Assembly: GCA_031181145.1 (NCBI GenBank)
Contig: JAPSLB010000008.1
Location: 1-64,000, forward strand
Direction: 5' to 3'
DNA length: 64,000 nucleotides
Origin: Microvirga sp.
GTDB taxonomy: Bacteria > Pseudomonadota > Alphaproteobacteria > Rhizobiales > Beijerinckiaceae
Shown here in pieces: positions 1-64,000 of this stretch. Under the pieces are notes generated by a model. It saw nothing but the letters and a program-made list of their open reading frames with translations, ran no database searches and was not told the DNA's origin. The number at the start of each line of letters is the position of its first letter. Positions within the stretch are counted from its first letter, which is position 1. The position numbers and the translations under genes were made by a program.

Positions 1-959
1 GTGCTGGTGAGCTGCCAGCCGGCCAGCGAGGCGCGGTCGGCTCCGGCGGCATTGAGGCTACTTGGCTCGGCCACCGTGAGCTTCGTCGCTCCAGAGATCG
101 TCGGAGGATCGAGCAGGTGTTCCCAGCCGGCGAGCGACGCCGCCTCGAAGGGTATTGCTGTCTCAATGGTGCCGGTCGCGCGCTCCAGCATCCAATCGCC
201 GCCCGCTCCGGAAAAGCCCGTCGCATCGATGGACGCCGCGACATCGGCGCCGGTGAGCCGCGACAGACTTTCGATGAGTGCTTCGCCCGCGGGCATGCTC
301 GCCACGTCGCAGCCCCAGATCATGATGTCGGCGCCTTCGGTGAGCGCTGAACTCCAGCCGGTGATGGCACCCGCCTCCCGCGCCAGCGTCGCCGCGTCGA
401 CCTGCGTATCGCCAAGTGAGAACGTGCCGCTGTCCCCGTGCCCGACAAAATGGATCGCCGTTAGGCCCTGCCTGCCGGCGAGCGCTTCGCTGACCTGGGC
501 GATGCCATTCTTGGCCGGGTCGAGGACGACGACCTCGAGTCCGGCCCTCGCAGACAACTGGTCGAGATCGGGCAGGCGCGCATCGACGAAGACGATCTCC
601 GTGACCTCAGCCGAGGCCACCGTCCCGCCGTCGTCGGCATCGGGCAATACACTGTCGCCCGCGGCGTGTGCATCGCCGGCATCGTCTGCGCTGGCGGTAT
701 TGGCATCCTGCTCCGCAGCCGCGTCGTGCCCGCCCCTGTTGGCTGCGTCGGCCGTGTCGGCCAGCGTCGCAGCCGTCGCGGCGCCCGCCGCGTCGTACAT
801 GAAGCGGGGCTCGAGCGCCAGCGACAGGCGCGCTACGAAGCCAGCCGACGTGGAATACTTGACGTTAGCTGCGCTAGCTCCCGCCAAGCTATCCTGAGGC
901 GGCTCAACGCCGGGTCCCGGCACGGCTGCGCGCTGATCGAGCTTATCGCCTCGTGGCAT
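1..959 (-). CDS. LEPR-type DUF4347 surface/secreted protein, N-terminal part
   Basis: The minus strand is open from an ATG at 959 to the window edge, so about 319 N-terminal residues are visible and the C-terminus is missing. A Shine-Dalgarno AAGGGGA lies at 967-973. Near residue 50 is the motif LEPRFMYDAA, typical of the N-terminal LEPR segment of giant type I-secreted or VCBS/cadherin-like proteins. It is followed by an Ala/Asp-rich linker and a DUF4347 domain (VFVDARLPDL, HFVGHGDSG, WGCDVA, GADVAASID, W..LERATG). After it comes the start of a further region (TISGATKLTVAEPSSL), probably repeat domains. There is no Sec signal, which suits export by a type I system such as the one at 4858-8065. 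The function of the rest cannot be read here. Confidence 0.85.
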   Translation of the reverse strand, partial: MPRGDKLDQRAAVPGPGVEPPQDSLAGASAANVKYSTSAGFVARLSLALEPRFMYDAAGAATAATLADTADAANRGGHDAAAEQDANTASADDAGDAHAAGDSVLPDADDGGTVASAEVTEIVFVDARLPDLDQLSARAGLEVVVLDPAKNGIAQVSEALAGRQGLTAIHFVGHGDSGTFSLGDTQVDAATLAREAGAITGWSSALTEGADIMIWGCDVASMPAGEALIESLSRLTGADVAASIDATGFSGAGGDWMLERATGTIETAIPFEAASLAGWEHLLDPPTISGATKLTVAEPSSLNAAGADRASLAGWQLTS

Positions 960-2044
960 GCAAGGATCCCCTTGAGTAAGATTGTTCAATATTTTCCCAT
1001 ACTGGCCGGCACGGCAGGAATATTGACAGGCCTCCCCTGAGGAAGATGCGAGATTTTGCCGCCGGCAAAGAGGCATCGCTTTTCCGTAAAGGAATCCTTT
1101 CTTTACCTTCTAAGAGGTAAAACTAAGGGTAGGCAATTGCATAGGTGCAACATATTGGTCAAAAGCTGAACTTAGGACCTACCTGGCACGGATTGCGATT
1201 GATATCCTTGCTGAGGTGACGTGTATGTCTGCGCGACCATAGGATGAGATCCAGTTATGCTCTTGATATGGAAAATGGGGCTGTCCGGTCCGAGACTTGG
1301 ACTCGCGCAGTTTAGCGGGCGCCGAGGCTGAGGTAAAAGCCGGGACGGCAGTCCTCATATTGGCAGCTGGATCCGGTCCGAGAACGCAATGCCCAGGCTG
1401 AAAGCATCCGAGGCCTTCAATCGAGACTGACTTCGGCTACCAGCGCACCCCGGTCCACCGGCACGCCAGACACCGTGAAGACCGACGCTCCCCTGCTAAG
1501 GCCCGCAGCGCCTGCGGCTCCCCATCGCCCAGGGATGCCGCCAGCCAAAAGACCGCGTGAAGCCAGCGCAGATCCTGGTTGAGGAGGCAAACCCGGGTCG
1601 GAGGTCGGCGCCGCTCCAGCCGTCGAGCCGTCGCTATGATATTGCCCTGTTTGGTGCCGAATGGAGGAAAGGTCTGAAATGGGTCAATCTTTCACATTGC
1701 GGCCGCTCAACGAACGTCGGCACTTGAGTGTCGAAGCGGACTAAACGCTTACGTCTCAGGCGTGCCGATTTTGTTGAAGAACTCCCGCGCCCTACTTCAT
1801 CGGTCTATTACTAGCGTCAGCAGGCTAGACGAGGCCCAGCATCCTGTATACTGCTCACCTAAAAGTCGGCCTTTGCCCAGTTTTTCAACAGTATCTGCCA
1901 GCAGCAGACTTTCCGAGCGTGGAAGCCGTTGCCGTCAATGGACTACAGCATGAACTTCGGGAAAGGCCGTTTTGGAGCTGAGTATACACACACTTCGAAG
2001 TGCGCTCATGCGTGCAAGAATGCATCTGTATTGGACGGGCAGCT
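960..2044. other. Intergenic stretch, no gene recognised
   Basis: About 1.1 kb between the start of the DUF4347 gene and the end of the GlxA-type regulator gene. The short open frames here (for example 1762-1953) resemble no family I know and lack ribosome sites. The 5' part must contain the promoter of the DUF4347 gene. The middle (about 1300-1700) is GC-rich and may be decayed coding sequence, but I cannot identify it. Confidence 0.5.
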
Positions 2045-3007
2045 CTAGGCAGTCGTTTCAAAGAGAAGGCGGTAGGCTGTTGGAGTGAGCCCGACGCTCC
2101 GTTTGAAATGGCTTCTCAGGATAGGGGCAGATCCAAACCCTACATGGGCGGCGATCTCTTCCACGCCCATCGATGTCTCCTCGAGAGCGATCCTTGCCTG
2201 CGCAACGCGCTCCGAAATCAGCCAGGTCCCCGGAGCAGCCCCCGTCACGCTCTGGAAGTGGCGGTGCAGGCTCCTTATGCTGACCCCTGCTTCCGATGCC
2301 ATGCGCTCAATGGACCAAGTTTCAGCGAGGCGGCTTCGGATCAGATCGAGCAAGGTTGCCAGTCGAGTACCCGCCCCCTCCGGCACGGAGCGTTCGATGA
2401 ATTGCGCCTGGCCACCCTCGCGGTGCAGGGAAATCACCAGCCGGCGCGCAACCCGGTTAGCAACCTTCGCGCCGAAGTCCTTTCGCACAATGTGAAGGCA
2501 GAGGTCCAATCCTGCCGCACTGCCAGCCGATGTCAGGACTGATCCCTCGTCGACGTACAGAACGCCCGGCTCGACAATCACACCAGGATACGCAGCCAGC
2601 TTCTCGCAATAGTGCCAGTGCGTCGTCGCGCGCCTCCCCGCTAGCAGACCCGCAGCGGCCAGCACGAAGGCCCCAGCGCAGATCGAGACGAGGCGACACC
2701 CGCGCTCATGTGCCCGGCAAAGTGCTTCGAGAACGCCGGGTGGGATGGCGCCATCCGGCCCCCGCCATCCTGGTATGACAATTGTGGATGCCTTTTCCAA
2801 GAGATCGAGGCCGCCGTCAGCCCGGACCTCAACGCCACCCATTCCGCGGAGCGGACCAGGCTCTGCGGCCACGACCACGCATCGGTACCAGTCGTTCAGG
2901 ATCTCGGGTCGTGCCAGGGCAAAGATCTCGACCGCGCAAGCGAACTCGAAGGTGCAGAGCTGGTCGTAGGCCAGGATAGCAACAAGAGGGGTGGTCGAAT
3001 TTGGCAT
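2045..3007 (-). CDS. GlxA-family AraC transcriptional regulator (DJ-1/PfpI + HTH)
   Basis: A 320-residue protein with an N-terminal DJ-1/PfpI-like domain (about 8-170), including the nucleophile-elbow-like SICAGAF with Cys110 and the family-typical stretch LLAGRRATTHW. A C-terminal AraC double helix-turn-helix follows (about 215-315; MASEAGVSIRSLHRHF and AAHVGFGSAPILRSHFK). This is the GlxA/FtrA layout of cytoplasmic DNA-binding regulators. It is transcribed divergently from the glutathione transferase gene (start 3115) across about 107 bp, so that gene is a plausible target. The ATG at 3007 gives the usual length. The ligand is unknown. Confidence 0.9.
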   Translation of the reverse strand: MPNSTTPLVAILAYDQLCTFEFACAVEIFALARPEILNDWYRCVVVAAEPGPLRGMGGVEVRADGGLDLLEKASTIVIPGWRGPDGAIPPGVLEALCRAHERGCRLVSICAGAFVLAAAGLLAGRRATTHWHYCEKLAAYPGVIVEPGVLYVDEGSVLTSAGSAAGLDLCLHIVRKDFGAKVANRVARRLVISLHREGGQAQFIERSVPEGAGTRLATLLDLIRSRLAETWSIERMASEAGVSIRSLHRHFQSVTGAAPGTWLISERVAQARIALEETSMGVEEIAAHVGFGSAPILRSHFKRSVGLTPTAYRLLFETTA

Positions 3008-3114
3008 GATTCAGACGATAATGGCCGATTCTGCCACTGGCAACAGCCAAGCCTCTTTTGCAAGAGTCAAACCGCCCCTCTTCAGCGAACCAGCAAACCT
3101 TGCGAGAAAGACTC

Positions 3115-3729
3115 ATGCGCCTGATCGGAATGCTCGATTCCCCCTATGTCCGCCGTGTTGCCGTATCGATGCAGATGATGCGCCTGCCGTTTACCCACGA
3201 GCCCATATCTGTCTTCCGTCAGTTCGAGGACTTTGCCGCGATCAACCCGGTGGTGAAGGCCCCAACATTGGTGACCGATAATGGGGTGGTCCTGATGGAC
3301 TCGACCTTGATCCTCTCCTACCTGGAGCGCCTGTCGTCGCCGGAACGGGCATTGACGCCGGTGCCGCTCGCTGAGCATGCGCGAGCACAGCGGATTACCG
3401 GTCTCGCCTTGGCAGCCTGCGAGAAGACGATCCAGATCGTCTACGAGCGGACTCTCCGGCCTGAGGACAAGCATCACCAGCCCTGGATTGATCGTGTCAG
3501 CGGTCAGCTTCTCGCAGCCTATGGCTCACTGGACGCTGAGATTGGCACAGGCAAGGCTTGGTTATTTGGAGAACGCCCACTTCAAGCGGACATCACCGCG
3601 GCTGTGGCATGGCGGTTCACGCAAAGCGTCGTGGGTGAGATCACTCGAAGCAGAAGCTTTCCGGGTTTATCGGCACTCTCGGAACGTGCCGAGGCTCTGC
3701 CGGAGTTCCTCATGTACCCAATCGACTAA
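3115..3729 (+). CDS. Glutathione S-transferase family protein
   Basis: A 204-residue protein. The thioredoxin-fold half opens with MRLIGMLDSPYVRR, carrying a Ser-Pro pair at 9-10 where the glutathione-activating residue sits. It has the cis-Pro region VVKAP (Pro50) and the glutathione gamma-Glu binding motif MDST (62-64). The C-terminal half is helical, with LFGERPLQADITAA as the conserved N-capping segment. An upstream in-frame start at 3058 would add 19 residues unlike the family, so ATG 3115 is chosen, with a weak AGAAAG ahead of it. The cytoplasmic detoxification role is inferred from family; the substrate is unknown. It is divergent from the GlxA-type regulator gene. Confidence 0.88.
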   Translation: MRLIGMLDSPYVRRVAVSMQMMRLPFTHEPISVFRQFEDFAAINPVVKAPTLVTDNGVVLMDSTLILSYLERLSSPERALTPVPLAEHARAQRITGLALAACEKTIQIVYERTLRPEDKHHQPWIDRVSGQLLAAYGSLDAEIGTGKAWLFGERPLQADITAAVAWRFTQSVVGEITRSRSFPGLSALSERAEALPEFLMYPID

Positions 3730-4000
3730 CAACACAGCCATTCTTCATGGACATATACGGAGCCGAGATAATGTTGGGGTGGCAGTATAGCTATCGTGAG
3801 GGCAAGGACCAGAAATCTGATGATCCGGGAAGAGGTTCGGCGCGAGTCTGATCAAGCCGCCTGAAAGGAATCTTGAGTTCTTTGAGCTCATCGCTTTGCC
3901 ACCCTCCGACCAGCCATGTAATGCCAAGATGGCCGTTCATGGGACTGTCCCCGATATGACGATCAGCTTTATATTCGGTTGATCACCCAAGGAGATCCTG

Positions 4001-4375
4001 ATGCACTTGCCGGCAGTCATTCAGAGCTACGTTGATGCCTACAATGCGAAAGATGTTGATTGCATGCTGCAATGCTTGGTTGATGAGGTGCATTTCCAGA
4101 ATTTTTCATCGGGAGAGATTAACGCTGAAGCCAAGGGGATCAATGAGTTCACGGCATTGGCGAAGATGGGGGCCTCGGCGTTCCGAGAGCGGCATCAATC
4201 GGTGACCAACTGTATCGTCGTCGCGAACAGGGTCATGATCGAGGTTGATTACACCGCTGTTGTCGCGACCGACCTTCCGAATGGATGGACCGCCGGACAA
4301 ACTCTCAGCTTTAGAGGATCCAGTTACTTCGAGCTGGAGAACGCCCGGATTGTGAAAATCGTGGACGCGAGCTGA
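4001..4375 (+). CDS. SnoaL/NTF2-like small protein
   Basis: A 124-residue protein with a strong Shine-Dalgarno AAGGAGA at 3989-3995. The sequence (SYVDAYNAKDVDCMLQCL near the start, then alternating strands ending SYFELENARIVKIVDAS) matches the cone-shaped SnoaL/nuclear transport factor 2 fold. That fold is used by small isomerases, cyclases and ligand-binding proteins. No residue set points to one reaction. It stands alone on the plus strand, about 270 bp after the glutathione transferase gene; the gap between them has no recognisable gene. Confidence 0.75.
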   Translation: MHLPAVIQSYVDAYNAKDVDCMLQCLVDEVHFQNFSSGEINAEAKGINEFTALAKMGASAFRERHQSVTNCIVVANRVMIEVDYTAVVATDLPNGWTAGQTLSFRGSSYFELENARIVKIVDAS

Positions 4376-4857
4376 CAGCACGAATTTCCGACAATGGTAC
4401 GTTGTGGAATGCGGTGCCAAGCAATAGTCCGCTCCGGGTCAGGCAGTGAAATTCGTTCGCTGACAGGAACGACCAATGTTCCTGTCCAAAGCGGAAGTTC
4501 GCCCCCCGTCCGGAACGTGCCAGGAGCGGCCATTGAGGGTGCAGTGTCTGCTCTCTAATGGCGCATAAGCTAACCAGCCAATGGATGTAAGGCACCGAGG
4601 GCTGGCGCCCATGGACATCTTCCCGGCCAATCAAGCCCTTTGAGGGTTAAGCCCTGTTCCGTTGCAGGATATATCGTGAATCGAAGCCCATGGTGAGCGG
4701 TTCTGGCCTGGATTTCTGCGGCGAGCAATTCAACGACCGACGCAGAGTACCTAGGATGGTCATCTATCACGCGCATGAGTTCGATCGGTCTCTGCGTAGG
4801 GGCAAAAGGGGGTGGTTTCCCTATACTGTGCTTAAACGTAGTTTTGCGAGAGATCGT
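4376..4857. other. Intergenic stretch with a dispersed-repeat-like segment
   Basis: About 480 bp between the SnoaL-like gene and the end of the HlyD gene. Small frames on the minus strand look non-coding. The stretch around 4433-4500 is similar to segments at about 12708 and 22468 (see repeat entries). Nothing else is recognised. Confidence 0.5.
4433..4500. repeat. Degenerate dispersed intergenic repeat, copy A
   Basis: The core GGGTCAGGC is followed about 8 bases on by AATTCG. A GGAACG/AATGT stretch and AAAGCGGAAGTT follow. The same order of blocks occurs, diverged, at about 12708-12775 and 22468-22535. It is seen only by eye; boundaries and copy number are approximate. Confidence 0.35.
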
Positions 4858-6204
4858 CTATGACTCTCGGAAGGCTCTCGACATGCTGTCCTTTAGTGGT
4901 TGCATTAAATACTGCAGGAAGGTGCGCTCAGCTGTGGTAATATATACTTCTGCCGGCATGCCGGGTGTCGGGGCAAAATGCTTGATATCCTTGGCCTCGA
5001 CCTCGTCGAGCTCCACCCGCACCACGTAGACGTCGTTCCGGATGCCCGGAGTCATATCGTCGGGCAGGGCATCGGCGGAGACGTACACCACCTTGCCGTC
5101 GACCATTGGGGTGGTGCGCTGGCTCAGCGCCGAGAGGCGCACCATGGCCGCCTGCCCCATGCGCACGTCGTCGATGTCCTGCGGGCGCACCCGCGCTTCG
5201 ACTACGAGCGAGTCGCGCACTGGGACGATCTCCATGATGCTCTTGCCCGGCTCGATCACGCCGCCCGCTGTGTGGTAGCGCATCTTCACCACCACGCCCT
5301 TGACCGGGGCGGTAATGGTGCCCCGCTCGACGATCCGGGACGCTGAGCGCATGCGCTCGCGCACGTCGTTGAGCTCAGCTTGCACCTCCTGCAGCTGCTC
5401 GGAAGCCGCCTTCTTGGAGGCATTGCGCAGCCCGAGGAGCTGCTCGTGGATGCGAGCGATGCGCTCGCGGGCGTCGCCGATCTCGCCGATGAGGCGGCCA
5501 GTCTCGCCCTGCAGGCTGGCCTGAGCGCGCTGGAGGGCGAGCACCTCAGGCTTGCGCACCATGCCGCCCTTGAGCAGCGCCGACTTGGTCTCCAACTCCT
5601 CCTCAATGATCTTGAGCTGGCGTGCGACGGCGTCCAGCTGGGTGCGCCCGCCCTTGATGCGCTCCTCCAGAGCGTCAATGCCGGACCGCAGCGTAGCGGT
5701 CTCGCTTCGCAGGTTGTTGCGCCGGGCATCGAAGGCGTTGCGCTGCGCGGTAAGGATCTCGGACAGCTCGCGGTCGCCCTGCGCCGTCTTGAGAAGGTCT
5801 GCGGGGAAGGCGAACCTATCCTCGTCGCGGGCCTCGGCCTCCAGCCGCGCCTCCATCGCAGATAGCCGGGCCTGGCGCAGCACTAGCCGGCGCAGCTCCA
5901 CCTGCGGTGTCGTCTCGTCGAGGAGGATCAGGGGCTGCGCCTGATCAACGGTGTCGCCCTCGCGCACCAGGATCTCCTTGATCACCCCGCCCTCAAGGTG
6001 CTGCACCGTCTTGTTCTGGCCGGTGGTCACGAAGACGCCGTTGGCCACCACCGCGCCGGCGATGGGCGCGGTGCCGCTCCAAAAGCCGAACCCGCCCAGG
6101 GCGACCGCGATCACCGCAATTCCGTACAGGGTTGGCCCCTTGGTGCTGCGCGGTACGTCCGCGTACCATTCCTTGCCCGTCATCTCGCCCATGGCTGTCC
6201 CCAT
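4858..6204 (-). CDS. HlyD-family type I secretion membrane-fusion protein
   Basis: A 448-residue adaptor of a type I secretion system. It has a short cytoplasmic N-terminus, one membrane segment (about 26-45), the biotinyl-lipoyl-like half motif QNKTVQHLEGGVIKEILV and a long coiled-coil hairpin (about 105-290, rich in Leu/Glu/Arg). The second lipoyl half and beta-barrel follow (GTITAPVKGVVVKM, GGVIEPGKSIMEIVP). Length and order match PrtE/PrsE-type adaptors that link the inner-membrane ABC exporter to a TolC-like channel. The gene is 22 bp downstream of the ABC exporter gene on the same strand, so the two are co-transcribed. No TolC gene is present in the window. An alternative ATG at 6192 is possible. 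Confidence 0.93.
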   Translation of the reverse strand: MGTAMGEMTGKEWYADVPRSTKGPTLYGIAVIAVALGGFGFWSGTAPIAGAVVANGVFVTTGQNKTVQHLEGGVIKEILVREGDTVDQAQPLILLDETTPQVELRRLVLRQARLSAMEARLEAEARDEDRFAFPADLLKTAQGDRELSEILTAQRNAFDARRNNLRSETATLRSGIDALEERIKGGRTQLDAVARQLKIIEEELETKSALLKGGMVRKPEVLALQRAQASLQGETGRLIGEIGDARERIARIHEQLLGLRNASKKAASEQLQEVQAELNDVRERMRSASRIVERGTITAPVKGVVVKMRYHTAGGVIEPGKSIMEIVPVRDSLVVEARVRPQDIDDVRMGQAAMVRLSALSQRTTPMVDGKVVYVSADALPDDMTPGIRNDVYVVRVELDEVEAKDIKHFAPTPGMPAEVYITTAERTFLQYLMQPLKDSMSRAFRES

Positions 6205-6226
6205 GTCCTCACACGGCCTCAGTGTC

Positions 6227-8065
6227 CTAGCGGCGGCCCGCCAGGATCGGCAGTATCTCGTCGCGTGGCCCGAAAGCCTGTACTGAGCCGTCCTTCATGA
6301 TCATGATCTTGTCCACGCTCTTGAGCAGGGCCGGCCGCTGGGTGATCGCGACTACCGTAATCCGGCGCTCCTTGGCGCGCTGCAGCGCCAAGGCCAGAGC
6401 GACCTCCCCAGGGTTATCGAGGTTCGAGTTGGGTTCGTCGAGCACCACCAGGCGCGGGTTGCCGAAGAAGGCGCGGGCCAGCCCGATACGCTGCTTCTGG
6501 CCGCCGGAGAGCGGGCTCCCGTCCATCGCCACTACGGTCTCGTAGCCCTGCGCGAATTGGGAGATCATCTCGTGCACGTCGGCCATCTCGGCAGCCTCGA
6601 ACACCTGCTCGTCGGTGGCGTCGACCCGCATCCGGGCGATGTTGTCCTTGATCGTGCCGGGGAAGAGCTGCACGTCCTGGGGTAGGTAGCCCACGCTCTC
6701 GCCGAACTGGCGCGGGTCCCAGTTGCGCAGGTCCATGGCGTCGAGGCGCACCGCGCCGGCGGTGGGGGTGATCGAGCCCACCAGCATCTTGCCCAGGGTC
6801 GACTTGCCGGTGCCGGACGCGCCGACCACGGCGAGCGATTCGCCTGGCTCCAGGGAGAAGTTGATGCCGTTGAGGATCACCTTCTTGTTCGGCGGCGGCA
6901 CGTAAAGTACGCGCTCGACAGTCAGACGGCCCTCGGGCTGGGGCAGGCGTAGGCGCTCCAGGTTGAGCGGCGAGTTGCTCAAGAGGTTTCTAATCCGCCC
7001 GTAGGCGGCGCGGGCGCCGATGAAGTTGCGCCAGCCCTCAATGGTGCCCTCAACCGGGGCCAGAGCACGTCCCGCCACGATGGAGGAGGCGATGACCATG
7101 CCGCCGGTGAGCTCGTGGTTGAGTGAGAGCCAGGCGCCCCATCCCAGGATGCAAACCTGGGTGCCGAGACGCACAATCTTGGACAGCGCCGACATCATGA
7201 TGTTGCGATCCTGCGCCGTGACCTGCGCCTTGAGCGACTCCGCGGTCTCGCGCCCCCAGATCACAACGCTCTCGGGGATCATGCCCATGGCGTTGATCAC
7301 CTGCGCATTGCGGGCCATGGCGTCGGCCTGCAGGTTCGCGCGGGAGGAGTAGGCGCTGGCCGCCGAGAAGGGCGCATGCGTGATGCGTTGGTTGATGTAG
7401 GCCACCAGGAGCAGCAGGATGCCGGTGCTGGAGACGATGAGACCCAGGTCGGGGTGGATCATGAAGACCACGAGCAGGTAGACCGGGGCGACGGGCGCGT
7501 CGAGCATGGTCAGCAGGACCGGCCCCGTCAGGAAGCTGCGCACCTGCTGCAGGTCGGCCAGGGTCTGGAACTCCTTGCTCGACCCGGCCTGCGAGGCCTT
7601 GGCCGCCGCGGCCAGCACCGGGGCTCCCAGCTTGCTCTCGAACTCGACGGCCACCCGCATCAGGATGAAGCGGCGCATCATGTCCATGATGACGTGCGCC
7701 ACCACGGCGCCGACGACCACCAGGCTCAGCATCACCAGGGTGTCGACGCTGCGGCTGGTGAGCACCCGGTCCGAGAGCTGGAACAGGTAGATCGGCATCG
7801 CCAGGATCAGCAGGTTGACCACGAGTGAGAAGATGGCCACCGTGACCAGGTTGCGCCGGCAATGGGCTAGGCCCTTGGTCAGGGCTTGGCGGAAGTCGCC
7901 GTCGCCTGAGCGCCGCTGGAGCGGTGCCGCTCCAGCGGGGTTGGCTTTCCTGTCCGGGGTGGTGTGGTGAGGGAGGCGGGCCGGGCTTGCGGCGGAGGGG
8001 GCTCCGGCGCGGGCCTGCGGCGCCTCCGTCCGTGACCGCGCCAGGATGGCCGCGTCTGTGATCAT
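6227..8065 (-). CDS. Type I secretion ABC exporter (permease-ATPase fusion)
   Basis: A 612-residue half-transporter of the PrtD/PrsD type. A Pro/Ala-rich N-terminus is followed by the membrane domain (about 70-340). The ATPase domain has Walker A GASGTGKST (415-423), Q-loop Gln463, signature LSGGQ (519-523) and Walker B LVVLDE (539-544). The residue expected to be the switch histidine is Gln576 (AITQRP). The ATG at 8065 is preceded by AAGGAACGC. It lies 37 bp downstream of the GDY-repeat gene and 22 bp upstream of the HlyD gene. It should export unfolded proteins with C-terminal signals in one step to the outside; the repeat proteins beside it are the likely cargo (inference). Confidence 0.93.
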   Translation of the reverse strand: MITDAAILARSRTEAPQARAGAPSAASPARLPHHTTPDRKANPAGAAPLQRRSGDGDFRQALTKGLAHCRRNLVTVAIFSLVVNLLILAMPIYLFQLSDRVLTSRSVDTLVMLSLVVVGAVVAHVIMDMMRRFILMRVAVEFESKLGAPVLAAAAKASQAGSSKEFQTLADLQQVRSFLTGPVLLTMLDAPVAPVYLLVVFMIHPDLGLIVSSTGILLLLVAYINQRITHAPFSAASAYSSRANLQADAMARNAQVINAMGMIPESVVIWGRETAESLKAQVTAQDRNIMMSALSKIVRLGTQVCILGWGAWLSLNHELTGGMVIASSIVAGRALAPVEGTIEGWRNFIGARAAYGRIRNLLSNSPLNLERLRLPQPEGRLTVERVLYVPPPNKKVILNGINFSLEPGESLAVVGASGTGKSTLGKMLVGSITPTAGAVRLDAMDLRNWDPRQFGESVGYLPQDVQLFPGTIKDNIARMRVDATDEQVFEAAEMADVHEMISQFAQGYETVVAMDGSPLSGGQKQRIGLARAFFGNPRLVVLDEPNSNLDNPGEVALALALQRAKERRITVVAITQRPALLKSVDKIMIMKDGSVQAFGPRDEILPILAGRR

Positions 8066-8102
8066 GCTGCGTTCCTTTTGATCGTCTGCTTCCGGGGCGG
8101 CC

Positions 8103-9995
8103 CTATGTGAGCACGGCCCCCATCATGTCGTCGTGGCCGACGCGCCCGAGGACGCATTCCAGGCAATTGTCCGCCATCGGCTGGTCGAGGAGCCCGGTGA
8201 AGGCCACCGCCTCGGAGACCAGGGCCATCGTATCTGGGTTCACGACGGCGGCGGAGGCGTCGATGTACTCCGCCTGGATCATCACGGCGTCCGTGTAGTG
8301 CTCGCCGCCCAAGTACTGGTCGAAGATGCCGCCCATGTCGATGATCTTGGCGCTGTTGTGGGCGTCGTTGCCGCCGGTGTTCATCCACTGCGCCCCGCCG
8401 CCCTTGGCGAGGTGCTGCAGGCCCACGTCGGCGTCGACGATCACGTTGGTCTGGGAGATCACGTTGATGTCCCAGTAGTCGCCGCGCACCACCAGGACGT
8501 CGAGCCGCCCGGAGGCGGCTCCAGCGAAGTCGGCCCAGTCGTCGAGGCTGGGCGTGCCGCGTCCGTTGATGGTGGCGATCAGATCCTCTAGCGCGTCGGG
8601 CACGTCCTTGAACCCTCCGGTACCGTGGTTCTCGATGGAGGCGTCGTTGACCAGGTGGTTGCGCCCGCTGTGCTGCGCGCCGGCCGCTTCGCCGCCGCTG
8701 ACCGTCGTTCCCAGAATGTCGTCGTCGAGGATAACGTTGGTCTGGGTAATCATGTTGAAGTCGTGGTAGTCGCCCAGCACGATGATGACATCGTAGTTGG
8801 CGAGGTCCACGAAGCGGGCCTGGTTGGCCTGGGTGTTGCCGCCGACGTAGGTGCCGCTGAAGGCCTCTGACGTGGTCTGCACGGCCTCGTCGTTGTCGGA
8901 GATCCAATTGCGCTGCGTTAGCGACTTCACGTCGAAGAGGTCGCCGTCCGCAATGGTGACGTTTACGTCGAGCCCCTTGGAACCGATCCAGTCGCCCTTC
9001 TGGCCTGACACCTCCTTGGCCACCAGGGCGGCGATGTTCAGGGAGAGATTGTCGCCGGTGTCCGCCTGCCCTGCGCCCGCCGACATGGGGAGGACTTGGT
9101 CGCTGTCGCTGTAGACGTTGGCCTGCACGATGGCGTTGGTCTCGTAGTAGTCGCCGAGTACGATCAGGGTGCCCGTTGCCTCGGCGAGGTCGGCGATCAC
9201 GGCCGCGTTCATGGCCTTGTTGCCGCCCGTCTCCAGCACCTGGGTGCCCGGCTCGCCCTTCTCGGGGAGCTCGGGGCGCTCAGAAGCCACGGGGGGCTTG
9301 TCAGCGACGGACACGCCGTTGACATAGGTACCCTCCTCGACAGTTTCGCCGCCGCCCGCCTCCTTCAGAGCCGCGTCCCGCTCCTCGACCAGCTCCTGCC
9401 ACCGCAGTGGCGAGTGGCCCTGCGGCACGAGGTCTTCCGGGACGGCAGCCTTGGCCTGGCCGAGGAGGTCAGCGACCACCTCCGGTACGTCGGCGGTGTG
9501 CATCTCGCTCACGCCGGCGCCGGCGTTGGCAACCAAGGCGTCGTCGTCGTCGATCAGGTTAGTCTGCGCGACGGTGGCGAGCTTGTCGTTGCCGCCGTCC
9601 TCGAAGGCGACCTTGTAGGCGGGCACCTGAGCGCTGGGGTGGGGCATGGGGCCAGCGCCGCCGGCCGCCGGGGCGTGCTCAACCAGCGCAGGGTCGTCGA
9701 GCCGCACCCAGGCTTTCGGGGCCTCCACGTCAATGGCGGGAGCGGGCGGGGCTTCAGGCGAGGTTAGGTGCTTGGCGGGAGGCGTGGCTGGCAGGGTGAA
9801 CTTCAGGGGCTTGGACGCGAGCTCCGGCACGTCGGCCTTGGGCAGCGCGTCGGGAGACAAGTCCACTGCGTAGTCGGGACTGCGGACCGCGTGCTGGAAG
9901 GGGTCGTAGGTGGTGCGGGAGGCCGGGTCGGACTCGACGAGGCGCAGGTAGCCCGCGAAGTGCCGGATGATCTCGCTCGTCACGTCGTCAGACAT
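8103..9995 (-). CDS. T1SS-linked protein with GDYxxxNxIxQTN modules
   Basis: A 630-residue protein starting at ATG 9995, preceded by GAGGGGTGA. The first ~120 residues are Pro/Ala-rich. From about residue 130 on, a module recurs roughly five times: GGNxxxN, then a hydrophobic strand, then GDYxxxNxIxQTNVIxDxD. Clear copies are GDYYETNAIVQANV, GDYHDFNMITQTNV and GDYWDINVISQTNV; degenerate ones read LATVAQTNLIDDDD and VKSLTQRNWISDND. There is no Sec signal or membrane segment. It is the first gene of the operon with the ABC exporter and HlyD, and lies downstream of the DSYNQDND gene. Homologues are often labelled only type I secretion protein; whether it is a substrate, chaperone or surface anchor is unknown. 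Confidence 0.8.
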   Translation of the reverse strand: MSDDVTSEIIRHFAGYLRLVESDPASRTTYDPFQHAVRSPDYAVDLSPDALPKADVPELASKPLKFTLPATPPAKHLTSPEAPPAPAIDVEAPKAWVRLDDPALVEHAPAAGGAGPMPHPSAQVPAYKVAFEDGGNDKLATVAQTNLIDDDDALVANAGAGVSEMHTADVPEVVADLLGQAKAAVPEDLVPQGHSPLRWQELVEERDAALKEAGGGETVEEGTYVNGVSVADKPPVASERPELPEKGEPGTQVLETGGNKAMNAAVIADLAEATGTLIVLGDYYETNAIVQANVYSDSDQVLPMSAGAGQADTGDNLSLNIAALVAKEVSGQKGDWIGSKGLDVNVTIADGDLFDVKSLTQRNWISDNDEAVQTTSEAFSGTYVGGNTQANQARFVDLANYDVIIVLGDYHDFNMITQTNVILDDDILGTTVSGGEAAGAQHSGRNHLVNDASIENHGTGGFKDVPDALEDLIATINGRGTPSLDDWADFAGAASGRLDVLVVRGDYWDINVISQTNVIVDADVGLQHLAKGGGAQWMNTGGNDAHNSAKIIDMGGIFDQYLGGEHYTDAVMIQAEYIDASAAVVNPDTMALVSEAVAFTGLLDQPMADNCLECVLGRVGHDDMMGAVLT

Positions 9996-10042
9996 CACTC
10001 ACCCCTCAGGTCATCGGCAGACTGGCGGGGGCTTGCCCCGCC

Positions 10043-10077
10043 GGAAAAGAGGGAGCCCACGCGATGCACGGGCTCCC
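10043..10077 (-). terminator. Hairpin terminator after the DSYNQDND gene
   Basis: On the minus strand the stem GGGAGCCC/GGGCTCCC (10051-10058 with 10070-10077) is followed by TCTTTTCC, 17 bp after the stop of the acidic repeat gene. A second GC-rich hairpin (GGCGGGG/CCCCGCC) lies at about 10024-10042. Together they should stop or reduce read-through into the exporter operon. Confidence 0.65.
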
Positions 10078-10093
10078 GGGTCTTACGAGGATG

Positions 10094-11038
10094 TTACGAG
10101 ATGTCGCCGCCGTCCGTGGTCGTGCTGTCGCCGCCCACAACCGACATGTTGAGGTTGTTGTACTGGATGTTCGATCCCATCACGATATTCTGAGTGAAGG
10201 CCTCCAGCTGGGCCACGCCGTCCGCGGAGGCGCTGGCGGTGGCGCGGTCGCCAAAGTCGCCGTCAACCTTGGCATACCCGCCGTCGCCGTACTGCTCGGC
10301 GTCGAACGAAGCGTCGTTGCTGACGCTTGGGCGGTAGAGGTGGTCTTGGTCAGCCAGCTCGCTCACCTGCGACAGGTTGAACATGGCGTCGTTGCCTTGG
10401 CCGGCCAGCGTGCCAGCGCCAACGACGTTCATGACGTCGAAGTCAAGCCCGTCGAGCTGCAGCCAGTCGTTGTCCTGGTTGTAGCTGTCGGTGGTCTCCT
10501 TGAACGCGTCAGAGATCGCTACGTCGATCGTGGTCTCGATGTCCGTCGTGGTCGTGGTGCTGTTGAAGCTGTCCGAGATGTCGGTGTCCTTGTTGTAGGA
10601 GTCCTCGATCTCAGTCTTGGTAATGTGGTCGTTGTCTTGGTTGTAGGAGTCCCGCACGTCGTCGTCCGAGAGGGAGACGTCCACGTTCAGGGTGTCGTTG
10701 TCCTGGTCGTTATCCTGGTTGTAGGAATCCTTCACGTCGTCGTCGGAAAGGTTCACGGTCTTGGTGAAGCTGTCGTTGTCATTGATGGTCTTCGTGATCG
10801 TGTCGTTGTCCTGGTTGTAGGAGTCACGCACGTCGTTGTCCTCGACGGCGACGTCGACGCTGTCGTTGTCCTGGTTGTGGCTGTTCTCGACGTCATTGTC
10901 GTAGGAGGTATCGGACGAGGACGTGTTGTTGCTGTTCGTGGTATTGCCGACGTTCTCGATGTCGTCCACCGCGACGGCGAGGCCGAGGGCGGCGGCGGCG
11001 GAGCCAGAATTGACGTTGTTGCGCTCAGTGTAAGCCAT
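10094..11038 (-). CDS. Very acidic DSYNQDND-repeat protein, probable T1SS cargo
   Basis: A 314-residue protein. The first ~30 residues are plain (start MAYTERNNVNSGSAAAALGL), then an Asp/Asn/Ser/Thr-rich region carries the octapeptide DSYNQDND or a close variant at about residues 52, 72, 104, 130, 147 and 184. Between copies are DDDV and TKT runs. The C-terminal third (190-314) is less repetitive and ends in Asn/Asp/Gly-rich sequence (QNIVMGSNIQYNN, GGDSTTTDGGD), suiting an uncleaved secretion signal. There is no Sec signal. Predicted behaviour is disordered, strongly negative and possibly calcium binding, as for matrix or adhesin proteins (inference). It has its own promoter region (gap 11039-11753) and its own terminator, so it may be made in larger amounts than the exporter. 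Confidence 0.8.
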   Translation of the reverse strand: MAYTERNNVNSGSAAAALGLAVAVDDIENVGNTTNSNNTSSSDTSYDNDVENSHNQDNDSVDVAVEDNDVRDSYNQDNDTITKTINDNDSFTKTVNLSDDDVKDSYNQDNDQDNDTLNVDVSLSDDDVRDSYNQDNDHITKTEIEDSYNKDTDISDSFNSTTTTTDIETTIDVAISDAFKETTDSYNQDNDWLQLDGLDFDVMNVVGAGTLAGQGNDAMFNLSQVSELADQDHLYRPSVSNDASFDAEQYGDGGYAKVDGDFGDRATASASADGVAQLEAFTQNIVMGSNIQYNNLNMSVVGGDSTTTDGGDIS

Positions 11039-11753
11039 GGATGCGTTCTCTTCTTGAATGAAGGCACAGCTTATCCATCATCGCTGATCATCTACGTCTG
11101 CGATGCCCGGAAGAAGCTAGTGCTTATGATTGAAGTTTGGATTTCAGGTGCTAGTGGCCAGGGCTCGCTCATCGCAAGGATCCATTCAAGGCCATATCAT
11201 GCTGACTTGGGTTCTATTCTGTTTGCACCTCCCCTATTATGAGAGCGTCACACGCTCATCGCTGTTAAGCTCTGCGTCCGAAGCATGCGTCCCCCATCGG
11301 CGCACGCGATGGTACGCCGTCAAAGTTACTTGAACTTCAGGACATGCTCACATCTCAGAAATTGAGATGCCTACCTTGAACTCCGCACAACTCGGATGGT
11401 CGTCCTATGCGAAGCTCACAAACCTGACGACCTGCCATCAGATTCCTTGATCAACTGCCAGTTCGGCGAGAAGCCCATTTGTGACCTCATCTTTCGCCCC
11501 TGACAGCGGTATTATCCTAGGAATGGACGCAGCTAAGGGTCAATGTTCAACAGGAGATAGGCTGCATTTCAGAAGAGTTACTACCTGCGATGTTAGAAGA
11601 GTTATTACCTGTCGCAGATGGCTCCTGCGCGGCGAACGATTCATGCAGAGTTGAAATAAATAGTCGGGACAATGCGCCTGGTTAGCAAACAAGCAGAAAG
11701 ACACTTCTGCCAGTCTCTTCGAAACGATGTATTGCGGAAATCAGGACGGTATC
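11039..11753. other. Long intergenic region upstream of the DSYNQDND gene
   Basis: About 715 bp, lower in GC than the flanks, between the starts/ends of two minus-strand genes. It holds no convincing gene. It must carry the promoter of the acidic repeat gene. A 24-bp-period direct repeat lies at 11571-11611. Confidence 0.5.
11571..11611. repeat. Two 17-bp direct repeats, 24-bp spacing
   Basis: AGAAGAGTTACTACCTG (11571-11587) and AGAAGAGTTATTACCTG (11595-11611) match at 16 of 17 positions with starts 24 bp apart. The spacing of just over two helix turns would suit paired binding of one regulator on nearly the same face. No regulator is known. Confidence 0.6.
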
Positions 11754-12329
11754 TCAACTCCTTGGATGGCTCGTCTGAGGGGAAACAACAGATGCCTGCA
11801 GGCGTGGCAAGAAGTCCCAAAGCTCACGGTTGAGCCTTTTAAGATCGTTGATTGTCTTGACCATCTCATTCACCCGAGATTCATCCATGGCACGGATTTC
11901 GCCCAGCACGAGACGGCCCTTGCTCTCGCGAATTCTCATTGTATTCGTGTGTGTGATCTCCCCGCGATCACTCAACGTGTACATGCAATGATTAAATTCG
12001 TTACGTACGCGGGTGTAATCATTGAAGCGGTCGATCACACGCTCAAGTGTTTTTGCTGTCTCAGGATCCTTGATCTTTGCTTTTGCGAGTCGCTGGATGA
12101 GTTCAATCCGCGCTCGGGTCGTATTCAAAGTGGCAAAGACGATTGCAGCCGAAACCTCATCAGTTTCGAGGAGAATCATGAGAACGTAGATAAACATGCT
12201 CTCGTTGTTCGACCAACTGAAGACAAGATTTCCAATGAGAGCCAGGATCTTGGTTCGATGATCAGCAGTCTCGATTGCAGCGGATTCAATAGCTTCGAAA
12301 TCAGGCCTTATAGGTATTTGGGTCGACAT
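11754..12329 (-). CDS. HEPN-like protein with RNxxxH motif, function unknown
   Basis: A 191-residue, mostly helical, soluble protein. ATG 12329 is chosen because AGAGGAGG precedes it; an upstream in-frame ATG at 12371 has no such site. Residues 106-114 read TRVRNEFNH, giving R109-N-x3-H114, the RX4-6H pattern with a polar residue after Arg that marks active HEPN ribonuclease domains of toxins and defence proteins. Flanking segments are helical, as in that fold (ARIELIQRLAKAKIKD before, NEMVKTINDLKRLNRELWDFL after). No nucleotidyltransferase (MNT) partner is adjacent. The family placement rests on this motif and helix pattern only. Confidence 0.6.
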   Translation of the reverse strand: MSTQIPIRPDFEAIESAAIETADHRTKILALIGNLVFSWSNNESMFIYVLMILLETDEVSAAIVFATLNTTRARIELIQRLAKAKIKDPETAKTLERVIDRFNDYTRVRNEFNHCMYTLSDRGEITHTNTMRIRESKGRLVLGEIRAMDESRVNEMVKTINDLKRLNRELWDFLPRLQASVVSPQTSHPRS

Positions 12330-12803
12330 GCTGCCGCCTCCTCTGGGTTGATGAGCTGATGCAAGCTTCAAGATCTTTATAGGTCAATATCGAGAGGTCT
12401 CTGCCATTATTGATAGTTATTTGTTAAATCATTACATATGGTGTTCTGTCATAGTTCAAGTATGTTGACCTGCTAGGTCATAGTCTGGCTTAACTCTCTG
12501 ATATCCCTAACTCACCGCCATAGGGGAGCGGAATACGGTAGTTTGGAGTTTCTCAATATCCGATTTTGCTTCAACACTCCCCAAAGCGAAGCATCAGAGG
12601 TCATTGATCATAAGAGTGTCACTGCAGCGTTGATGATACTCTTGTATTCGTTGCTCTCTGCACAAAACACGGCTTCCGAGGTTCCGTAGCGCTGTACTTC
12701 CGCTTAGGGTCAGGCGATGAAGTTCGACGATGGTTCGCAATGTCCGGTGCTTCCCCTGTGAGCGGACATTTGGCTGCCACTCACGGATCGAAGGGTTCAA
12801 ACA
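12330..12803. other. Intergenic stretch, repeat-like segment only
   Basis: About 470 bp upstream of the HEPN-like gene. The first part is AT-richer and should hold that gene's promoter. The second part contains a copy of the dispersed repeat. No gene recognised. Confidence 0.5.
12708..12775. repeat. Degenerate dispersed intergenic repeat, copy B
   Basis: It has the same block order as at 4433: GGGTCAGGC, then AAGTTCG, then GGTTCGCAATGTCC, then GAGCGGACATTTGG. By-eye similarity only; boundaries approximate. Confidence 0.35.
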
Positions 12804-13178
12804 TCAACAGCCCAACTGGCCTAGAACAAGCGGGCAACGAGTGCTCTTCACTATGGCGAGGAGGCAGGTCGCTTCCGCGTCGCCACTTCTTGAAGCGCGG
12901 TGGAGTACTTGCTCGATGGTTTCGCCGGCACCGGGCGCATGCCTGTCACAGACGGCAAGCACATGCTCGTACAGAGCTCGATCCGCCGGCTCGATGCCCC
13001 ACACCAAGGCGAACGCCGCCCTGATCTCCTCTAAGGACACGTCGGGTACGTCCGCTGCCACAAACGGGTAGGCCAACTCGAACAACCCACCGGCGCCTAC
13101 TGTCCTCTGGTCTTCCGCAAGTGCCCCGATGGCCCGCTCGATCGCTTCCTGGATCAGCTGTTCACGCTCATGGGTCAT
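12804..13178 (-). CDS. Small acidic protein of unknown function next to an IS
   Basis: A 124-residue protein. ATG 13178 has GGAGGTG six bases upstream, which favours it over the GTG at 13193. The sequence begins MTHEREQLIQEAIERAIGAL and is helical and Glu-rich up to about residue 95; I recognise no family. It ends 3' of the IS transposase gene, in the same direction, with its ribosome site only about 15 bp from the proposed IS end. It may therefore be a resident gene driven by read-through from the element. The last ~25 residues look less protein-like, so the C-terminus may have been altered. Confidence 0.55.
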   Translation of the reverse strand: MTHEREQLIQEAIERAIGALAEDQRTVGAGGLFELAYPFVAADVPDVSLEEIRAAFALVWGIEPADRALYEHVLAVCDRHAPGAGETIEQVLHRASRSGDAEATCLLAIVKSTRCPLVLGQLGC

Positions 13179-13195
13179 GGGGGGCACCTCCACCG

Positions 13196-14984
13196 GCTGT
13201 AAACGTCAGAATACCCGAACTCCGGTCACCGGTATGCGGGATCTTTGCAATTGTTGGCCTCCGAGAATATCGCCGGCTGGCGCTCGAGCCCCCACACCCA
13301 CTCGCCCGCTCGCTCCGGGTGTGCCTGGAAGTGGGCATTGCGCTCGGCAAAGTAACGGTCGATTGCCGCTTTGGCCTCCTCCGCAGACGGGTAGTTGCTG
13401 TTGTGGATGACGGCACGAGCCATGCCGCTGAAGACGGCTTCAATGACATTCAGAAACGGAGCACAGGAGGGCAGCGGCACAACCTTAATCTGCGGTCCGC
13501 CCCTGACCTGAGCGTCGGCGTTGTGCTGCGCCAGCCAGCCCTTGAGCTGGTTCGACGCATGCCAGGAAGCCGCGTCCCAGGACAGGTAAAGCTGACGGCA
13601 GGCGGCATACTTCGTGACGAGGATCTCAATCAGTCGGATCATCTCGGCCGTGTTTTTCTTCTCGCTGTAGACATGAGTGACTTGGTTCGTCGACAGCTCC
13701 AGGGCCGCCGTCAGAATCAGCGTGCCGCGCGCCTTCTGCCGTGCAGGGACAGTCCGGACCGTACCGGGGGGCGTCAGCGCTCGGCCGCCATGCAGCCTCA
13801 CAATGAACGGCCCATACTCATCGATCGAGAAGAAGGCTTCGTCAGGTTGCAGCGACGCGAGGGTTGAGCGCAGGGTCCGAACCTTCTCAGAGTAGTCCGG
13901 GTCTGTCGATGTGAGCACCTTACGAGCTTTGAGCCAGCGCCAGCCCGCCTGTTGCGTGATCTTGCGGATCGTATCTCGACAGATAGGACTGCCTTTTTCT
14001 GCAAGAGCGTGCTGCAACGAACCCATAGTCCAGGCCGTCCGATTGATGCCGTAGTTGAGCGGCGGCTCATGGAGGATAGTGAAGATAAGACTCTTCAGTG
14101 ACTCGCTATCAACCTTCCTGCGGGGTGGGGCACGGGGTGCAAACAGGGCTGCTGCCCCGCCCCGTTCATAGGCCTGACAGTAGCCGCAGTACGTCTTCTT
14201 CTCGATGCCGAGAAAGGCGCAGATTGCCGTCGAAGGCCAGCCGCGTAAGCTGCCGAGGACCACCAGCGACCGATTGCGCGCGTGGCGGCCCCCGTCCTGA
14301 AGCCTGCCCAGCAGCACGTCGAGGTCCGGCACATCGCCCAGCTCGCGCCGCAGGTCGGCGGCTGGCATCCTGTGTTGCGAAAGCTGACGCAGCCACGTGA
14401 AGGCAGCCTGCCGCGTCACCTCCTTGTGCGTCTTGCGTGCTGCGGACGATGTCAGTCTTTGCCGTTCGTTGGCCCGGCACTGCTTGGCGACACGCATCAG
14501 AACGGCGACGGCGGATTGCTTGTCCAAGCCTCGGATCTCATCATAGGCGGCTTCCCACAGCATGCGATCGGTCGGCTTGAGCGACCTGATGTAGTTTCGG
14601 ACGGTGTCGTACCCTCCGCTGAAGCCCTGCTGGCGAATGTGCCTGTAGATCTCGCGGAAGGACAAGTCTGGATGTTCCGCGCTCGACGCCATCTGCCGGA
14701 TTGTCTGCAAGTATGGTCCTAGCTTGGGAAACACCCGCTCTCGCGGGCCATAGGGCACCGGCTGCCGCTCGCGCAACATCTTGCGAACCGTATTCATGCT
14801 GATGCCAGTCTCGCGCGCGACCTGTCTCTGGGTGGCTCCTTCGACCAGAACTCGGTATCGGATCCGCGCCCATTGCTCAGGGTCGCTGTACATGAGGTGA
14901 CCTCACGCGCGATGGTGCTCGCTCATGGCACATTTGTAACAGGATCCAAACGCGATGTGAAACTTGAACCGGCGGGGTTACAGC
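13196..14984 (-). mobile_element. IS630-type insertion sequence (tentative ends)
   Basis: The transposase gene 13226-14893 is flanked by short inverted matches, GCTGTAAAC at about 13196-13204 and GTTACAGC at 14977-14984. They would give an element of about 1.79 kb with the gene filling it. The matches are short and imperfect, and no clear TA target duplication is visible, so the ends are provisional. Confidence 0.45.
13226..14893 (-). CDS. IS630-type DDE transposase with IS21-like N-terminal HTH
   Basis: A 555-residue transposase, intact. The first ~45 residues form a helix-turn-helix like IS21 IstA (GATQRQVARETGISMNTVRKML). A middle winged-helix segment is IS630-like (GWPSTAICAFLGIEKKTY). 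The C-terminal half is the IS630/Tc1-type DDE domain, with acidic residues in FFSIDEYG, LYLSWDAASWH and NVIEAVFSG. It cuts and joins DNA at element ends in the cytoplasm. The start MYSDPEQWARIRYRVL is typical of this group. The upstream side (14985 on) abuts a wrecked oxidoreductase gene. Confidence 0.9.
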   Translation of the reverse strand: MYSDPEQWARIRYRVLVEGATQRQVARETGISMNTVRKMLRERQPVPYGPRERVFPKLGPYLQTIRQMASSAEHPDLSFREIYRHIRQQGFSGGYDTVRNYIRSLKPTDRMLWEAAYDEIRGLDKQSAVAVLMRVAKQCRANERQRLTSSAARKTHKEVTRQAAFTWLRQLSQHRMPAADLRRELGDVPDLDVLLGRLQDGGRHARNRSLVVLGSLRGWPSTAICAFLGIEKKTYCGYCQAYERGGAAALFAPRAPPRRKVDSESLKSLIFTILHEPPLNYGINRTAWTMGSLQHALAEKGSPICRDTIRKITQQAGWRWLKARKVLTSTDPDYSEKVRTLRSTLASLQPDEAFFSIDEYGPFIVRLHGGRALTPPGTVRTVPARQKARGTLILTAALELSTNQVTHVYSEKKNTAEMIRLIEILVTKYAACRQLYLSWDAASWHASNQLKGWLAQHNADAQVRGGPQIKVVPLPSCAPFLNVIEAVFSGMARAVIHNSNYPSAEEAKAAIDRYFAERNAHFQAHPERAGEWVWGLERQPAIFSEANNCKDPAYR

Positions 14985-15019
14985 ACCCCATCTTCCGATA
15001 ACAAGCTCACACAGAAGGG

Positions 15020-15560
15020 TTGAAGAGGCTGCCAAGAATCCCCTATCCACAATCACAACCTGATGACCGTGGCTGGCACCTATGGCATCAAGCCGCCGCT
15101 CCCGGCGATCGGCGGCACCGAGGCGCTCGGCATGGTGGAGGAGCTCGGCGCCGGGGTTGAGAACCTCCAGGTGGGGCAGTGCGTGATCGGCGGCTGGCAA
15201 GGCCGACCATTCCCTGGTCGATGCGAGGCACGAACGCCCCGTGCCCGATGGCATTGACGATGGGACCGCTTGCCAGCTCATCGCTATGCCCCTCAGCGCC
15301 AAGATGGTGCTGGCCGATCTTGGCCTTCAGCGCGGCGACTGGCTCGTGCAGAACAGCGCCACTGGCGCGGTCGGACGCCTTCTGTCGCGCTTTGGCGCGG
15401 AAAAGGGCGTCAACGTGCTCAGCCTTGTTCGGCGTGACGCGGCAATCGCCGAACTTGCCGCCGTCGGCATCACCAACGTCGTGTCGACCGAGCAGCCCGG
15501 CTGGGAAGCGCGCCCGCGACCTTGTTGGCGATGGGTCAATCCGCCGGTGCCAAATGGAAA
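15020..15560 (+). pseudogene. Wrecked MDR-family NADPH:quinone/enoyl reductase
   Basis: Pieces of one zinc-less medium-chain dehydrogenase appear in successive frames. IHNHNLMTVAGTYGIKP and GGTEALGMVEELGAGV come first (about 15048-15185). After a shift near 15195, ADHSLVDARH and DGIDDGTACQLIAMPLSA follow. Then come the Rossmann segment WLVQNSATGAVGRLLSRFGAEKG and VVSTEQPGWEA (to about 15515), then another shift. The 5' part of the gene and the last third are missing. It begins just beyond the proposed end of the IS630 element. This is decay, not a working gene. Confidence 0.8.
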
Positions 15561-15570
15561 TCTCCAAAAC

Positions 15571-15926
15571 CTGACATCCGTCATGCCATCCGCCGGCACA
15601 ACAGCCTCATTTCGTGAGCCGAGTGGCCTTCGCTGCAGGCAGCTGTCAAGGCAAATGCCACAAGCGTCAAACAATGACATCTGCCATAACCATTGGTCTT
15701 GCCGCAGCGAAACTAAGCATAACCCGTACTCTCGCCGAGCTGATTCTTCTGCATCAGAAAGTTGCAGGGAGGCGCCTGCAACTTTCACTCCTTGCAAAAT
15801 TAAAAAATAGTTTGTTATCAATATTATGGGGCAGGTTCTTAACAAAGAGCCCCGACACATAGGCTCTGCAGATGCCCTGCAACTCGACTTGCAACTTTAG
15901 CCGCTCCCCTTCGCCGGCAGGATGGC
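15571..15926. other. Intergenic stretch, AT-richer, with a perfect hairpin
   Basis: About 355 bp between the wrecked reductase and the end of the HNH/zinc-knuckle gene. No gene recognised. It contains the hairpin at 15758-15785 and may include one end of the integrative element. Confidence 0.5.
15758..15785. repeat. Perfect 11-bp inverted repeat (hairpin)
   Basis: AAAGTTGCAGG (15758-15768) and CCTGCAACTTT (15775-15785) are perfect complements around a 6-base loop. TTGCAACTTT occurs again at about 15889-15898. It could be a terminator, a binding site or an element end; an A/T-rich run follows on the plus side. Confidence 0.6.
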
Positions 15927-16655
15927 TCACGCTCCAGGCATGCAGGTTGCTATTTCATATCGAACTTCTGCCCGTGCAGCACTCGTCTTGCGACGATGCG
16001 GCCTGCGCCCGTGATACTGGACAGCACAAGCGCGTCCGCAGAACTTCGCATTCGAGCGCTTGCTGGTGAATTCCTGCCCGCAGGAGAGGCACATGAGAGC
16101 CCGTTCCTCGCGGGGTCGGATTGAGCGAGCCTGGGCAGCTCGTCTGTTGCAGATCTTGCTGCAATAGCGTTGGGATCGCCGGGTGGCGGAATAGTCGTGT
16201 CCGCAATGATCGCAGCTGCGCGCCTCACCTGCGAACCTGTTGGCCCGCCAGCGATCCTGGCATCGATCCGAACAGAATGGTCGAGGAGCCTGAAGGCTGC
16301 GCGTTTCGAACGGCGCGTCACAGACCAAGCAGGTCAAGCGGTGGACCGGGCCTTCGCCCAGCGCCATACATCTCGGCGCTACTTGCGGCGAGGTGATTGG
16401 GCTGGATCGTGCGGCCAGTTTGATGATGCCGGGTGTGCTCGCTGCGCGGCATCGCTTCAAGATTCTTTGGGCTGTTGTTGGCGCGGTCATGGTCGCGATG
16501 GTGGATGACGTGGCCCCCGGGATTGGGCCGAAGTGATCCTCATAGACCCGGCGGTGCAGCTTCATACCGTCGGTGTTGCAACAGTAACCACTTTGACACC
16601 GCCACCAGGTTTCCCCACCATAGTTGATCCGCCGTGGGCGGAAGCTACCGTGCAT
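15927..16655 (-). pseudogene. HNH endonuclease with C-terminal zinc knuckles, frameshifted
   Basis: ATG 16655 overlaps the end of the Rep gene and starts MHGSFRPRRINYGGETWWRC. After EDHFGPIPG the HNH core (GHVIHHRDHDRANN, KNLEAMPRSEHTRHH) continues in another frame, entered at the C5 run 16514-16518 (one base short), and that frame stops at 16318. The original frame then carries three cysteine knuckles (CLVCDAPF..FCSDRC, CDHCGHDYS..YCSKIC, CLSCGQEFTS..FCGRAC) to the stop at 15927. So either two compensating shifts broke one gene, or the zinc-knuckle part is translated separately from ATG 16367. A homopolymer sequencing error at the C5 run is possible. It is the last gene of the alpA-rep operon. 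Confidence 0.65.
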
Positions 16656-17235
16656 GGTAGCCTCCCACGTCAGCGGCACCAATCTCCTGGTACCGAACAA
16701 GCCGTTCCAGATCGCGGGTCATGCTCACGCGGCGCCCCAAGACCGGTGCGACCGGCGTTTGATCGTGGCGACAATGTCGTTCCCGGCGCACACGAAAGCC
16801 AAGTGCGTAATGCGCTTGTGGCGTATGCTGTTTGACGATGTAGGCGAATGCTTCGTGCGCATCGTCGACAGGCCGCAGGTGGGCCACTCCGGGATCCGGC
16901 CAGCGCCGGGCCAGCGCCCGCGCCAGTGGCTTTTGCAAACGCTTGGGCACATGGAGCAGCATGTGCATGTGCTCGCGGTGGGGGCTGAGATAATTCTCGC
17001 GTGTCCATACGGCCGTCCATTGGTGGCCCTGGCGACGAAACCACCCGCCTAGCCAGGCGACCACCCCACGCTCGAAGAACCGGCCGGCATCGCAGGGGCA
17101 CTGCTCAAGATGCCCCGGGTGGATTGTGAACATCATGTTCGGGTACTTACCCAACCGCTTGGCCTCCCGCAGAGCCCGCCGAAGGAGCCGAACATTCACT
17201 ACTGTGAGGGGGCCGTGAAGCGTGCGCTTATGCAT
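16645..17235 (-). CDS. HUH-endonuclease Rep-like replication initiator
   Basis: A 196-residue protein starting at ATG 17235, preceded by the purine-rich GGAGAGGGGG (17241-17250). It shows the rolling-circle initiator motifs in order: motif 1 MMFTIHPGHLEQC (34-46), the metal-binding HUH motif as H89-M-H91 in REHMHMLLHVP, and the catalytic tyrosine motif Y132-I-V-K135 in AFAYIVKQ. Such proteins nick one strand at an origin and stay linked through the tyrosine. Its ATG overlaps the stop of the 72-aa gene, and its end overlaps the HNH start (ATG 16655), so translation is coupled. It is small for a plasmid Rep, and whether it still replicates an excised circle is unknown. Confidence 0.72.
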   Translation of the reverse strand: MHKRTLHGPLTVVNVRLLRRALREAKRLGKYPNMMFTIHPGHLEQCPCDAGRFFERGVVAWLGGWFRRQGHQWTAVWTRENYLSPHREHMHMLLHVPKRLQKPLARALARRWPDPGVAHLRPVDDAHEAFAYIVKQHTPQAHYALGFRVRRERHCRHDQTPVAPVLGRRVSMTRDLERLVRYQEIGAADVGGYHAR

Positions 17236-17446
17236 GGCTTCCCCCTCTCCAGAGAACATCCCCCTCTAACATATAAAGATGGGCGGGTACGCCTTGTGGC
17301 AGCCCCCATGGAACCAATGCGCCTTGTTGTTCAAGGGCTTGCCAGGGGCACCAGGGTGTGTATGCCCCGACGATGGTTTGCATCGAAACTATTGGGTTCC
17401 GACCCCGATGAGCAGGGTCGTGAAGGGCCGGAATCGGGGCGGTCAT
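17228..17446 (-). CDS. 72-residue protein between AlpA and Rep, unknown
   Basis: The ATG at 17446 overlaps the AlpA stop as ATGA, with GGGGGTGG just upstream. The TAA at 17228-17230 lies 2 bases beyond the Rep ATG (ATGCATAA). Both overlaps strongly suggest coupled translation and support a real gene. The protein starts MTAPIPALHDPAHRGRN and is rich in Trp, Pro and Gly (TPWCPWQALEQQGALVPWG). No family is recognised and there is no membrane segment. A role in replication or excision control is only a guess from position. Confidence 0.6.
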   Translation of the reverse strand: MTAPIPALHDPAHRGRNPIVSMQTIVGAYTPWCPWQALEQQGALVPWGLPQGVPAHLYMLEGDVLWRGGSHA

Positions 17447-17658
17447 TTCCACCCCCGTTCGATCAGGTCGCGGATATCCTGAACGCGCCACACGGTGATC
17501 CGCCGGCCCAGGCGAACCGGCTTGGGGAAGCGTCCCGTCTTGACGCCCTGCCACCAAGTGGATCGTCCGATCGGAATGGCCCGGCCTGGCCCGAGAAAAT
17601 GCGCAAGCCGAACAAAGCCCTCTCGGGGGAGGGGCGCCCCTTGGTCTGCCGAATTCAT
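17443..17658 (-). CDS. AlpA-family DNA-binding regulator/excisionase-like
   Basis: A 71-residue protein starting at ATG 17658, with CGGAGGTT upstream. It is a MerR-like AlpA domain: FVRLAHFLGPGRAIPIGRS (15-33), then TWWQGVKTGRFPKPVRLG (34-51), then ITVWRVQDIRDLIERG. Proteins of this family act as excisionase-like or transcription regulators in P4-type elements. It is the first gene of the coupled set with the 72-aa gene, rep and HNH. The two palindromes 140-220 bp upstream are candidate operators for it. Confidence 0.85.
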   Translation of the reverse strand: MNSADQGAPLPREGFVRLAHFLGPGRAIPIGRSTWWQGVKTGRFPKPVRLGRRITVWRVQDIRDLIERGWK

Positions 17659-17799
17659 GAAAACCTCCGACATCGTCCTTGTTTGGGTCTCTTGGGACGT
17701 CCTGGTATCGACTATTCGAACAATTATTGGAGACAGAGGTTTCCTGACCATGTCATCGAAAATGTGGAAAACTGGGAACGTCTTGACCAATACGCGGAT

Positions 17800-17822
17800 A
17801 TTTGTGGCGGATTGCCACAAAT
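17800..17822. promoter_or_regulatory. Palindrome 1, operator-like, in the integrative element
   Basis: ATTTGTGGC, spacer GGATT, GCCACAAAT: perfect 9-bp arms. It shares the core TTGTGGCGGATYGCCACAA with palindrome 2, with centres 57 bp apart. Confidence 0.7.
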
Positions 17823-17856
17823 TACTTATCGATCGTCAACATGCAGGCAATCGTTC

Positions 17857-17879
17857 AGTTGTGGCGGATCGCCACAACT
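17857..17879. promoter_or_regulatory. Palindrome 2, operator-like, in the integrative element
   Basis: AGTTGTGGC, spacer GGATC, GCCACAACT: perfect 9-bp arms. The outer two bases of each arm differ from palindrome 1 but change together, so pairing is kept. Confidence 0.7.
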
Positions 17880-17998
17880 TTTTCAGAAGTACAGCGCCTT
17901 AATGGATTACGAAGCCGATGGCATCAGCACCTTAGACGAGCAAACGGGAAGGATGGGGACAGCGTATCGTCCTCGGGGATGTGGGCGGCCTGCAGCGC

Positions 17999-19195
17999 TT
18001 ATTGGACGCGCGTGGGCTCGCCGACAAACGCCGCCCAAGAATTCATGAGGTGGCGGCGTTTCTCGAAGAAGTCGCTCCGGCGATACGCCGCCTCGACCCG
18101 GTTCTCAAGCACGTGGGCTAAGGCCGCCTCGGCTACCTCGCGGGGAACGTCGGTGCAATCCGCCGCCCAATCTCGGAAAGAGCTTCGAAAGCCATGCACC
18201 GTCGCATCGATCTTGAGCCGCCGTAGGAGCATTTCCAGGGCCATGTTCGATAGCGGACGGTGGGGCTTTTGGCCCGGAAACACAAAATCGTCCGTGCGCA
18301 GTGCAGCCATCGTTGCAACGATTTCCCGAGCTCGGGCCGCGAGGGGCACGCGGTGCTCGCGCCCGGCCTTCATCCGACGCCCAGGAACCACCCAGATGCC
18401 GCGTTCACGGTCAAACTCACTCCATTGGGCGCCAATGGCCTCGCCGCTGCGGGCCGCGGTCAGGATGGTAAACTCAAGGCAAAGCGCACTGATGGATCCG
18501 AGATCCCGCAATCGAGCGACCAGATCGGGCACCTCGCCATAGGGCAGCGCTTTGTGATGCCTTTTTATATGCCTTGGACGGCTCGGCAAAAGGTGGTCCA
18601 GATGGCCCCGCCATCGCGCGGGATTTTCCCCTGAGCGGTGCCCCTTCGCCTTGGCGGCATCCAGGACCTTCTCGATCCGGCCCCGTAGGCGATTGGCCGT
18701 TTCGGGCACTCTCAGCCACAGCGGCTTGAGAACGCCGAAAACTTGCTCTGTCGTGACGGCATCAACCGGCAGGTCTCGGATCGATGCGCAGTATCGGGTC
18801 AGCGTCATGCGCCATTGATCGCGATGCTTGGGGTTACGCCAGGCCGCCTCCAGCGCAGCAATGACCCCATCAGCCACCTCGCCGAATGTTGGCACCTTGG
18901 GCTGCGCCTTTCTTTCATCGAGGGGGTTTCGGCCCTCTTTGACAATGCCCCTCGCTTGAGCGGCGAGTTCGCGGGCCTGCGCCAGGCTCACGGTGGTTGC
19001 GCTGCCCAGGCCCATCTCGCGCAGCCTGCCCACACCCGTTTCGCCGGGGGCTTTCCAGCGGAACAGATAAATCCAGCGTCGCCTGGACCCATCGGGCGAG
19101 ATGGAAAGGTAGAGTCCTCCCCCGTCGCTATGCCGCCCAGGTTGTTTGAGCGTTGCAACGGTGCGAGCCGAGAGCTTGTTGAGCATTCGTGCCAT
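17999..19195 (-). CDS. Tyrosine-type site-specific integrase
   Basis: The P4-like integrase has an N-terminal DUF4102 arm-binding domain (LNKLSART, DGGGLYLSISPDGSRRW-like) and a core-binding domain. The catalytic domain has the expected residues: Arg in LTAARSGEA, His-x-x-Arg in HGFRSS, His in AALAHVLE and the nucleophile Tyr in EAAYRRS. From ATG 19195 it is about 398 residues; an open frame extends to 19297 but that part is unlike the family, and ATG 19186 is another choice. No strong ribosome site decides it. It should catalyse integration and excision of the element that continues downstream with alpA and rep. Confidence 0.9.
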   Translation of the reverse strand: MARMLNKLSARTVATLKQPGRHSDGGGLYLSISPDGSRRRWIYLFRWKAPGETGVGRLREMGLGSATTVSLAQARELAAQARGIVKEGRNPLDERKAQPKVPTFGEVADGVIAALEAAWRNPKHRDQWRMTLTRYCASIRDLPVDAVTTEQVFGVLKPLWLRVPETANRLRGRIEKVLDAAKAKGHRSGENPARWRGHLDHLLPSRPRHIKRHHKALPYGEVPDLVARLRDLGSISALCLEFTILTAARSGEAIGAQWSEFDRERGIWVVPGRRMKAGREHRVPLAARAREIVATMAALRTDDFVFPGQKPHRPLSNMALEMLLRRLKIDATVHGFRSSFRDWAADCTDVPREVAEAALAHVLENRVEAAYRRSDFFEKRRHLMNSWAAFVGEPTRVQ

Positions 19196-19988
19196 GGCGC
19201 AGCATCCCATGGGCCCCAACTTCGGCCCCAACATGGAGCATGGATTGCAATGGACAACCATGGCCTCTTCTGGACAAAGCCATGATCTAAACCCCATAAA
19301 AATAAGGATATTTCGGATGATGCGAGACCGACGAGAACGACAGTATAGCGGACACCCCCTCCGCCATCCGTGGCACTAACCGTTTGGCACTGTTCGCAAA
19401 TTTGTTGAGCTTGCGATCACGACGCCCCACGTCCTGGCCCACATCCATAATCACCTAGGTTGCGGCTTGGAGCTATGCCGCACCGTTTGAGTTGCAGCAG
19501 AAGCGGACATGAATCATCCCATCATGGCCCGTCACGTCGGGGATCAAGTGCGGGTAGTGTGGTGGGATTTCTGCGGATCGTCTGAGCGAGGCGACACTGA
19601 TCGCACATAAAATAAACTTCACATCCCGCAATCGGATCCGCCGCCGGATCGAGCGCTTCCCATCGCCACCGGAGACCCGGCCGTCCGCCGGCCTCCAGGG
19701 TGCCCTGAGCCGGAGGACATGGCATTCACGGACGGGGGTCCGGGCGAGGCATTCACGATTCTTGCCGGGGCCTCCTGAGGAGGAATGACCGAAATGTCGA
19801 AACGCCCGGTTCGACTACGGAGATGCCCGGCACGGCACTGCACATCTCAAGGCCACGGGCAGAGACCGACCTTCTGAATGTCAGTGCAGATTGCTCCGGC
19901 GCAAATGCCCGGGAACCTTAGCCGTCGTTCAGGGTCATCCTTGTACTGCTCTTCTTCAGGAACCGGAGCAGCAAACAGAGACTGGCCG
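19196..19988. other. Intergenic region outside the integrase gene
   Basis: Nearly 800 bp without a recognisable gene. A minus-strand frame at 19522-19725 (ending in CDQCRLAQTIRRNP) might be a relic of a zinc-binding protein but has no ribosome site. One attachment site of the element is expected near 19200-19400; no repeat with the other side was found by eye. Confidence 0.45.
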
Positions 19989-20564
19989 ATGGGTGGACGA
20001 ACCTCTTCTTTAACCGCATTGTTTGCGGCCCTTTCCTTGGCTGCTCCAGTCACCGCAGCCGAGGTGCGGATCGTGGTCGACAAGGCGACACAGCGCATGA
20101 CTGTGTCCGTGGATGGACAGGAGCGGCATTCCTGGCCTGTATCGACCGGCACGGCAGGGTATTCTACCCCAGCCGGAGCGTTCACACCGTCTCGCCTGGT
20201 GAAGGAGCACTATTCGAGAGAATGGGACAACGCGCCCATGCCGTATTCAATTTTCTTCACGGATGCCGGCCATGCCATTCATGGCAGCCGTGCGACAGGG
20301 CGCCTCGGCATGCCGGCTTCCCATGGCTGCGTTCGCCTGGCGCCGGCTCATGCTCGCACCCTCTTCAACCTTGTTCAGGCGGAGGGGCTCGGCAGCACGA
20401 GAATCGAGGTTGCCGGTATCGAGCCTATCGGAACGGCTTGGGCCAGCGGACATAGTGGCGGACGCGACTACAGCCGTCTGACCAGTTTTGATCCACTCAC
20501 GGCCGGGATCATGGCGGGCGGCTCCGGAGATCGCCCGCTGCGGAAGGCGCGGGAGCGCCAATGA
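19989..20564 (+). CDS. L,D-transpeptidase (YkuD domain), exported
   Basis: A 191-residue protein from ATG 19989. A signal peptide (GGRTSSLTALFAALSLAAPVTAA) directs it to the periplasm. The YkuD domain follows, with the conserved AIHGSRATGRLGMPASHGCVRL block containing the catalytic Cys and His. It forms 3-3 cross-links in peptidoglycan or attaches proteins to it. The open frame extends upstream to 19878, but those residues precede the signal peptide and are not expected. A Gly/Ser/Arg-rich C-terminal tail of about 40 residues follows the domain. The gene stands alone. Confidence 0.88.
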   Translation: MGGRTSSLTALFAALSLAAPVTAAEVRIVVDKATQRMTVSVDGQERHSWPVSTGTAGYSTPAGAFTPSRLVKEHYSREWDNAPMPYSIFFTDAGHAIHGSRATGRLGMPASHGCVRLAPAHARTLFNLVQAEGLGSTRIEVAGIEPIGTAWASGHSGGRDYSRLTSFDPLTAGIMAGGSGDRPLRKARERQ

Positions 20565-20643
20565 GCCAGCACGGCTGACGGAAATCCGCAGGGCCGGGTT
20601 GCAAGCTTTATAACGATCCGCCGCCCGAGCCCGTCTCAGTGAG

Positions 20644-22233
20644 CTACGGGGCAGGATTGGGTCTGACACGGGTCGTCAGAGCCAGAAGTGCCTCTGCCAG
20701 CCGCTGTTCCGCGCGCTCCGCTGACTTCTCGTCAAGAGCCTCGAGGTCGAGAAACAGGTCGAGCCCGGTTGCATGCTCGCTAATCACCTGCGGGCGCTGC
20801 GCCAGCTCGCCCAACAGCCCCTCCACGGCATAGGGAACGACCTCGCGGCTGATCCCTTTCATCGCAATCGGAGGCAGCGGGCGGGCGCGCACCAGGTCGC
20901 GAACGAGGGCATAGGTCTCGTAACTGAGGCAGATCCCGCCCGGTTCGGCTATCGACTGCAGCCGGGCCGCCAAGTTCGCCTCTGCGCCGATGATCGTGTA
21001 GTCCATCCGATCATCGCTGCCGAAGTTCCCTACATTGCAGTAGCCCGTGTTGATCCCCATCCGAGCCCGAAACGGCTGCTCAATTCCCTGCTGACGCCAG
21101 AGCATGTTCAACTGCTCCACCCGCCGCTGCATATCGACTGCCATCCGCAAGCAGGCCCGAGCGTCCTCCTCGATGCCTTTCGTCTCAGGGTCGCCAAAGA
21201 AAGCAAGGATCGCATCCCCGATGAACTTGTCGACCGTAGCCCCATGCTGCAGGGCAATGGTCGACATCTCCGTGAAGTACTGGTTCAGGAGCGCTGTCAG
21301 ATCCTCCGGCTGCAGCCGCTCCGAAATAGCAGTAAAATCTTTGATATCGGAAAAGAAGATCGTGAGCTTCTTGCGCTCGGTAGCGATCGCAACATCCTTC
21401 TGACCACTGAAGATGCTCTTGTAGATCTGGGGCGAGAGGTACTTGGCGATCTTCATCGAGATCGTCGCCAGGAAATCATTGGCCTCGGCCAGTTCGCGAT
21501 TCATCCCCTGGATCAGAGCCGCCTGCCGGCGCTGCAGGAGGATGACGGTGAAGCCCGCCACGCTTGCGAGAGAAAAGTACGACAGCAGGAATTTGAAGGA
21601 GAAGATGTTGGCCGCAATCGGCTGGGCCACCGAAATCTCCTGGATGCCGCGCACGTCCCCTACCTTCCAGTCACGCTTGGGGCTGTCCGGATGTGTGTTG
21701 TGGCAACTGACGCATACTTGTCCCATGAGGACGGGACTGGCCACACGGACAGAGCGGTCAAGGAGCGATCCTGTGATCTCAAGGACAGCGTTGTCCGGAT
21801 TGGCCCGAAGGGTTGCGATCGCTTTCTGCTCGAAAGGATCTAGGTTATGCGGCTCCCGGCCCCTGAATGGATGATCCGAGACGAAGCGGTACTTCACGGA
21901 ACCATCGTGGGCACTGATGCGCTTGCCAAGCTCGATTGAGAGGGTCGCCGGGATTGGGATTGCGCCTGCAAGGTCACGATAGTTGTGGGCGGCCGTCACA
22001 GGGCCGTTTGCCGCGAGCACCCGTGCGACCACGTCACTTCCGTAGAAGCCGCGCATGTCGTCAATGATCCGGCTGATCTCGCCCGCTTGGGTCCGGAGCA
22101 TGTTCTCGGAGAGCAGCCGCAGATCGAGCCACACGGCGAGAGGGAGACCGAGGAGACCGAGGATAACCGCAAGGAGGAGGAGCGGCCCCATCGCTCGCTG
22201 CTGCCGTACAACCCGATCACGTGCACTGGCCAT
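20644..22233 (-). CDS. Membrane adenylate cyclase with DUF3365 haem-type sensor
   Basis: A 529-residue protein from ATG 22233 (AGGAGCGG upstream; a TTG at 22263 is less likely). The order is TM1 (15-37), a periplasmic DUF3365/Tll0287-like domain (40-205) with the covalent c-haem motif C174-V-S-C177-H178, TM2 (212-233) and a class III cyclase domain (285-480). Metal-binding Asp296 (FFSDIKDF) and Asp340, base-recognising Lys336 (DKFIGD) and NLAARL are present, pointing to ATP as substrate. It should make cAMP in response to a redox or gas signal at the haem (inference). Flanking genes are convergent or unrelated. Confidence 0.88.
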   Translation of the reverse strand: MASARDRVVRQQRAMGPLLLLAVILGLLGLPLAVWLDLRLLSENMLRTQAGEISRIIDDMRGFYGSDVVARVLAANGPVTAAHNYRDLAGAIPIPATLSIELGKRISAHDGSVKYRFVSDHPFRGREPHNLDPFEQKAIATLRANPDNAVLEITGSLLDRSVRVASPVLMGQVCVSCHNTHPDSPKRDWKVGDVRGIQEISVAQPIAANIFSFKFLLSYFSLASVAGFTVILLQRRQAALIQGMNRELAEANDFLATISMKIAKYLSPQIYKSIFSGQKDVAIATERKKLTIFFSDIKDFTAISERLQPEDLTALLNQYFTEMSTIALQHGATVDKFIGDAILAFFGDPETKGIEEDARACLRMAVDMQRRVEQLNMLWRQQGIEQPFRARMGINTGYCNVGNFGSDDRMDYTIIGAEANLAARLQSIAEPGGICLSYETYALVRDLVRARPLPPIAMKGISREVVPYAVEGLLGELAQRPQVISEHATGLDLFLDLEALDEKSAERAEQRLAEALLALTTRVRPNPAP

Positions 22234-22914
22234 TGTCCGAGGCCGCTCCTGGCTTGGTGCCAATAAGCTTCGTCCGTAGGCAGTGTGTCACAGAAGGTAG
22301 CGGCGCTCAACTTGGAGAGCTGGAGTGCACCGGCATCACGCAGGCTGCAGGCTCGCCTTAGTAGTTTTCGTAGCGTTTGGGGCGCTGAGCGGTCCGTTGG
22401 CGGAGCGACGCGCGGTCAGCGCTCTGCCTTCATGCTGAACATTGTTTCATGATCGGAAACCCTCGGTTCCGGTCAGGCAGGAAAATCGCCACCTTCTCGG
22501 AACGTCTGTGCTCGCGCCCAAAGCGGTACCTGTCGAGCCTCCGCGTCGCGCCAAAAGCGGCCATTTTGGGCATGGATTTTGGTGCCCGTTCGCGCGTCAA
22601 CACAGCCGTCCCGGCGCCTGCGAGGGAGCATGCGGGCTCGGCCGCAGTCACATCCAGGCTGGGACTGATCTGTAGCGTGACGATCGGGGACCTTCGACCG
22701 ATATGGCTCCGCCTCTGGACGGCGCAGATGTACCGCCCCTGCCCGAGCATAGCGCGGACGGATAGAGCACCCGTCTCCGGAACCCGGGCGAGGTTCGCGC
22801 CTCTCCATCGCCAATCACGTGATCCGAATGCGGTGGTCAGTCAGCTGGGTCTCGGCGCTCGGAGCCGGCGTCGGTCGTCACCGGCTCTGACTCGGTCCGC
22901 TGCGCCGGATATCC
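22234..22914. other. Intergenic stretch with a third repeat-like segment
   Basis: About 680 bp upstream of the cyclase gene. It contains the cyclase promoter region and a segment similar to the repeats at 4433 and 12708. No gene recognised. Confidence 0.45.
22468..22535. repeat. Degenerate dispersed intergenic repeat, copy C
   Basis: CGGTCAGGC, then AAAATCG, then GGAACGTCTGTGCTC, then AAAGCGGTACCTG, in the order seen in copies A and B. Weak; by eye only. Confidence 0.3.
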
Positions 22915-23346
22915 CGGGGTAAGGCGTTTGCGATTGGGCAGCGACCCCATGTCGACGGCGGAACGTGCATGGCGGCCGGCATCTCCCAGAACCTCGACCA
23001 GGAGGTCTGAGCATCCGTTGATCACCTTGAATGATCGGAGAAGTCCGGTTCTGCGTTGACCATGCCGAGCAACTTAACGACAGCCTCGACCCGGCTGAGT
23101 TCACCGGGAGCCGATTGCGCAACGGCCAGGAGATTGAGGCCGTAAGGCGGGCTTCTTCATAGGCCTCCTCGATCGAGATGTCCTTTCCAAGGCGCCCCGG
23201 AAGAAACGTTCCGTCCGAACGCTTAGGTCCCTGCCCTGACAGGTACAACAGATTGCCCGCCCAACGATAAGGCACGTAATTGGCGACCGGTACGGGCACC
23301 TCGGGCAAAGTCAGGCCAAGGCCGTAAGCTTCTCTTCGGGTGTCAT
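22915..23346 (-). pseudogene. RidA-family gene with at least three frameshifts
   Basis: The start MTPEEKLTAL (ATG 23346) loses its frame after about 10 codons. The body LPEVPVPVANYVPYRWAG, LYLSGQGPKRSDG and GKDISIEEAYEEARLTA follows in a second frame (to about 23140). Then LLAVAQSAPGELSRVEAV and LLGMVNAEPDFSDH occur in a third, and VINGCSDLLVEVLGD with HARSAVDMGSLPN in a fourth (to about 22930). All segments of an enamine/imine deaminase of the RidA/YjgF type are still readable, so the breaks are recent. Confidence 0.82.
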
Positions 23347-23549
23347 GGCAGGTTTCCGTCGGGTTTGATGAAATGATCTTCTTTGCGAAACTTATGTACT
23401 TTCGCGCTTGACGAGCTTCAATGCGACGGTCTCGCAGGGCAAGCCGGTTGTTCCGCGCTCAAGCGGGCAAACAGCATCTCGCCGGCGCGGCCGCCAGGTC
23501 GCTGTCGCCAAATCCGCCGATCGCGATGTCGCTCGGAACACTCAGTCCG

Positions 23550-23800
23550 CGCCGAGAGGCTTCGAGGACCGAGCCATGACAATCTCGAATGAGGTCGTCG
23601 AGCAGACGGAGCAATGCCTGCGGAACATTCGCCAAGCCCTTGAGAAAGCGGGAGCCGCGCTCACCGACGTTGTCCGGGTTCGTTACATCCTCTGCCTGAT
23701 CCCGGTGACTTTCCTCGCGAGTGGCCAGGCTACGCCGTGCTTTTGGGGAGGTCCGGCCTGCGGCAACGATGATCGCAGCAGGCCCGTCGATGCAGGCCCG
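23550..23800 (+). pseudogene. Second decayed RidA-family gene, divergent from the first
   Basis: FEDRAMTISNEVVEQTEQC, IRQALEKAGAALTDVVRVRY and, after a shift near 23700, WPRLRRAFGEVRPAATMIAAG belong to the RidA fold. The N-terminal strands and the conserved end are missing or unreadable. It lies head-to-head with the other RidA pseudogene, about 200 bp away. Confidence 0.75.
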
Positions 23801-24116
23801 GGGCCAATCTGTCACCCCAGGGCAAAGTCCACAAATGGAAAAGCCCAGGCTCCGGGGCGAACGGGCGGGATGCCTTCGCATCTCCTGCCGCGCCTGCTAC
23901 GGGCCTGGGCTGATCGGGTACCAGACGGGCACCTGCATCGTCAGGCAGGTGCAGGAATAGACCGGGCCGGATTACATCCGTCCTGACCACAGTCTCATCG
24001 AAACAGGCGGTGACGTCCGCTGCTTCAGAAGTCCACAACAATGTCCGCTGGGGTGAGCCTCATATGGGGATGGAAATTCGATCCGCAAGGGCAAGGCCGC
24101 CTTCTCTCCTGGAGGC
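23801..24116. other. Intergenic stretch, nothing recognised
   Basis: About 315 bp between the second RidA relic and the end of the histidine phosphatase gene. Short frames on both strands show no family similarity. Confidence 0.5.
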
Positions 24117-24770
24117 TCAGCAGCTATGGAAGCCTCTGTCCGGAATCGGTGCCAGCATGAGAATTCCTGTCACGCGTGGATTGTCCCCGGGCTCCAGGAC
24201 CAGCGCCGCCCCTTCCGGGAAGACCCTCCCGCCGACGCTCGACCCGAGCACCATGATTGCCGGTGTACGAGGCCCGACCATTACCCGGTTGACACCAGCG
24301 GGCACTGGTTCGGGCATAAGCCTACGATGCTCGTCCAAGACCCAGTAGAGCCGTTCGCCGCCATAATCATCCGCCAGCAGACTCTCCATGACCCGGACCC
24401 GCTTGCGACCAAAGGCGACCTCGGCGGTGTCGCGCGCCCGGAACACCGGTCCGGGGAGGACCGGCTCCTCCACCGGAATCCCCAGTCGGCGGAGGGCCTT
24501 TCCAATGCAGCGCGACTGCTCCCTCCCCTCAGGCGAGAGGTTTCTCTGGCCGGAGCGGTCCTCGATCCGATAGGAGCGGTCACAGGGCATGCCTTTGGTG
24601 TCCGCATGCCGAAAGAACAGGACGCCCCCGCCACGGCGGAGCCGCGCAACGAGCGCCCCCTGTGGCTCTTGCACTGTGACAGGCGACAGCTCTTGGCCGC
24701 CTACAGGTCCGCCGGCGGTGAGCGCCAGGGTCGCCCCGACGATCACTGCCGCAATCTGCATCCGCATCAT
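24117..24770 (-). CDS. Exported histidine phosphatase superfamily protein
   Basis: A 217-residue protein with an N-terminal signal peptide (MQIAAVIVGATLALTAGGPVGGQ). A branch-1 histidine phosphatase domain follows, with the catalytic motif LFFRHADT (Arg-His). NLSPEGREQSRCIGKAL and VFRARDTAEVAF carry the second Arg region, and the C-terminal VMVLGSSVGG-like segment stands where the second catalytic His is usually found; that His is not obvious. It is probably a periplasmic phosphoric-ester hydrolase or a degenerate relative. The start is the ATG at 24770 or the one at 24761. The next gene upstream (24810-25001) is on the same strand, 39 bp away. Confidence 0.78.
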   Translation of the reverse strand: MMRMQIAAVIVGATLALTAGGPVGGQELSPVTVQEPQGALVARLRRGGGVLFFRHADTKGMPCDRSYRIEDRSGQRNLSPEGREQSRCIGKALRRLGIPVEEPVLPGPVFRARDTAEVAFGRKRVRVMESLLADDYGGERLYWVLDEHRRLMPEPVPAGVNRVMVGPRTPAIMVLGSSVGGRVFPEGAALVLEPGDNPRVTGILMLAPIPDRGFHSC

Positions 24771-24809
24771 CGACAGCCCGACGAAGTTCGGCGCTGGATC
24801 TCCAACCGG

Positions 24810-25001
24810 TCAGGCATCGGTTCCGGGCAGAAGCCGGTGAAAATGATCCGGCGGATACTGAAGCCCGTCCGCATCGGTGATGATGACATCGAGCACCCCA
24901 TCAGCAAGAAGGTCATGTGCCTTCTCGACCGCCGCGGCGGCTGTCGCGCAGGTGACTGCCACCGGCCCGTTCAAATCCTGTCCTGTCACAACAAAGAACA
25001 T
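24810..25001 (-). CDS. Small conserved-looking protein, 63 residues, unknown
   Basis: ATG 25001 has ACAGGAG six bases upstream. The protein (MFFVVTGQDLNGPVAV start, then CATAAAAVEKAHDLLADGV, ending PPDHFHRLLPGTDA) reads as a compact alpha-beta fold. It seems to be of the kind found as short unnamed proteins in this group of bacteria. No known motif. It lies just upstream of the histidine phosphatase gene on the same strand. Confidence 0.6.
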   Translation of the reverse strand: MFFVVTGQDLNGPVAVTCATAAAAVEKAHDLLADGVLDVIITDADGLQYPPDHFHRLLPGTDA

Positions 25002-25329
25002 GCTTTCTCCTGTCGCCTCCAGAGTAGGCCTGTAGGGGTTTACGTCCACGCGTGTCCTTTTCGATCGGTTCGGTTGCGAGTCACAAACCGCGCGGGTCGA
25101 TTTTGTTCTTACACATGAACGGGAACGAAGGGGCGGTAGTGCTTCCCCGGGACGGCGGTGAGCGTCCGAACGGCTCGTCGAGCAAAGGATCTCGGCTCCG
25201 GCCACGTCGTCCGCGGCCGTGTGACCGTCGCCTTCGGCCACCCGAAAGTGAAGGGTACGCAGGAAGCCATGGCGATCAAGACGCCGCAGACCGTCGGGCC
25301 CCCTGTCGTTCCGCGCTTCGGCTGCGCGC
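25002..25329. other. Intergenic stretch, nothing recognised
   Basis: About 330 bp. Open frames on both strands have no ribosome sites and no family likeness. It should contain the promoter of the 63-residue gene. Confidence 0.45.
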
Positions 25330-25842
25330 TCAACGGACTTTGCGGCTGCGCTCCAGGACGGGCCGGTGACCTTCGGCATCGAGGGCGCCGGAGGGTGCGA
25401 CGCTGTCGTTCGTCACAGCCTGCATCCCCTCGTGCGCGGTCCTCGAAGACGGCCTATCGGCGGCAGGATCGCCGGCCGCCTGCTTCAGGGCCAGGGCCCG
25501 GTGCGCATTCGATGTCAACTCCTGCCGTGCACTTGCGATGCGCCTTCGTTCCCTTTCTTTGCTGGAGCGCTTGAGGGCCGCAGCCAGCAAGGCGCCCTTA
25601 TCACTCATGCCGCTGTTGTCTGTGGCTGGTCGCGTACCGGAGGGTGCCGCCTTGCCTCTGACTTCTCGCCGTTGCTGGCGAGCAACGTCGCGAGCACGGT
25701 CCCGCTGCTCGCGCAAACGCTTGATCAGATTGGACAGATCGCTGTCGCTGAGGTTCCGTACAGCTGGATGGCGGGTCTGCTGTACAAGCTCATGCTCGTG
25801 ACTGCTCAGCAGCCGTGCATCGTCCCTGCGGGTGCGTGACAT
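25330..25842 (-). CDS. Basic, helical protein of unknown function
   Basis: A 170-residue protein from ATG 25842 (GGTGAG upstream; ATG 25851 is close by). It is rich in Arg, Glu, Lys and Ala. The N-terminal part (LSSHEHELVQQTRHPAV, DLSNLIKRLREQRDRARDVA) looks like coiled helices, and a second helical block reads LLAAALKRSSKERERRR. The C-terminal ~45 residues are low-complexity. No enzyme motif, signal peptide or membrane segment. Its 5' end faces the GH15 gene (26084) across about 240 bp, so the two are divergent. A nucleic-acid or ribosome-bound role is possible from charge only. Confidence 0.6.
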   Translation of the reverse strand: MSRTRRDDARLLSSHEHELVQQTRHPAVRNLSDSDLSNLIKRLREQRDRARDVARQQRREVRGKAAPSGTRPATDNSGMSDKGALLAAALKRSSKERERRRIASARQELTSNAHRALALKQAAGDPAADRPSSRTAHEGMQAVTNDSVAPSGALDAEGHRPVLERSRKVR

Positions 25843-26083
25843 TGGGCTCACCATTTCCGACGAATGGATATGGTCAACCCCAACGGCCATGGAAGGTTGC
25901 GGCACGCCGAAAGCAGGCGAGCCAGCGGAGTTCGTAAGGCCTTTTAGCGCCAGCTATGCCAGGCAGGTGCGAGAGATGATGCGCTCGCATGCTGGAACCC
26001 GGCGCGCAGACTTTGCTTTCTTCCGATGTGCCGGGCTTGAGGCTCCAGCCCCTACCTGCTCGACAGTCAGCCGGGAGAACCTG

Positions 26084-27997
26084 ATGATCCTCGATACTTC
26101 CACCGTTCTGAAAGGGGCGGTGAACAACCGGGATTATCGCCCGATCAGCGACTATGCCTTCATCGGCGACTGCCATGGCGCTGCGCTCGTGGCGAGTGAT
26201 GGCTCCGTGGACTGGTGTTGTCTGAGGCGCTTTGATGCCGAGCCGGTCTTCAGCCGTCTCCTCGACCGACAGCGCGGCGGTTTTTTTCAGATCTCGCCAC
26301 AAGCAGAAAGCCAGGCCCGGCGCGGCTATGTCCCGGCCACGAACATTCTGGAGACGATCTTCGAGACGGACCACGGGACTATCAGAGTCGTCGACTTCAT
26401 GCCGGTTCAGTCCGAGGATCGCTCGGCCCAAGGCGATCATACAGCTCTTGTCGCCAGGCACTGGCTCGTGCGGATCGTGGAAGGCGTGAGCGGGTGCGTG
26501 CCGATGGAGGCTCTCTATCGTCCGCTCCCCGGCTTTGCCGAGGCTTTCCCTGCAATCCAAGCGGACGGGAACGTCCTTTCTGCGGCTGGCTGCCCGCCAC
26601 TCACCAGCTCAACCGACTTCCTCGTTGAGAACGGCATCGCGGTTTCCCGCTTCGACATATCGGCGGGAGAGAGCCTCTGGTTCGTCCTCGGCGAGGGAGC
26701 ACCATCCGGTGACGGCCTCGTTCGCATTGTCGAGGAGTGCAGGGCGCAAACGAAGGCATTCTGGACCGCGTGGAGCAGCCACATCTCCTACCATGGCCGT
26801 TATCGCGAGGCGGTGCTGCGCTCCTGCCTGGTTCTCAAGGCCATGACCTATGCACCGACGGGCGCGCTGCTGGCAGCGGCAACCACATCCCTTCCCGAGC
26901 AGATCGGCGGCATCCGCAACTGGGACTATCGGTATTGCTGGCTCCGCGACGCCTGCTTCGCCCTCTATGCCATGAAGAAACTCGGCCTGCTCGACCTTAC
27001 CTCGGAGTTCTTCCGGTTCGTCATACACATATCTGACGAAACTCTCCCGCGACTGCTGCCGCTATACGGAATCGGGGGAGAAACTGATCTGCCCGAGGCG
27101 GAAATCGGGCATTTCGAGGGATACCGCGGCAGCCGGCCCGTGCGCTTCGGCAACGAGGCGGTGGAGCAGCACCAGCTCGACGTCTACGGGCAATTGCTCG
27201 ACCTCATGTACTCTTACAAGCGCTTGGGCGGCAGGCTCGACGAGGAGATCCAGAGGATCGGCACCGTTCTCGCGGATTATGTGGCGGAATGCTGGCGCGA
27301 ACCGGATGCAGGCCTCTGGGAGCCGCGCATCGAGGAAAGGCGCTACATGCACAGCGCCATCATGGCCTGGGTCGCCGTTGACCGGGCCATCCGCCTCTTC
27401 GGCGAGCGGTCTGCCTGGTGCGAAGCGCGCCATGCGATTGCAAAAGACGTCCGTACGAACGGACTGCACCCCAAGGAAGGCTTCCTCACGCAGGCCTTTG
27501 GCTACACAGATGTCGACGCGGCCGTGCTGGTTGCTCCCATGGTGGGCTTTCCACTCGACGATGAGGTTCTCGAACGCACGGTGAACGCCGTCATCGAGAA
27601 ACTCGGCCATGGCCCGCTAGTCTATCGCTACAAGGGCGAGGATGGCCTGCCCGGCGAAGAAGGCACCTTCCTGGTCTGCGCCTTCTGGGTGATCGATGCG
27701 CTTCTGGCGCTCGACCGCGGCGATGAGGCGCGCCAACGGTTCGAGGACCTTCTCGCCATGGGCAACGACGTTGGACTTTACTCGGAGGAAATGGCCGAGG
27801 ATGGAACGTTCCTCGGCAACTTTCCGCAGGTGTTCACTCATCTTGGGTTGTTGCAGACCGCGCTCGTGCTGGACCTCTACGAATGTGGCGGTGTGGAGGC
27901 GGTGCGGGGCACCTACGCTGACCGAGCCCTCCGAGACACGGCCAACCGTACGCTTGCTCCAATGTCGGGAGTTGGTACTGGCTTCTGTGAGTCGTGA
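26084..27997 (+). CDS. Glycoside hydrolase family 15 (glucoamylase/trehalase-like)
   Basis: A 637-residue protein. ATG 26084 has GGGAG at 26073-26077; the open frame from 25832 includes residues outside the family. The N-terminal beta-sandwich begins with RPISDYAFIGDCHGAALV and SDGSVDWCCLRRFD. The (alpha/alpha)6 barrel carries the GH15 hallmark IRNWDYRYCWLRDA and the late GEEGTFLVCAFW with the second catalytic Glu region. Family members remove glucose from starch-type chains or split trehalose. There is no signal peptide, so it is cytoplasmic; with a stress-type neighbourhood, trehalose breakdown is a reasonable guess. Confidence 0.92.
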   Translation: MILDTSTVLKGAVNNRDYRPISDYAFIGDCHGAALVASDGSVDWCCLRRFDAEPVFSRLLDRQRGGFFQISPQAESQARRGYVPATNILETIFETDHGTIRVVDFMPVQSEDRSAQGDHTALVARHWLVRIVEGVSGCVPMEALYRPLPGFAEAFPAIQADGNVLSAAGCPPLTSSTDFLVENGIAVSRFDISAGESLWFVLGEGAPSGDGLVRIVEECRAQTKAFWTAWSSHISYHGRYREAVLRSCLVLKAMTYAPTGALLAAATTSLPEQIGGIRNWDYRYCWLRDACFALYAMKKLGLLDLTSEFFRFVIHISDETLPRLLPLYGIGGETDLPEAEIGHFEGYRGSRPVRFGNEAVEQHQLDVYGQLLDLMYSYKRLGGRLDEEIQRIGTVLADYVAECWREPDAGLWEPRIEERRYMHSAIMAWVAVDRAIRLFGERSAWCEARHAIAKDVRTNGLHPKEGFLTQAFGYTDVDAAVLVAPMVGFPLDDEVLERTVNAVIEKLGHGPLVYRYKGEDGLPGEEGTFLVCAFWVIDALLALDRGDEARQRFEDLLAMGNDVGLYSEEMAEDGTFLGNFPQVFTHLGLLQTALVLDLYECGGVEAVRGTYADRALRDTANRTLAPMSGVGTGFCES

Positions 27998-28162
27998 CAC
28001 CGGGTTCGTCTCGATGCCCGGCCGAGACGACGGGCTGGCAATGCAGTGGCAGCTCATTCATCGCGTCGGTCGGAGTGATGCTGCCTCTCCCAGGAGAACC
28101 GTCGGCACGGAACACGTCCTGGCCGGAACGGTTGAGGAATGATGAGTCCAAGAGGTGATCTG

Positions 28163-28567
28163 ATGAAATCGAAGTCCCTTGTCGTTTGGGTATGTTCCTC
28201 CGTCCTCCTCATCGCCGGCGCCGCGCTCGCGCAACAGAGCACACCGGCCCAAACCGGATCGATCCCAAACCTCACCAACTTGCGGGAGGTAAATGACGAC
28301 CGGATGATCCAACCGTGGAACATCTCGGTGGATCGTGCCGAGGACATGGACCTCCATTCGCCTGCAGGCCAGAAAGTCGCCGAGGTCGAGGAGGTGCTGG
28401 AGGATTCATCCGGACGTATCACGGCTCTGGTGGTGGAGGTCGATGTCCCAGGGACGAATGACAAGGAAGTGGTCGTTGCCCTCGATCAGGTGAACCTGCA
28501 AGGTGATCGCCTAACCACGAACCTGACGGCAGACCAACTGCGTTCCATGCCTGAGTGGACACAGTAG
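28163..28567 (+). CDS. Exported PRC-barrel domain protein
   Basis: A 134-residue protein from ATG 28163 (AAGAGGTGAT upstream). It has a signal peptide (KSKSLVVWVCSSVLLIAG, cleavage near ALAQQ). A PRC-barrel domain follows: DLHSPAGQKVAEVEEVLED, then ITALVVEVD, then VALDQVNLQGDRL. These small beta-barrels bind partners or ligands in the periplasm; the specific one is not known. It lies 165 bp after the GH15 gene and 57 bp before the HPF gene on the same strand, and may share transcription with HPF. Confidence 0.82.
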   Translation: MKSKSLVVWVCSSVLLIAGAALAQQSTPAQTGSIPNLTNLREVNDDRMIQPWNISVDRAEDMDLHSPAGQKVAEVEEVLEDSSGRITALVVEVDVPGTNDKEVVVALDQVNLQGDRLTTNLTADQLRSMPEWTQ

Positions 28568-28624
28568 GGCTGCTGCCCCGCAGGGACGAACACAGCTGCG
28601 CAAAGCAGCCTCCGGAGAATAGAC

Positions 28625-28975
28625 ATGCAGATCCAGGTCAATACGGACGACAACGTGCAGGGCCGGGAGGAGCTCGCCCGGCGGGTGGAGGCCGAGGTCA
28701 CCAATACCCTCGGGCGTTTCAGTGACCAGATTACGCGCATCGAGGTTCACCTCAGCGACATCAATGCAGGCAAATCGGGTGGTAACGACAAGCGCTGCCT
28801 GATGGAGGCACGGCTGGCCGGCCGGAACCCCGAGGCCGTCAGCCACGAGGCCAGGACCCTGAACGAGGCCTTCACCGAAGCCGCAAGGAAGCTCAGGCGG
28901 TCCCTAGAAAGCACCCTTGGACGTCTGAGCGACCAAAAGGGAGCCGATAGCATCCGGAGGGGCGGAGATTTCTGA
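28625..28975 (+). CDS. HPF/RaiA-type ribosome hibernation-like protein
   Basis: A 116-residue protein with the beta-alpha-beta-beta-beta-alpha pattern of the HPF/RaiA (sigma-54 modulation) family: MQIQVNTDDNVQGREELARRV, ITRIEVHLSDIN, KRCLMEARLAGRNPEAVSH and the last helix LNEAFTEAARKLRRSLE. It is a short form without the C-terminal dimerising domain. Family members bind the 30S decoding region and block translation in stationary phase. It follows the PRC-barrel gene by 57 bp. The baeRF gene downstream is convergent, giving a small cluster of ribosome-related stress genes. Confidence 0.8.
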   Translation: MQIQVNTDDNVQGREELARRVEAEVTNTLGRFSDQITRIEVHLSDINAGKSGGNDKRCLMEARLAGRNPEAVSHEARTLNEAFTEAARKLRRSLESTLGRLSDQKGADSIRRGGDF

Positions 28976-29049
28976 CCCCGCCGTAGCAAGGCCCCTGCAG
29001 TCGAGGAGACGAGCTGTTCAAGCTTCAGGGAGGTTCCGCAGGCTCCGTC

Positions 29050-30171
29050 TCATATCGGGAACCGTAGCAGCGCCGCCACAGGCGAGTTCGGATCCGGCAG
29101 ATCGCCCTGGCGCACACCAACCACTTCGCCACCGTACAGGATGGTACGGCCGACAATCTCGTCCACGATGTCATAGCTGGACGCGCTGGCCTGCGGTTCG
29201 ATGTCGACTGCACCCGTCTCCTCATCCACGCGTCCAGGGGTCCCCCCATCGATGTCGAAGAGCAGCGCGTGAACCGCCCCGGCGGAGACCGCCCGGCCCA
29301 CCAGGGCGAGATCGCTCGTGGCGCGGCCAGTGCCTGTCCATGCCTCGTAACGGTCGCGTAGGGCTGCGACTGCGCGATCGTTGTGCTGCCGCAGGATCTC
29401 TCTCGCCTGCTCCGCGATCTCGCGCGCGGACAGGTGCTCGACGTTGCCGCCAATGACCTCCTCGGCGAGGTGGGGATAGGAGTTCACCGAGCGATAGATC
29501 GGGGCAAGGGATTCCACGCAGGCGAGGAACAGTGGCGTCGTCCGGCCGGCGAGCAGGCCCCGGATGGCTGCGTCGACCTCACGCGCGTATTTGCGGATGA
29601 GAACCTTCTGGCCCTCGCCAGCCTGGCGGGTTGGCGAATCCGGACTGCGGCGGTCCGTTCGGGAAATCACCTGAGCCAGGCTTACGGGCATGTCGGGTAA
29701 CGCCACCTCCTCTGCTGGCCCGTCGGGTGTGACCTCGATGAGGCGGACTGCGTTCTGGGAAAAGGCAAGTACGAAGGCCACGCCCGGGAAGCTGACGGCG
29801 CGGATCATCGGGCGCAGGTGAAAGCGGTCGCTGACCTCGACACTAGACTGCAGACGCGACGGAAGCCGGTAGGTCGACAGACTATCCGGCGTCGCCAGGA
29901 CCGCAAGGCTCGTGGCTTGAAACTGCCAGAACTCGTAATCGGCGCCAAGGTCGTTGAGGTTCTCCTCGATAGAGGCGACCCGCTGCGGATCAGCTCCGCC
30001 GTCACGCAGCTGATCGATGGCCGCCTCAGCCAGCCGGCGAAACTCCAATCGATCGAGATCGGCATGCTGCGTGACCGCATGGGTTGGAAGGTACAGCGAG
30101 ACGCAGGCGTCTGACCGCTTCTCAACAAGGTTCTTGAGATCGTCGGCGGTTGGAAGGTCAACGTGCAGCAC
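29050..30171 (-). CDS. Bacterial release-factor-1-like (baeRF) family protein
   Basis: A 373-residue cytoplasmic protein with the layout of the bacterial archaeo-eukaryotic release factor (baeRF) families. The N-terminal segment reads DACVSLYLPTHAV and DYEFWQFQATSLAVLATPD, the middle AFVLAFSQNAVRLIEV, and the C-terminal part is eRF1-domain-3-like (GRAVSAGAVHALLFDIDGG, DIVDEIVGRTILYGGEVV). Family members are proposed to act on ribosomes, for example in rescue or silencing; this is not shown for any close relative. The start is GTG 30171 with AGGAAC upstream. It is convergent with the HPF gene. Confidence 0.75.
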   Translation of the reverse strand: MLHVDLPTADDLKNLVEKRSDACVSLYLPTHAVTQHADLDRLEFRRLAEAAIDQLRDGGADPQRVASIEENLNDLGADYEFWQFQATSLAVLATPDSLSTYRLPSRLQSSVEVSDRFHLRPMIRAVSFPGVAFVLAFSQNAVRLIEVTPDGPAEEVALPDMPVSLAQVISRTDRRSPDSPTRQAGEGQKVLIRKYAREVDAAIRGLLAGRTTPLFLACVESLAPIYRSVNSYPHLAEEVIGGNVEHLSAREIAEQAREILRQHNDRAVAALRDRYEAWTGTGRATSDLALVGRAVSAGAVHALLFDIDGGTPGRVDEETGAVDIEPQASASSYDIVDEIVGRTILYGGEVVGVRQGDLPDPNSPVAALLRFPI

Positions 30172-30637
30172 GAGCAGGTTCCTATCATGGCATGTGGCGC
30201 GGTGCTGGCGCTGAACCAGCGTGGTGTTGCGGGCCGTTGGCGGGTCAACAGGTTGTGCGGTGAAAGGTTCTGGTGCCGGATGCCCTTGTGTTTAGGGGCG
30301 TCATGGTGCCGCTGGCATCAAACCCCGCTTTTCACCAATGCGTCGATATCGAGGGATAACTGCATGCCGGAATACCGCGCGTGCGTCTCCAGGAAGGCAC
30401 TGGCTGTCCCACTCCAGCAGGAGTGGCATGTCGAGGCGGCTGGCCGCAGCGGCAATCATCGCCAACGCCATCACCAAAATGACAAATTGGAGTCGGTAGA
30501 CCTCGCCCGTCGAATGACGCTGGACCTCTCCGCCTTGACTTTGAAGGTGCGGAGTACCTGTCAGGGACAGACTCGAGTGGAATGGCGTTGTCCCACATTG
30601 CTGGAACGATGGCTAAGCCGAGAGAGGGTGTTTCTTA
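30172..30637. other. Intergenic stretch between divergent genes
   Basis: About 465 bp between the start of the baeRF gene and the Abhydrolase_9 gene. It should contain both promoters. No further gene recognised. Confidence 0.5.
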
Positions 30638-32299
30638 GTGGAAACGAGCATGACATTCCGGAAGGTCGACGGCTTTGCGGCATTCGTTTGCGCCCCAGGT
30701 CTCCTGTTGGGCACCCTTATGTTCGTGGCTTCGCTGACCCCGAGCCTCCTGCCGCGAACGCCTCTCATGGAGGGGATCGTATCAGGACTTTCGTTCTTCG
30801 CAGGCTATGGTATCGGCGTCGTAGCCGGCCGGATTTGGGCCTACCTTGAGCTTCCAATACCAGGACTGAATGTTGCTGGGAGGATCCGCGCATTGGTCGC
30901 TGTATTCTGTGCGGCGACGGCGCTCGCATTCCTGCAGCTCGCCGCGGAATGGCAGAACTCCATCCGTGGCCTGATGAAACTCGAACCTGTTGAAGGAGGA
31001 CAAACTCTCTATGTCGCCCTCGTGGCTCTGGCTGTGTTCGCAGCTTTGCTGGCGATCGCCAGGCTGTTCCGGCTGACCATTCATGCAATATCGCAGAGGT
31101 TGAAACGGGTCATTCCCCGCCGGCTCGCCTACATGCTGGGATTGGCAATCTCTGTGACGCTGTTCTGGTCGGTTGCAAGCGGTCTGCTCCTCAGGGCAGG
31201 CCTCCGCATGGCCGACAGCTCCTATCAGCAGCTTGACGCCCTGGTCGAGGACAGCGTGCAGAGACCGTCCGACCCGAACAAGACGGGCAGCGAGGCATCA
31301 TTGATCTCCTGGGAGAACCTCGGGCGGGCCGGACGGAGGTTTGTGTCATCCGGGCCGTCCGTTAAGGATTTGAAAACCTTTCTCGATGAGGACGCAGCCG
31401 ACCCTATAAGGGTTTATGTGGGGTTGAACTCGGCTGAAACTCCCGAGGAACGGGCCAAACTCGCGCTGGAGGAACTCAAACGCGTCAACGCCTTTGCCCG
31501 CTCGGTCCTGATCCTGGTGACCCCAACCGGAACAGGCTGGGTCGACCCAGCCGCAATAAACACCGTGGAGTATCTCCATCGAGGCGATATCGCGAGCGTG
31601 GCCGTCCAGTATTCGTATCTCGCGAGTTGGCTCGCGCTGTTGACCGAGCCGGGCTATGGGGCTGAAACGGCGCGGGCGCTTTTCAACGAGGTCTACGGAT
31701 ATTGGACCACTCTCCCTCGGGATCGTCGGCCCAAACTGTACCTGCACGGCCTGAGCCTCGGAGCTCTGAACTCCGACTTATCGGCTGATCTTTTTGACGT
31801 GATCGGCGATCCCTTCCACGGCGCCTTGTGGAGTGGCCCGCCGTTTGCGAGCGAGACTTGGCGTGCCGCAACCAAGGGGCGGCAGCCGGACTCCCCGGCT
31901 TGGCTTCCACGCTTCCGTGACGGCTCCGTCATTCGCTTCACCAACCAGTACGGCTCTCAGTCGCTGCTGAACCCTTCGTGGGGACCCGTGCGCATTGTGT
32001 TTCTGCAATACGCCAGCGATCCGATCACGTTCTTCGAGCCTCAGATCCTCTACCGGCGGCCCGACTGGCTGCATCATCGGCGCGGCCCCGACGTCTCGCC
32101 GCGGCTTCAATGGTTCCCGATTATCACCTTCCTCCAGTTGATCATCGACATGCCGGCATCGACCCAGGCACCTGTTGGGTACGGTCACGTTTATGCGGCC
32201 GAAGACTACGTCGATGCTTGGCTGGCAGTCACTGCACCCGCTGGCTGGAGCAGCGAAGACATAGATCGCCTCAAATCTCATGTGAAACGGGGACGGTGA
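30638..32299 (+). CDS. Membrane alpha/beta-hydrolase (Abhydrolase_9 family)
   Basis: A 553-residue protein. Four or five membrane segments occupy residues about 12-190 (for example GTLMFVASLTPSLLPRTP at the start, IVSGLSFFAGYGIGVVAG, MLGLAISVTLFWSVASGLLL). They are followed by a cytoplasmic or periplasmic alpha/beta-hydrolase domain with the nucleophile elbow LHGLSLGALNS and late GYGHVYAAEDYVDAW. This matches the paired Abhydrolase_9_N and Abhydrolase_9 families, whose substrate is unknown. It starts at GTG 30638 (GAGAGGGTG upstream) or ATG 30650. It is transcribed alone, divergent from baeRF. Confidence 0.85.
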   Translation: METSMTFRKVDGFAAFVCAPGLLLGTLMFVASLTPSLLPRTPLMEGIVSGLSFFAGYGIGVVAGRIWAYLELPIPGLNVAGRIRALVAVFCAATALAFLQLAAEWQNSIRGLMKLEPVEGGQTLYVALVALAVFAALLAIARLFRLTIHAISQRLKRVIPRRLAYMLGLAISVTLFWSVASGLLLRAGLRMADSSYQQLDALVEDSVQRPSDPNKTGSEASLISWENLGRAGRRFVSSGPSVKDLKTFLDEDAADPIRVYVGLNSAETPEERAKLALEELKRVNAFARSVLILVTPTGTGWVDPAAINTVEYLHRGDIASVAVQYSYLASWLALLTEPGYGAETARALFNEVYGYWTTLPRDRRPKLYLHGLSLGALNSDLSADLFDVIGDPFHGALWSGPPFASETWRAATKGRQPDSPAWLPRFRDGSVIRFTNQYGSQSLLNPSWGPVRIVFLQYASDPITFFEPQILYRRPDWLHHRRGPDVSPRLQWFPIITFLQLIIDMPASTQAPVGYGHVYAAEDYVDAWLAVTAPAGWSSEDIDRLKSHVKRGR

Positions 32300-32615
32300 G
32301 ACGGTCACCTGTCAGGCGGGGCGCCACTTCGCCGGGGCTTGGCCAAGGCCTGCTTCGACTTGCTCTAGCTGAGACTTGACCGTTGGCCCGTATGGGTGAT
32401 CGCAGCTGAGACGGCATCGGAATCCAGGTAATGCATCGTTTGGCCGAGACCAGGGAGGGAGGTGAGCTCGCTGTGGCCGCTCCCGGTGCCGCCGTGCAGA
32501 CTGGCGGCCTGCATCTACAAGCTGACCGTTGTATTTGCCGGGCGGTTCAGGGACCGTGCGGGCCTGACCTCGCCTGTTCCATTCCTCACCGGGCCAACAG
32601 GACAACGGCGCGAGA
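32300..32615. other. Convergent intergenic stretch, nothing recognised
   Basis: About 315 bp between the ends of the Abhydrolase_9 and MEDS kinase genes. Small frames on both strands lack ribosome sites and family likeness. Confidence 0.5.
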
Positions 32616-33890
32616 CTAGCTCTGTGGGAACTGAAGGCGAACCGTTGTGCCCGGCTCCCCCCTCACCTCGCTCAGTTCTGCCCCGAGCTGAAGGGCAAGA
32701 CTGGACACAAGCCTCAGCCCTGATCGAGGCCGGAAATCAAACGACTTGCTGGAAATACCAACCCCACCATCGGAGACGACAAGCGTACAGTCGCCGCTCT
32801 TGCATCCGAACTGGACTGCGATTTCACCTCTCCTTCCATCAGGGAAGGCATGCTTCAGAGCATTCGTGACAAGTTCGGTTGTAATCAGTCCAAGGGTCAC
32901 AGCTTTATCGAGGCTGATTTCCGCATTCTCCGCCTCTAGCCGAATGGACACCTTGTTGTCGTGGCCGCGTAGCTGAACCAGGCTGCCACAGAGCTTTTTC
33001 AGATAACTGGAGACCGGCACCCGTGTCAGTTCGTCTGAGGCATAGAGGGCATCATGAACCAGTGCAATGGCATCAACACGGCCTAGAATGTCAGTGTAGC
33101 CTTCCTTGGCGTCCTCTGAATGCGTTTGCCGTAGCTTCATCCGAACGAGGCTTGAGATAATCTGGAGGTTATTTCGGACCCTGTGATGGACCTCACGAAA
33201 CAGCTCATTCTTGTCGCTTAAGGCTCGTTCTAGCTCAATCGTCCGGTCCAAGACCCGTCGCTCGAGTTCGCGGTTGAGGTTTTCAAGTTCGGAGCGGGCC
33301 CGCTTTAGCGAGGCGTCCTCAATAACCTCCCACGATCCTCTGCGCCTGGTCAGTGCAAACTGATGGTTCCGCACCACCTCCAGCACATCTGTCGGCCGGC
33401 ACCGACCGAGGCAATAACTGCAGAGAGCCAGAATCGGTTGAGATGAGAACTCCTGGTTGACCTTGTTTTCGTAGTCGGCGAATTCGTCGAAGCCATCACA
33501 TTCCAGCCAGAAGGTATTCCCGGTCAAGCGCAGGCCGGAGTACCCCTGCCCTACGGCCGAGTGTGCGCGCTCCAGCCATTGAGATACAGTCTCATCGGCG
33601 TCCAGGTTCCCCGTCCGTAGATACCAATTCTGGAAATCGATGATCTCGATCTGTCCTCGCGCTTCCCTCCGATCCAGATCGGGTACGGCCGCGCGGAGCG
33701 AGTCCCTGGCGTCCCCGCGACCGAATGGCTCGGAAGTCACCCAAAGACATTTCTCATTGTTTTCCAGGCCCGCCTTGAAGAACGGCACGAGGGCATCAGC
33801 CAAATCATCGCGATTCTCGTAGAACTGACAGAAGTGCGTTCCCCAGGGGAGCTCACCAACAGCGGCAATGCCGCTTGGAGTCCGGGTCAT
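32616..33890 (-). CDS. MEDS-domain sensor histidine kinase (HisKA_2/HWE type)
   Basis: A 424-residue soluble protein. ATG 33890 (GCGAGG upstream) is preferred to an upstream in-frame start at 33947. The N-terminal MEDS domain (about 10-185) begins PWGTHFCQFYENRDDLADAL and includes LWVTSEP and the family-typical LCSYCLGRC. A coiled-coil linker (KRARSELENLNRELERRVLD) leads to the phospho-acceptor His in LFREVHHRVRNNLQ. The ATPase domain has TELVTNALKHAFP and VSDGGVGI. MEDS domains are thought to bind small organic ligands, for example C1 compounds in methylotrophs. No response-regulator gene is adjacent. Confidence 0.88.
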   Translation of the reverse strand: MTRTPSGIAAVGELPWGTHFCQFYENRDDLADALVPFFKAGLENNEKCLWVTSEPFGRGDARDSLRAAVPDLDRREARGQIEIIDFQNWYLRTGNLDADETVSQWLERAHSAVGQGYSGLRLTGNTFWLECDGFDEFADYENKVNQEFSSQPILALCSYCLGRCRPTDVLEVVRNHQFALTRRRGSWEVIEDASLKRARSELENLNRELERRVLDRTIELERALSDKNELFREVHHRVRNNLQIISSLVRMKLRQTHSEDAKEGYTDILGRVDAIALVHDALYASDELTRVPVSSYLKKLCGSLVQLRGHDNKVSIRLEAENAEISLDKAVTLGLITTELVTNALKHAFPDGRRGEIAVQFGCKSGDCTLVVSDGGVGISSKSFDFRPRSGLRLVSSLALQLGAELSEVRGEPGTTVRLQFPQS

Positions 33891-34506
33891 GAGAGTCCTC
33901 GCAACAGGCAGCTTCGGAAGCCGCATTCGACCTTTGGCAGACAGCATTTATCTATACTGAAGCGCTTGGATAGCAAGGGCATCCTCCCGAACCGGCAGGA
34001 TGCTCGTCCCGTCCCAGCATCAACTCCTCGCCTGTTATAATAGTTGGTCTCAGCTGCGATGGCCGGCTTAAAGCTGTGGCACGACATCTTCGGCGACATT
34101 GCGGGCTTGCTGCCCAACGCTCAGCGCAGCAGCGGCCCTCGCCAGGAAACTTCGTAGCATTCAGGTCACGGGCCGCGCAGAATTTGCGCTGCGGCTCTAT
34201 GCTTCCGTACAGGATCCGAGCAATGATAATTGAGGCAGCCTTCCAAAGCACGGAGGAGTTCCGGACAACACCATACGCGTCACCCATCCACACGGGTAAC
34301 AAAGCTGCGAATTGACGAGCCGTCTCAAGGCGAAGGCGTCAAAGGACCGCATCGGGTCAAACCTTCGCATTCCGGCGGATCGAGAGATGTCGGCTCGGAG
34401 GGACCGAAGCAGACCAGGTGCTTTGCTCTGGGGGTACCGACACGGAACATCCCGCATACGTGAGCCGATGGCGCGAATAGCGCGGAAGGCTGTTTCTCGA
34501 ATGGGG
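33891..34506. other. Intergenic stretch, nothing recognised
   Basis: About 615 bp upstream of the MEDS kinase and after the methyltransferase end. Frames on both strands (for example 34076-34315) look non-coding. Confidence 0.45.
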
Positions 34507-35184
34507 CTACTCGGCGTAAGCCACCCAGCCTTTGATGCTGAGTCCAGCATAGAACAAGCTGACGTTCGAAAATCCTGCATGGCCCAGCATTGTCACCTCC
34601 TCCTCTGGAGAAAGGATTGTCAGCCTGCTGCCGATTGCTTTCCGGGCACTCTCAGCATGGGCGGGGTCGGTTCCATTCGATAGGCCAAAGGCGACATGGC
34701 GGGCTATCCATAGTGAGCGCTCAGGCTCAGCCTGCGGGAAACTGAGATGGACGAGCACGAAGGGCGCGCCGTCTCTCAAGCGACGCCGAACCTGCTTCAG
34801 GGTTTCGAGCCGTTGGTCGTACGGGATGAAATGAAAGGTCAGAATCGATGTGGCGGCGTCGAAGGGACCTTCAGGGGCATCGTCAATATAGCCTTCATGC
34901 AACTGTATGCGTGCGGCGTGGGGTCCAACCACCTCTTCGGCCAGCCGGAGCATATCGGACGACGGATCCACACCATCGAATGACCAACCTGGATGCGCTT
35001 CCGCGAGAGCCTTGAGTTCCTGTCCCCCGCCCGCTCCAAGGACCAGCACCCGGCCATCCGGTGGAGTGCGCTCAGCGAGCAGCAGCGACACCATGCGGTG
35101 AAGGCTGGAATAGCCTGGAACCTGTCGAGGTGGGCCTTCAGAGTAGGAGCTGGCGGAACGTGCATCAAAGGAAGATGGTGACAT
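34507..35184 (-). CDS. Class I SAM-dependent methyltransferase
   Basis: A 225-residue protein with the Rossmann methyltransferase motifs: motif I VLVLGAGGGQELKAL (glycine-rich SAM loop), acidic motif II WSFDGVDPSSDML, motif III IQLHEGYIDDAP and post-motif FDAATSILTFHFIP. The Met/His-rich entry (PGYSSLHRMVSLLLAER) resembles tRNA- or small-molecule methyltransferases of the Methyltransf_25 type. The substrate is not apparent. It stands alone; the next genes are a broken aldo/keto reductase 260 bp upstream and a long gap downstream. Confidence 0.85.
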   Translation of the reverse strand: MSPSSFDARSASSYSEGPPRQVPGYSSLHRMVSLLLAERTPPDGRVLVLGAGGGQELKALAEAHPGWSFDGVDPSSDMLRLAEEVVGPHAARIQLHEGYIDDAPEGPFDAATSILTFHFIPYDQRLETLKQVRRRLRDGAPFVLVHLSFPQAEPERSLWIARHVAFGLSNGTDPAHAESARKAIGSRLTILSPEEEVTMLGHAGFSNVSLFYAGLSIKGWVAYAE

Positions 35185-35445
35185 AACGCGATTCTGCTGC
35201 CTGAGAGGTGATGGGTCAAGGCAACGAGACCGGACGGCGTAGTTCGCAAACCGGGATTGCGGATACCGTGGCGGATGCGAGTTAAGCTGCCTCAGAACAC
35301 ATAGAGTGGGCTTCGGGTGGACTCTGAAGATCCTTTTTCCTGTCGCGAACCTCCGTTGTTGCCTGCTAAAGCAGATATTCGCCTTACTTCCGAATAGTGC
35401 CAGTGGAGAATTAATCCTCCACTGGGAACGACCTCACGAGGGCCT

Positions 35446-36151
35446 TCAAACGGCGGCGTCCCATTCCGGTGCCAGACCGGGCGGGCTGACGAGCCGGCCG
35501 CCGTCCGGCTTCGCCAAAGCATGGATCAGTGCCATTTCCTCATTGGATAGCTCGAAGTCGAAGATGGTGAGGTTCTCAGCCGCGCGGGCTGCGGTCACCG
35601 TCTTGGACAGCGCGACAAGTCCCTCCTGCTGCAACAGCCAACGCAGCACCACTTGCGCGATCGATTTGCCATGACGATTGCCGATCGCGTGCAGCACCGG
35701 ATCGATAAAGACCCGGCCGTCCGCCATCCCGTAATAGGTTGTGATGGAAAGGCCCGCCTTGCGGGCTGCCTCGATCACCGGCATCTGGTCGAGGTAGGGG
35801 TGATACTCGATCTGGTTCGTGACCAAAGGCGCATCGCTGAAGCAGCAGCAAGTCCACGTAATCGGTCTTCAGCTTGACGAGGCTTTCGTCCACCGAAGCC
35901 ACGAAGTCGTCATGGCGATAGTTCTCCACCCAGACTTTTGTCGTCAGGAACACATCAGCGCGGGCGATGCCGGATCTGGCGAGCCCCTCCCCGACGTCCG
36001 CCTCATTGCCGTAGATCTGGGCCGTGTCGATATGACGGAACCCGAGTTCCAGGACATGCGGAACCATCCGCAGGACGTCCGAACCGGACATCCGGAAGGT
36101 CCCAAACCCGAGCGCCGGAATGGCCGCTCCATTGGCCGTAACGGTTATCAT
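35446..36151 (-). pseudogene. Aldo/keto reductase with an internal deletion
   Basis: ATG 36151 (TGGAGA upstream) begins MITVTANGAAIPALGFGTF. Catalytic Asp and Tyr (HIDTAQIYGNE) and Lys (LTTKVW) are present up to TDYVDLLLL. About 50 codons that should follow, starting with the catalytic His of LLLLHWP, are gone: the text jumps to APLVTNQIEYHPYLDQ in another frame near 35830. The rest of the fold (GKSIAQVVLRWLLQQ, LSKTVTAARAAENL) runs to 35446. The loss of the His and the frame change make it inactive. It lies 85 bp after the MFS gene on the same strand, so it was probably the second gene of that operon. Confidence 0.85.
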
Positions 36152-36236
36152 AGCAATCTCCAGTTTATCGAGCCGGGCACATCGCCCGGCCGTTTCCATG
36201 GTTGACGGGATGAGGTTCGCAGGCGGCCTCCCGCGG

Positions 36237-37430
36237 TCATGCCGGCTGGTTGACCGGGACCGGGCGACGGTCGATGGCACCGCTCCAGATGGTCAGCACG
36301 AGAGCGACGGCAACCAAGATCGAACCGACCCACGGAGTGGCACCTAGCCCGAGGGGTGATGAGACCACCATGCCGCCAACCCACGCCCCAAAGGCGATGC
36401 CGAGATTGAAGGCCGCGATGTTGAGGGCCGAGGCGACGTCGACCGCACTCGGACGATGCTGCTTGGCGAGTTCGACGACGTAGATCTGCAACCCTGGCAC
36501 ATTGGCGAAGGACAGGAACCCCAGCGCCGCAAGGGTGACGAGTGTCCATACCGGCGAAGGGGCCGTGAAGGTGAACACGAAGAGAGCCATTGCCTGAACG
36601 GCGAAGAGGCCGGTCAGCGCCTTGACGGGGTTCCGGTCAGCGATGCGTCCACCGGCCAAGTTGCCAACGGCGATGGACGCACCGTAGAGGACGAGGATCA
36701 GGCTCACGCTGGATGCGGCAAACCCGGTCACCTGCTCTAGGATCGAGGCAAGGAAGGTGAAGGTCACGAAGGTGCCGCCGTAGCCCAGTGCCGTCATAGC
36801 GAAGACCAAAAGCAGACGACCGCTGCCGAGCACCCGAACCTGATCGATGAGGCGGGCGGGCGCGGCCATTGACAGGGCGGACGGGAGCAGCGCCGCTATC
36901 CCGGCAAAGGCGACGACACCCAGCCCCGAGACGGCCCAGAAGGTAGCGCGCCAGCCGAAAGTTTGGCCGATGAAGGTGCCGAGCGGCACGCCGGTGACGA
37001 TGGCTACTGTCAGGCCCATGAACATCATAGCGATGGCGGACGCGCGGCGTTTCTCGGGCACAAGATCAGCCGCAATCGTCGAGCCTACCGAGAAGAAGAC
37101 GCCATGAGCGAAAGCGGAGAGCACGCGGGCGATCAGCAGCATCTCGTAGCTTGAGCTGAGAGCCGCAACCACGTTTCCGCCGATGAACAACCCCATGAGC
37201 CCAAGCAGGAGGGGCTTGCGTGCGATGCGCCCGGTCAGCGCTGTGAGGACAGGTGCGCCAAACGTTACGCCAAGTGCATAAACGCTGACGATCAGGCCCG
37301 CTAAAGAGAGGTTGATTCCAAGGTCGCCGGCGACCGTAGGCAGGAGACCGACGATAACGAATTCAGTTGTGCCGATCGCATAGGCTGCGATGGTCAAGGC
37401 AAGAAGAGCCAGAGGCATGAGAATATCCAT
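36237..37430 (-). CDS. MFS drug/sugar efflux transporter, DHA1 (AraJ-like)
   Basis: A 397-residue inner-membrane protein with 12 predicted segments. It has the DHA1 features: YAIGTTEFVIVGLLPTVAGD at the start, the motif-A loop LTGRIARKPLL, ARVLSAFAHGVFFSVG and the second-half motif GGRIADRNPVKAL. It belongs to the arabinose/purine-efflux group (AraJ/PbuE/NepI-like); the substrate is not known. It is divergent from the LysR-type regulator gene over 153 bp that contain a clear palindrome, and upstream of a broken aldo/keto reductase. The LysR protein is its likely regulator. Confidence 0.88.
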   Translation of the reverse strand: MDILMPLALLALTIAAYAIGTTEFVIVGLLPTVAGDLGINLSLAGLIVSVYALGVTFGAPVLTALTGRIARKPLLLGLMGLFIGGNVVAALSSSYEMLLIARVLSAFAHGVFFSVGSTIAADLVPEKRRASAIAMMFMGLTVAIVTGVPLGTFIGQTFGWRATFWAVSGLGVVAFAGIAALLPSALSMAAPARLIDQVRVLGSGRLLLVFAMTALGYGGTFVTFTFLASILEQVTGFAASSVSLILVLYGASIAVGNLAGGRIADRNPVKALTGLFAVQAMALFVFTFTAPSPVWTLVTLAALGFLSFANVPGLQIYVVELAKQHRPSAVDVASALNIAAFNLGIAFGAWVGGMVVSSPLGLGATPWVGSILVAVALVLTIWSGAIDRRPVPVNQPA

Positions 37431-37552
37431 CCTACCTGAGCAACTCAGTTGCAGATTCTTGACGAGAAGCTCGTGTGTTGGTTGAGGCTGTTTCGTGCCG
37501 GAATATGAGCCATGAGGGCTTGCGCGATTAGCCGGTGCAATAGATCAAAGCT

Positions 37553-37569
37553 TTTGAATTGAATTCAAA
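37553..37569. promoter_or_regulatory. 17-bp palindrome in the LysR/MFS intergenic region
   Basis: TTTGAATT-G-AATTCAAA is a perfect 8-bp inverted repeat with one central base, 14 bp before the LysR ATG. It fits an operator where the regulator would repress its own gene and act on the divergent MFS gene. Confidence 0.6.
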
Positions 37570-37583
37570 GGTGAGCGCCGGCT

Positions 37584-38516
37584 ATGAATAATCGAGCGGG
37601 AGAGATGGAGGTCTTTGTTCAGACCGCCCAGCTTGGCAGCTTCTCTGCGGCGGGGCGCAAGCTCGGTCTCTCACCCTCTGCCGTCAGCAAGATTGTCACA
37701 CGTATCGAGGAGCGGCTGGGGACCCGCCTGATCGTTCGCTCGACCCGCGCGCTTCAGCTAACTCCGGAAGGCGACACGTATCTGCAACGAGCCCAGCGCA
37801 TTCTGGGTGACATCGAGGAGGCCGAGCGAGTGGTCGCCGGCGGCGCGAAGGCAGCTCCTCGCGGCAAACTCCGGGTCAGCGCCTCAGTGGGGTTCGGGGT
37901 GCGGTATGTGGTGCCTCTCGTGCCGGAGTTCCTCAGTCGGTATCCCCATGTGGAGCTCGATCTGTCGCTCACCGATGGCGTGATCGACCTGCTCGAAGAG
38001 CGGGCGGATATTGCAATCCGCTCCGGTCTGCTGCGGGACTCCACCTTGAAGGCCCGCAAGATCCTGGAAAGCCGTCGGGTTGTCGTGGCTTCTCCCGAAT
38101 ATCTTGAGAGACATGGGGTGCCCGAGAAGCCCGATGATCTGGATCAGCACAACTGCCTGCTGTTCAACTTCCGTCGGGGCACGGAAGAATGGCCCTTCCG
38201 CGATCCGGTCAACGAGAACGTCTATATCAGGCAGGTCCTAGGCAACTTTCAGGCCAATAACGGCCCGACCGTACGCCGCCTATGCCTTGAGGGGCTGGGG
38301 CTGGCGCGGGTTGGCCAATTCCATGTTCAGCCTGATATCGACGAGGGGCGGCTTGTTCCGGTGCTGGAACCTTTTAATCCCGAGGATATCGAGCTGATCC
38401 ATGCCGTCTTCGTCGGCCACGAGCACCTTGCAGCGCGCATCCGCGCGTTCATCGACTTCCTCGGCGAGCGTATTTCCCCCGCCAGGAACGGCGAGTTCCG
38501 ATCCAGGAAGGGATAG
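37584..38516 (+). CDS. LysR-family transcriptional regulator
   Basis: A 310-residue protein. The N-terminal winged helix-turn-helix (GEMEVFVQTAQLGSFSAAGR, LGLSPSAVSKIVTRIEERLG, RLIVRSTRALQLTPEG) is of the CrgA-like LysR subfamily. The effector-binding domain (about 95-300) includes LRVSASVGFGVRYVVPLVPEF and SDGVIDLLEERADIAIR-type strands. GGTGAG lies upstream of ATG 37584. It is divergent from the MFS efflux gene, the usual arrangement for a regulator and its target. The inducer is unknown. Confidence 0.92.
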   Translation: MNNRAGEMEVFVQTAQLGSFSAAGRKLGLSPSAVSKIVTRIEERLGTRLIVRSTRALQLTPEGDTYLQRAQRILGDIEEAERVVAGGAKAAPRGKLRVSASVGFGVRYVVPLVPEFLSRYPHVELDLSLTDGVIDLLEERADIAIRSGLLRDSTLKARKILESRRVVVASPEYLERHGVPEKPDDLDQHNCLLFNFRRGTEEWPFRDPVNENVYIRQVLGNFQANNGPTVRRLCLEGLGLARVGQFHVQPDIDEGRLVPVLEPFNPEDIELIHAVFVGHEHLAARIRAFIDFLGERISPARNGEFRSRKG

Positions 38517-38619
38517 GTGCGCATCATTGAGTTCGGGCCTCATATGCTGCCTCTGGATTGCTTGAGATCAGAAGTGGCGACTTGATCCAAACGTGAAGCT
38601 CCCTACCCTACCCGGGCAG

Positions 38620-38865
38620 CATCCCCGCAAGGCCACTCGTTGCCGTTGAGAGCGCGCGTCCCCTCCTCTCGGGATCGGCGATCGACGTGCCAACTCCGAG
38701 CGCTGTCGGCGCGAACATGGCTGCACCCAGACTAGCAAGCACGCTGCCCACAAGAAGAGTGTTCAGATCCAAGGCGAGTGCGGTGATGACGTTGCCGTCG
38801 ACGAAGAGGCCGAGCGCCGACACTGAACATACCGACTGTCTCAAGGCCAGGGAAATCAACGGCAT
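38620..38865 (-). pseudogene. Remnant of an MFS transporter
   Basis: LGLFVDGNVITALALDLNT, LVGSVLASLGAAMFAPTALG and DPERRGRALSTATSGLA are segments 3-5 of a DHA1-type MFS protein, including the conserved ERRGRA loop. Nothing readable precedes or follows, so only about 75 codons of a ~400-codon gene remain. It resembles the intact MFS gene at 36237-37430 in type but is a different sequence. Confidence 0.7.
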
Positions 38866-38897
38866 GAGCCATGTGAAAACTCACCTCTGAGAATGGC

Positions 38898-39506
38898 TCA
38901 ACGGCCATGCGTGTGAGCGTGACACCCACAGTGCGTCCAACGTGATCCCAGGATGATGCTGCAGATGTTCAGGCGTTGGAAGCTCGGGTCCTTCTGCGCA
39001 AGAAAATCTTCGTTAATGGTACCAAAGGTACTGTTGGGGCGATGCTTCATACCCTGATAGAACGCCTCGATGATCTCGTGCTCGAATTCCTTGCCACGGG
39101 GATAGGCAGCGATCACCGCCTTGCGTTGCTCGTCCGTAAAGTCGTCATAGCCGCGCCCCGTTATGTCCATTCCCGCTCCAGTCTGGACCAGGGCGACCTC
39201 GGGATCTATGTATTCAGGAATGCCGCGGCCTCGCAGAAAATCGCGTGCGGCATTCGCACCATCCACTTCGAAGCGAAGCTGACTTTCCCGATATCTTTCT
39301 GTGAGGCCGATGTCGTGGAACATGGCGCCAGTATAGAGCAATTCCGGGTCGAATTTCAGGCCCTTCCGTTCGCCTGTCAGGGCAGCCCAAAAGTAGACGC
39401 GAGTGGAATGATTGAAGAGCAGCTCGGACGCGGTGTCGCGGACGATCTCCGTCACCTCGTGCGCGAGCTTGCTGTCAGGGATTTCGATACCGTCTGCAAG
39501 GGTCAT
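38898..39506 (-). CDS. HD-domain protein, probably with an internal deletion
   Basis: A 202-residue frame with AGGAGGC before ATG 39506. HD-superfamily features are FNHSTRVYFWAAL (first His), TGAMFHDIGLTERY (HD pair) and GRGYDDFTDEQRKAVIAA, GMKHRPNSTFGTINEDFLA. Relatives as I remember them have about 16-20 more residues, with a LHTTPGIP stretch, between RGRGIPE and YIDPEVAL. Here the text joins directly at GIPE, so an in-frame loss between two GIPE copies may have occurred. The last ~10 residues (CGCHAHTHGR) look like read-through past a lost stop. It may be inactive. The role is likely phosphohydrolase. Confidence 0.7.
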   Translation of the reverse strand: MTLADGIEIPDSKLAHEVTEIVRDTASELLFNHSTRVYFWAALTGERKGLKFDPELLYTGAMFHDIGLTERYRESQLRFEVDGANAARDFLRGRGIPEYIDPEVALVQTGAGMDITGRGYDDFTDEQRKAVIAAYPRGKEFEHEIIEAFYQGMKHRPNSTFGTINEDFLAQKDPSFQRLNICSIILGSRWTHCGCHAHTHGR

Positions 39507-39599
39507 CAGCGTGCCTCCTATCAGTCGTTAGACATTAAAATGCGGCAGCCCTGTCCTCTATGTTCACACTAATGCGAAAATGGACATCTGGCCCGCTAA

Positions 39600-39870
39600 A
39601 CAGGACAGGCATCCGAACCGAGATCGATCGCCGTCTCGGCTTTGCTTGGTGTACAAGCGCTCGACGTCGCCTCCCGACGAGAACCTCGCCTCGCATGCAT
39701 TGATGACCTCAGGCCTCTCCGGGCGGTTGTCGTGATGGTGGCCGGCAAGGATCCAGATATCGATCAATCCAGGAAGGACGGCCCGAGTGCAGTGCCAGTC
39801 GATCGGATGCCGGTAGTCGCGGAGAAGGCGAAAGGCCTGTTCGCCCGTGGTGGCGGTCAGCACCTCCTAG
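39600..39870 (-). pseudogene. Remnant of a response-regulator receiver domain
   Basis: VLTATTGEQAFRLLRDYRHP, then IDWHCTRAVLPGLIDIWILA and HHHDNRPERPEVI, correspond to the middle of a stand-alone CheY-like protein (alpha2 to beta4). The N-terminal acidic pocket and the C-terminus are missing, and a stop lies just before the first codon shown. Beyond about 39690 the text no longer resembles the family. Confidence 0.65.
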
Positions 39871-40284
39871 CCGGTCTCCCGATGGCGCACCCGGTGCCTT
39901 GAAAAGGGCAGCACGGCCCCGTACGGGGAAGGCCTCCAAACAGGGCCGTGCTGCTGAGTGTCCCACTCGGGGGTCACTCGTTCTGCCCCTACGGTCAAGT
40001 TTTTCCGCCCGTGACGGAGCCTCAAAGCAAAGCATGAGATCGACACTGCTGGGACGCCCACCTGCATGAACCCTCCCTCAGGAAGGGCTGAACCTGGGGC
40101 CGGCATCGTTCCGGGGAGCATTTCCCCATGCCAGATGCAGAAAAGATAAAGCCGTTCCATTCTCTGGGGCAGGCTCGATGGACCGCTAGATCCGGTCGGA
40201 CGCACACCGCTTCAGGTCAGGCCGACACGCAGCCGGGCCCGTCAGAGCAGCGCCATCACGTGAAGCCTCTATGAGACGCCGGCC
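39871..40284. other. Intergenic stretch, nothing recognised
   Basis: About 410 bp between two gene relics. No frame with a ribosome site or family likeness; probably further decayed sequence. Confidence 0.45.
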
Positions 40285-40530
40285 GGTTTTCTGGTCGTAT
40301 TCGACTGGCGGAAGCTTGCGCGATACTGGGCAGGAGTCACGCCGAGCCGCTGATTGAAGACGATCCGCATTCGATCCGCCGTCCCGAAGCCGCAATCATA
40401 CGCAACCGCCTTGAGCGGGCGATCGCTCCCCTCAAGCAGCATACGGGCGGCATCGATCCGGGCACGCTCGACGAACTCGTGTGGCGTTATCCCCGTTTCC
40501 TGCACGAAGTGGCGGGCGAGAACGCGAGCG
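40269..40530 (-). pseudogene. C-terminal remnant of a GlxA-type AraC regulator
   Basis: LARHFVQETGITPHEFVERA, then RIDAARMLLEGSDRPLKAVA, then YDCGFGTADRMRIVFNQRLG form most of an AraC double HTH. The first helix, the entire DJ-1-like sensor domain and a proper start are missing; upstream text in the same frame is unrelated. It is not the intact regulator at 2045-3007, whose sequence differs. Confidence 0.72.
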
Positions 40531-40650
40531 CCAGCGAACCTGCCAGCCTGCTGGCTGTCTTCGTCGTCGACCCGAGAGAGAACCCTCTGACTATACCGGA
40601 GCGGGAATAACAGTCGCCAAAACGGTTCGAGCCATCCCGCAAGGAGCCAT

Positions 40651-40851
40651 GGGGTCGACGTGGCCTTCTTCTTGGTCAATGTCACAACCCAGCACCTGAC
40701 AGAGATCGCAGACCTGTTCGACAGCGGTGCCCTGAGGACGCGAGTGGGTGCAGTCCTCTCCCTGACAGATGCACGCGAGGCTCATCTGATGCTTGAAGGC
40801 ATCCGCCCTGCGCCGAAAGGCAAGATCGTTCTCGCGGTCGGAACCAAGTAG
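40651..40851 (+). pseudogene. C-terminal remnant of an MDR-type oxidoreductase
   Basis: AFFLVNVTTQHLTEIADLFD, then LRTRVGAVLSLTDAREAHLM, then KGKIVLAVG are the last ~60 residues of an NADP-dependent zinc-type dehydrogenase. The catalytic and cofactor-binding parts are absent. It is not obviously the lost end of the reductase at 15020-15560. Confidence 0.7.
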
Positions 40852-41342
40852 CGGATGGGACGGCGGACGCGTCAACCAAGCTCCGTCTATCCAAGAACCA
40901 GTGCCTGCACTTGGAGCGTCGCATTAAGGTGCGTCGGCCCGATCTTCCGATTCAACGGGTCGAACGACGAGCGTTTGCTTGCGGGCTGGAACCGCCTAAG
41001 CCAATCGGGATGCGGTTCACCTCGCACAACTCCTCGACAAGCGGCTCCCAGGCGATCTTTCAACGAAGCAGAAAGGAACCTCCTGGCGCCTGCTCCTGGG
41101 TGCGGGGCGCACCATGGGCAGGTCGACGATACCGGCATCGTAGGTCGGAGTCGGATCGAGATAGGCGAAGGTTGAGGTCACACCGGCAAGGGTGCCGATC
41201 ACGCCGCCATCGGCGTCAGGATCGTGTAGGCGGTCGACGGCCGATAGGCTGGGCACTAACGATCCGGGAACCTTTCAGGGTCGCCCTCATCCAATGTGGG
41301 CGTGCAGGCCAAAGCAGGCCTGGCGTGTCAACGGAGGACGTC
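40852..41342. other. Intergenic stretch upstream of the DUF5602 gene
   Basis: About 490 bp. Open frames run through it on both strands, but none shows a family or a ribosome site. It should hold the promoter of the DUF5602-cupredoxin-sigma set. Confidence 0.45.
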
Positions 41343-41762
41343 ATGAGGATTGCTGTCGCCACATTCGCTTTGATCGCCGCCGGCAGCTTGCCTGCCCTGG
41401 CCGCCGATCAGGTCGGGAAGGCACCGCCGACAGGCGCGTACAAGAAGGTGAGCGAGCTCGTGAAGCTGCCCGACTTTCTGCCGGGTCTCGGTCAGCTCTA
41501 TGTCGATCCCAAGACCCTGCCGGCCGGCCCGTTCCTGGCCTACGACCGCGAAGGACGGCTCGTCAGCACGGTCTACATGCTGCCCGTGGAGGACCTCTCG
41601 AACAAGGACAAGCGCTTCGACGATCTCGCCGCGCCCGGCGGCGATGTCGACCACGTCGACGTCTACTTCAACGCCGGCCACCCGGGTGTCGAGAAGCCCC
41701 ATGCGCACATCGTACTCTGGCATGTACCCAAGGCCGACGAAGCACGGGTTGCTGCGAAATGA
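41343..41762 (+). CDS. Exported DUF5602/TTHB210-like protein
   Basis: A 139-residue protein from ATG 41343 with GGAGGAC upstream. Its signal peptide ends near ALAADQ. The mature part (FLPGLGQLYVDPKTLPAGPF, LAYDREGRLVSTVYMLPVED, HVDVYFNAGHPGVEKPHAHI) resembles the TTHB210-like fold, and the late His-x-His (PHAHIVLWHVP) could bind a metal. The stop TGA overlaps the start of the cupredoxin gene as ATGATGA, so translation is coupled. An anti-sigma or copper-linked periplasmic role is suggested by the neighbours (cupredoxin, ECF sigma) but is not proven. Confidence 0.75.
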   Translation: MRIAVATFALIAAGSLPALAADQVGKAPPTGAYKKVSELVKLPDFLPGLGQLYVDPKTLPAGPFLAYDREGRLVSTVYMLPVEDLSNKDKRFDDLAAPGGDVDHVDVYFNAGHPGVEKPHAHIVLWHVPKADEARVAAK

Positions 41763-42291
41763 TGATGTCGCGCCGACACGTCCTGCGGATCGGCGGGGGG
41801 CTCTCCTCGCCGGTCTGGCAGCCCCCCGGTTCACCTTGGCCCACGAATCTGTGGTGATCCGAATGCAGGGCAACTCGGATGGATCGCACGTCTGGTTCGA
41901 TCCGATCGGCCTGCGCATTGAGCCCGGACAGGCGATCCGCTGGCTCAACTTGGATCCCGGCAACTCTCATACGGCCACCGCGTACCATCCGAAGTACTTC
42001 GAGCGCCCTCAACGCATCCCCGAGGGCGCCGAGCCCTGGGACTCTGGCTATCTGCTGCCAGATGAGAGTTTTTTCGTCACGCTCAGGCTGGAAGGGGTCT
42101 ACGACTTCTATTGCGCTCCGCATGAGCATGCCGGGATGGTTGGGCGAATCATCGTCGGTCAACCCGGCAGGTCGCCCGGGGACAGCGTATCGGCACGGCC
42201 GGCATCCGGAGAGCCCATCCCGGAGATTGCCCTTCGGGCCTTCCCATCCGTCGATGATATTATGCGGCGAGGCGTCGTCAGGCCCACATAG
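41759..42291 (+). pseudogene. Cupredoxin-domain protein, frameshift in a G6 run
   Basis: ATG 41759 starts MMMSRRHVLRIGGG, a twin-arginine-like signal (SRRHVLRIGGG). At the G6 run 41795-41800 one G is missing; the rest (ALLAGLAAPRFTLAHESVVI onward) lies in the next frame to 42291. The mature part is a plastocyanin/azurin-like domain with type 1 copper ligands visible as His (GNSHTATAYH), Cys, His and Met (FYCAPHEHAGM). With one more G it would be an intact ~177-residue exported copper protein. A sequencing error, a real mutation or phase variation cannot be told apart here. Coupled to the DUF5602 gene upstream; ECF sigma gene 72 bp downstream. Confidence 0.75.
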
Positions 42292-42363
42292 ATGCCGCTC
42301 ATGGCGGCTCGGGAACCTTTGTCCGGTTGCCCCATCTAATCGGCACAAGACGGGAGCGTCGTC

Positions 42364-43074
42364 ATGCAACAGCTGACAGCCGCATCAATGCATCTGGATA
42401 ATCTTGATGATGGGGCTCTGGTTGAACGGGCACGAAACCGGGACGGGACTGCGGTCCGGCTCATCATGCAGAGGCACAATCGGCGCCTGTTCCGCGTGGC
42501 CCGCAGTGTCCTGGACGATGATGCCGAGGCCGAGGATGTGGTCCAGGAGGCCTACTTTCGCGCTTTCACCCACCTGGATGGCTTCCGGGGTGAGGCGCAG
42601 CTCTCGACCTGGCTCACGCGCATCGCCCTGAACGAGGCGCTGGGACGCCTCCGACAACGGCGTCTGACGGTCGGCTTGAAGGACATCGATGCCATCAATG
42701 ATCAGGGAGAGGCCCGCGTGATCTACCTGCCGTCAGCGCACCAGGACAGCGACCCTGAAGCCGCGGCCGCCCGGGCCGGGGTGCGGCGTTTGCTCGAACG
42801 CGCGGTGGACCAGCTGCCCGATGCATTCCGCATGGTCTTCGTACTCCGGGACATAGAGGAGATGAGCACTGAAGAGACCGCGACTCATCTGGGCCTGCGC
42901 TCCGAGACAGTGAAAACCCGTCTTCACCGAGCTCGGCGCCTCCTGCGGCAGTCCCTCCACGAGACCTTATCCTCCACCTTGGGGGACCTCTTCCCGTGCG
43001 CCGGCGGCCGCTGCACCCGCATCACGGAAGCTGTGCTGACCAAGCTTGGGATCGATCAGCGGCCAGAGGAGTGA
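42364..43074 (+). CDS. ECF-type RNA polymerase sigma factor
   Basis: A 236-residue protein from ATG 42364, with GGGAG seven bases upstream. Region 2 reads LFRVARSVLDDDAEAEDVVQ and AYFRAFTHLDGFRGEAQLSTW; region 4 reads LPDAFRMVFVLRDIEEMSTE and LGLRSETVKTRLHRARRLL. A C-terminal extension has a Cys pair (FPCAGGRCTRITEAVL), as in some sigma factors of the RpoE-like group. It directs RNA polymerase to a stress regulon. No typical anti-sigma gene follows. It lies 72 bp after the cupredoxin frame on the same strand, so the periplasmic proteins may belong to its signalling set (inference). Confidence 0.92.
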   Translation: MQQLTAASMHLDNLDDGALVERARNRDGTAVRLIMQRHNRRLFRVARSVLDDDAEAEDVVQEAYFRAFTHLDGFRGEAQLSTWLTRIALNEALGRLRQRRLTVGLKDIDAINDQGEARVIYLPSAHQDSDPEAAAARAGVRRLLERAVDQLPDAFRMVFVLRDIEEMSTEETATHLGLRSETVKTRLHRARRLLRQSLHETLSSTLGDLFPCAGGRCTRITEAVLTKLGIDQRPEE

Positions 43075-43117
43075 TCACGGCCTAACGACCGATGTTATTC
43101 AGGAAAAGGATTCTCAA

Positions 43118-43545
43118 ATGGACCTGCCCCGACTTGTCGCAGAGGCAATCCTCGCGGATGCTGCCGACGCAGTGGTGGCGACGGATCATAACGGGATCAT
43201 CCGAGTGTGGAATCCCAGGGTAAGCGGATCTTCGGCCATCGTGGCGGCGAGGCGCGCGGCCAGTCGCTGGATCTCATTATTCCCGAGCAGTTGCGTGCGC
43301 GCCATTGGAAAGGCTTTCGCAATATCATGACAACGGGCGAGAGCCGCTACGGCGCAGGTGACCTCCTGTCGGTGCCGGGCATCCGCAAGGACTGACAACG
43401 CATCTCTTTGGAGTTCACCATCGTGCCGCTCAAAGATGAGCAGGGACGGATGCGGGGCATCGCCGCCGTCATGCGTGACGTGACGAGCCGCTTTGCGGAG
43501 ATCAGAAGCCTGAAGCAGAAGCTGACCGAGGCAAGCGCCCCCCGA
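43118..43545 (+). pseudogene. Single-PAS sensor protein with frameshift and stop codon
   Basis: ATG 43118 (AAGGA upstream) starts MDLPRLVAEAILADAADAVV and ATDHNGIIRVWNP. Near 43215 the frame changes to GKRIFGHRGGEARGQSLDLI and HWKGFRNIMTTGESRYG. An in-frame TGA at 43393 interrupts KD-xx-RISLEFTIVPLKDEQG, which then runs to LKQKLTEAS. Restored, it would be a ~140-residue stand-alone PAS protein, a family often found beside ECF sigma or kinase genes. Two independent lesions make a sequencing artefact unlikely. Confidence 0.8.
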
Positions 43546-43891
43546 GACACGGTGAAGACACGTGGCAGGCATCATGCGATACCCAGCGGCGCTCGATCGG
43601 CGCCACTCGGGTCTCCTGGGTTCCCTTGTACGGGATATCTGTCTGGGCGCTGTGGAGGGGTCGAAATCCCAAAACTTGGCTCATGTCAGCTCTGGAGATC
43701 GCCATCCCGGGGACAATAATCTTGACGAGCTGTCGAAATCGACCGAGAACGCCCTACCTGTAGATGTTCGCCACGGGCCCGAGAACCATAGCGTCTCAGT
43801 GTCGATAGACCTGTGTTTCTGCCGAGGTGTCCGGGCGATTGCCGGGTTCGCCGCTGCGAGAGGTAGTTGGCTCAAAGGAAGATGAACTCCG
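43546..43891. other. Intergenic stretch, nothing recognised
   Basis: About 345 bp between the PAS pseudogene and the HWE kinase gene. It should hold the kinase promoter. An open frame at 43562-43885 has no family likeness. Confidence 0.5.
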
Positions 43892-46072
43892 ATGACGGTT
43901 ACCGCTCTTTCCGCCAGCCCACCCTTGCTCCGGTCAAGCTTTCAGGAGCTCGTCACCGTCAGTCAGACCATCCTGGATGTCATGCCCACGGCCCTATATG
44001 TCTGTGCCGCGGACGGGACGATCCTGCGTTACAACCGGCAGGCTGCCGAGCTGTGGGGACGCCAGCCGCGCGTGGGCGAGACCGACGAGCGGTATTGCGG
44101 ATCCTATCGTCTCTACCACCTGGATGGACGCCTGCTCCCCCACGGTGAGACGCCGATGGCCATGGCGCTGCGCACCGGCCAGCCCGCCCATGGACTCGAG
44201 GTCGTGGTCGAGCGACCGGACGGCGGCCGCCGCATCGTGCTGGTCCAGATCGAGGCCCTCCTCGATGAGCACGGCGCCATCCTTGGGGCGATCAACTGCT
44301 TCCAGGACATTTCCGAACGCAAGGCCACGGAGGACGAGCTCCGCCGCAACCGTCAGGACCTTGAGGACTTCTTCGAGAACGGAGCCGTCGGCCTTCATCT
44401 GGTAGCCGCGGACGGGACGATTCTGCGGGCTAACCAGGCGGAACTCGATCTCCTGGGCTATACGGCAGACGAGTACATCGGTCGCCATATCGCAGAATTT
44501 CATGCCGACGCCCCTGTCATCAAGGACATTCTCAGGCGTCTCACCCGAGGAGAAAGGTTGGACAAGTACCCAGCCCGCCTGAAGGCTAAGGACGGTTCGA
44601 TCAAACATGTCCTCATCACGTCCAACGCGCATTTCCAAAATGGCGAGTTCCGCAACACGCGCTGCTTCACTGTTGACGTTACCGAGCGATACAAGGCCGA
44701 TGAGGCCCTGCTGGAGAGCCAACAGCGACTGGCTGTCACCTACGATCAGGCCCCCGTCGGCATTGCCGAGGTGGATGCCGCAGGTCGATTCGTTCGTGTC
44801 AACGCAGCCCTTTCGTCTGTCCTCGGCTATGCTCCCGAGGAACTTGTCGGGCGATCATTCATCGAGCTGACCCACCCTCAGGACAGGGACGCCGACGCAC
44901 AGGATTACGCGCGCCAGGTGCAAGGCGAGATAGCCCATTATTCGACACAGAAGCGTTTCCTGCGCAGGGATGGTGGCGTCGTCTTCGTAAATGTTCTCAG
45001 CTCCTCCGTGCTCGACCAGCAGGGACAGTTCCGCTATGGCGTCCGCGTGATCCAGGACGTGACGGAGCGGCTACAGGCAGAGGAGCGGCTGCGGGAAAGC
45101 GAGCGTCACAACCGTGAACTCCTTGAGGCGCTGCCGGCTGCGATCTACACCACGGATGCGGAGGGCCGGATCAACTACTACAATCAGGCCGCCGTCGCTT
45201 TCTCCGGGAGGAGGCCCATCCTGGGAAGTGATGAGTGGTGCGTGACGTGGCGCCTCTTCACGCCGGACGGTACCCCGCTGCCGCACGATCAATGCCCGAT
45301 GGCTGTTGCCCTGAAGGAGGGCCGCGCTGTTCGCGGTGAGGAGGCGATTGCTGAGCGCCCGGACGGCAGCCGCGTTCCATTCATTCCATTCCCCACACCA
45401 CTGCGGGATGCATCCGGCAACGTCGTCGGCGCAATCAACATGCTGGTGGACATCACGGAGCGAAAGCGAGCCGAGGAGCATCAGAGGGTGCTGATCGACG
45501 AGCTGAACCACCGGGTGAAGAACACGCTGGCGACCGTGCAGTCGATAGCGATCCAGACGATCCGAACCTCGGCCGACATCGAGATTTTCTCCGAGAACTT
45601 TGAGGCTCGCCTTCTGTCCTTGAGCAAGGCCCACGAGCTGCTGACACGCCAAGCGTGGACGGGCGTCAACCTGCGCGACATCATCTGTCAGGAGCTGGAG
45701 CCCTACCACGATGGCTCCGCCTTACGTGTTCGACTGGAAGGCGCGGACCTCATGCTGGAGCCTCGGGTCGGCCTCGCCCTCAGCCTAGTTCTGCATGAAC
45801 TCACCACCAATGCTGCCAAGTATGGCGCTCTGTCGGACGGACAGGGAATCGTCACAGTGCGGTGGACCGCTTCCGAGTCAGGTTCTCCTGACGTCCTGCG
45901 GATCGACTGGATCGAGAGCGGGGGACCGATTGTCACGCCGCCTGCCAAGCGCAGCTTCGGCACCCGCCTGATCGAACGCACCATGACGAAGGATCTTCAA
46001 GGCATGGCTGTGCTAGATTTCGATCCCGCAGGCCTGCGTTGCGTCCTCGAGCTGCCGCTCAATCAGCTCTGA
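43892..46072 (+). CDS. Four-PAS HWE-family sensor histidine kinase
   Basis: A 726-residue soluble kinase. Four PAS units are seen: about 20-145 (LDVMPTALYVCAADGTILRY), 155-275 (NGAVGLHLVAADGTILRANQ), 285-400 (YDQAPVGIAEVDAAGRFVRV) and 410-525 (LEALPAAIYTTDAEGRINYY). The first and fourth share the CGSYRLYHLDGRLLPHGETP-like pattern of PAS_4. The kinase core has the phospho-acceptor His in IDELNHRVKNTLATVQS, then LHELTTNAAKYGAL, and the HWE-type RIDWIESGGP. No membrane segment or HAMP. It probably feeds a response regulator elsewhere; no intact one is adjacent. GGAAG lies upstream of ATG 43892. Confidence 0.92.
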   Translation: MTVTALSASPPLLRSSFQELVTVSQTILDVMPTALYVCAADGTILRYNRQAAELWGRQPRVGETDERYCGSYRLYHLDGRLLPHGETPMAMALRTGQPAHGLEVVVERPDGGRRIVLVQIEALLDEHGAILGAINCFQDISERKATEDELRRNRQDLEDFFENGAVGLHLVAADGTILRANQAELDLLGYTADEYIGRHIAEFHADAPVIKDILRRLTRGERLDKYPARLKAKDGSIKHVLITSNAHFQNGEFRNTRCFTVDVTERYKADEALLESQQRLAVTYDQAPVGIAEVDAAGRFVRVNAALSSVLGYAPEELVGRSFIELTHPQDRDADAQDYARQVQGEIAHYSTQKRFLRRDGGVVFVNVLSSSVLDQQGQFRYGVRVIQDVTERLQAEERLRESERHNRELLEALPAAIYTTDAEGRINYYNQAAVAFSGRRPILGSDEWCVTWRLFTPDGTPLPHDQCPMAVALKEGRAVRGEEAIAERPDGSRVPFIPFPTPLRDASGNVVGAINMLVDITERKRAEEHQRVLIDELNHRVKNTLATVQSIAIQTIRTSADIEIFSENFEARLLSLSKAHELLTRQAWTGVNLRDIICQELEPYHDGSALRVRLEGADLMLEPRVGLALSLVLHELTTNAAKYGALSDGQGIVTVRWTASESGSPDVLRIDWIESGGPIVTPPAKRSFGTRLIERTMTKDLQGMAVLDFDPAGLRCVLELPLNQL

Positions 46073-46883
46073 GGCTCTCGATCTCGGGCTGAGCGGATTG
46101 CACCTCCTCCTGGCGGACGATGAGAGCTGTGTGGCGGCCAGTTCCGCTGGGATATCTGGAGCCTTGAAGCCCATCGAGGCGACGGGTATCGACGTCGTGC
46201 TCGATGGAACGTTTCCGGCGAAAGGTCTTCCCCATCGCGGAGTACCTCCGGATCAACTGATCCCCTTTCGCGTTTCTGAGTACAAGGCTGAAGGTTTACG
46301 ATCCACGCAGAGGCTCTTTGCAGGGTTTGCACGCTCGGCCTCAACGCCGACTAAATCACGGAGGACCGTTTCGGGTCTCAGACAGTCCTTCAGGCACGGT
46401 CGAGTAGAGGCCCGTTTGCTTTGCCTATGCCGAAATTCGACGGAGATCTGTGCTGCGTCGAAAGCAGTCGTTCCTGAGACCCAGAGATCACGTGGGTCCG
46501 CCGCCTCCGGCCAATTGGGAAGGCTCTATGGGCCAGTTACGCGCCAGCGTGCCGAACAAGAAAGTCCCTCAAGTCCTCCGCTGGTCGGCCGAGGAGGCCA
46601 GCAATATACGTGGAGACCCGTGCGTAGCGCCCCTCCCCGATCGAGGCGCACAGCGTCGTGAAGGCGTGGGGCCAGGGATCGTGCATTTCCGCCCAGGCTC
46701 GTCTGAGATAGTCCCCTGGGGAACAGGAAACGTACGGCCATCGCCGACACGTGGATCAGGGGCGTTGCAAACTTCCTGCAGAATTCGATCGGCTTGGCAT
46801 CGGATCGAACAGGTCCCCTGGGCCATCCTATGTCGCCGCCGAAATGCTGGAGGACGGCACCCGGGTTTCTCTATGCCGTGCAC
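46073..46883. other. Long stretch without an intact gene
   Basis: About 810 bp. Just after the kinase, LHLLLADDE and IEATGIDVVLDGTFP (46098-46220, plus) may be a faint relic of a response regulator. On the minus strand a clearer coding relic lies at 46537-46735. Otherwise nothing recognised. Confidence 0.4.
46537..46735 (-). pseudogene. C-terminal relic of an unidentified protein
   Basis: A minus-strand frame reads LRRAWAEMHDPWPHAFTTLC, then ASIGEGRYARVSTYIAGLLG, then RPAEDLRDFLVRHAGA and a TAA at 46537. It has natural-looking composition and helices, but no start codon or ribosome site; the upstream text in this frame meets a stop near 46765. The family is not recognised. Confidence 0.35.
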
Positions 46884-47165
46884 TCATTTTTCAGCATCCG
46901 TCCGACTCGCTTCGGATTGGAGCCTCTCATCGTACCAATCGGTCAAATCGGAAGCGAAATCCTCATCCTGGCCCAAACGTACCAGGAAGGCCGATGCCAG
47001 GAAGAAGTGGAACGGAATATTCGACTGCTCGTCATCGAGCACCGCCTCAACCTCGGGGCTGACAATCAGCTGCCGGCTGATTTGCCCACCCTCGAAGCCG
47101 AGGACGATAGCGACTTGCCCGGGCTCAAGAGCGACCGTTGTCTTCTGGTCCTTGCTGTCGGTCAT
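46884..47165 (-). CDS. Small acidic protein, 93 residues, unknown
   Basis: From ATG 47165 (TGGAGCC upstream; an open frame extends to 47222) the protein reads MTDSKDQKTTVALEPGQVAI, then LGFEGGQISRQLIVSPEVEA, ending in an Asp/Glu-rich tail. It is soluble with a beta-strand-rich first half. No family is recognised. It lies 149 bp downstream of the LemA gene end region on the same strand, reading the same way. Confidence 0.55.
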   Translation of the reverse strand: MTDSKDQKTTVALEPGQVAIVLGFEGGQISRQLIVSPEVEAVLDDEQSNIPFHFFLASAFLVRLGQDEDFASDLTDWYDERLQSEASRTDAEK

Positions 47166-47314
47166 TCGGATGGCTCCATTCCAGGTACAGGGCTTCAACC
47201 AATCAATCCTATGAATAGGCATGCGTTCCCGCTGCTCCCTGCCCGATCCCTTCGGGCTTGGTGCGAAAAGCCTAGGATCGTCAGCCAGCGAAACTCTGGG
47301 AAGAGCCGTTCAGG

Positions 47315-47905
47315 TCAGGGCCTGGAGCGAGACGCAGGACGCTCGAGTTGCGCCTGGGCAAATGCGGCCAGGGGTTTCGCTTCCGGATTGAAAATGGCTG
47401 CGATCCATCCGGCCGGGAACGCACGGAGCTCCTGATTGTGAGCCCGAACGGCGCTGATGAGATCGCTGCGGGCAACGACAATCCTGTCCTCGAGCCGCAG
47501 GAACTCTGTCAATTGCTCTACGAAGCGTGTGTCGCCTGACAGTTCAGGATAGCGCTCGATGGCCTCGTACAACATGCCTAGTGCGGCCGTGAGGCGACGT
47601 TGGGCCTGGACATATTGCCGAAAACGCTCCGGATCGGCGATGAACCCGTCCGCATTCAGGATTCTCACAACCTCGTCGCGGGCAGCCATGATTTCACCGA
47701 GCACCTCGCGCTCGGCTGGGGCGGTCCTTCGTACTGCCTCCACCAGCGGCGGCACCTGGTCGGCCCGCTGCCGATACTGGTTCTGCACCTCGATCCAGGC
47801 GTGCCGGGCCCGCTCTCTGAGGGCAGCCAGATCGTCATGGTCGCAGGCTGCAACGCTGAACATCAGACCGGCGGCAAGGCTCCAAATTCCCAGGCGGGCT
47901 AGCAA
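47315..47905 (-). CDS. LemA-family lipoprotein
   Basis: A lipoprotein signal ends in the lipobox SVAAC. The LemA-type helical domain follows: ARHAWIEVQNQYRQRADQVP, PLVEAVRRTAPAEREVLGEI, then RRLTAALGMLYEAIERYPEL. TTG 47905 has an ideal AGGAG seven bases upstream (196 residues). The alternative GTG at 47935 overlaps the stop of the upstream DUF2934 gene as GTGA but lacks a ribosome site. LemA proteins are anchored in the membrane with a long helical bundle outside; their role is unclear, often linked to envelope stress. Confidence 0.85.
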   Translation of the reverse strand: MLARLGIWSLAAGLMFSVAACDHDDLAALRERARHAWIEVQNQYRQRADQVPPLVEAVRRTAPAEREVLGEIMAARDEVVRILNADGFIADPERFRQYVQAQRRLTAALGMLYEAIERYPELSGDTRFVEQLTEFLRLEDRIVVARSDLISAVRAHNQELRAFPAGWIAAIFNPEAKPLAAFAQAQLERPASRSRP

Positions 47906-47931
47906 CGTTCTCTCCTGCCTGAAAGTGACGG

Positions 47932-48294
47932 TCACTCGTCGGTGTCGTCCGGTACGGAGCGGTTGCTCACCTTCTTGGGGCGCGGAACCTTCCGGTTCCC
48001 GACCTGCGCGATCGCTGGCGTGGCCGATCCCGGCGCCGTGTCCTCGGAACTCGGCTCCGGCTGCTTCTGTGGCGCGTCGCTCAACTCACGCCGTGCTCTG
48101 TACCAGTGGTCCTGCGGATCGCCTGAGCGGCCCTCGCGTTCCCAAATCTCGTAGGCACGGCGCCGGATGCTCTCCTCGTCCATGCCGGCTTGGCCCTCTT
48201 GGCGGGCTCCCTGTGCAGGCTCGTCAAAGATCTGGCGGCCGAGGTCGAGGCCGATACGCGGGGTTGCGTCCGGACCGGTTTTTTCCTGGCTCAT
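47932..48294 (-). CDS. DUF2934 protein
   Basis: A 120-residue protein from ATG 48294 (AGGAG seven bases upstream). Its core IRRRAYEIWEREGRSGDPQD followed by HWYRARREL is the short DUF2934 motif. Flanks are Pro/Ser/Glu-rich and probably disordered. The function of the family is unknown; it is common in rhizobia and their relatives. The stop is just upstream of the LemA start, so the two genes are probably one operon. Confidence 0.8.
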   Translation of the reverse strand: MSQEKTGPDATPRIGLDLGRQIFDEPAQGARQEGQAGMDEESIRRRAYEIWEREGRSGDPQDHWYRARRELSDAPQKQPEPSSEDTAPGSATPAIAQVGNRKVPRPKKVSNRSVPDDTDE

Positions 48295-48394
48295 GATGGC
48301 TCCTGTCCTGCGAGTTCGGGTATCAATGCCCAGGCGCGGGAACATGTTTCCCGTCGGCGTCCAGAAAAACCGCCTTTCCCGGTTCAGGATTCAT

Positions 48395-49201
48395 CTACGG
48401 CATTTGGAGCACTTGGGCCGCGGCTTCGGCCAAGCGCCGGTGAGCCTGAGTTGTCGGGTGAATGCTGTCCCAGAACAGGTGCCCCTCGCAACTCCGGTAC
48501 TGATGACAGGGGGTGACGATATCGGAGAAGCCTGCTGCTGCCGGATCTGCGCTCACGCGTTCCGCCAACTCCCAGACGTCGAGCCGATAGAGCCGCAGCC
48601 CGGTACGGTCGGCAAACTCCGCGAGGGCCCGATCGAGGGCGGCGTTGAAATGCGCCGTCAGCCTGTTTGCCGCTTGGACGGCACCAGGGCCCTGCGCTCG
48701 CACTGCCGGCGTGATTCCGATACCCGGAAGGTTAGGCACGAGAATCTCGCGCGCGCCCTGGCGCGCAAGATCGTCCACGATGCTCCTCAGGGAGGCTACG
48801 GCGGCATCCGCCGCCGAAAAGGACTGGGACTGACCGACAGCAGCCAGCAGGTCGTTGCCCCCTCCGTAGACGATGTGAAGGATCCGTCCCTGCGAACCGG
48901 GCTCCCGCAGATAGGAATCTGCCTGTACCCGCAGACTCGTACCGCCGGAGCGGGGATCGAGACGGGCTCCTCCGACGGCGTAGTTTGTCCCGCCTGCGCG
49001 GCTTGGTTCCAGCGGCACCTGCAGGCGCTTCGCCAGATACTCAACCCAGACGGGGCCGTTCGAGGCGCGTCCCGCATTGCCGTTATCGGACAAGCTGTCA
49101 CCAAAGACCACGACGTGATCGAAGGCAGGAGCGGAATGGGCGGATGGGTTCATGAGGGCAAGGACCGCGACGACAAGAAGGGAATGGATGATGTTCAGCA
49201 T
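48395..49201 (-). CDS. Exported SGNH/GDSL hydrolase
   Basis: A 268-residue protein with a signal peptide (LNIIHSLLVVAVLALMNPSAHS). SGNH blocks are all present: block I VVFGDSLSDNGN (catalytic Ser), block II with GGTNYAVGGAR (Gly), block III YGGGNDLL (Asn) and block V LFWDSIHPTTQAH (Asp and His). It is an esterase/lipase of the GDSL type acting in the periplasm or outside. The substrate is unknown. It lies 33 bp downstream of the P450 gene, same strand, so probably one operon, which hints at lipid substrates. Confidence 0.9.
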   Translation of the reverse strand: MLNIIHSLLVVAVLALMNPSAHSAPAFDHVVVFGDSLSDNGNAGRASNGPVWVEYLAKRLQVPLEPSRAGGTNYAVGGARLDPRSGGTSLRVQADSYLREPGSQGRILHIVYGGGNDLLAAVGQSQSFSAADAAVASLRSIVDDLARQGAREILVPNLPGIGITPAVRAQGPGAVQAANRLTAHFNAALDRALAEFADRTGLRLYRLDVWELAERVSADPAAAGFSDIVTPCHQYRSCEGHLFWDSIHPTTQAHRRLAEAAAQVLQMP

Positions 49202-49234
49202 GGGACTAGCCTGTTTGTAATCTCCACTGCGAAG

Positions 49235-50482
49235 TCACAGGCCTCGCACATCGTCGATGCGGAATTGGCTTTTGGGGATCGCAGGCATTCTTGACAGGTC
49301 GACGCGGAGGTCCTGCGGCGGCACCCGGTAGCTCATCTCCCGCGTCAGCAGGCGCATCGCCGTTTTCAGCAGTTCCACGGTAATCCATTCACCCGCGCAT
49401 CGGTGACCGGCGATATGGTCACCGCCGCCTTGCGGGATGAAGCTGTAGGCATTCCCGTCCCAGTGGCGGAAACGCTCGGGCCGAAAACGGCCCGGCTCAT
49501 GCCAAGAACGAGGATCGTGGTTGGTGCCGTACAGATCCAGGATGACCCACTCCCCCTGCTCGAAGCGACGGCCCCTCCATGCGAATTCCTGCAGAACCCG
49601 TCCCGCCACGACCGGGAAGAACGGATAGTAACGCCGGACCTCCTGCACGAAGAATTCTAGGTATTCATCGTCGCCCGCCTGGAGCCTCTCTCGACATTCA
49701 GGATGATCGTGCAGGGCCAAGGCTCCGAATGTGATGTAGCGGGCGACCGCTACGGTCGGCCGCAGCACATTGATCAGTTCCACCGCGGCCGTCGACCTGT
49801 CCAAGAGCTTTCCTTCGAGGTCACGGTGCCGCGCGATGACATGAGCCGCGGCTCCGTCGGAAGGCCCGATTTCCCCCGAACGCAGCTTCTCCACGACACC
49901 ACGGGCCCAACGCTCGGTCCGCCGCCGCATGAGCATGCCGCGCCAGTTCCGCGGCCCCACGGCTCCGGCCCCATCGATCATGGCAGCGAACTCCCGTGTC
50001 CGCGCGGAGGCCTCGCTCCCGGTCAACGGAACCCCGGCCCAGTTGCAGACCGCACCGCAAAGGACATCCTCCACCTCCTGGTGAAGCACGATCTCGTCCG
50101 CATCCCGCCAGCGAGCAATGCGCGATCGCCATTCGTCCGCCACGAGATCCGACAGGCGCCGTATGGCAGTCGGCGTCATCAATGACATGAGCATCTGCTT
50201 GCGGTGCCGGTGTGCTGCGCCATCAAGAACTTGAGCACTGCTCTGATCCTGCAGCAGCCAGAGAGTTGGTTTCGGCAATGCCTGTTTGCGAGTGAAGCGG
50301 CCGGGCTCATAGAATTCCCTGGCGGCTTCCGCCCCCATCATGCAGACAGCCTTGGCGAGCATGATCCGCGTCTCGAAGAGGTCGGATTGAAAGCGCTCGC
50401 AACGCGTCGAGATGAAGGCATAGCCCTCGCTCAGAAAGGCCCTCGTACTGTCCAGGCTCTTTTCACGCGGGATTGCAGTCAT
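49235..50482 (-). CDS. CYP152-type cytochrome P450 (fatty-acid peroxygenase)
   Basis: A 415-residue P450 from ATG 50482. The I-helix segment VLRPTVAVARYITFGALAL lacks the usual acid-alcohol pair and instead has the Arg-Pro pair of CYP152 enzymes, where the substrate carboxylate helps activate H2O2. Other marks are FVQEVRRYYPFFP (K-helix ExxR), RFRPERFRHWDG and the haem-ligand loop FIPQGGGDHIAGHRCAGEW with the Cys thiolate. CYP152 members hydroxylate or decarboxylate fatty acids using peroxide and need no redox partner, and none is encoded nearby. A GDSL hydrolase gene follows by 33 bp. Confidence 0.9.
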   Translation of the reverse strand: MTAIPREKSLDSTRAFLSEGYAFISTRCERFQSDLFETRIMLAKAVCMMGAEAAREFYEPGRFTRKQALPKPTLWLLQDQSSAQVLDGAAHRHRKQMLMSLMTPTAIRRLSDLVADEWRSRIARWRDADEIVLHQEVEDVLCGAVCNWAGVPLTGSEASARTREFAAMIDGAGAVGPRNWRGMLMRRRTERWARGVVEKLRSGEIGPSDGAAAHVIARHRDLEGKLLDRSTAAVELINVLRPTVAVARYITFGALALHDHPECRERLQAGDDEYLEFFVQEVRRYYPFFPVVAGRVLQEFAWRGRRFEQGEWVILDLYGTNHDPRSWHEPGRFRPERFRHWDGNAYSFIPQGGGDHIAGHRCAGEWITVELLKTAMRLLTREMSYRVPPQDLRVDLSRMPAIPKSQFRIDDVRGL

Positions 50483-50610
50483 CAAAGATCCCCGGGGTGG
50501 GCTGTCGTTCTCTCACCAGGCCCCGAGGAGCCAAGAAGTTTCCAGGCTAAAGCCAAGATTGTGCGATCCCGCCGGACTGATCAGCAGGCGGCCGTTTCTC
50601 CGCCCCGCCT

Positions 50611-50820
50611 CTACCAGGCACTCTGCCCCAGCGTCTCATCTCTCATGGAAACCAGCTTATTGAGCTGGAGCGGATCCATGTCGAGGCGGGCGGCCCATTC
50701 CTCCAGGGCAGAGGAGTACAGGTAGGTGAGGAAACGTGTTGGGCCATCAGCTGCACCCTTGAGCCTGGCGAGCTCGGACACGGCCTCCTTCAGCAGGTCG
50801 AAATTACGGTCGGTAATCAT
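50611..50820 (-). CDS. Small protein, 69 residues, unknown
   Basis: GGAG lies five bases before ATG 50820. The sequence (MITDRNFDLLKEAVSELARL start, LTYLYSSALEEWAARLDMDP middle) is helical and soluble. No family is recognised. It lies 128 bp upstream of the P450 gene on the same strand. Confidence 0.55.
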   Translation of the reverse strand: MITDRNFDLLKEAVSELARLKGAADGPTRFLTYLYSSALEEWAARLDMDPLQLNKLVSMRDETLGQSAW

Positions 50821-51059
50821 GGCAACTCCGCTTGCTTTTCCAGAAAACTGGGCCCCGCGTCAGCGCAGACAAGGGGGGAGCGCCATTCAGTCCGGCCGCA
50901 GGGTGACGGTTCCACTCCTCTCCCCTGTCCCATGGCTCCTGCCAGGCCCGAATGGCGCAAGCGAGGAGCGGCCTCTTCGGGCTCCTATCGCCCGCCAACT
51001 CCCCTGCCGACATGCACGAAACCGGATGGCTTGAAACGGTATGGCACCCCGCTTTCGCC

Positions 51060-53070
<2,011 letters not shown>

Positions 53071-53165
53071 GGCAGATAGTCGTTGACGCCATCGTCGCTG
53101 TCAACCGGCGCTACGCAGAACCAGGAGAATGCTTGTCAAACCGACGCAAAGGGTTTAATCCGATC

Positions 53166-53250
53166 ACATCTCCTTGGGGTGCCCGGACGGGCTGAGAGGT
53201 CTTGAAGACCAACCCATCGAACCTGATCCGGATCATGCCGGCGGAGGGAT
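53166..53250 (+). promoter_or_regulatory. TPP riboswitch upstream of thiM
   Basis: The plus-strand RNA reads TTGGGGTGCCC, GGGCTGAGAGG, then CGAACCTGATCCGGATCATG and CCGGCGGAGGGA. The last purine run is also the only Shine-Dalgarno sequence for thiM (ATG 53257), so ligand binding would hide the ribosome site directly. Confidence 0.93.
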
Positions 53251-53256
53251 TGCGAG

Positions 53257-54045
53257 ATGACGAGAACACCTGCGTCCAGAATGGACGCCTGCGACTTTCC
53301 CCAACTGGCCGCACTGCTGCTCGGTCGCCTTCGCAGCGAGCGCAGTCGTGTGCATGCGATCACGAATTCAGTGGCGCAGGCCTTCACGGCAAACATGCTG
53401 CTGGCTGCGGGCGGCATTCCGTCCCTCACCGTCGCGCCGGACGAAGTGCCATTCTTCACGCGCCGCTCCGATGCGCTCCTCGTCAATCTCGGAACCCTCG
53501 ACAGCGAACGTCGTAAGGCGATTCTCTTGGGCATTGCGACCGCTCGGGACCATGGGAAACCCTGGGTGCTCGATCCGGTCTTCGTGGAGGCCTCCCCTTC
53601 CCGATTGGAGTTCGCCCAATCGTGTCTCTCCGGCGAACCCTGTGTCCTTCGCTGCAATGCAAGTGAGTTCAGAGCGCTTGCCGGATGCGATGCCGATCTT
53701 CCTGCCCTGCAAGCCTTTGCACAATCTCATCGAACCGTCGTTGCGCTCACGGGTGAAATTGACTGGATCACAGACGGCGCGCGCGTCGTACGCGTCGATA
53801 ACGGGCATCCTTTGATGGCTCATGTCACGGCGATGGGATGCGCCGGAACAGCTCTCATCGCGGCTTTCTCGGCCTTGCACGGCAATGCGCTCGAGGCAGC
53901 GGTAGCGGCCGTCCTGGTCACCGGCGTTGCCGGAGAAATCGCCGGCGCGCATTCGAAGGGACCAGGTGGTTTCCAACCTGCTTTCCTCGACGCGGTATTC
54001 AATCTCGACAGTGAAATACTCACCACCCATGGGAGAGTCTCATGA
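53257..54045 (+). CDS. thiM: Hydroxyethylthiazole kinase ThiM
   Basis: A 262-residue ribokinase-fold enzyme that phosphorylates the thiazole alcohol HET, a salvage step. Family motifs are VHAITNSVAQAFTANMLLAA near the start, ALLVNLGTLDSERR, VLDPVFVEASPSRL, LRCNASEFRALAG, VVALTGEIDWITDG and the anion-hole HVTAMGCAGTALIAAF. The usual Gly before Cys is present as MGCAGT. It is the first gene after the TPP riboswitch. Its stop overlaps thiE as ATGA. Confidence 0.95.
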   Translation: MTRTPASRMDACDFPQLAALLLGRLRSERSRVHAITNSVAQAFTANMLLAAGGIPSLTVAPDEVPFFTRRSDALLVNLGTLDSERRKAILLGIATARDHGKPWVLDPVFVEASPSRLEFAQSCLSGEPCVLRCNASEFRALAGCDADLPALQAFAQSHRTVVALTGEIDWITDGARVVRVDNGHPLMAHVTAMGCAGTALIAAFSALHGNALEAAVAAVLVTGVAGEIAGAHSKGPGGFQPAFLDAVFNLDSEILTTHGRVS

Positions 54046-54707
54046 CTCCAGTCGACCTCCGACTGTACGGCATCATCGACCCGGATCGCGCCGCGGGCCG
54101 CGATCCCGTCGATCTCGTTCGACAGGCTGTCGCTGGCGGCACGACGCTCATCCAGTACAGGGATAAGCGAGCTGACGGGAGACGCCTCGTCGAGTTGGCT
54201 CGGGCTCTGAAGGAGGCGCTTCAGAATACAGGGGTTCCGCTCGTGATCAATGACCGGGTGGATATTGCTTTGGCTGCCGGAGCCGACGGCGTTCACCTGG
54301 GCCAGGATGACATGCATCCTGCCGATGCGCGTTTCCTGCTCGGTGAGCGCGCGATCATTGGGCTCACGATCAAGACACCGGAACAGGCCGATGCCCTGGT
54401 GCGGATGCCGGTGGATTACAGCTGCATCGGGGGGGTCTTCGGCACCATGAGCAAACACAATCCATCCGCTCCGATAGGGATTGACGGTCTTGCCGCAATC
54501 GCCGTCCGGGCCAGAACGGCAACCCGCGCGCCACTCGGTGCCATTGCCGGCATCGACGCCTCGAATGTGCAAGCCGTCGTTGAAGCAGGGGCTGACGGGA
54601 TCGCTGTCATCTCGGCTCTCTTCATGGCACCGGATCCGCGAGCCGAAGCCCAACGGCTTCGAAGCATCGTGGATAAGTCGCTCGCATCCAGGAGCTCCCT
54701 CCCATGA
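54042..54707 (+). CDS. thiE: Thiamine-phosphate synthase ThiE
   Basis: A 221-residue TIM-barrel enzyme that joins HMP-PP and HET-P to thiamine phosphate. Visible motifs are [24 protein letters not shown] (binds HMP-PP), [43 protein letters not shown] and [19 protein letters not shown], then [11 protein letters not shown]. It overlaps thiM by 4 bases and thiD by 4 bases (ATGA both times), so the three are translated together. Its location is cytoplasmic. Confidence 0.95.
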
Positions 54708-55504
54708 CCGCGATTGCAGTCACGATCGCGGGTTCCGATTCCGGCGGCGGAGCCGGAATCCAGGCGGACCTCAAGACCTTTTCGGCGCTCGGAGTCTACG
54801 GAGCCAGCGTGATAACGGCCCTGACGGCCCAGAACACTCTTGGCGTTCAGGGCATTCACGACGTCCCTCCCGATTTCGTCGCACAGCAAATGGATAGCGT
54901 GTTTTCCGATCTGGCCGTCGGCGCTGTGAAGATCGGCATGCTGTCCCGCCCTGCCGTCATCGAGGCCGTAGCCCATGGCCTAGAACGGCACGGCATCAGG
55001 CGCATCGTGCTCGATCCCGTGATGGTAGCGGCAAGCGGCGATCGTCTCCTGGTTCCGGAGGCTGTGGATACCTTGAAGCAGGCTCTGCTTCCGAAAGCGT
55101 TGCTGGTCACACCCAATCTTCCTGAAGCCGCGGCGATCCTCGATGAAGCAATGGCTGACGATGACCGGACGATGGTCCGCCAAGCCGAGCGGATCCTGGC
55201 GCTCGGACCCACCGCCGTTCTGTTGAAGGGAGGTCACGGGACGGGAGCGCAAAGCATCGACATTCTCGTCGACGCTGACGGCGTGCATCGATTCATTGCG
55301 CCCCGGATCACCACTCGCAACACGCACGGGACCGGTTGCACCCTCTCTTCAGCCATCGCCGCAGGACTCGCCAAGGACCTTCTGCTGGCGGACGCCGTCG
55401 CTGCCGGCAAGAACTTCATCACCGCTGCCATCCGAGCCTCCACGACTCTCCAGATCGGGAACGGGCATGGGCCCGTGCATCATTTCCATGCCTACTGGTC
55501 CTAG
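54704..55504 (+). CDS. thiD: HMP / HMP-phosphate kinase ThiD
   Basis: A 266-residue ribokinase-like enzyme making HMP-PP. Motifs are [89 protein letters not shown] and [18 protein letters not shown] with the catalytic Asp region replaced by the usual TGC in this group. It follows thiE by ATGA overlap. The next gene, for the TRAP-type binding protein, starts 17 bases before its stop. Confidence 0.95.
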
Positions 55505-56579
55505 ACTTTCCCGCCGCACGGCACTCACCGCCGGGGCCGCCGTTCTCGCCGCGCCCGCTGTTGCCCGGGCGCAGACGCTGCACTGGCGGATGATCACCTC
55601 TTGGCCGAAAGATCGTACCGGCCCCGGCATTTCCGCGCGCCGGATCGCCGAGCGCATCAAGACGATGAGCGGCGGGCGGCTTCGGATAGATCTCTTTGCC
55701 GCGGGTGAGATCGTGCCGCCCTTCGCGGTGCTCGATGCCGTCTCGAATGGAACCGTCGAGATCGGGCACACGGCATCGCTCTATTGGCAGGGCAGGATTC
55801 CGGCGGCCGGGTTCTTCACGAGCGTTCCTTTCGGTCTCGGTCCCATCGAGCATCAGGCATGGATCGAGCTCCGAGACGGGCAGGCACTTTGGGACGAGCT
55901 CTACAGGCCCCACGGGGTGCGTGCGTTTCTGGCAGGCAATACCGGACCCTCCATGGGTGGGTGGTTCCGGCGCAAGCTCAATGAGGTGAACGATCTCAAA
56001 GGGATGCGCCTTCGCGTTCAAGGCCTTGGAGCGGAGGTCTATGCCAGGCTCGGCGCCGTCCCCATGACAGTCTCGGCCGGCGACCTCCTGCCTGCCCTTG
56101 AAAAGGGCTCCATCGATGCGGCGGAATTCCTTGCTCCAGCAACCGACCTGGAAACGGGCCTGCCCAAATATGCGTCCTTCTATTATGCGCCCGGCTTCAA
56201 CAAGCCGAATGGCGCCAGCGAGCTCCTGATTGCCTCGCCGCTATGGGAGCGGCTTTCCCCGGATCTGCGCAGCATCGTCACCGAGGCTTGCAGGGCCGAG
56301 CATACTCTCGGACTTGCGGAAGCCTATCAGACCAATGCCGCGGCCTTGACCGAGATTCTTGGGAAATACCCGGTCACCCTGGAGGCATTTCCTCGCTCGA
56401 TCATGGAGGCAGCCCAGGCGGCATCGACCGAACTTCTTGCCGACATCGGTGCCACCTCTCCCCTCGCCAATCGTATCGTAGAGAGCTACAAAGAGGCATT
56501 GCACGATTATCGGGGTTGGTCCGCTCTTGCCGCCGATATGGCGCGGGCCAACACTCGTGCGCACCTGCCGGCCCGCTGA
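55488..56579 (+). CDS. TRAP-type (DctP-like) periplasmic binding protein in thi operon
   Basis: A 363-residue protein. A twin-arginine-type signal ([20 protein letters not shown], cleavage near ARAQ) is followed by a DctP-family binding protein: LHWRMITSWPKDRTGPGISA, RIAERIKTMSGGRLRIDLFA, GEIVPPFAVLDAVSNGTVEI, LKGMRLRVQGLGAEVYARLG and KYASFYYAPGFNKPNG. ATG 55488 lies inside the end of thiD (17-base overlap), tying it to the TPP-controlled operon. No DctQ/DctM membrane genes follow. The operon suggests a thiamine precursor as ligand, but most relatives bind carboxylic acids, so this is open. Confidence 0.85.
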   Translation: MPTGPRLSRRTALTAGAAVLAAPAVARAQTLHWRMITSWPKDRTGPGISARRIAERIKTMSGGRLRIDLFAAGEIVPPFAVLDAVSNGTVEIGHTASLYWQGRIPAAGFFTSVPFGLGPIEHQAWIELRDGQALWDELYRPHGVRAFLAGNTGPSMGGWFRRKLNEVNDLKGMRLRVQGLGAEVYARLGAVPMTVSAGDLLPALEKGSIDAAEFLAPATDLETGLPKYASFYYAPGFNKPNGASELLIASPLWERLSPDLRSIVTEACRAEHTLGLAEAYQTNAAALTEILGKYPVTLEAFPRSIMEAAQAASTELLADIGATSPLANRIVESYKEALHDYRGWSALAADMARANTRAHLPAR

Positions 56580-57154
56580 ACTGAGTGCTCGAGCAAAGCA
56601 CGCCGCTGTTACACAGCCTTCGGTGCATTTTCTTATTGCCGAACTCTTGTCGGCAGGCTTGCGTGGAGGTTTTTACGAGCGATCCGGTCTCGGCATGCCC
56701 CCGCATAGGCACGGGAGAATGGACCGGTACTCGGCCTGGAAGCTCGGGAGCATCGGCCGAGGTCGATACTCTGCACTGCCCTTTTCCTCAGAGGCTTCCT
56801 TGTACCTCGGGGAGAGCGCCTGCTCGGCAATCATAAATGGCGCATCCGCCAGGAGACCTCGTGCGGCACGGCATTGTTCAGGGCAGAGCAGCGGCCTTCA
56901 CGACGTTCGTGCTCAGGTAGCGGATAGCCCATCTGGCCGAAACCAGGACGCGCTGCCTCGGAGCACAAGAGACTGCCGCCGCTCGTCCCATAGGACCACT
57001 GAAGACTGGATTGTCCCGGAACGATGGAACCTCGCAGGAACATCACGCCGTCGGCAATTCAGCCGACGGCTGGTTTTATGAGAGACATCTCTTCGGACGC
57101 TCATCCGGTTGCGTAGTCCACAGAGGCTCGCTCAGGATTGTGCCTGATTTCGGA
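56580..57154. other. Intergenic stretch, nothing recognised
   Basis: About 575 bp between the end of the thi operon and the end of the IalB gene. Frames on both strands (for example 56831-57046, minus) have no ribosome site or family likeness. No clear terminator hairpin was found for the thi operon. Confidence 0.45.
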
Positions 57155-57652
57155 CTAACGGCATTCTTGACGTGCCTTGCGCATCATGGCGGTGAAGCCC
57201 CGGAGCGAGAAGCTGTACGTCGTTTTATTGCCCCGCCTCGATTTCGCTTCGATGATCGCCACGCGCCCCTTCTCGAGGGCACGAACGAACTCGGCCTCCC
57301 GCTCGGTTCGGCGCAGCCAAGCGTAATTGCCCCGCGGGATCATATTGAAGCTCTTGCCGTCCACCTCAACGCGGATCGAAGCGGGCGCAAACTCGTAACC
57401 GGCCTGCAGGCTGGCTTCCGTTTTCGCCTTGTCACGGCTGAGCAAGCGGACGAACAGGGTCACTCGTCCATGATCAAGATGTTGAGGCTTCTTGGATGCA
57501 GCGTCGGAAAACACATAGCAGGCAGAAGCGTTGCTCTCCCTAGTTTTCCAAGCACTCCAGCTTTCGTTCGAACCAAGCATGCGAGGGCTCTGCGCCAGGG
57601 CGCAGGTGCTCGAGAGGACGACGATTGCAAGGGCCGTGCTTGTGATTTTCAT
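57155..57652 (-). CDS. Invasion-associated locus B (IalB) family protein
   Basis: A 165-residue protein with a signal peptide (MKITSTALAIVVLSSTCALA). The IalB fold is shown by SWSAWKTRESNASACYVFSD, GYEFAPASIRVEVDGKSF and AIIEAKSRRGNKTTYSFSLR followed by GFTAMM. IalB proteins are periplasmic; in Bartonella the founding member aids entry into red cells, but in free-living alphaproteobacteria the role is unknown. It stands alone on the minus strand, with a peptidoglycan-binding gene ending 225 bp upstream. Confidence 0.88.
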   Translation of the reverse strand: MKITSTALAIVVLSSTCALAQSPRMLGSNESWSAWKTRESNASACYVFSDAASKKPQHLDHGRVTLFVRLLSRDKAKTEASLQAGYEFAPASIRVEVDGKSFNMIPRGNYAWLRRTEREAEFVRALEKGRVAIIEAKSRRGNKTTYSFSLRGFTAMMRKARQECR

Positions 57653-57877
57653 CTACGAGGTACTCGCCTTGGGGGTTGCAGGAGCCCGCAAACTTCCAAG
57701 GCGAGGTTACTCGTTCGTAAATTTCACGACAGACAACGCCCTGCGCTTGCAGGGACACATGAATTTACTAGTTGTTTCAATACGTTAAAATCCCATCAAC
57801 AGCTTGTGAACACTCTGCGATGCTCGCTGCTGCCCTTGGATCGCCCTGCTGCCGACAGCAGGCATGCCAAGCGGGCC

Positions 57878-58495
57878 TTAGAGGGGCCGCTCAAGTCTCT
57901 CGCTCTGTGCCGCCATGACTTTTGCGGCCCGCGTGAGGGCCAGAAGCGTCTGTGCATAGAGCTCACCAGTGGCCTCGAGCCCGGCAGCACGCTGAAATTC
58001 TTCGATCGCCTGCCGTGTTGATGGCCCGATCACGCCGTCCGCCTTCAGCTCTCCAAAACGGAGTTGCGTCAGCGCCTCCTGCGCTGCCATCACGTCCTGC
58101 TTCGTAGGCCGCGGCTTGATGCGCAAGACTTCAGGAGAAACCCCTCCTGCAAGGGACAGGTCCAGTTGCGGAGCGGCCGCCAACTGCTCTCGCGTTTTGG
58201 CCAGTTCCGCCTCCGCCTCTGCTTTGAGGCGCTGCATCTCCGACTGGGCGAGCGAGAGCTCCTTCCGCAGCTTCTCGATTTCCTTTGCACTCTCTTCGGC
58301 TTTCTGGCGCTGCGCCACGAACTTCGCCTGGTAATCCTGAAGAGCGGCAGATTGTCTGTGCAACTGCTCTTCCAGTCCTGAATGGGTCAGAGACGAGTGA
58401 ATATACGTGCTCCAACCCGCGATCCCAGCAAGAGCCAAAACAAATACAACGATGCGCTTCGAGGTGAGAGAGGCCCCTCCAGGCTTCATTTTCAC
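57878..58495 (-). CDS. Membrane-anchored coiled-coil peptidoglycan-binding protein A
   Basis: A 205-residue protein (GTG 58495, or ATG 58489; GGAGG lies just upstream). One membrane segment (about 13-32, IVVFVLALAGIAGWSTYI) is followed by a long coiled coil (40-110) and a C-terminal PG_binding_1 domain: DVMAAQEALTQLRFGELKAD, GVIGPSTRQAIEEFQRAAGL. It should sit in the inner membrane with the binding domain reaching the cell wall. A similar gene is divergent at 58788. An 18-bp hairpin at about 57845-57862 follows it. Confidence 0.82.
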   Translation of the reverse strand: MKMKPGGASLTSKRIVVFVLALAGIAGWSTYIHSSLTHSGLEEQLHRQSAALQDYQAKFVAQRQKAEESAKEIEKLRKELSLAQSEMQRLKAEAEAELAKTREQLAAAPQLDLSLAGGVSPEVLRIKPRPTKQDVMAAQEALTQLRFGELKADGVIGPSTRQAIEEFQRAAGLEATGELYAQTLLALTRAAKVMAAQSERLERPL

Positions 58496-58787
58496 ACTGC
58501 CTCCTTCAATGTTCAGATTCGAACCGACAAAAACCGTCCAGCGACAACCTAGAGGAAATCGTGTTCAAACCATGGCCTTGGTCGCTTTTGATGCTCGGTG
58601 AGAATGAGGAGATTGCAGATCCTTCCCACAGCTGCCGGCTGCTCTCCCCTTAACGTTTGTCTTACCTGTCGAATGCATATCAGAGCACCATCAATTTTCG
58701 TCCCCTGTCGCATCGCCACTTTGAAGCCACCTTGATCCATCCTGTGCGTGGCTCCGTGGCACCGCGCAAGCATCACGAGGAGAAATG

Positions 58788-59387
58788 ATGTCGCCGAGAT
58801 ACGGATCAGAGCAGAAGACATTCAGCCATATCATTATCCTGGTCCTTGCCGTCGGGGCTGCCACGGGATGGGGAACGTGGTTTGTCTCCGGCCAGCGATC
58901 CGATCGGATCGAGCGGGATCTTAAGGAACAGGTCTCCACCCTTGCGCAGAGCCAGATGCAGTTGCTGCACGAGCGCGAAGTCGCGGCAGCCGCGAAAGCG
59001 GATCTGGCCACCCTCCAGACTCAAGTCGCCGCCTTACGAAAGGAGATCGAAGACCTGACGCAGCGCCGCAATCGGATTCAGGCCGAGCCTCGTTTGGACC
59101 GGAGCAGCGAGAACAACATCACCCCGGGGGGCGGTCAGCCGAGCATCACGGAGACAGGGTCGATAACCACTCTCGATCATCCGGAAAGGGTCTTCGTCAC
59201 AACTGCCCAGAAGGCGCTCACCAAGCTCGGTTATGGTCCGCTTGCCGCAGACGGTGTCATGGGGCCGAGCACTCGCCGAGCCATCGAGGAATTCCAGTAC
59301 AAGAACGGACTTCCTGTTACGAGAGAACTCGATATGGCGACGTTGCAGCGTCTCGGGGAGGTCGACAGCGTTGCCGCAGCGGATTGA
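58788..59387 (+). CDS. Membrane-anchored coiled-coil peptidoglycan-binding protein B
   Basis: A 199-residue protein from the second of two adjacent ATGs (58788; GAGGAGAA upstream; ATG 58785 also possible). It has the same plan as the divergent protein at 57878-58495: one membrane segment (about 15-34, IIILVLAVGAATGWGTWFV), a coiled coil (40-95), a linker and PG_binding_1 (TTAQKALTKLGYGPLAADGV, MGPSTRRAIEEFQYKNGLPV). The two are paralogues, moderately diverged. They probably arose by inverted duplication and act in the envelope. Confidence 0.82.
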   Translation: MSPRYGSEQKTFSHIIILVLAVGAATGWGTWFVSGQRSDRIERDLKEQVSTLAQSQMQLLHEREVAAAAKADLATLQTQVAALRKEIEDLTQRRNRIQAEPRLDRSSENNITPGGGQPSITETGSITTLDHPERVFVTTAQKALTKLGYGPLAADGVMGPSTRRAIEEFQYKNGLPVTRELDMATLQRLGEVDSVAAAD

Positions 59388-59594
59388 CAGCATGACACCT
59401 TTGCAATGAAAGGAGTCGTGCGCCGAAAGTGGTCGGCCTCCGGTGCGGGATCGTTCTGGCGCCCCTGCCCTGCCCGTCAAGAGGCGGATGCCAAAGCGTG
59501 GACACAGTTACAAAAGGCGCGTGCGGAGTGCTTCCTTTGGGGCGATACATTGTGTATCTCTACAGGCGTCTTTTACACCGGGAGTTCTCGATCA

Positions 59595-60074
59595 ATGAGC
59601 CTTGAATCCGTACGTGCGTTTTTTTCGAAGAATGCGCCGGACATCGAAATCATCGAGATGAAGGCCAGCACTGCCACGGTGACTCAAGCCGCAGAGGCCC
59701 ATGGCGTCGAGCCCGGGCGGATCGCCAAGACGCTGTCCCTCCGCGTGGGTGAGCGCAATTTCCTGGTCGTGACTAGAGGCGATGTTCGCCTGGACAACCG
59801 GAAGGTGAAGGCCACATTCGGTGGAAAGGCATCGATGCTGGACATGGAGCAGGTCCATTCTCTTACCGGACACCCCGTCGGAGGCGTTTGCCCGTTCGGC
59901 CTCGCAACGCCCTTACCGGTATACTGCGACATTTCACTTAAGGCATTCTCCGAGGTGGTACCGGCAGCCGGGTCTATCCACGCTGCGGTGCGGATCTGTC
60001 CTGAACGAATGGCGAGTCTCGTAGGGGCGGATTGGGTCGACGTCTGCCAGCCCCCCCCGCCGGCCCAAAGCTAG
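59595..60074 (+). CDS. YbaK/ProX-type aminoacyl-tRNA editing protein
   Basis: A 159-residue protein. ATG 59595 begins MSLESVRAFFSKNAPDIEII, where the family starts; the open frame reaching back to 59406 is not expected to be translated. GGGAG lies about 10 bases upstream. The YbaK fold shows IAKTLSLRVGERNFLVVTRG with the catalytic Lys, DVRLDNRKVKATFGGKASML and GHPVGGVCPFGLATPLPVYC. Members hydrolyse mischarged tRNAs, for example Cys- or Ala-tRNA-Pro, in the cytoplasm. The end is Pro-rich. Confidence 0.88.
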   Translation: MSLESVRAFFSKNAPDIEIIEMKASTATVTQAAEAHGVEPGRIAKTLSLRVGERNFLVVTRGDVRLDNRKVKATFGGKASMLDMEQVHSLTGHPVGGVCPFGLATPLPVYCDISLKAFSEVVPAAGSIHAAVRICPERMASLVGADWVDVCQPPPPAQS

Positions 60075-60388
60075 AGAATCCTGTAGAAGAGCCGACGCAC
60101 TAATCTTCGACGTTATTTCATTGTGCATGTCGATTTGACCAACCGCCTGCCCAATCCGGGCGTATCACATATCCTGCACCGAAGCCCCCGACGATCTGCA
60201 ATTCTGTCATATTGCTCATCGGCATCGGATTCGTGAACTTGGCGCATCTCCGAAGCGATCTATTCAGGTCTACGGATCCTTAACCTGCCCAGGCTAAATA
60301 AGTGTGGTTAAAGGGTTGCGTCGTGCGCCGACGGCGTTTAGCAAGACCTCACATCGTTCGGTGCCAAAACCACTTCGGAGGAGCCGTA
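60075..60388. other. Intergenic stretch, nothing recognised
   Basis: About 315 bp between the YbaK-like gene and the 77-residue gene. An upstream in-frame GTG at 60302-60304 would extend that gene, but the strong ribosome site at ATG 60389 speaks against it. Should contain the promoter. Confidence 0.5.
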
Positions 60389-60622
60389 ATGCCCCACGAA
60401 GCATATTGCGTTGCATATCGCGACAGGCGTTGGTCTGTTCTTCACCGAGGCCGGGATCTGGGTGCTTTTCATTTCCGCACCACCGCGCTGAAATTCGCCG
60501 TCACCTCCGCTTATCGGGCGGGCGCGTCTGCCAACCAGAATGTCTATGTTCTTGATCGGAACGGTGCTCTCTACACGGTATGGAATTGGACGAAGGACCT
60601 CATCAGCCTTGATGCGGAATAG
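60389..60622 (+). CDS. DUF2188-like small protein, 77 residues
   Basis: ATG 60389 has GGAGGAG six bases upstream. The sequence VAYRDRRWSVLHRGRDLGAF, then TTALKFAVTSAYRAGASANQ and VYVLDRNGALYTVWN has the strand-helix-strand pattern with a central W-V that is typical of DUF2188-type proteins. The function of that family is unknown. It stands alone. Confidence 0.7.
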   Translation: MPHEAYCVAYRDRRWSVLHRGRDLGAFHFRTTALKFAVTSAYRAGASANQNVYVLDRNGALYTVWNWTKDLISLDAE

Positions 60623-60841
60623 GCTGCCCGTTGCTTGATGAGGCCTGGATCTTGACCCGGTCGGATGAGGAACGCTCGGTCTGACGGTTCGATGCGCTTT
60701 GCATGCGCCGCCAGCACGCTTGCAAACGTCACACGACGGTGACCGACCAGCCTGGCAACCGAACCCACATGCGCCCGTTACGGGAGCGGGACTTGCCTCT
60801 TCCGAAGGACCTTCAGAGGATGCAGCCGCCTTCCTGTCCGG

Positions 60842-60979
60842 TTATTCGGGCGCGAATGCGATTCCGTTGCCCTTCAGTTCCATTCGGGCCTCGCGATCGA
60901 GCGTCAGAACCTTCAGGACCGGCGGCACGATCAAGGCGGCCATCGAGGCGATCACCGCAAAAGTCAACAAAGCCGTCAT
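60842..60979 (-). CDS. Predicted 45-residue membrane protein
   Basis: A short frame from ATG 60979 with a very good AGGAGGGA site six bases upstream. It starts MTALLTFAVIASMAALIVPP, a hydrophobic segment of about 20 residues. Then VLKVLTLDREARMELKGNG forms a charged tail, ending FAPE before TAA. The layout (one membrane helix with cytoplasmic tail) and the ribosome site support a real small protein. The family is unknown. It is shorter than usual gene-finder limits. Confidence 0.6.
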   Translation of the reverse strand: MTALLTFAVIASMAALIVPPVLKVLTLDREARMELKGNGIAFAPE

Positions 60980-61086
60980 GCCATCCCTCCTGTCGGCGAA
61001 TCCGCCCTTCAGAGGAGAGCTTGGGACTATATGCTTGCGGGAGGCTTGCAGCCCGGCCGTGAAACAGGCATTTCAGGAAAATGAAG

Positions 61087-61112
61087 AAAGGCCCGCCTGG
61101 AGGCGGGCCTTT
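61087..61112 (-). terminator. Strong hairpin terminator after the SDR gene
   Basis: AAAGGCCCGCC-TGGA-GGCGGGCCTTT is a perfect 11-bp stem with a 4-base loop, 24 bp beyond the SDR stop. On the minus strand it is followed by a T-rich run (CTTTCTTCATTTTCC). It closes the sugar-oxidation operon. Confidence 0.85.
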
Positions 61113-61135
61113 CCGGAACGGAAAGCGGTTCCCGC

Positions 61136-61888
61136 TTAAACCCATCCGCCGTCTACGAGGTAAGTCTGGGCGGACATGGCGCTGGAATCGTCCGAGCCGA
61201 GGAAAAGAGCGAAATTCGCTATATCCTGGGGCACGAGCTTGCGTTTGACACATTGGCGCTTCAGCAGCTCCTCCTCGCCTTCAGGCGTGAGCCACAGGTC
61301 GATCTGGCGCTGCGTCATGATCCAGCCCGGGACGAGGCAGTTCACGCGAATATTTCTAGGCCCGAGTTCCCGCGCCAGTGCACGGGTTAATCCGATCACG
61401 GCGGATTTCGCGGACTTGTAGGCGGCGAAGGAATCGTCACTCACCATGTAGCTGGTGGAGCCCATGTTGATGATCGAGCCGCCTCCCGCCATTTCCATAT
61501 CAGGCAACACGGCCTGGGCGGCGAAGAACTGGTGGTCGAGATTCGTGGCGAAACGCTCCCGCCAATACTCGGGCGTGACCTGGTCGATGGTGTGACGGTC
61601 GTCCCTGGCAGCATTGTTGACGAGGACGGTGATCGGGCCGATCGTCTCGCTCGCACGGCGGATAGCGGCCTGGAGCGCCGGGATATCCCGCACGTCGTTG
61701 TGCTCGAAATGGACCCGCTCACCGAGTTCCTTCGCCAGCGCCTCACCGGCTTCGGCATTGTAGTCGAGGATGGCGACCTTGCTGCCCTGCGCATGAAAGG
61801 AGCGTGCAATGCTCTCGCCGATACCGCTGGCGCCGCCGGTGATGAGGACCGTCTTGCCTTTCAGGGAGCCGTAAATCGTCTGCGTCAT
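61136..61888 (-). CDS. SDR-family sugar 1-dehydrogenase-like oxidoreductase
   Basis: A 250-residue protein from ATG 61888. The Rossmann motif VLITGGASGIGESIARSF, the acidic NAD-specific end of beta-2 (AILDYN), VLVNNAARDD and the catalytic Ser...Tyr-x3-Lys (SIINMGSTSYM...AAYKSAK) are present. It has the classical SDR length. Close relatives include galactose, arabinose or xylose 1-dehydrogenases. Lying 84 bp after an aldehyde dehydrogenase gene and a sugar permease gene, it probably oxidises an aldose in a non-phosphorylating route; the exact sugar is not fixed. Confidence 0.88.
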   Translation of the reverse strand: MTQTIYGSLKGKTVLITGGASGIGESIARSFHAQGSKVAILDYNAEAGEALAKELGERVHFEHNDVRDIPALQAAIRRASETIGPITVLVNNAARDDRHTIDQVTPEYWRERFATNLDHQFFAAQAVLPDMEMAGGGSIINMGSTSYMVSDDSFAAYKSAKSAVIGLTRALARELGPRNIRVNCLVPGWIMTQRQIDLWLTPEGEEELLKRQCVKRKLVPQDIANFALFLGSDDSSAMSAQTYLVDGGWV

Positions 61889-61972
61889 GGAACTCTCGTC
61901 GCGATATATGGGATCGTCATGGCGTTGCAGACACACGAGGTGCTGCAACGCCGCAAATGACACCTCCGGCGA

Positions 61973-63448
61973 TCACTCGCTTCCCTTCGTCTTCGGCACG
62001 TAGGGGCCGTTGCCGTCGAAGGTATAGGCTGTCTTGACGGTGGTGTAGAATTCCTGCGCGTAGCGGCCCTGCTCGCGCGGCCCGTAGCTCGAGCCCTTCC
62101 GGCCGCCGAACGGAACGTGGTAATCCACACCCGCCGTCGGCAGGTTCACCATCACCATACCGGCCTCTGCGTGCCGCTTGAAATGGCTGGCATATTTCAG
62201 GCTCGTGGTGCAGATGCCGGAGGACAGGCCGAATGGCGTGTCGTTGGCGATCTCCAGCGCCTCGTCGTAGTCCTTCGCCTTGATCACGGTCGCCACAGGG
62301 CCGAAGATCTCCTCGCGCGCCACGCGCATCCTGTTGTCAACGTCCGTGAACAGGGCCGGAGAGAGGTAGAAGCCGGGCGCATCGCGCTTCAGAAGCTCAC
62401 CGCCCGCCACGAGCTTGGCGCCCTCTTCCTGGCCGATACGAATGTATTTCAGATCCTGATCGAGCTGGCTCTGGTCCACCACCGGGCCGATATGGGTGCC
62501 GCTCTTGAGCGCGTCATCGACCACGAGCCCCTGCATCCTCTCCTGCATCGCCTGAACAAAGCGGTCGTGGATCCCCGCGGTGACGATCAGACGCGAAGAG
62601 GCGGTGCAGCGCTGGCCCGTGGAGAAGAAGGCGCTGTTGACGGCGCACTCGACCGCCACCTTCAGGTCGGCATCGTCCAGCACGATCATCGGGTTCTTGC
62701 CGCCCATCTCCAGCTGGACCTTCTTCATCGGATCGGCCGTGATGCAGGTCTGGGCCACGCGGCGTCCCGTCGGCACCGAACCGGTGAAGGAAATGGCGGA
62801 GACCTTCGGGCTCTGCAGCATGGCCTCGCCGACCACGGAGCCCTTGCCCATCACCAGGTTGAACACGCCCGCGGGAACGCCCGCGCGGACGATGATCTCG
62901 GAGAGCGCATGAGCAGAAGCTGGCACCAGTTCGGCGGGCTTGAACACGACCGTATTGCCATAGGCGAGCGCCGGGGCGATCTTCCATGCCGGGATTGCGA
63001 TCGGGAAGTTCCAGGGCGTGATGAGACCGACCACGCCCACCGGCTCGCGGGTGATCTCGACATCGATGGCCGGGCGGACCGAGGGCAGTTTCTCGCCGGC
63101 CATGCGCAGGCATTCCCCAGCAAAGAAGTGGAAGATCTGACCGGCCCGAGCGACCTCGCCGATGCCTTCCGGCAGGGTCTTGCCCTCCTCACGGGAGAGA
63201 AGGCGCCCCAGCTCTTCCTTGCGGGCAAGAATCTCGTCGCCTACTGCCTTCAGGATGTCGTGTCGGGTCTGAATGGAGGAATGAGCCCAGGCGGGAAATG
63301 CGTCATAGGCCGCATCGATGGCTGCCTGGGCCTCGGCTGCGGACGCGCGGGCGAATTCACCGATCACGTCATTGGTGTTGGACGGGTTCTGGTTCGGCGA
63401 GGCCTCGGACGCGGCAATCCATTCGCCCGCAATATAGTTCTTCGTCAT
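61973..63448 (-). CDS. Aldehyde dehydrogenase, probably 2-oxoglutarate semialdehyde DH
   Basis: A 491-residue enzyme from ATG 63448 (GGAGAAAAG upstream). Motifs are GLITPWNFPIAIPAWKIAPA (NAD binding), NTVVFKPAELVP (Lys), ISFTGSVPTGRRVA, LEMGGKNPMIVLDDADL (catalytic Glu), FFSTGQRCTASSRLIV (catalytic Cys) and EEIFGPVATVI. It is of the group that oxidises 2-oxoglutarate semialdehyde, the last step of oxidative pentose or glucarate breakdown. Downstream of an MmsB-like sugar permease gene and upstream of an SDR gene, all on the minus strand. Confidence 0.9.
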   Translation of the reverse strand: MTKNYIAGEWIAASEASPNQNPSNTNDVIGEFARASAAEAQAAIDAAYDAFPAWAHSSIQTRHDILKAVGDEILARKEELGRLLSREEGKTLPEGIGEVARAGQIFHFFAGECLRMAGEKLPSVRPAIDVEITREPVGVVGLITPWNFPIAIPAWKIAPALAYGNTVVFKPAELVPASAHALSEIIVRAGVPAGVFNLVMGKGSVVGEAMLQSPKVSAISFTGSVPTGRRVAQTCITADPMKKVQLEMGGKNPMIVLDDADLKVAVECAVNSAFFSTGQRCTASSRLIVTAGIHDRFVQAMQERMQGLVVDDALKSGTHIGPVVDQSQLDQDLKYIRIGQEEGAKLVAGGELLKRDAPGFYLSPALFTDVDNRMRVAREEIFGPVATVIKAKDYDEALEIANDTPFGLSSGICTTSLKYASHFKRHAEAGMVMVNLPTAGVDYHVPFGGRKGSSYGPREQGRYAQEFYTTVKTAYTFDGNGPYVPKTKGSE

Positions 63449-63554
63449 CAGCTTTTCTCCATTCCGTATACAGAGCCTCAGATGCGCCCTGGTGCCGCGA
63501 TTGGCAAGGAGGCAGCAGCGTTCATCCAAAGCCTAAGATGCGAGGGCGCCTGCG

Positions 63555-64000
63555 TTACTTCTTTCGATTATAGACGTCGAGGGACACGGCTGCGAGCAGC
63601 ACCAGGCCTTTGATCACCTGCTGGTAGTCGATTCCGATCCCGAGGATCGACATGCCGTTGTTCATGACGCCCATGACGAAGGCGCCGATCACGGCCCCGG
63701 TGACCTTGCCGACGCCGCCGGTGGCCGACGCCCCCCCGATGAAGACTGCCGCGATCACGTCGAGTTCGAAGCCAAGACCGGCCTTAGGCGTTGCCGTATT
63801 GAGACGGGCGGCGAAGATCAGACCGGCGAGACCTGCCAGAACGCCCATATTGACGAAGGTTAGGAACGTCAGCCGCTCAGTCTTGATGCCCGAGAGCTTC
63901 GCCGCCTTCTCGTTGCCGCCAAGAGCGTAGATCCGCCTGCCGATCGTGGTGCGGTTGGTCACAAACGCATACAGCGCGATCAATATCGCCATGATGACGA
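63555..64000 (-). CDS. MmsB/GguB-like multiple-sugar ABC permease, C-terminal part
   Basis: About 148 C-terminal residues; the gene continues past the window edge. Text such as GRRIYALGGNEKAAKLSGIK, the permease EAA-like loop, then FIGGASATGGVGKVTGAVIG and IKGLVLLAAVSLDVYNRKK is typical of ribose/xylose-type permeases, closest to MmsB/GguB of the ChvE-type multiple monosaccharide system. It forms the inner-membrane channel. The aldehyde dehydrogenase gene starts about 107 bp downstream, so import and oxidation are linked in one operon. Confidence 0.85.
   Translation of the reverse strand, partial: VIMAILIALYAFVTNRTTIGRRIYALGGNEKAAKLSGIKTERLTFLTFVNMGVLAGLAGLIFAARLNTATPKAGLGFELDVIAAVFIGGASATGGVGKVTGAVIGAFVMGVMNNGMSILGIGIDYQQVIKGLVLLAAVSLDVYNRKK

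Follow-up and report, generated by a model that had tools for sequence, protein, structure and literature searches.

What is an acidic protein with recurring copies of the octapeptide DSYNQDND doing beside a type I exporter, and which part of that protein is kept in its relatives? We investigated this question in a 64,000-nucleotide stretch of Microvirga sp. DNA (the window), where a first-pass annotation had placed the protein just upstream of an exporter operon. The adjacency holds, with the correction that the gene (A) is itself the first gene of the operon; directly downstream of it and on the same strand lies a gene for a second large protein (B), followed by the genes for a PrtD-type ABC transporter and an HlyD-family adaptor, and a companion gene (C) is located upstream of A. 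The main features, in coordinate order, are as follows.

4858..6204, minus strand: HlyD-family type I secretion adaptor (TIGR01843, 401 bits, cut-off 209)
6227..8065, minus strand: PrtD-type type I secretion ABC permease/ATPase (TIGR01842, 725 bits, cut-off 510)
8103..9998, minus strand: B, a modular protein of 631 aa; five Q-x-N-x3-D-x-D motifs; C-terminus with a conserved D-hydrophobic pattern
10051..10077, minus strand: 12-bp stem-loop in the A-B gap, with TCTTTT behind it, a terminator/attenuator candidate
10094..11038, minus strand: A, a 314-aa acidic protein with a variable low-complexity N-terminal part and a conserved C-terminal domain
10094..10468, minus strand: conserved C-terminal domain of A, residues 191-314, from two A alignments
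11754..12371, minus strand: C, a 205-aa protein with an invariant R-N-x3-H, possibly HEPN-like

The genome carries a TolC-type gene outside the operon (TIGR01844 at G000:C7, 373 bits, above cut-off, and the sole such match). It also encodes a second PrtD-type exporter above cut-off, with no A, B or C match within the surrounding 18 kb (L080); because this exporter is present, A could leave the cell by another route. Upstream, beyond C, we observed a transposase-like ORF with a DDE_3 match (13226-14893, minus strand) and an ORF that we take to be integrase-like (17999-19297, minus strand), so the module may lie in or beside a mobile region.

The copies of the repeat within A are listed below.

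10862..10885, minus strand: NSHNQDND, residues 52-59
10802..10825, minus strand: DSYNQDND, residues 72-79
10706..10729, minus strand: DSYNQDND, residues 104-111
10628..10651, minus strand: DSYNQDND, residues 130-137
10580..10603, minus strand: DSYNKDTD, residues 146-153
10466..10489, minus strand: DSYNQDND, residues 184-191

Four copies are exact (starts 72, 104, 130 and 184) and two carry two mismatches each, with start-to-start spacings of 20, 32, 26, 16 and 38. Across 5000 composition-preserving shuffles of A, the maximum number of exact copies was 0 (4 observed), and the six copies counted at up to two and up to three mismatches compare with shuffle maxima of 2 and 4, respectively; the initial observation of six exact or near copies at irregular spacing is thus confirmed, far above shuffled sequence. 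Synonymous codons differ among the copies (TCC/AGC, GAC/GAT, CAG/CAA), and dN/dS of A against its closest relative (L030) is 0.29 (C-terminal domain 0.35, N-terminal part 0.24), which together argue that A is a selected protein sequence. The protein is also as acidic as first described, with 67 D+E among 314 residues, 12 basic residues and a pI of 4.05. It had been reported to lack a Sec signal: no such signal is conserved, since a hydrophobic N-terminal stretch equal to that of the window protein occurs in 7 of 35 A proteins, every one from the same genus, but A of the window does have this short stretch (residues 14-24).

The operon position of A is constant across the examined loci, and only the C-terminal domain of the protein is kept in relatives. 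Its consensus in the alignments runs FSxxQVSExxDND, then EAFNQNIVMGANIQYN and VVGGD. The preceding tract changes from lineage to lineage: QDND recurs in A of L030, L022, L039 and L040 (L022 is the same locus as G313/L038, with the same scores, and was counted once), other members of the genus use DNS, and more distant A proteins carry QDQ/QGQ, NGN, GGDGG or ADAD tracts. The pattern [DN]S[YFNHL]N is present in 3-12 copies (0.2-2.6 expected) in 14 of 35 A rows, and in 0-2 copies in the remaining rows. Read from these alignments, DSYNQDND is a local flavor of a fast-changing low-complexity region and not the defining unit of A, and the notion of a protein family built on the octapeptide is not supported. 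Two A genes stand in tandem before B in L043 (5147-7167), L044, L045 and L081 (9012-11006), which is a natural duplication of the putative acidic cargo.

A calcium-responsive function had been suggested for A, and an RTX-like calcium-responsive exoprotein would suit acidic repeats beside a PrtD-class exporter, a class that serves RTX proteases according to PMC3034196. This suggestion received no direct support: among the 11 A and 11 B proteins scanned, no RTX, calcium-binding or other Pfam model scored at or above cut-off, and the repeat is not conserved. We therefore regard an RTX-like identity for the DSYNQDND protein as highly improbable.

Genetic linkage among A, B and the exporter was evaluated by profile searches. 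Among 297 genomes of the order, the C-terminal profile of A matched 22, all 22 of which also carry B, with PrtD and HlyD genes after B in their loci (the module is split over two contigs in two genomes). The B profile matched 34 of the 297 genomes, with 24 strong matches (at least 283 bits) that include all 22 A genomes; in the strong-B genomes without an A profile match (G077 and G117), a 651-aa A-like ORF occupies the position of A. The ten weak B genomes consist of three cousins (L060-L062) and seven genomes of one genus (f44 g74; E 2.5e-5 to 7.9e-4), whose matches were taken as chance because, of the two loci fetched (L063 and L064), the one ORF read (L063) is presumably a glutamyl-tRNA synthetase. 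A B match in G016 (E 7.4e-4) was also dismissed as chance, with no match in L065. Within 61 related genomes, A was found in 9; these 9 also carried B, which gave one additional match, taken as chance. In a sample of 385 genomes from the class, only G000 and G517 had A, and the same two had B; C was found in these two, with two weaker matches besides. Of 48 genomes of the genus, 9 carried B, and exactly these 9 had C at 270 bits or more; one further genome gave a weak, partial C match.

A separate search of 72,556 plasmids returned 32 records with B and 33 with C, 32 being common to both; neither A nor the B cousin of L060 gave a match when used as query against the plasmids. The extra C plasmid, from Sinorhizobium fredii CCBAU 25509, carries both A and C (L084 6725-9477); B, PrtD and HlyD were all without a match across the 18.5 kb stretch read. 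The association of A with an exporter thus held in 22/22 A genomes, where B, PrtD and HlyD accompany it, but not on this plasmid, where A has no exporter nearby.

Comparison of 47 distinct loci showed A, B, PrtD and HlyD in 47/47 and C in 46/47 (C reaches only partly into the stretch in L050 and L056); the 47/47 for A and B is partly by construction, as the loci were fetched for carrying A or B and some are in the profiles, and the linkage tests free of that selection are the 297-genome, 48-genome and plasmid searches. In L077, A was found only by reading frames stop to stop (41 bits), not from start codons. A LuxR-type gene was detected in 26 of the 47 stretches, several of the matches being weak, and also in 2 of 10 control stretches (L027 and L061), so only the strong LuxR matches are meaningful.

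Carriage extends over Hyphomicrobiales and Rhodobacterales, at least two orders of alpha-proteobacteria, in a patchy manner. Plasmid carriers belong to Ensifer, Sinorhizobium, Shinella, Neorhizobium, Paracoccus, Rhodobacter, Cereibacter, Sulfitobacter and Qingshengfaniella, and carriers include a Sinorhizobium meliloti nodule isolate and a marine Sulfitobacter. The module is patchy (9/48 genomes of its own genus) but coherent. Polysaccharide genes lie beside it in 4 of 10 annotated plasmid stretches (two Sulfitobacter, two Shinella), and no polysaccharide neighbors are annotated in the other six (Rhodobacter, Cereibacter, Rhizobium, Qingshengfaniella, Sinorhizobium meliloti and Paracoccus ferrooxidans); three further plasmid stretches carry no annotation and stand outside the 10.

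We then considered what B contributes to the module. Its motifs and C-terminal tail, together with the single corresponding motif of A, are located as follows.

10343..10369, minus strand: QVSELADQD (residues 224-232), the only occurrence of Q-x-[NSA]-x3-D-x-D in A
9540..9566, minus strand: B motif 1, QTNLIDDDD
9099..9125, minus strand: B motif 2, QANVYSDSD
8889..8915, minus strand: B motif 3, QRNWISDND
8718..8744, minus strand: B motif 4, QTNVILDDD
8427..8453, minus strand: B motif 5, QTNVIVDAD
8106..8129, minus strand: DMMGAVLT, the C-terminal tail of B, a candidate for the end of a secretion signal (pattern in 32/34 B rows)

The repeats of B contain two motifs, Q-x-N-x3-D-x-D, with two to six strict copies, and G-x-N-x3-N; GxN...NxA motifs also recur along the protein. 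B of the window had no Pfam or NCBIfam match, and 0/11 B proteins matched any Pfam family at E 0.01. An acidic-then-hydrophobic tail is the pattern of an uncleaved C-terminal type I secretion signal, and the tail of B conforms to D-x-hydrophobic-x-x-hydrophobic-hydrophobic-small in 32 of 34 B rows (all but L042 and L053), vs. 0 of 35 A rows; the pattern is absent in all three cousins (L060, L061 and L062). The motif and tail counts cover 34 B rows (plus the three cousins) and 35 A rows, with L044, L045, L067, L073-L079 and L081-L083 left aside. As to the original proposal that A is exported by the neighboring system, the genetic linkage is strong, but export itself we infer, and A has no B-type tail.

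In L051 (6480-8472) B, and in L074 (8038-12983) B and PrtD, are split over several reading frames, reflecting either decay or sequencing errors. A, B and C bear hypothetical or doubtful names in the annotated records examined, such as 'fibrinogen-binding protein' for A (L075 7875-8846) and 'type I secretion protein ATPase' for B (L071 5086-7194).

A and B have a motif in common. The pattern Q-x-[NSA]-x3-D-x-D, picked after inspecting the alignments, has 131 occurrences in 37 B rows, cousins L060-L062 included (36/37 rows positive; shuffles predict 2.3), and 32 in 35 A rows (29/35 rows positive; shuffles predict 4.8); the six A rows in which it is absent are both L043 copies, L055, L056, L070 and the truncated L057. 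Without the three cousins, 127 motifs remain in 34 B rows at two to six per row, compared with usually one in A, and the Q...D.D spacing in the domain of A equals that in the B repeats. Alignment of the A and B profiles by hhalign matched GANIQYN...VVGGD to GxNxQxN...VxGxY at an E of 0.00088, a probability of only 23% and a score of 31.7, vs. 17.4 for the best of 60 column shuffles and 23.3 for the reversed control. The profile alignment is suggestive of A-B homology, not proof of it.

With a probability of roughly 0.6, we propose that A and B are a non-RTX cargo pair of a dedicated type I exporter, with A docking on B in a surface or matrix assembly. A, B, the PrtD-type ABC transporter, HlyD and C constitute one module, in which B, ending acidic and then hydrophobic, most likely bears the export signal. 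A has its one Q-x-[NSA]-x3-D-x-D motif in the C-terminal domain, behind a long, probably disordered, fast-changing tract; exported A would most likely dock on B via the common building block, and its tract would coat a B scaffold bound to the surface or to a matrix. That the two proteins act at the surface or in a matrix is our best guess, with modest support. The AlphaFold models (both from three-sequence alignments) were unusable for judging the fold or A-B docking, at a mean pLDDT of 40 for the A domain and 32 for B; Foldseek with the B model returned nothing below E 0.5, and neither A nor B matched a PDB chain at E below 0.5.

The one-sided tail could instead mean that B is exported and that A is a co-regulated intracellular or periplasmic acidic protein of another role. 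The lack of a B-type tail in A would then be expected, the N-terminal hydrophobic stretch in A of genus members (7/35) would be accommodated, and so would the plasmid bearing A and C without B or exporter nearby. This arrangement leaves the B-type motif in the C-terminal domain of A unaccounted for and is at odds with the other loci examined, where A precedes B and the exporter genes; we judge it quite unlikely.

The intergenic region between A and B bears on how the two proteins may be produced. A had been credited with a terminator of its own. On its own, the stem-loop of the window is not significant, because the terminator scan found 1 such site and shuffles of the region average 1.5. Across loci, however, a stem of at least 9 bp follows A in 33/34 cases (75 nt after the stop folded; mean z -3.8; exception L043), vs. 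0/33 after B and 0/33 after PrtD, controls that often fall in coding sequence; the folding covered 34 of the 47 loci, the same ones being left out as in the motif counts. A T run is found behind the stem in some loci only. The stem-loop may act as a terminator, an attenuator or an mRNA-stabilizing hairpin, and its position after A would fit production of A in excess of B and the exporter.

The same hairpin leaves B grouped with the exporter genes behind it, so that B may be co-expressed with the exporter and not with A. This would suit a scheme in which only A is exported and B is a cytoplasmic or export-associated chaperone or escort bringing A to the ABC transporter, as would the steady length of B (628-714 aa in unbroken rows) next to the variable length of A (264-669 aa) and the joint occurrence of A and B in the 47 loci examined. 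B is nevertheless the richer of the two in the common motif, has a conserved acidic-hydrophobic C-terminus and, with a length of at least 628 aa, would be big for a chaperone; we consider the escort scheme unlikely.

C diverges from the operon in 37 of 44 readable loci and lies on the same strand in the window. Residues R123, N124 and H128 are invariant in 27/27 aligned C proteins. HEPN RNases have an R-x4-6-H motif, and R-N-x3-H has HEPN spacing. The PADLOC Csx1 model gave weak matches in 12/27 C proteins (best E 8.5e-5) and Pfam HEPN_Cthe2314 matched 1/27 (E 0.011, below cut-off), the commonest weak Pfam match being WD40_alt (9/27, best E 0.00061, below cut-off). No Pfam model reached cut-off in the 27 C proteins scanned, and a PDB search with C returned two chance-level matches, neither of them HEPN. 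A HEPN-like identity for C is a lead from these patterns: C resembles HEPN-domain RNases in the invariant R-N-x3-H, and is unlike them in belonging to an exporter module and not to a defense system. That C processes the mRNA of the operon is a guess.

A more elaborate possibility is that A and B form a secreted heteropolymer, in which B would be the repeat-built scaffold and A the decorating subunit, joined by Q-x-[NSA]-x3-D-x-D. The stem-loop, perhaps cut or protected with the help of a HEPN-like C, would set the A:B ratio, and the tract of A would provide lineage-specific surface chemistry. We hold this to be a decidedly unlikely elaboration. In the cargo-pair reading that we prefer, expression would be tuned by C, which may be HEPN-like, and by the LuxR-type regulator that some of the loci carry.

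We compared the module with known systems. PrtD/PrtE-type operons (TIGR01842/TIGR01843) are alike in having ABC and adaptor families above cut-off and a TolC-type gene elsewhere in the genome. RTX protease loci place the cargo gene first and the exporter genes after it, as given in PMC3034196, and in the window the cargo-like A likewise comes first with exporter genes behind. The window module differs in the absence of an RTX or protease match in A or B, and in the presence of two cargo-like genes, an intervening stem-loop and C. HasA is a non-RTX protein exported by a PrtD-like exporter. Its type I secretion is mentioned in the same paper (PMC3034196). The likeness lies in non-RTX cargo; A and B differ in that they have no Pfam match at cut-off and no PDB chain at the E threshold above. 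Curli CsgA and Fap FapC are repeat proteins with Q/N-rich motifs in secreted matrix. B recalls these functional amyloids in its repeated GxN...NxA motifs, and the export machine differs. No curlin or Fap model matched at cut-off (11 B vs. Pfam; 27 B vs. NCBIfam); the sole NCBIfam Fap match among the 27 B proteins was to the chaperone FapA (E 0.0018, 18.6 bits vs. a cut-off of 110), and a FapC fold match of B (E 1.2) came from an unreliable model.

Several candidates for further members were rejected. Six of the 8 loci from a genome-contig scan (L023 and L025-L029, from Cytophagales, Chlorobium, Caenispirillum, Sphingomonas and two Pseudonocardia) are acidic-repeat composition matches only: none of the profiles for A, B and C matched them, and neither PrtD nor HlyD scored above 150 bits (weaker ABC matches were seen in L025 and L026). 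In the cousin loci L060, L061 and L062, PrtD and HlyD are preceded by a weakly B-like protein, and neither the A nor the C profile matches; these loci stand outside the 47. In L060, a 268-aa acidic protein (8598-9404, minus strand) with four Q-x-[NSA]-x3-D-x-D motifs lies beside the B-like cousin, PrtD and HlyD, and could represent a simpler form of this cargo; in L062, a 1569-aa G/N/S-rich repeat protein (9334-14043, minus strand) with 0 common motifs precedes the B-like cousin and PrtD/HlyD. An annotated 1517-aa CDS of Rhodobacter sp. CZR27 resembled an A-B fusion, but the A domain is in another frame, and the CDS was not counted as evidence of fusion. Type I genes near polysaccharide genes on a Phaeobacter biofilm plasmid, described in PMC4062626, were set aside as instances of this module, with no Phaeobacter plasmid among the 32 B records.

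No description of A, B or C was found in the literature searched, which comprised open-licence papers only. PrtD-type secretion is known; the module adds to it two families of cargo-like proteins and a companion gene, and none of the three reached a family cut-off in any library searched. Describing them as a module gives A, B and C a testable role in surface or matrix biology. Furthermore, a constant C-terminal domain joined to a tract rewritten by lineage (DNS, QDND, NGN, GGDGG, ADAD) would offer a natural experiment on the features that a disordered extracellular tract needs to function.
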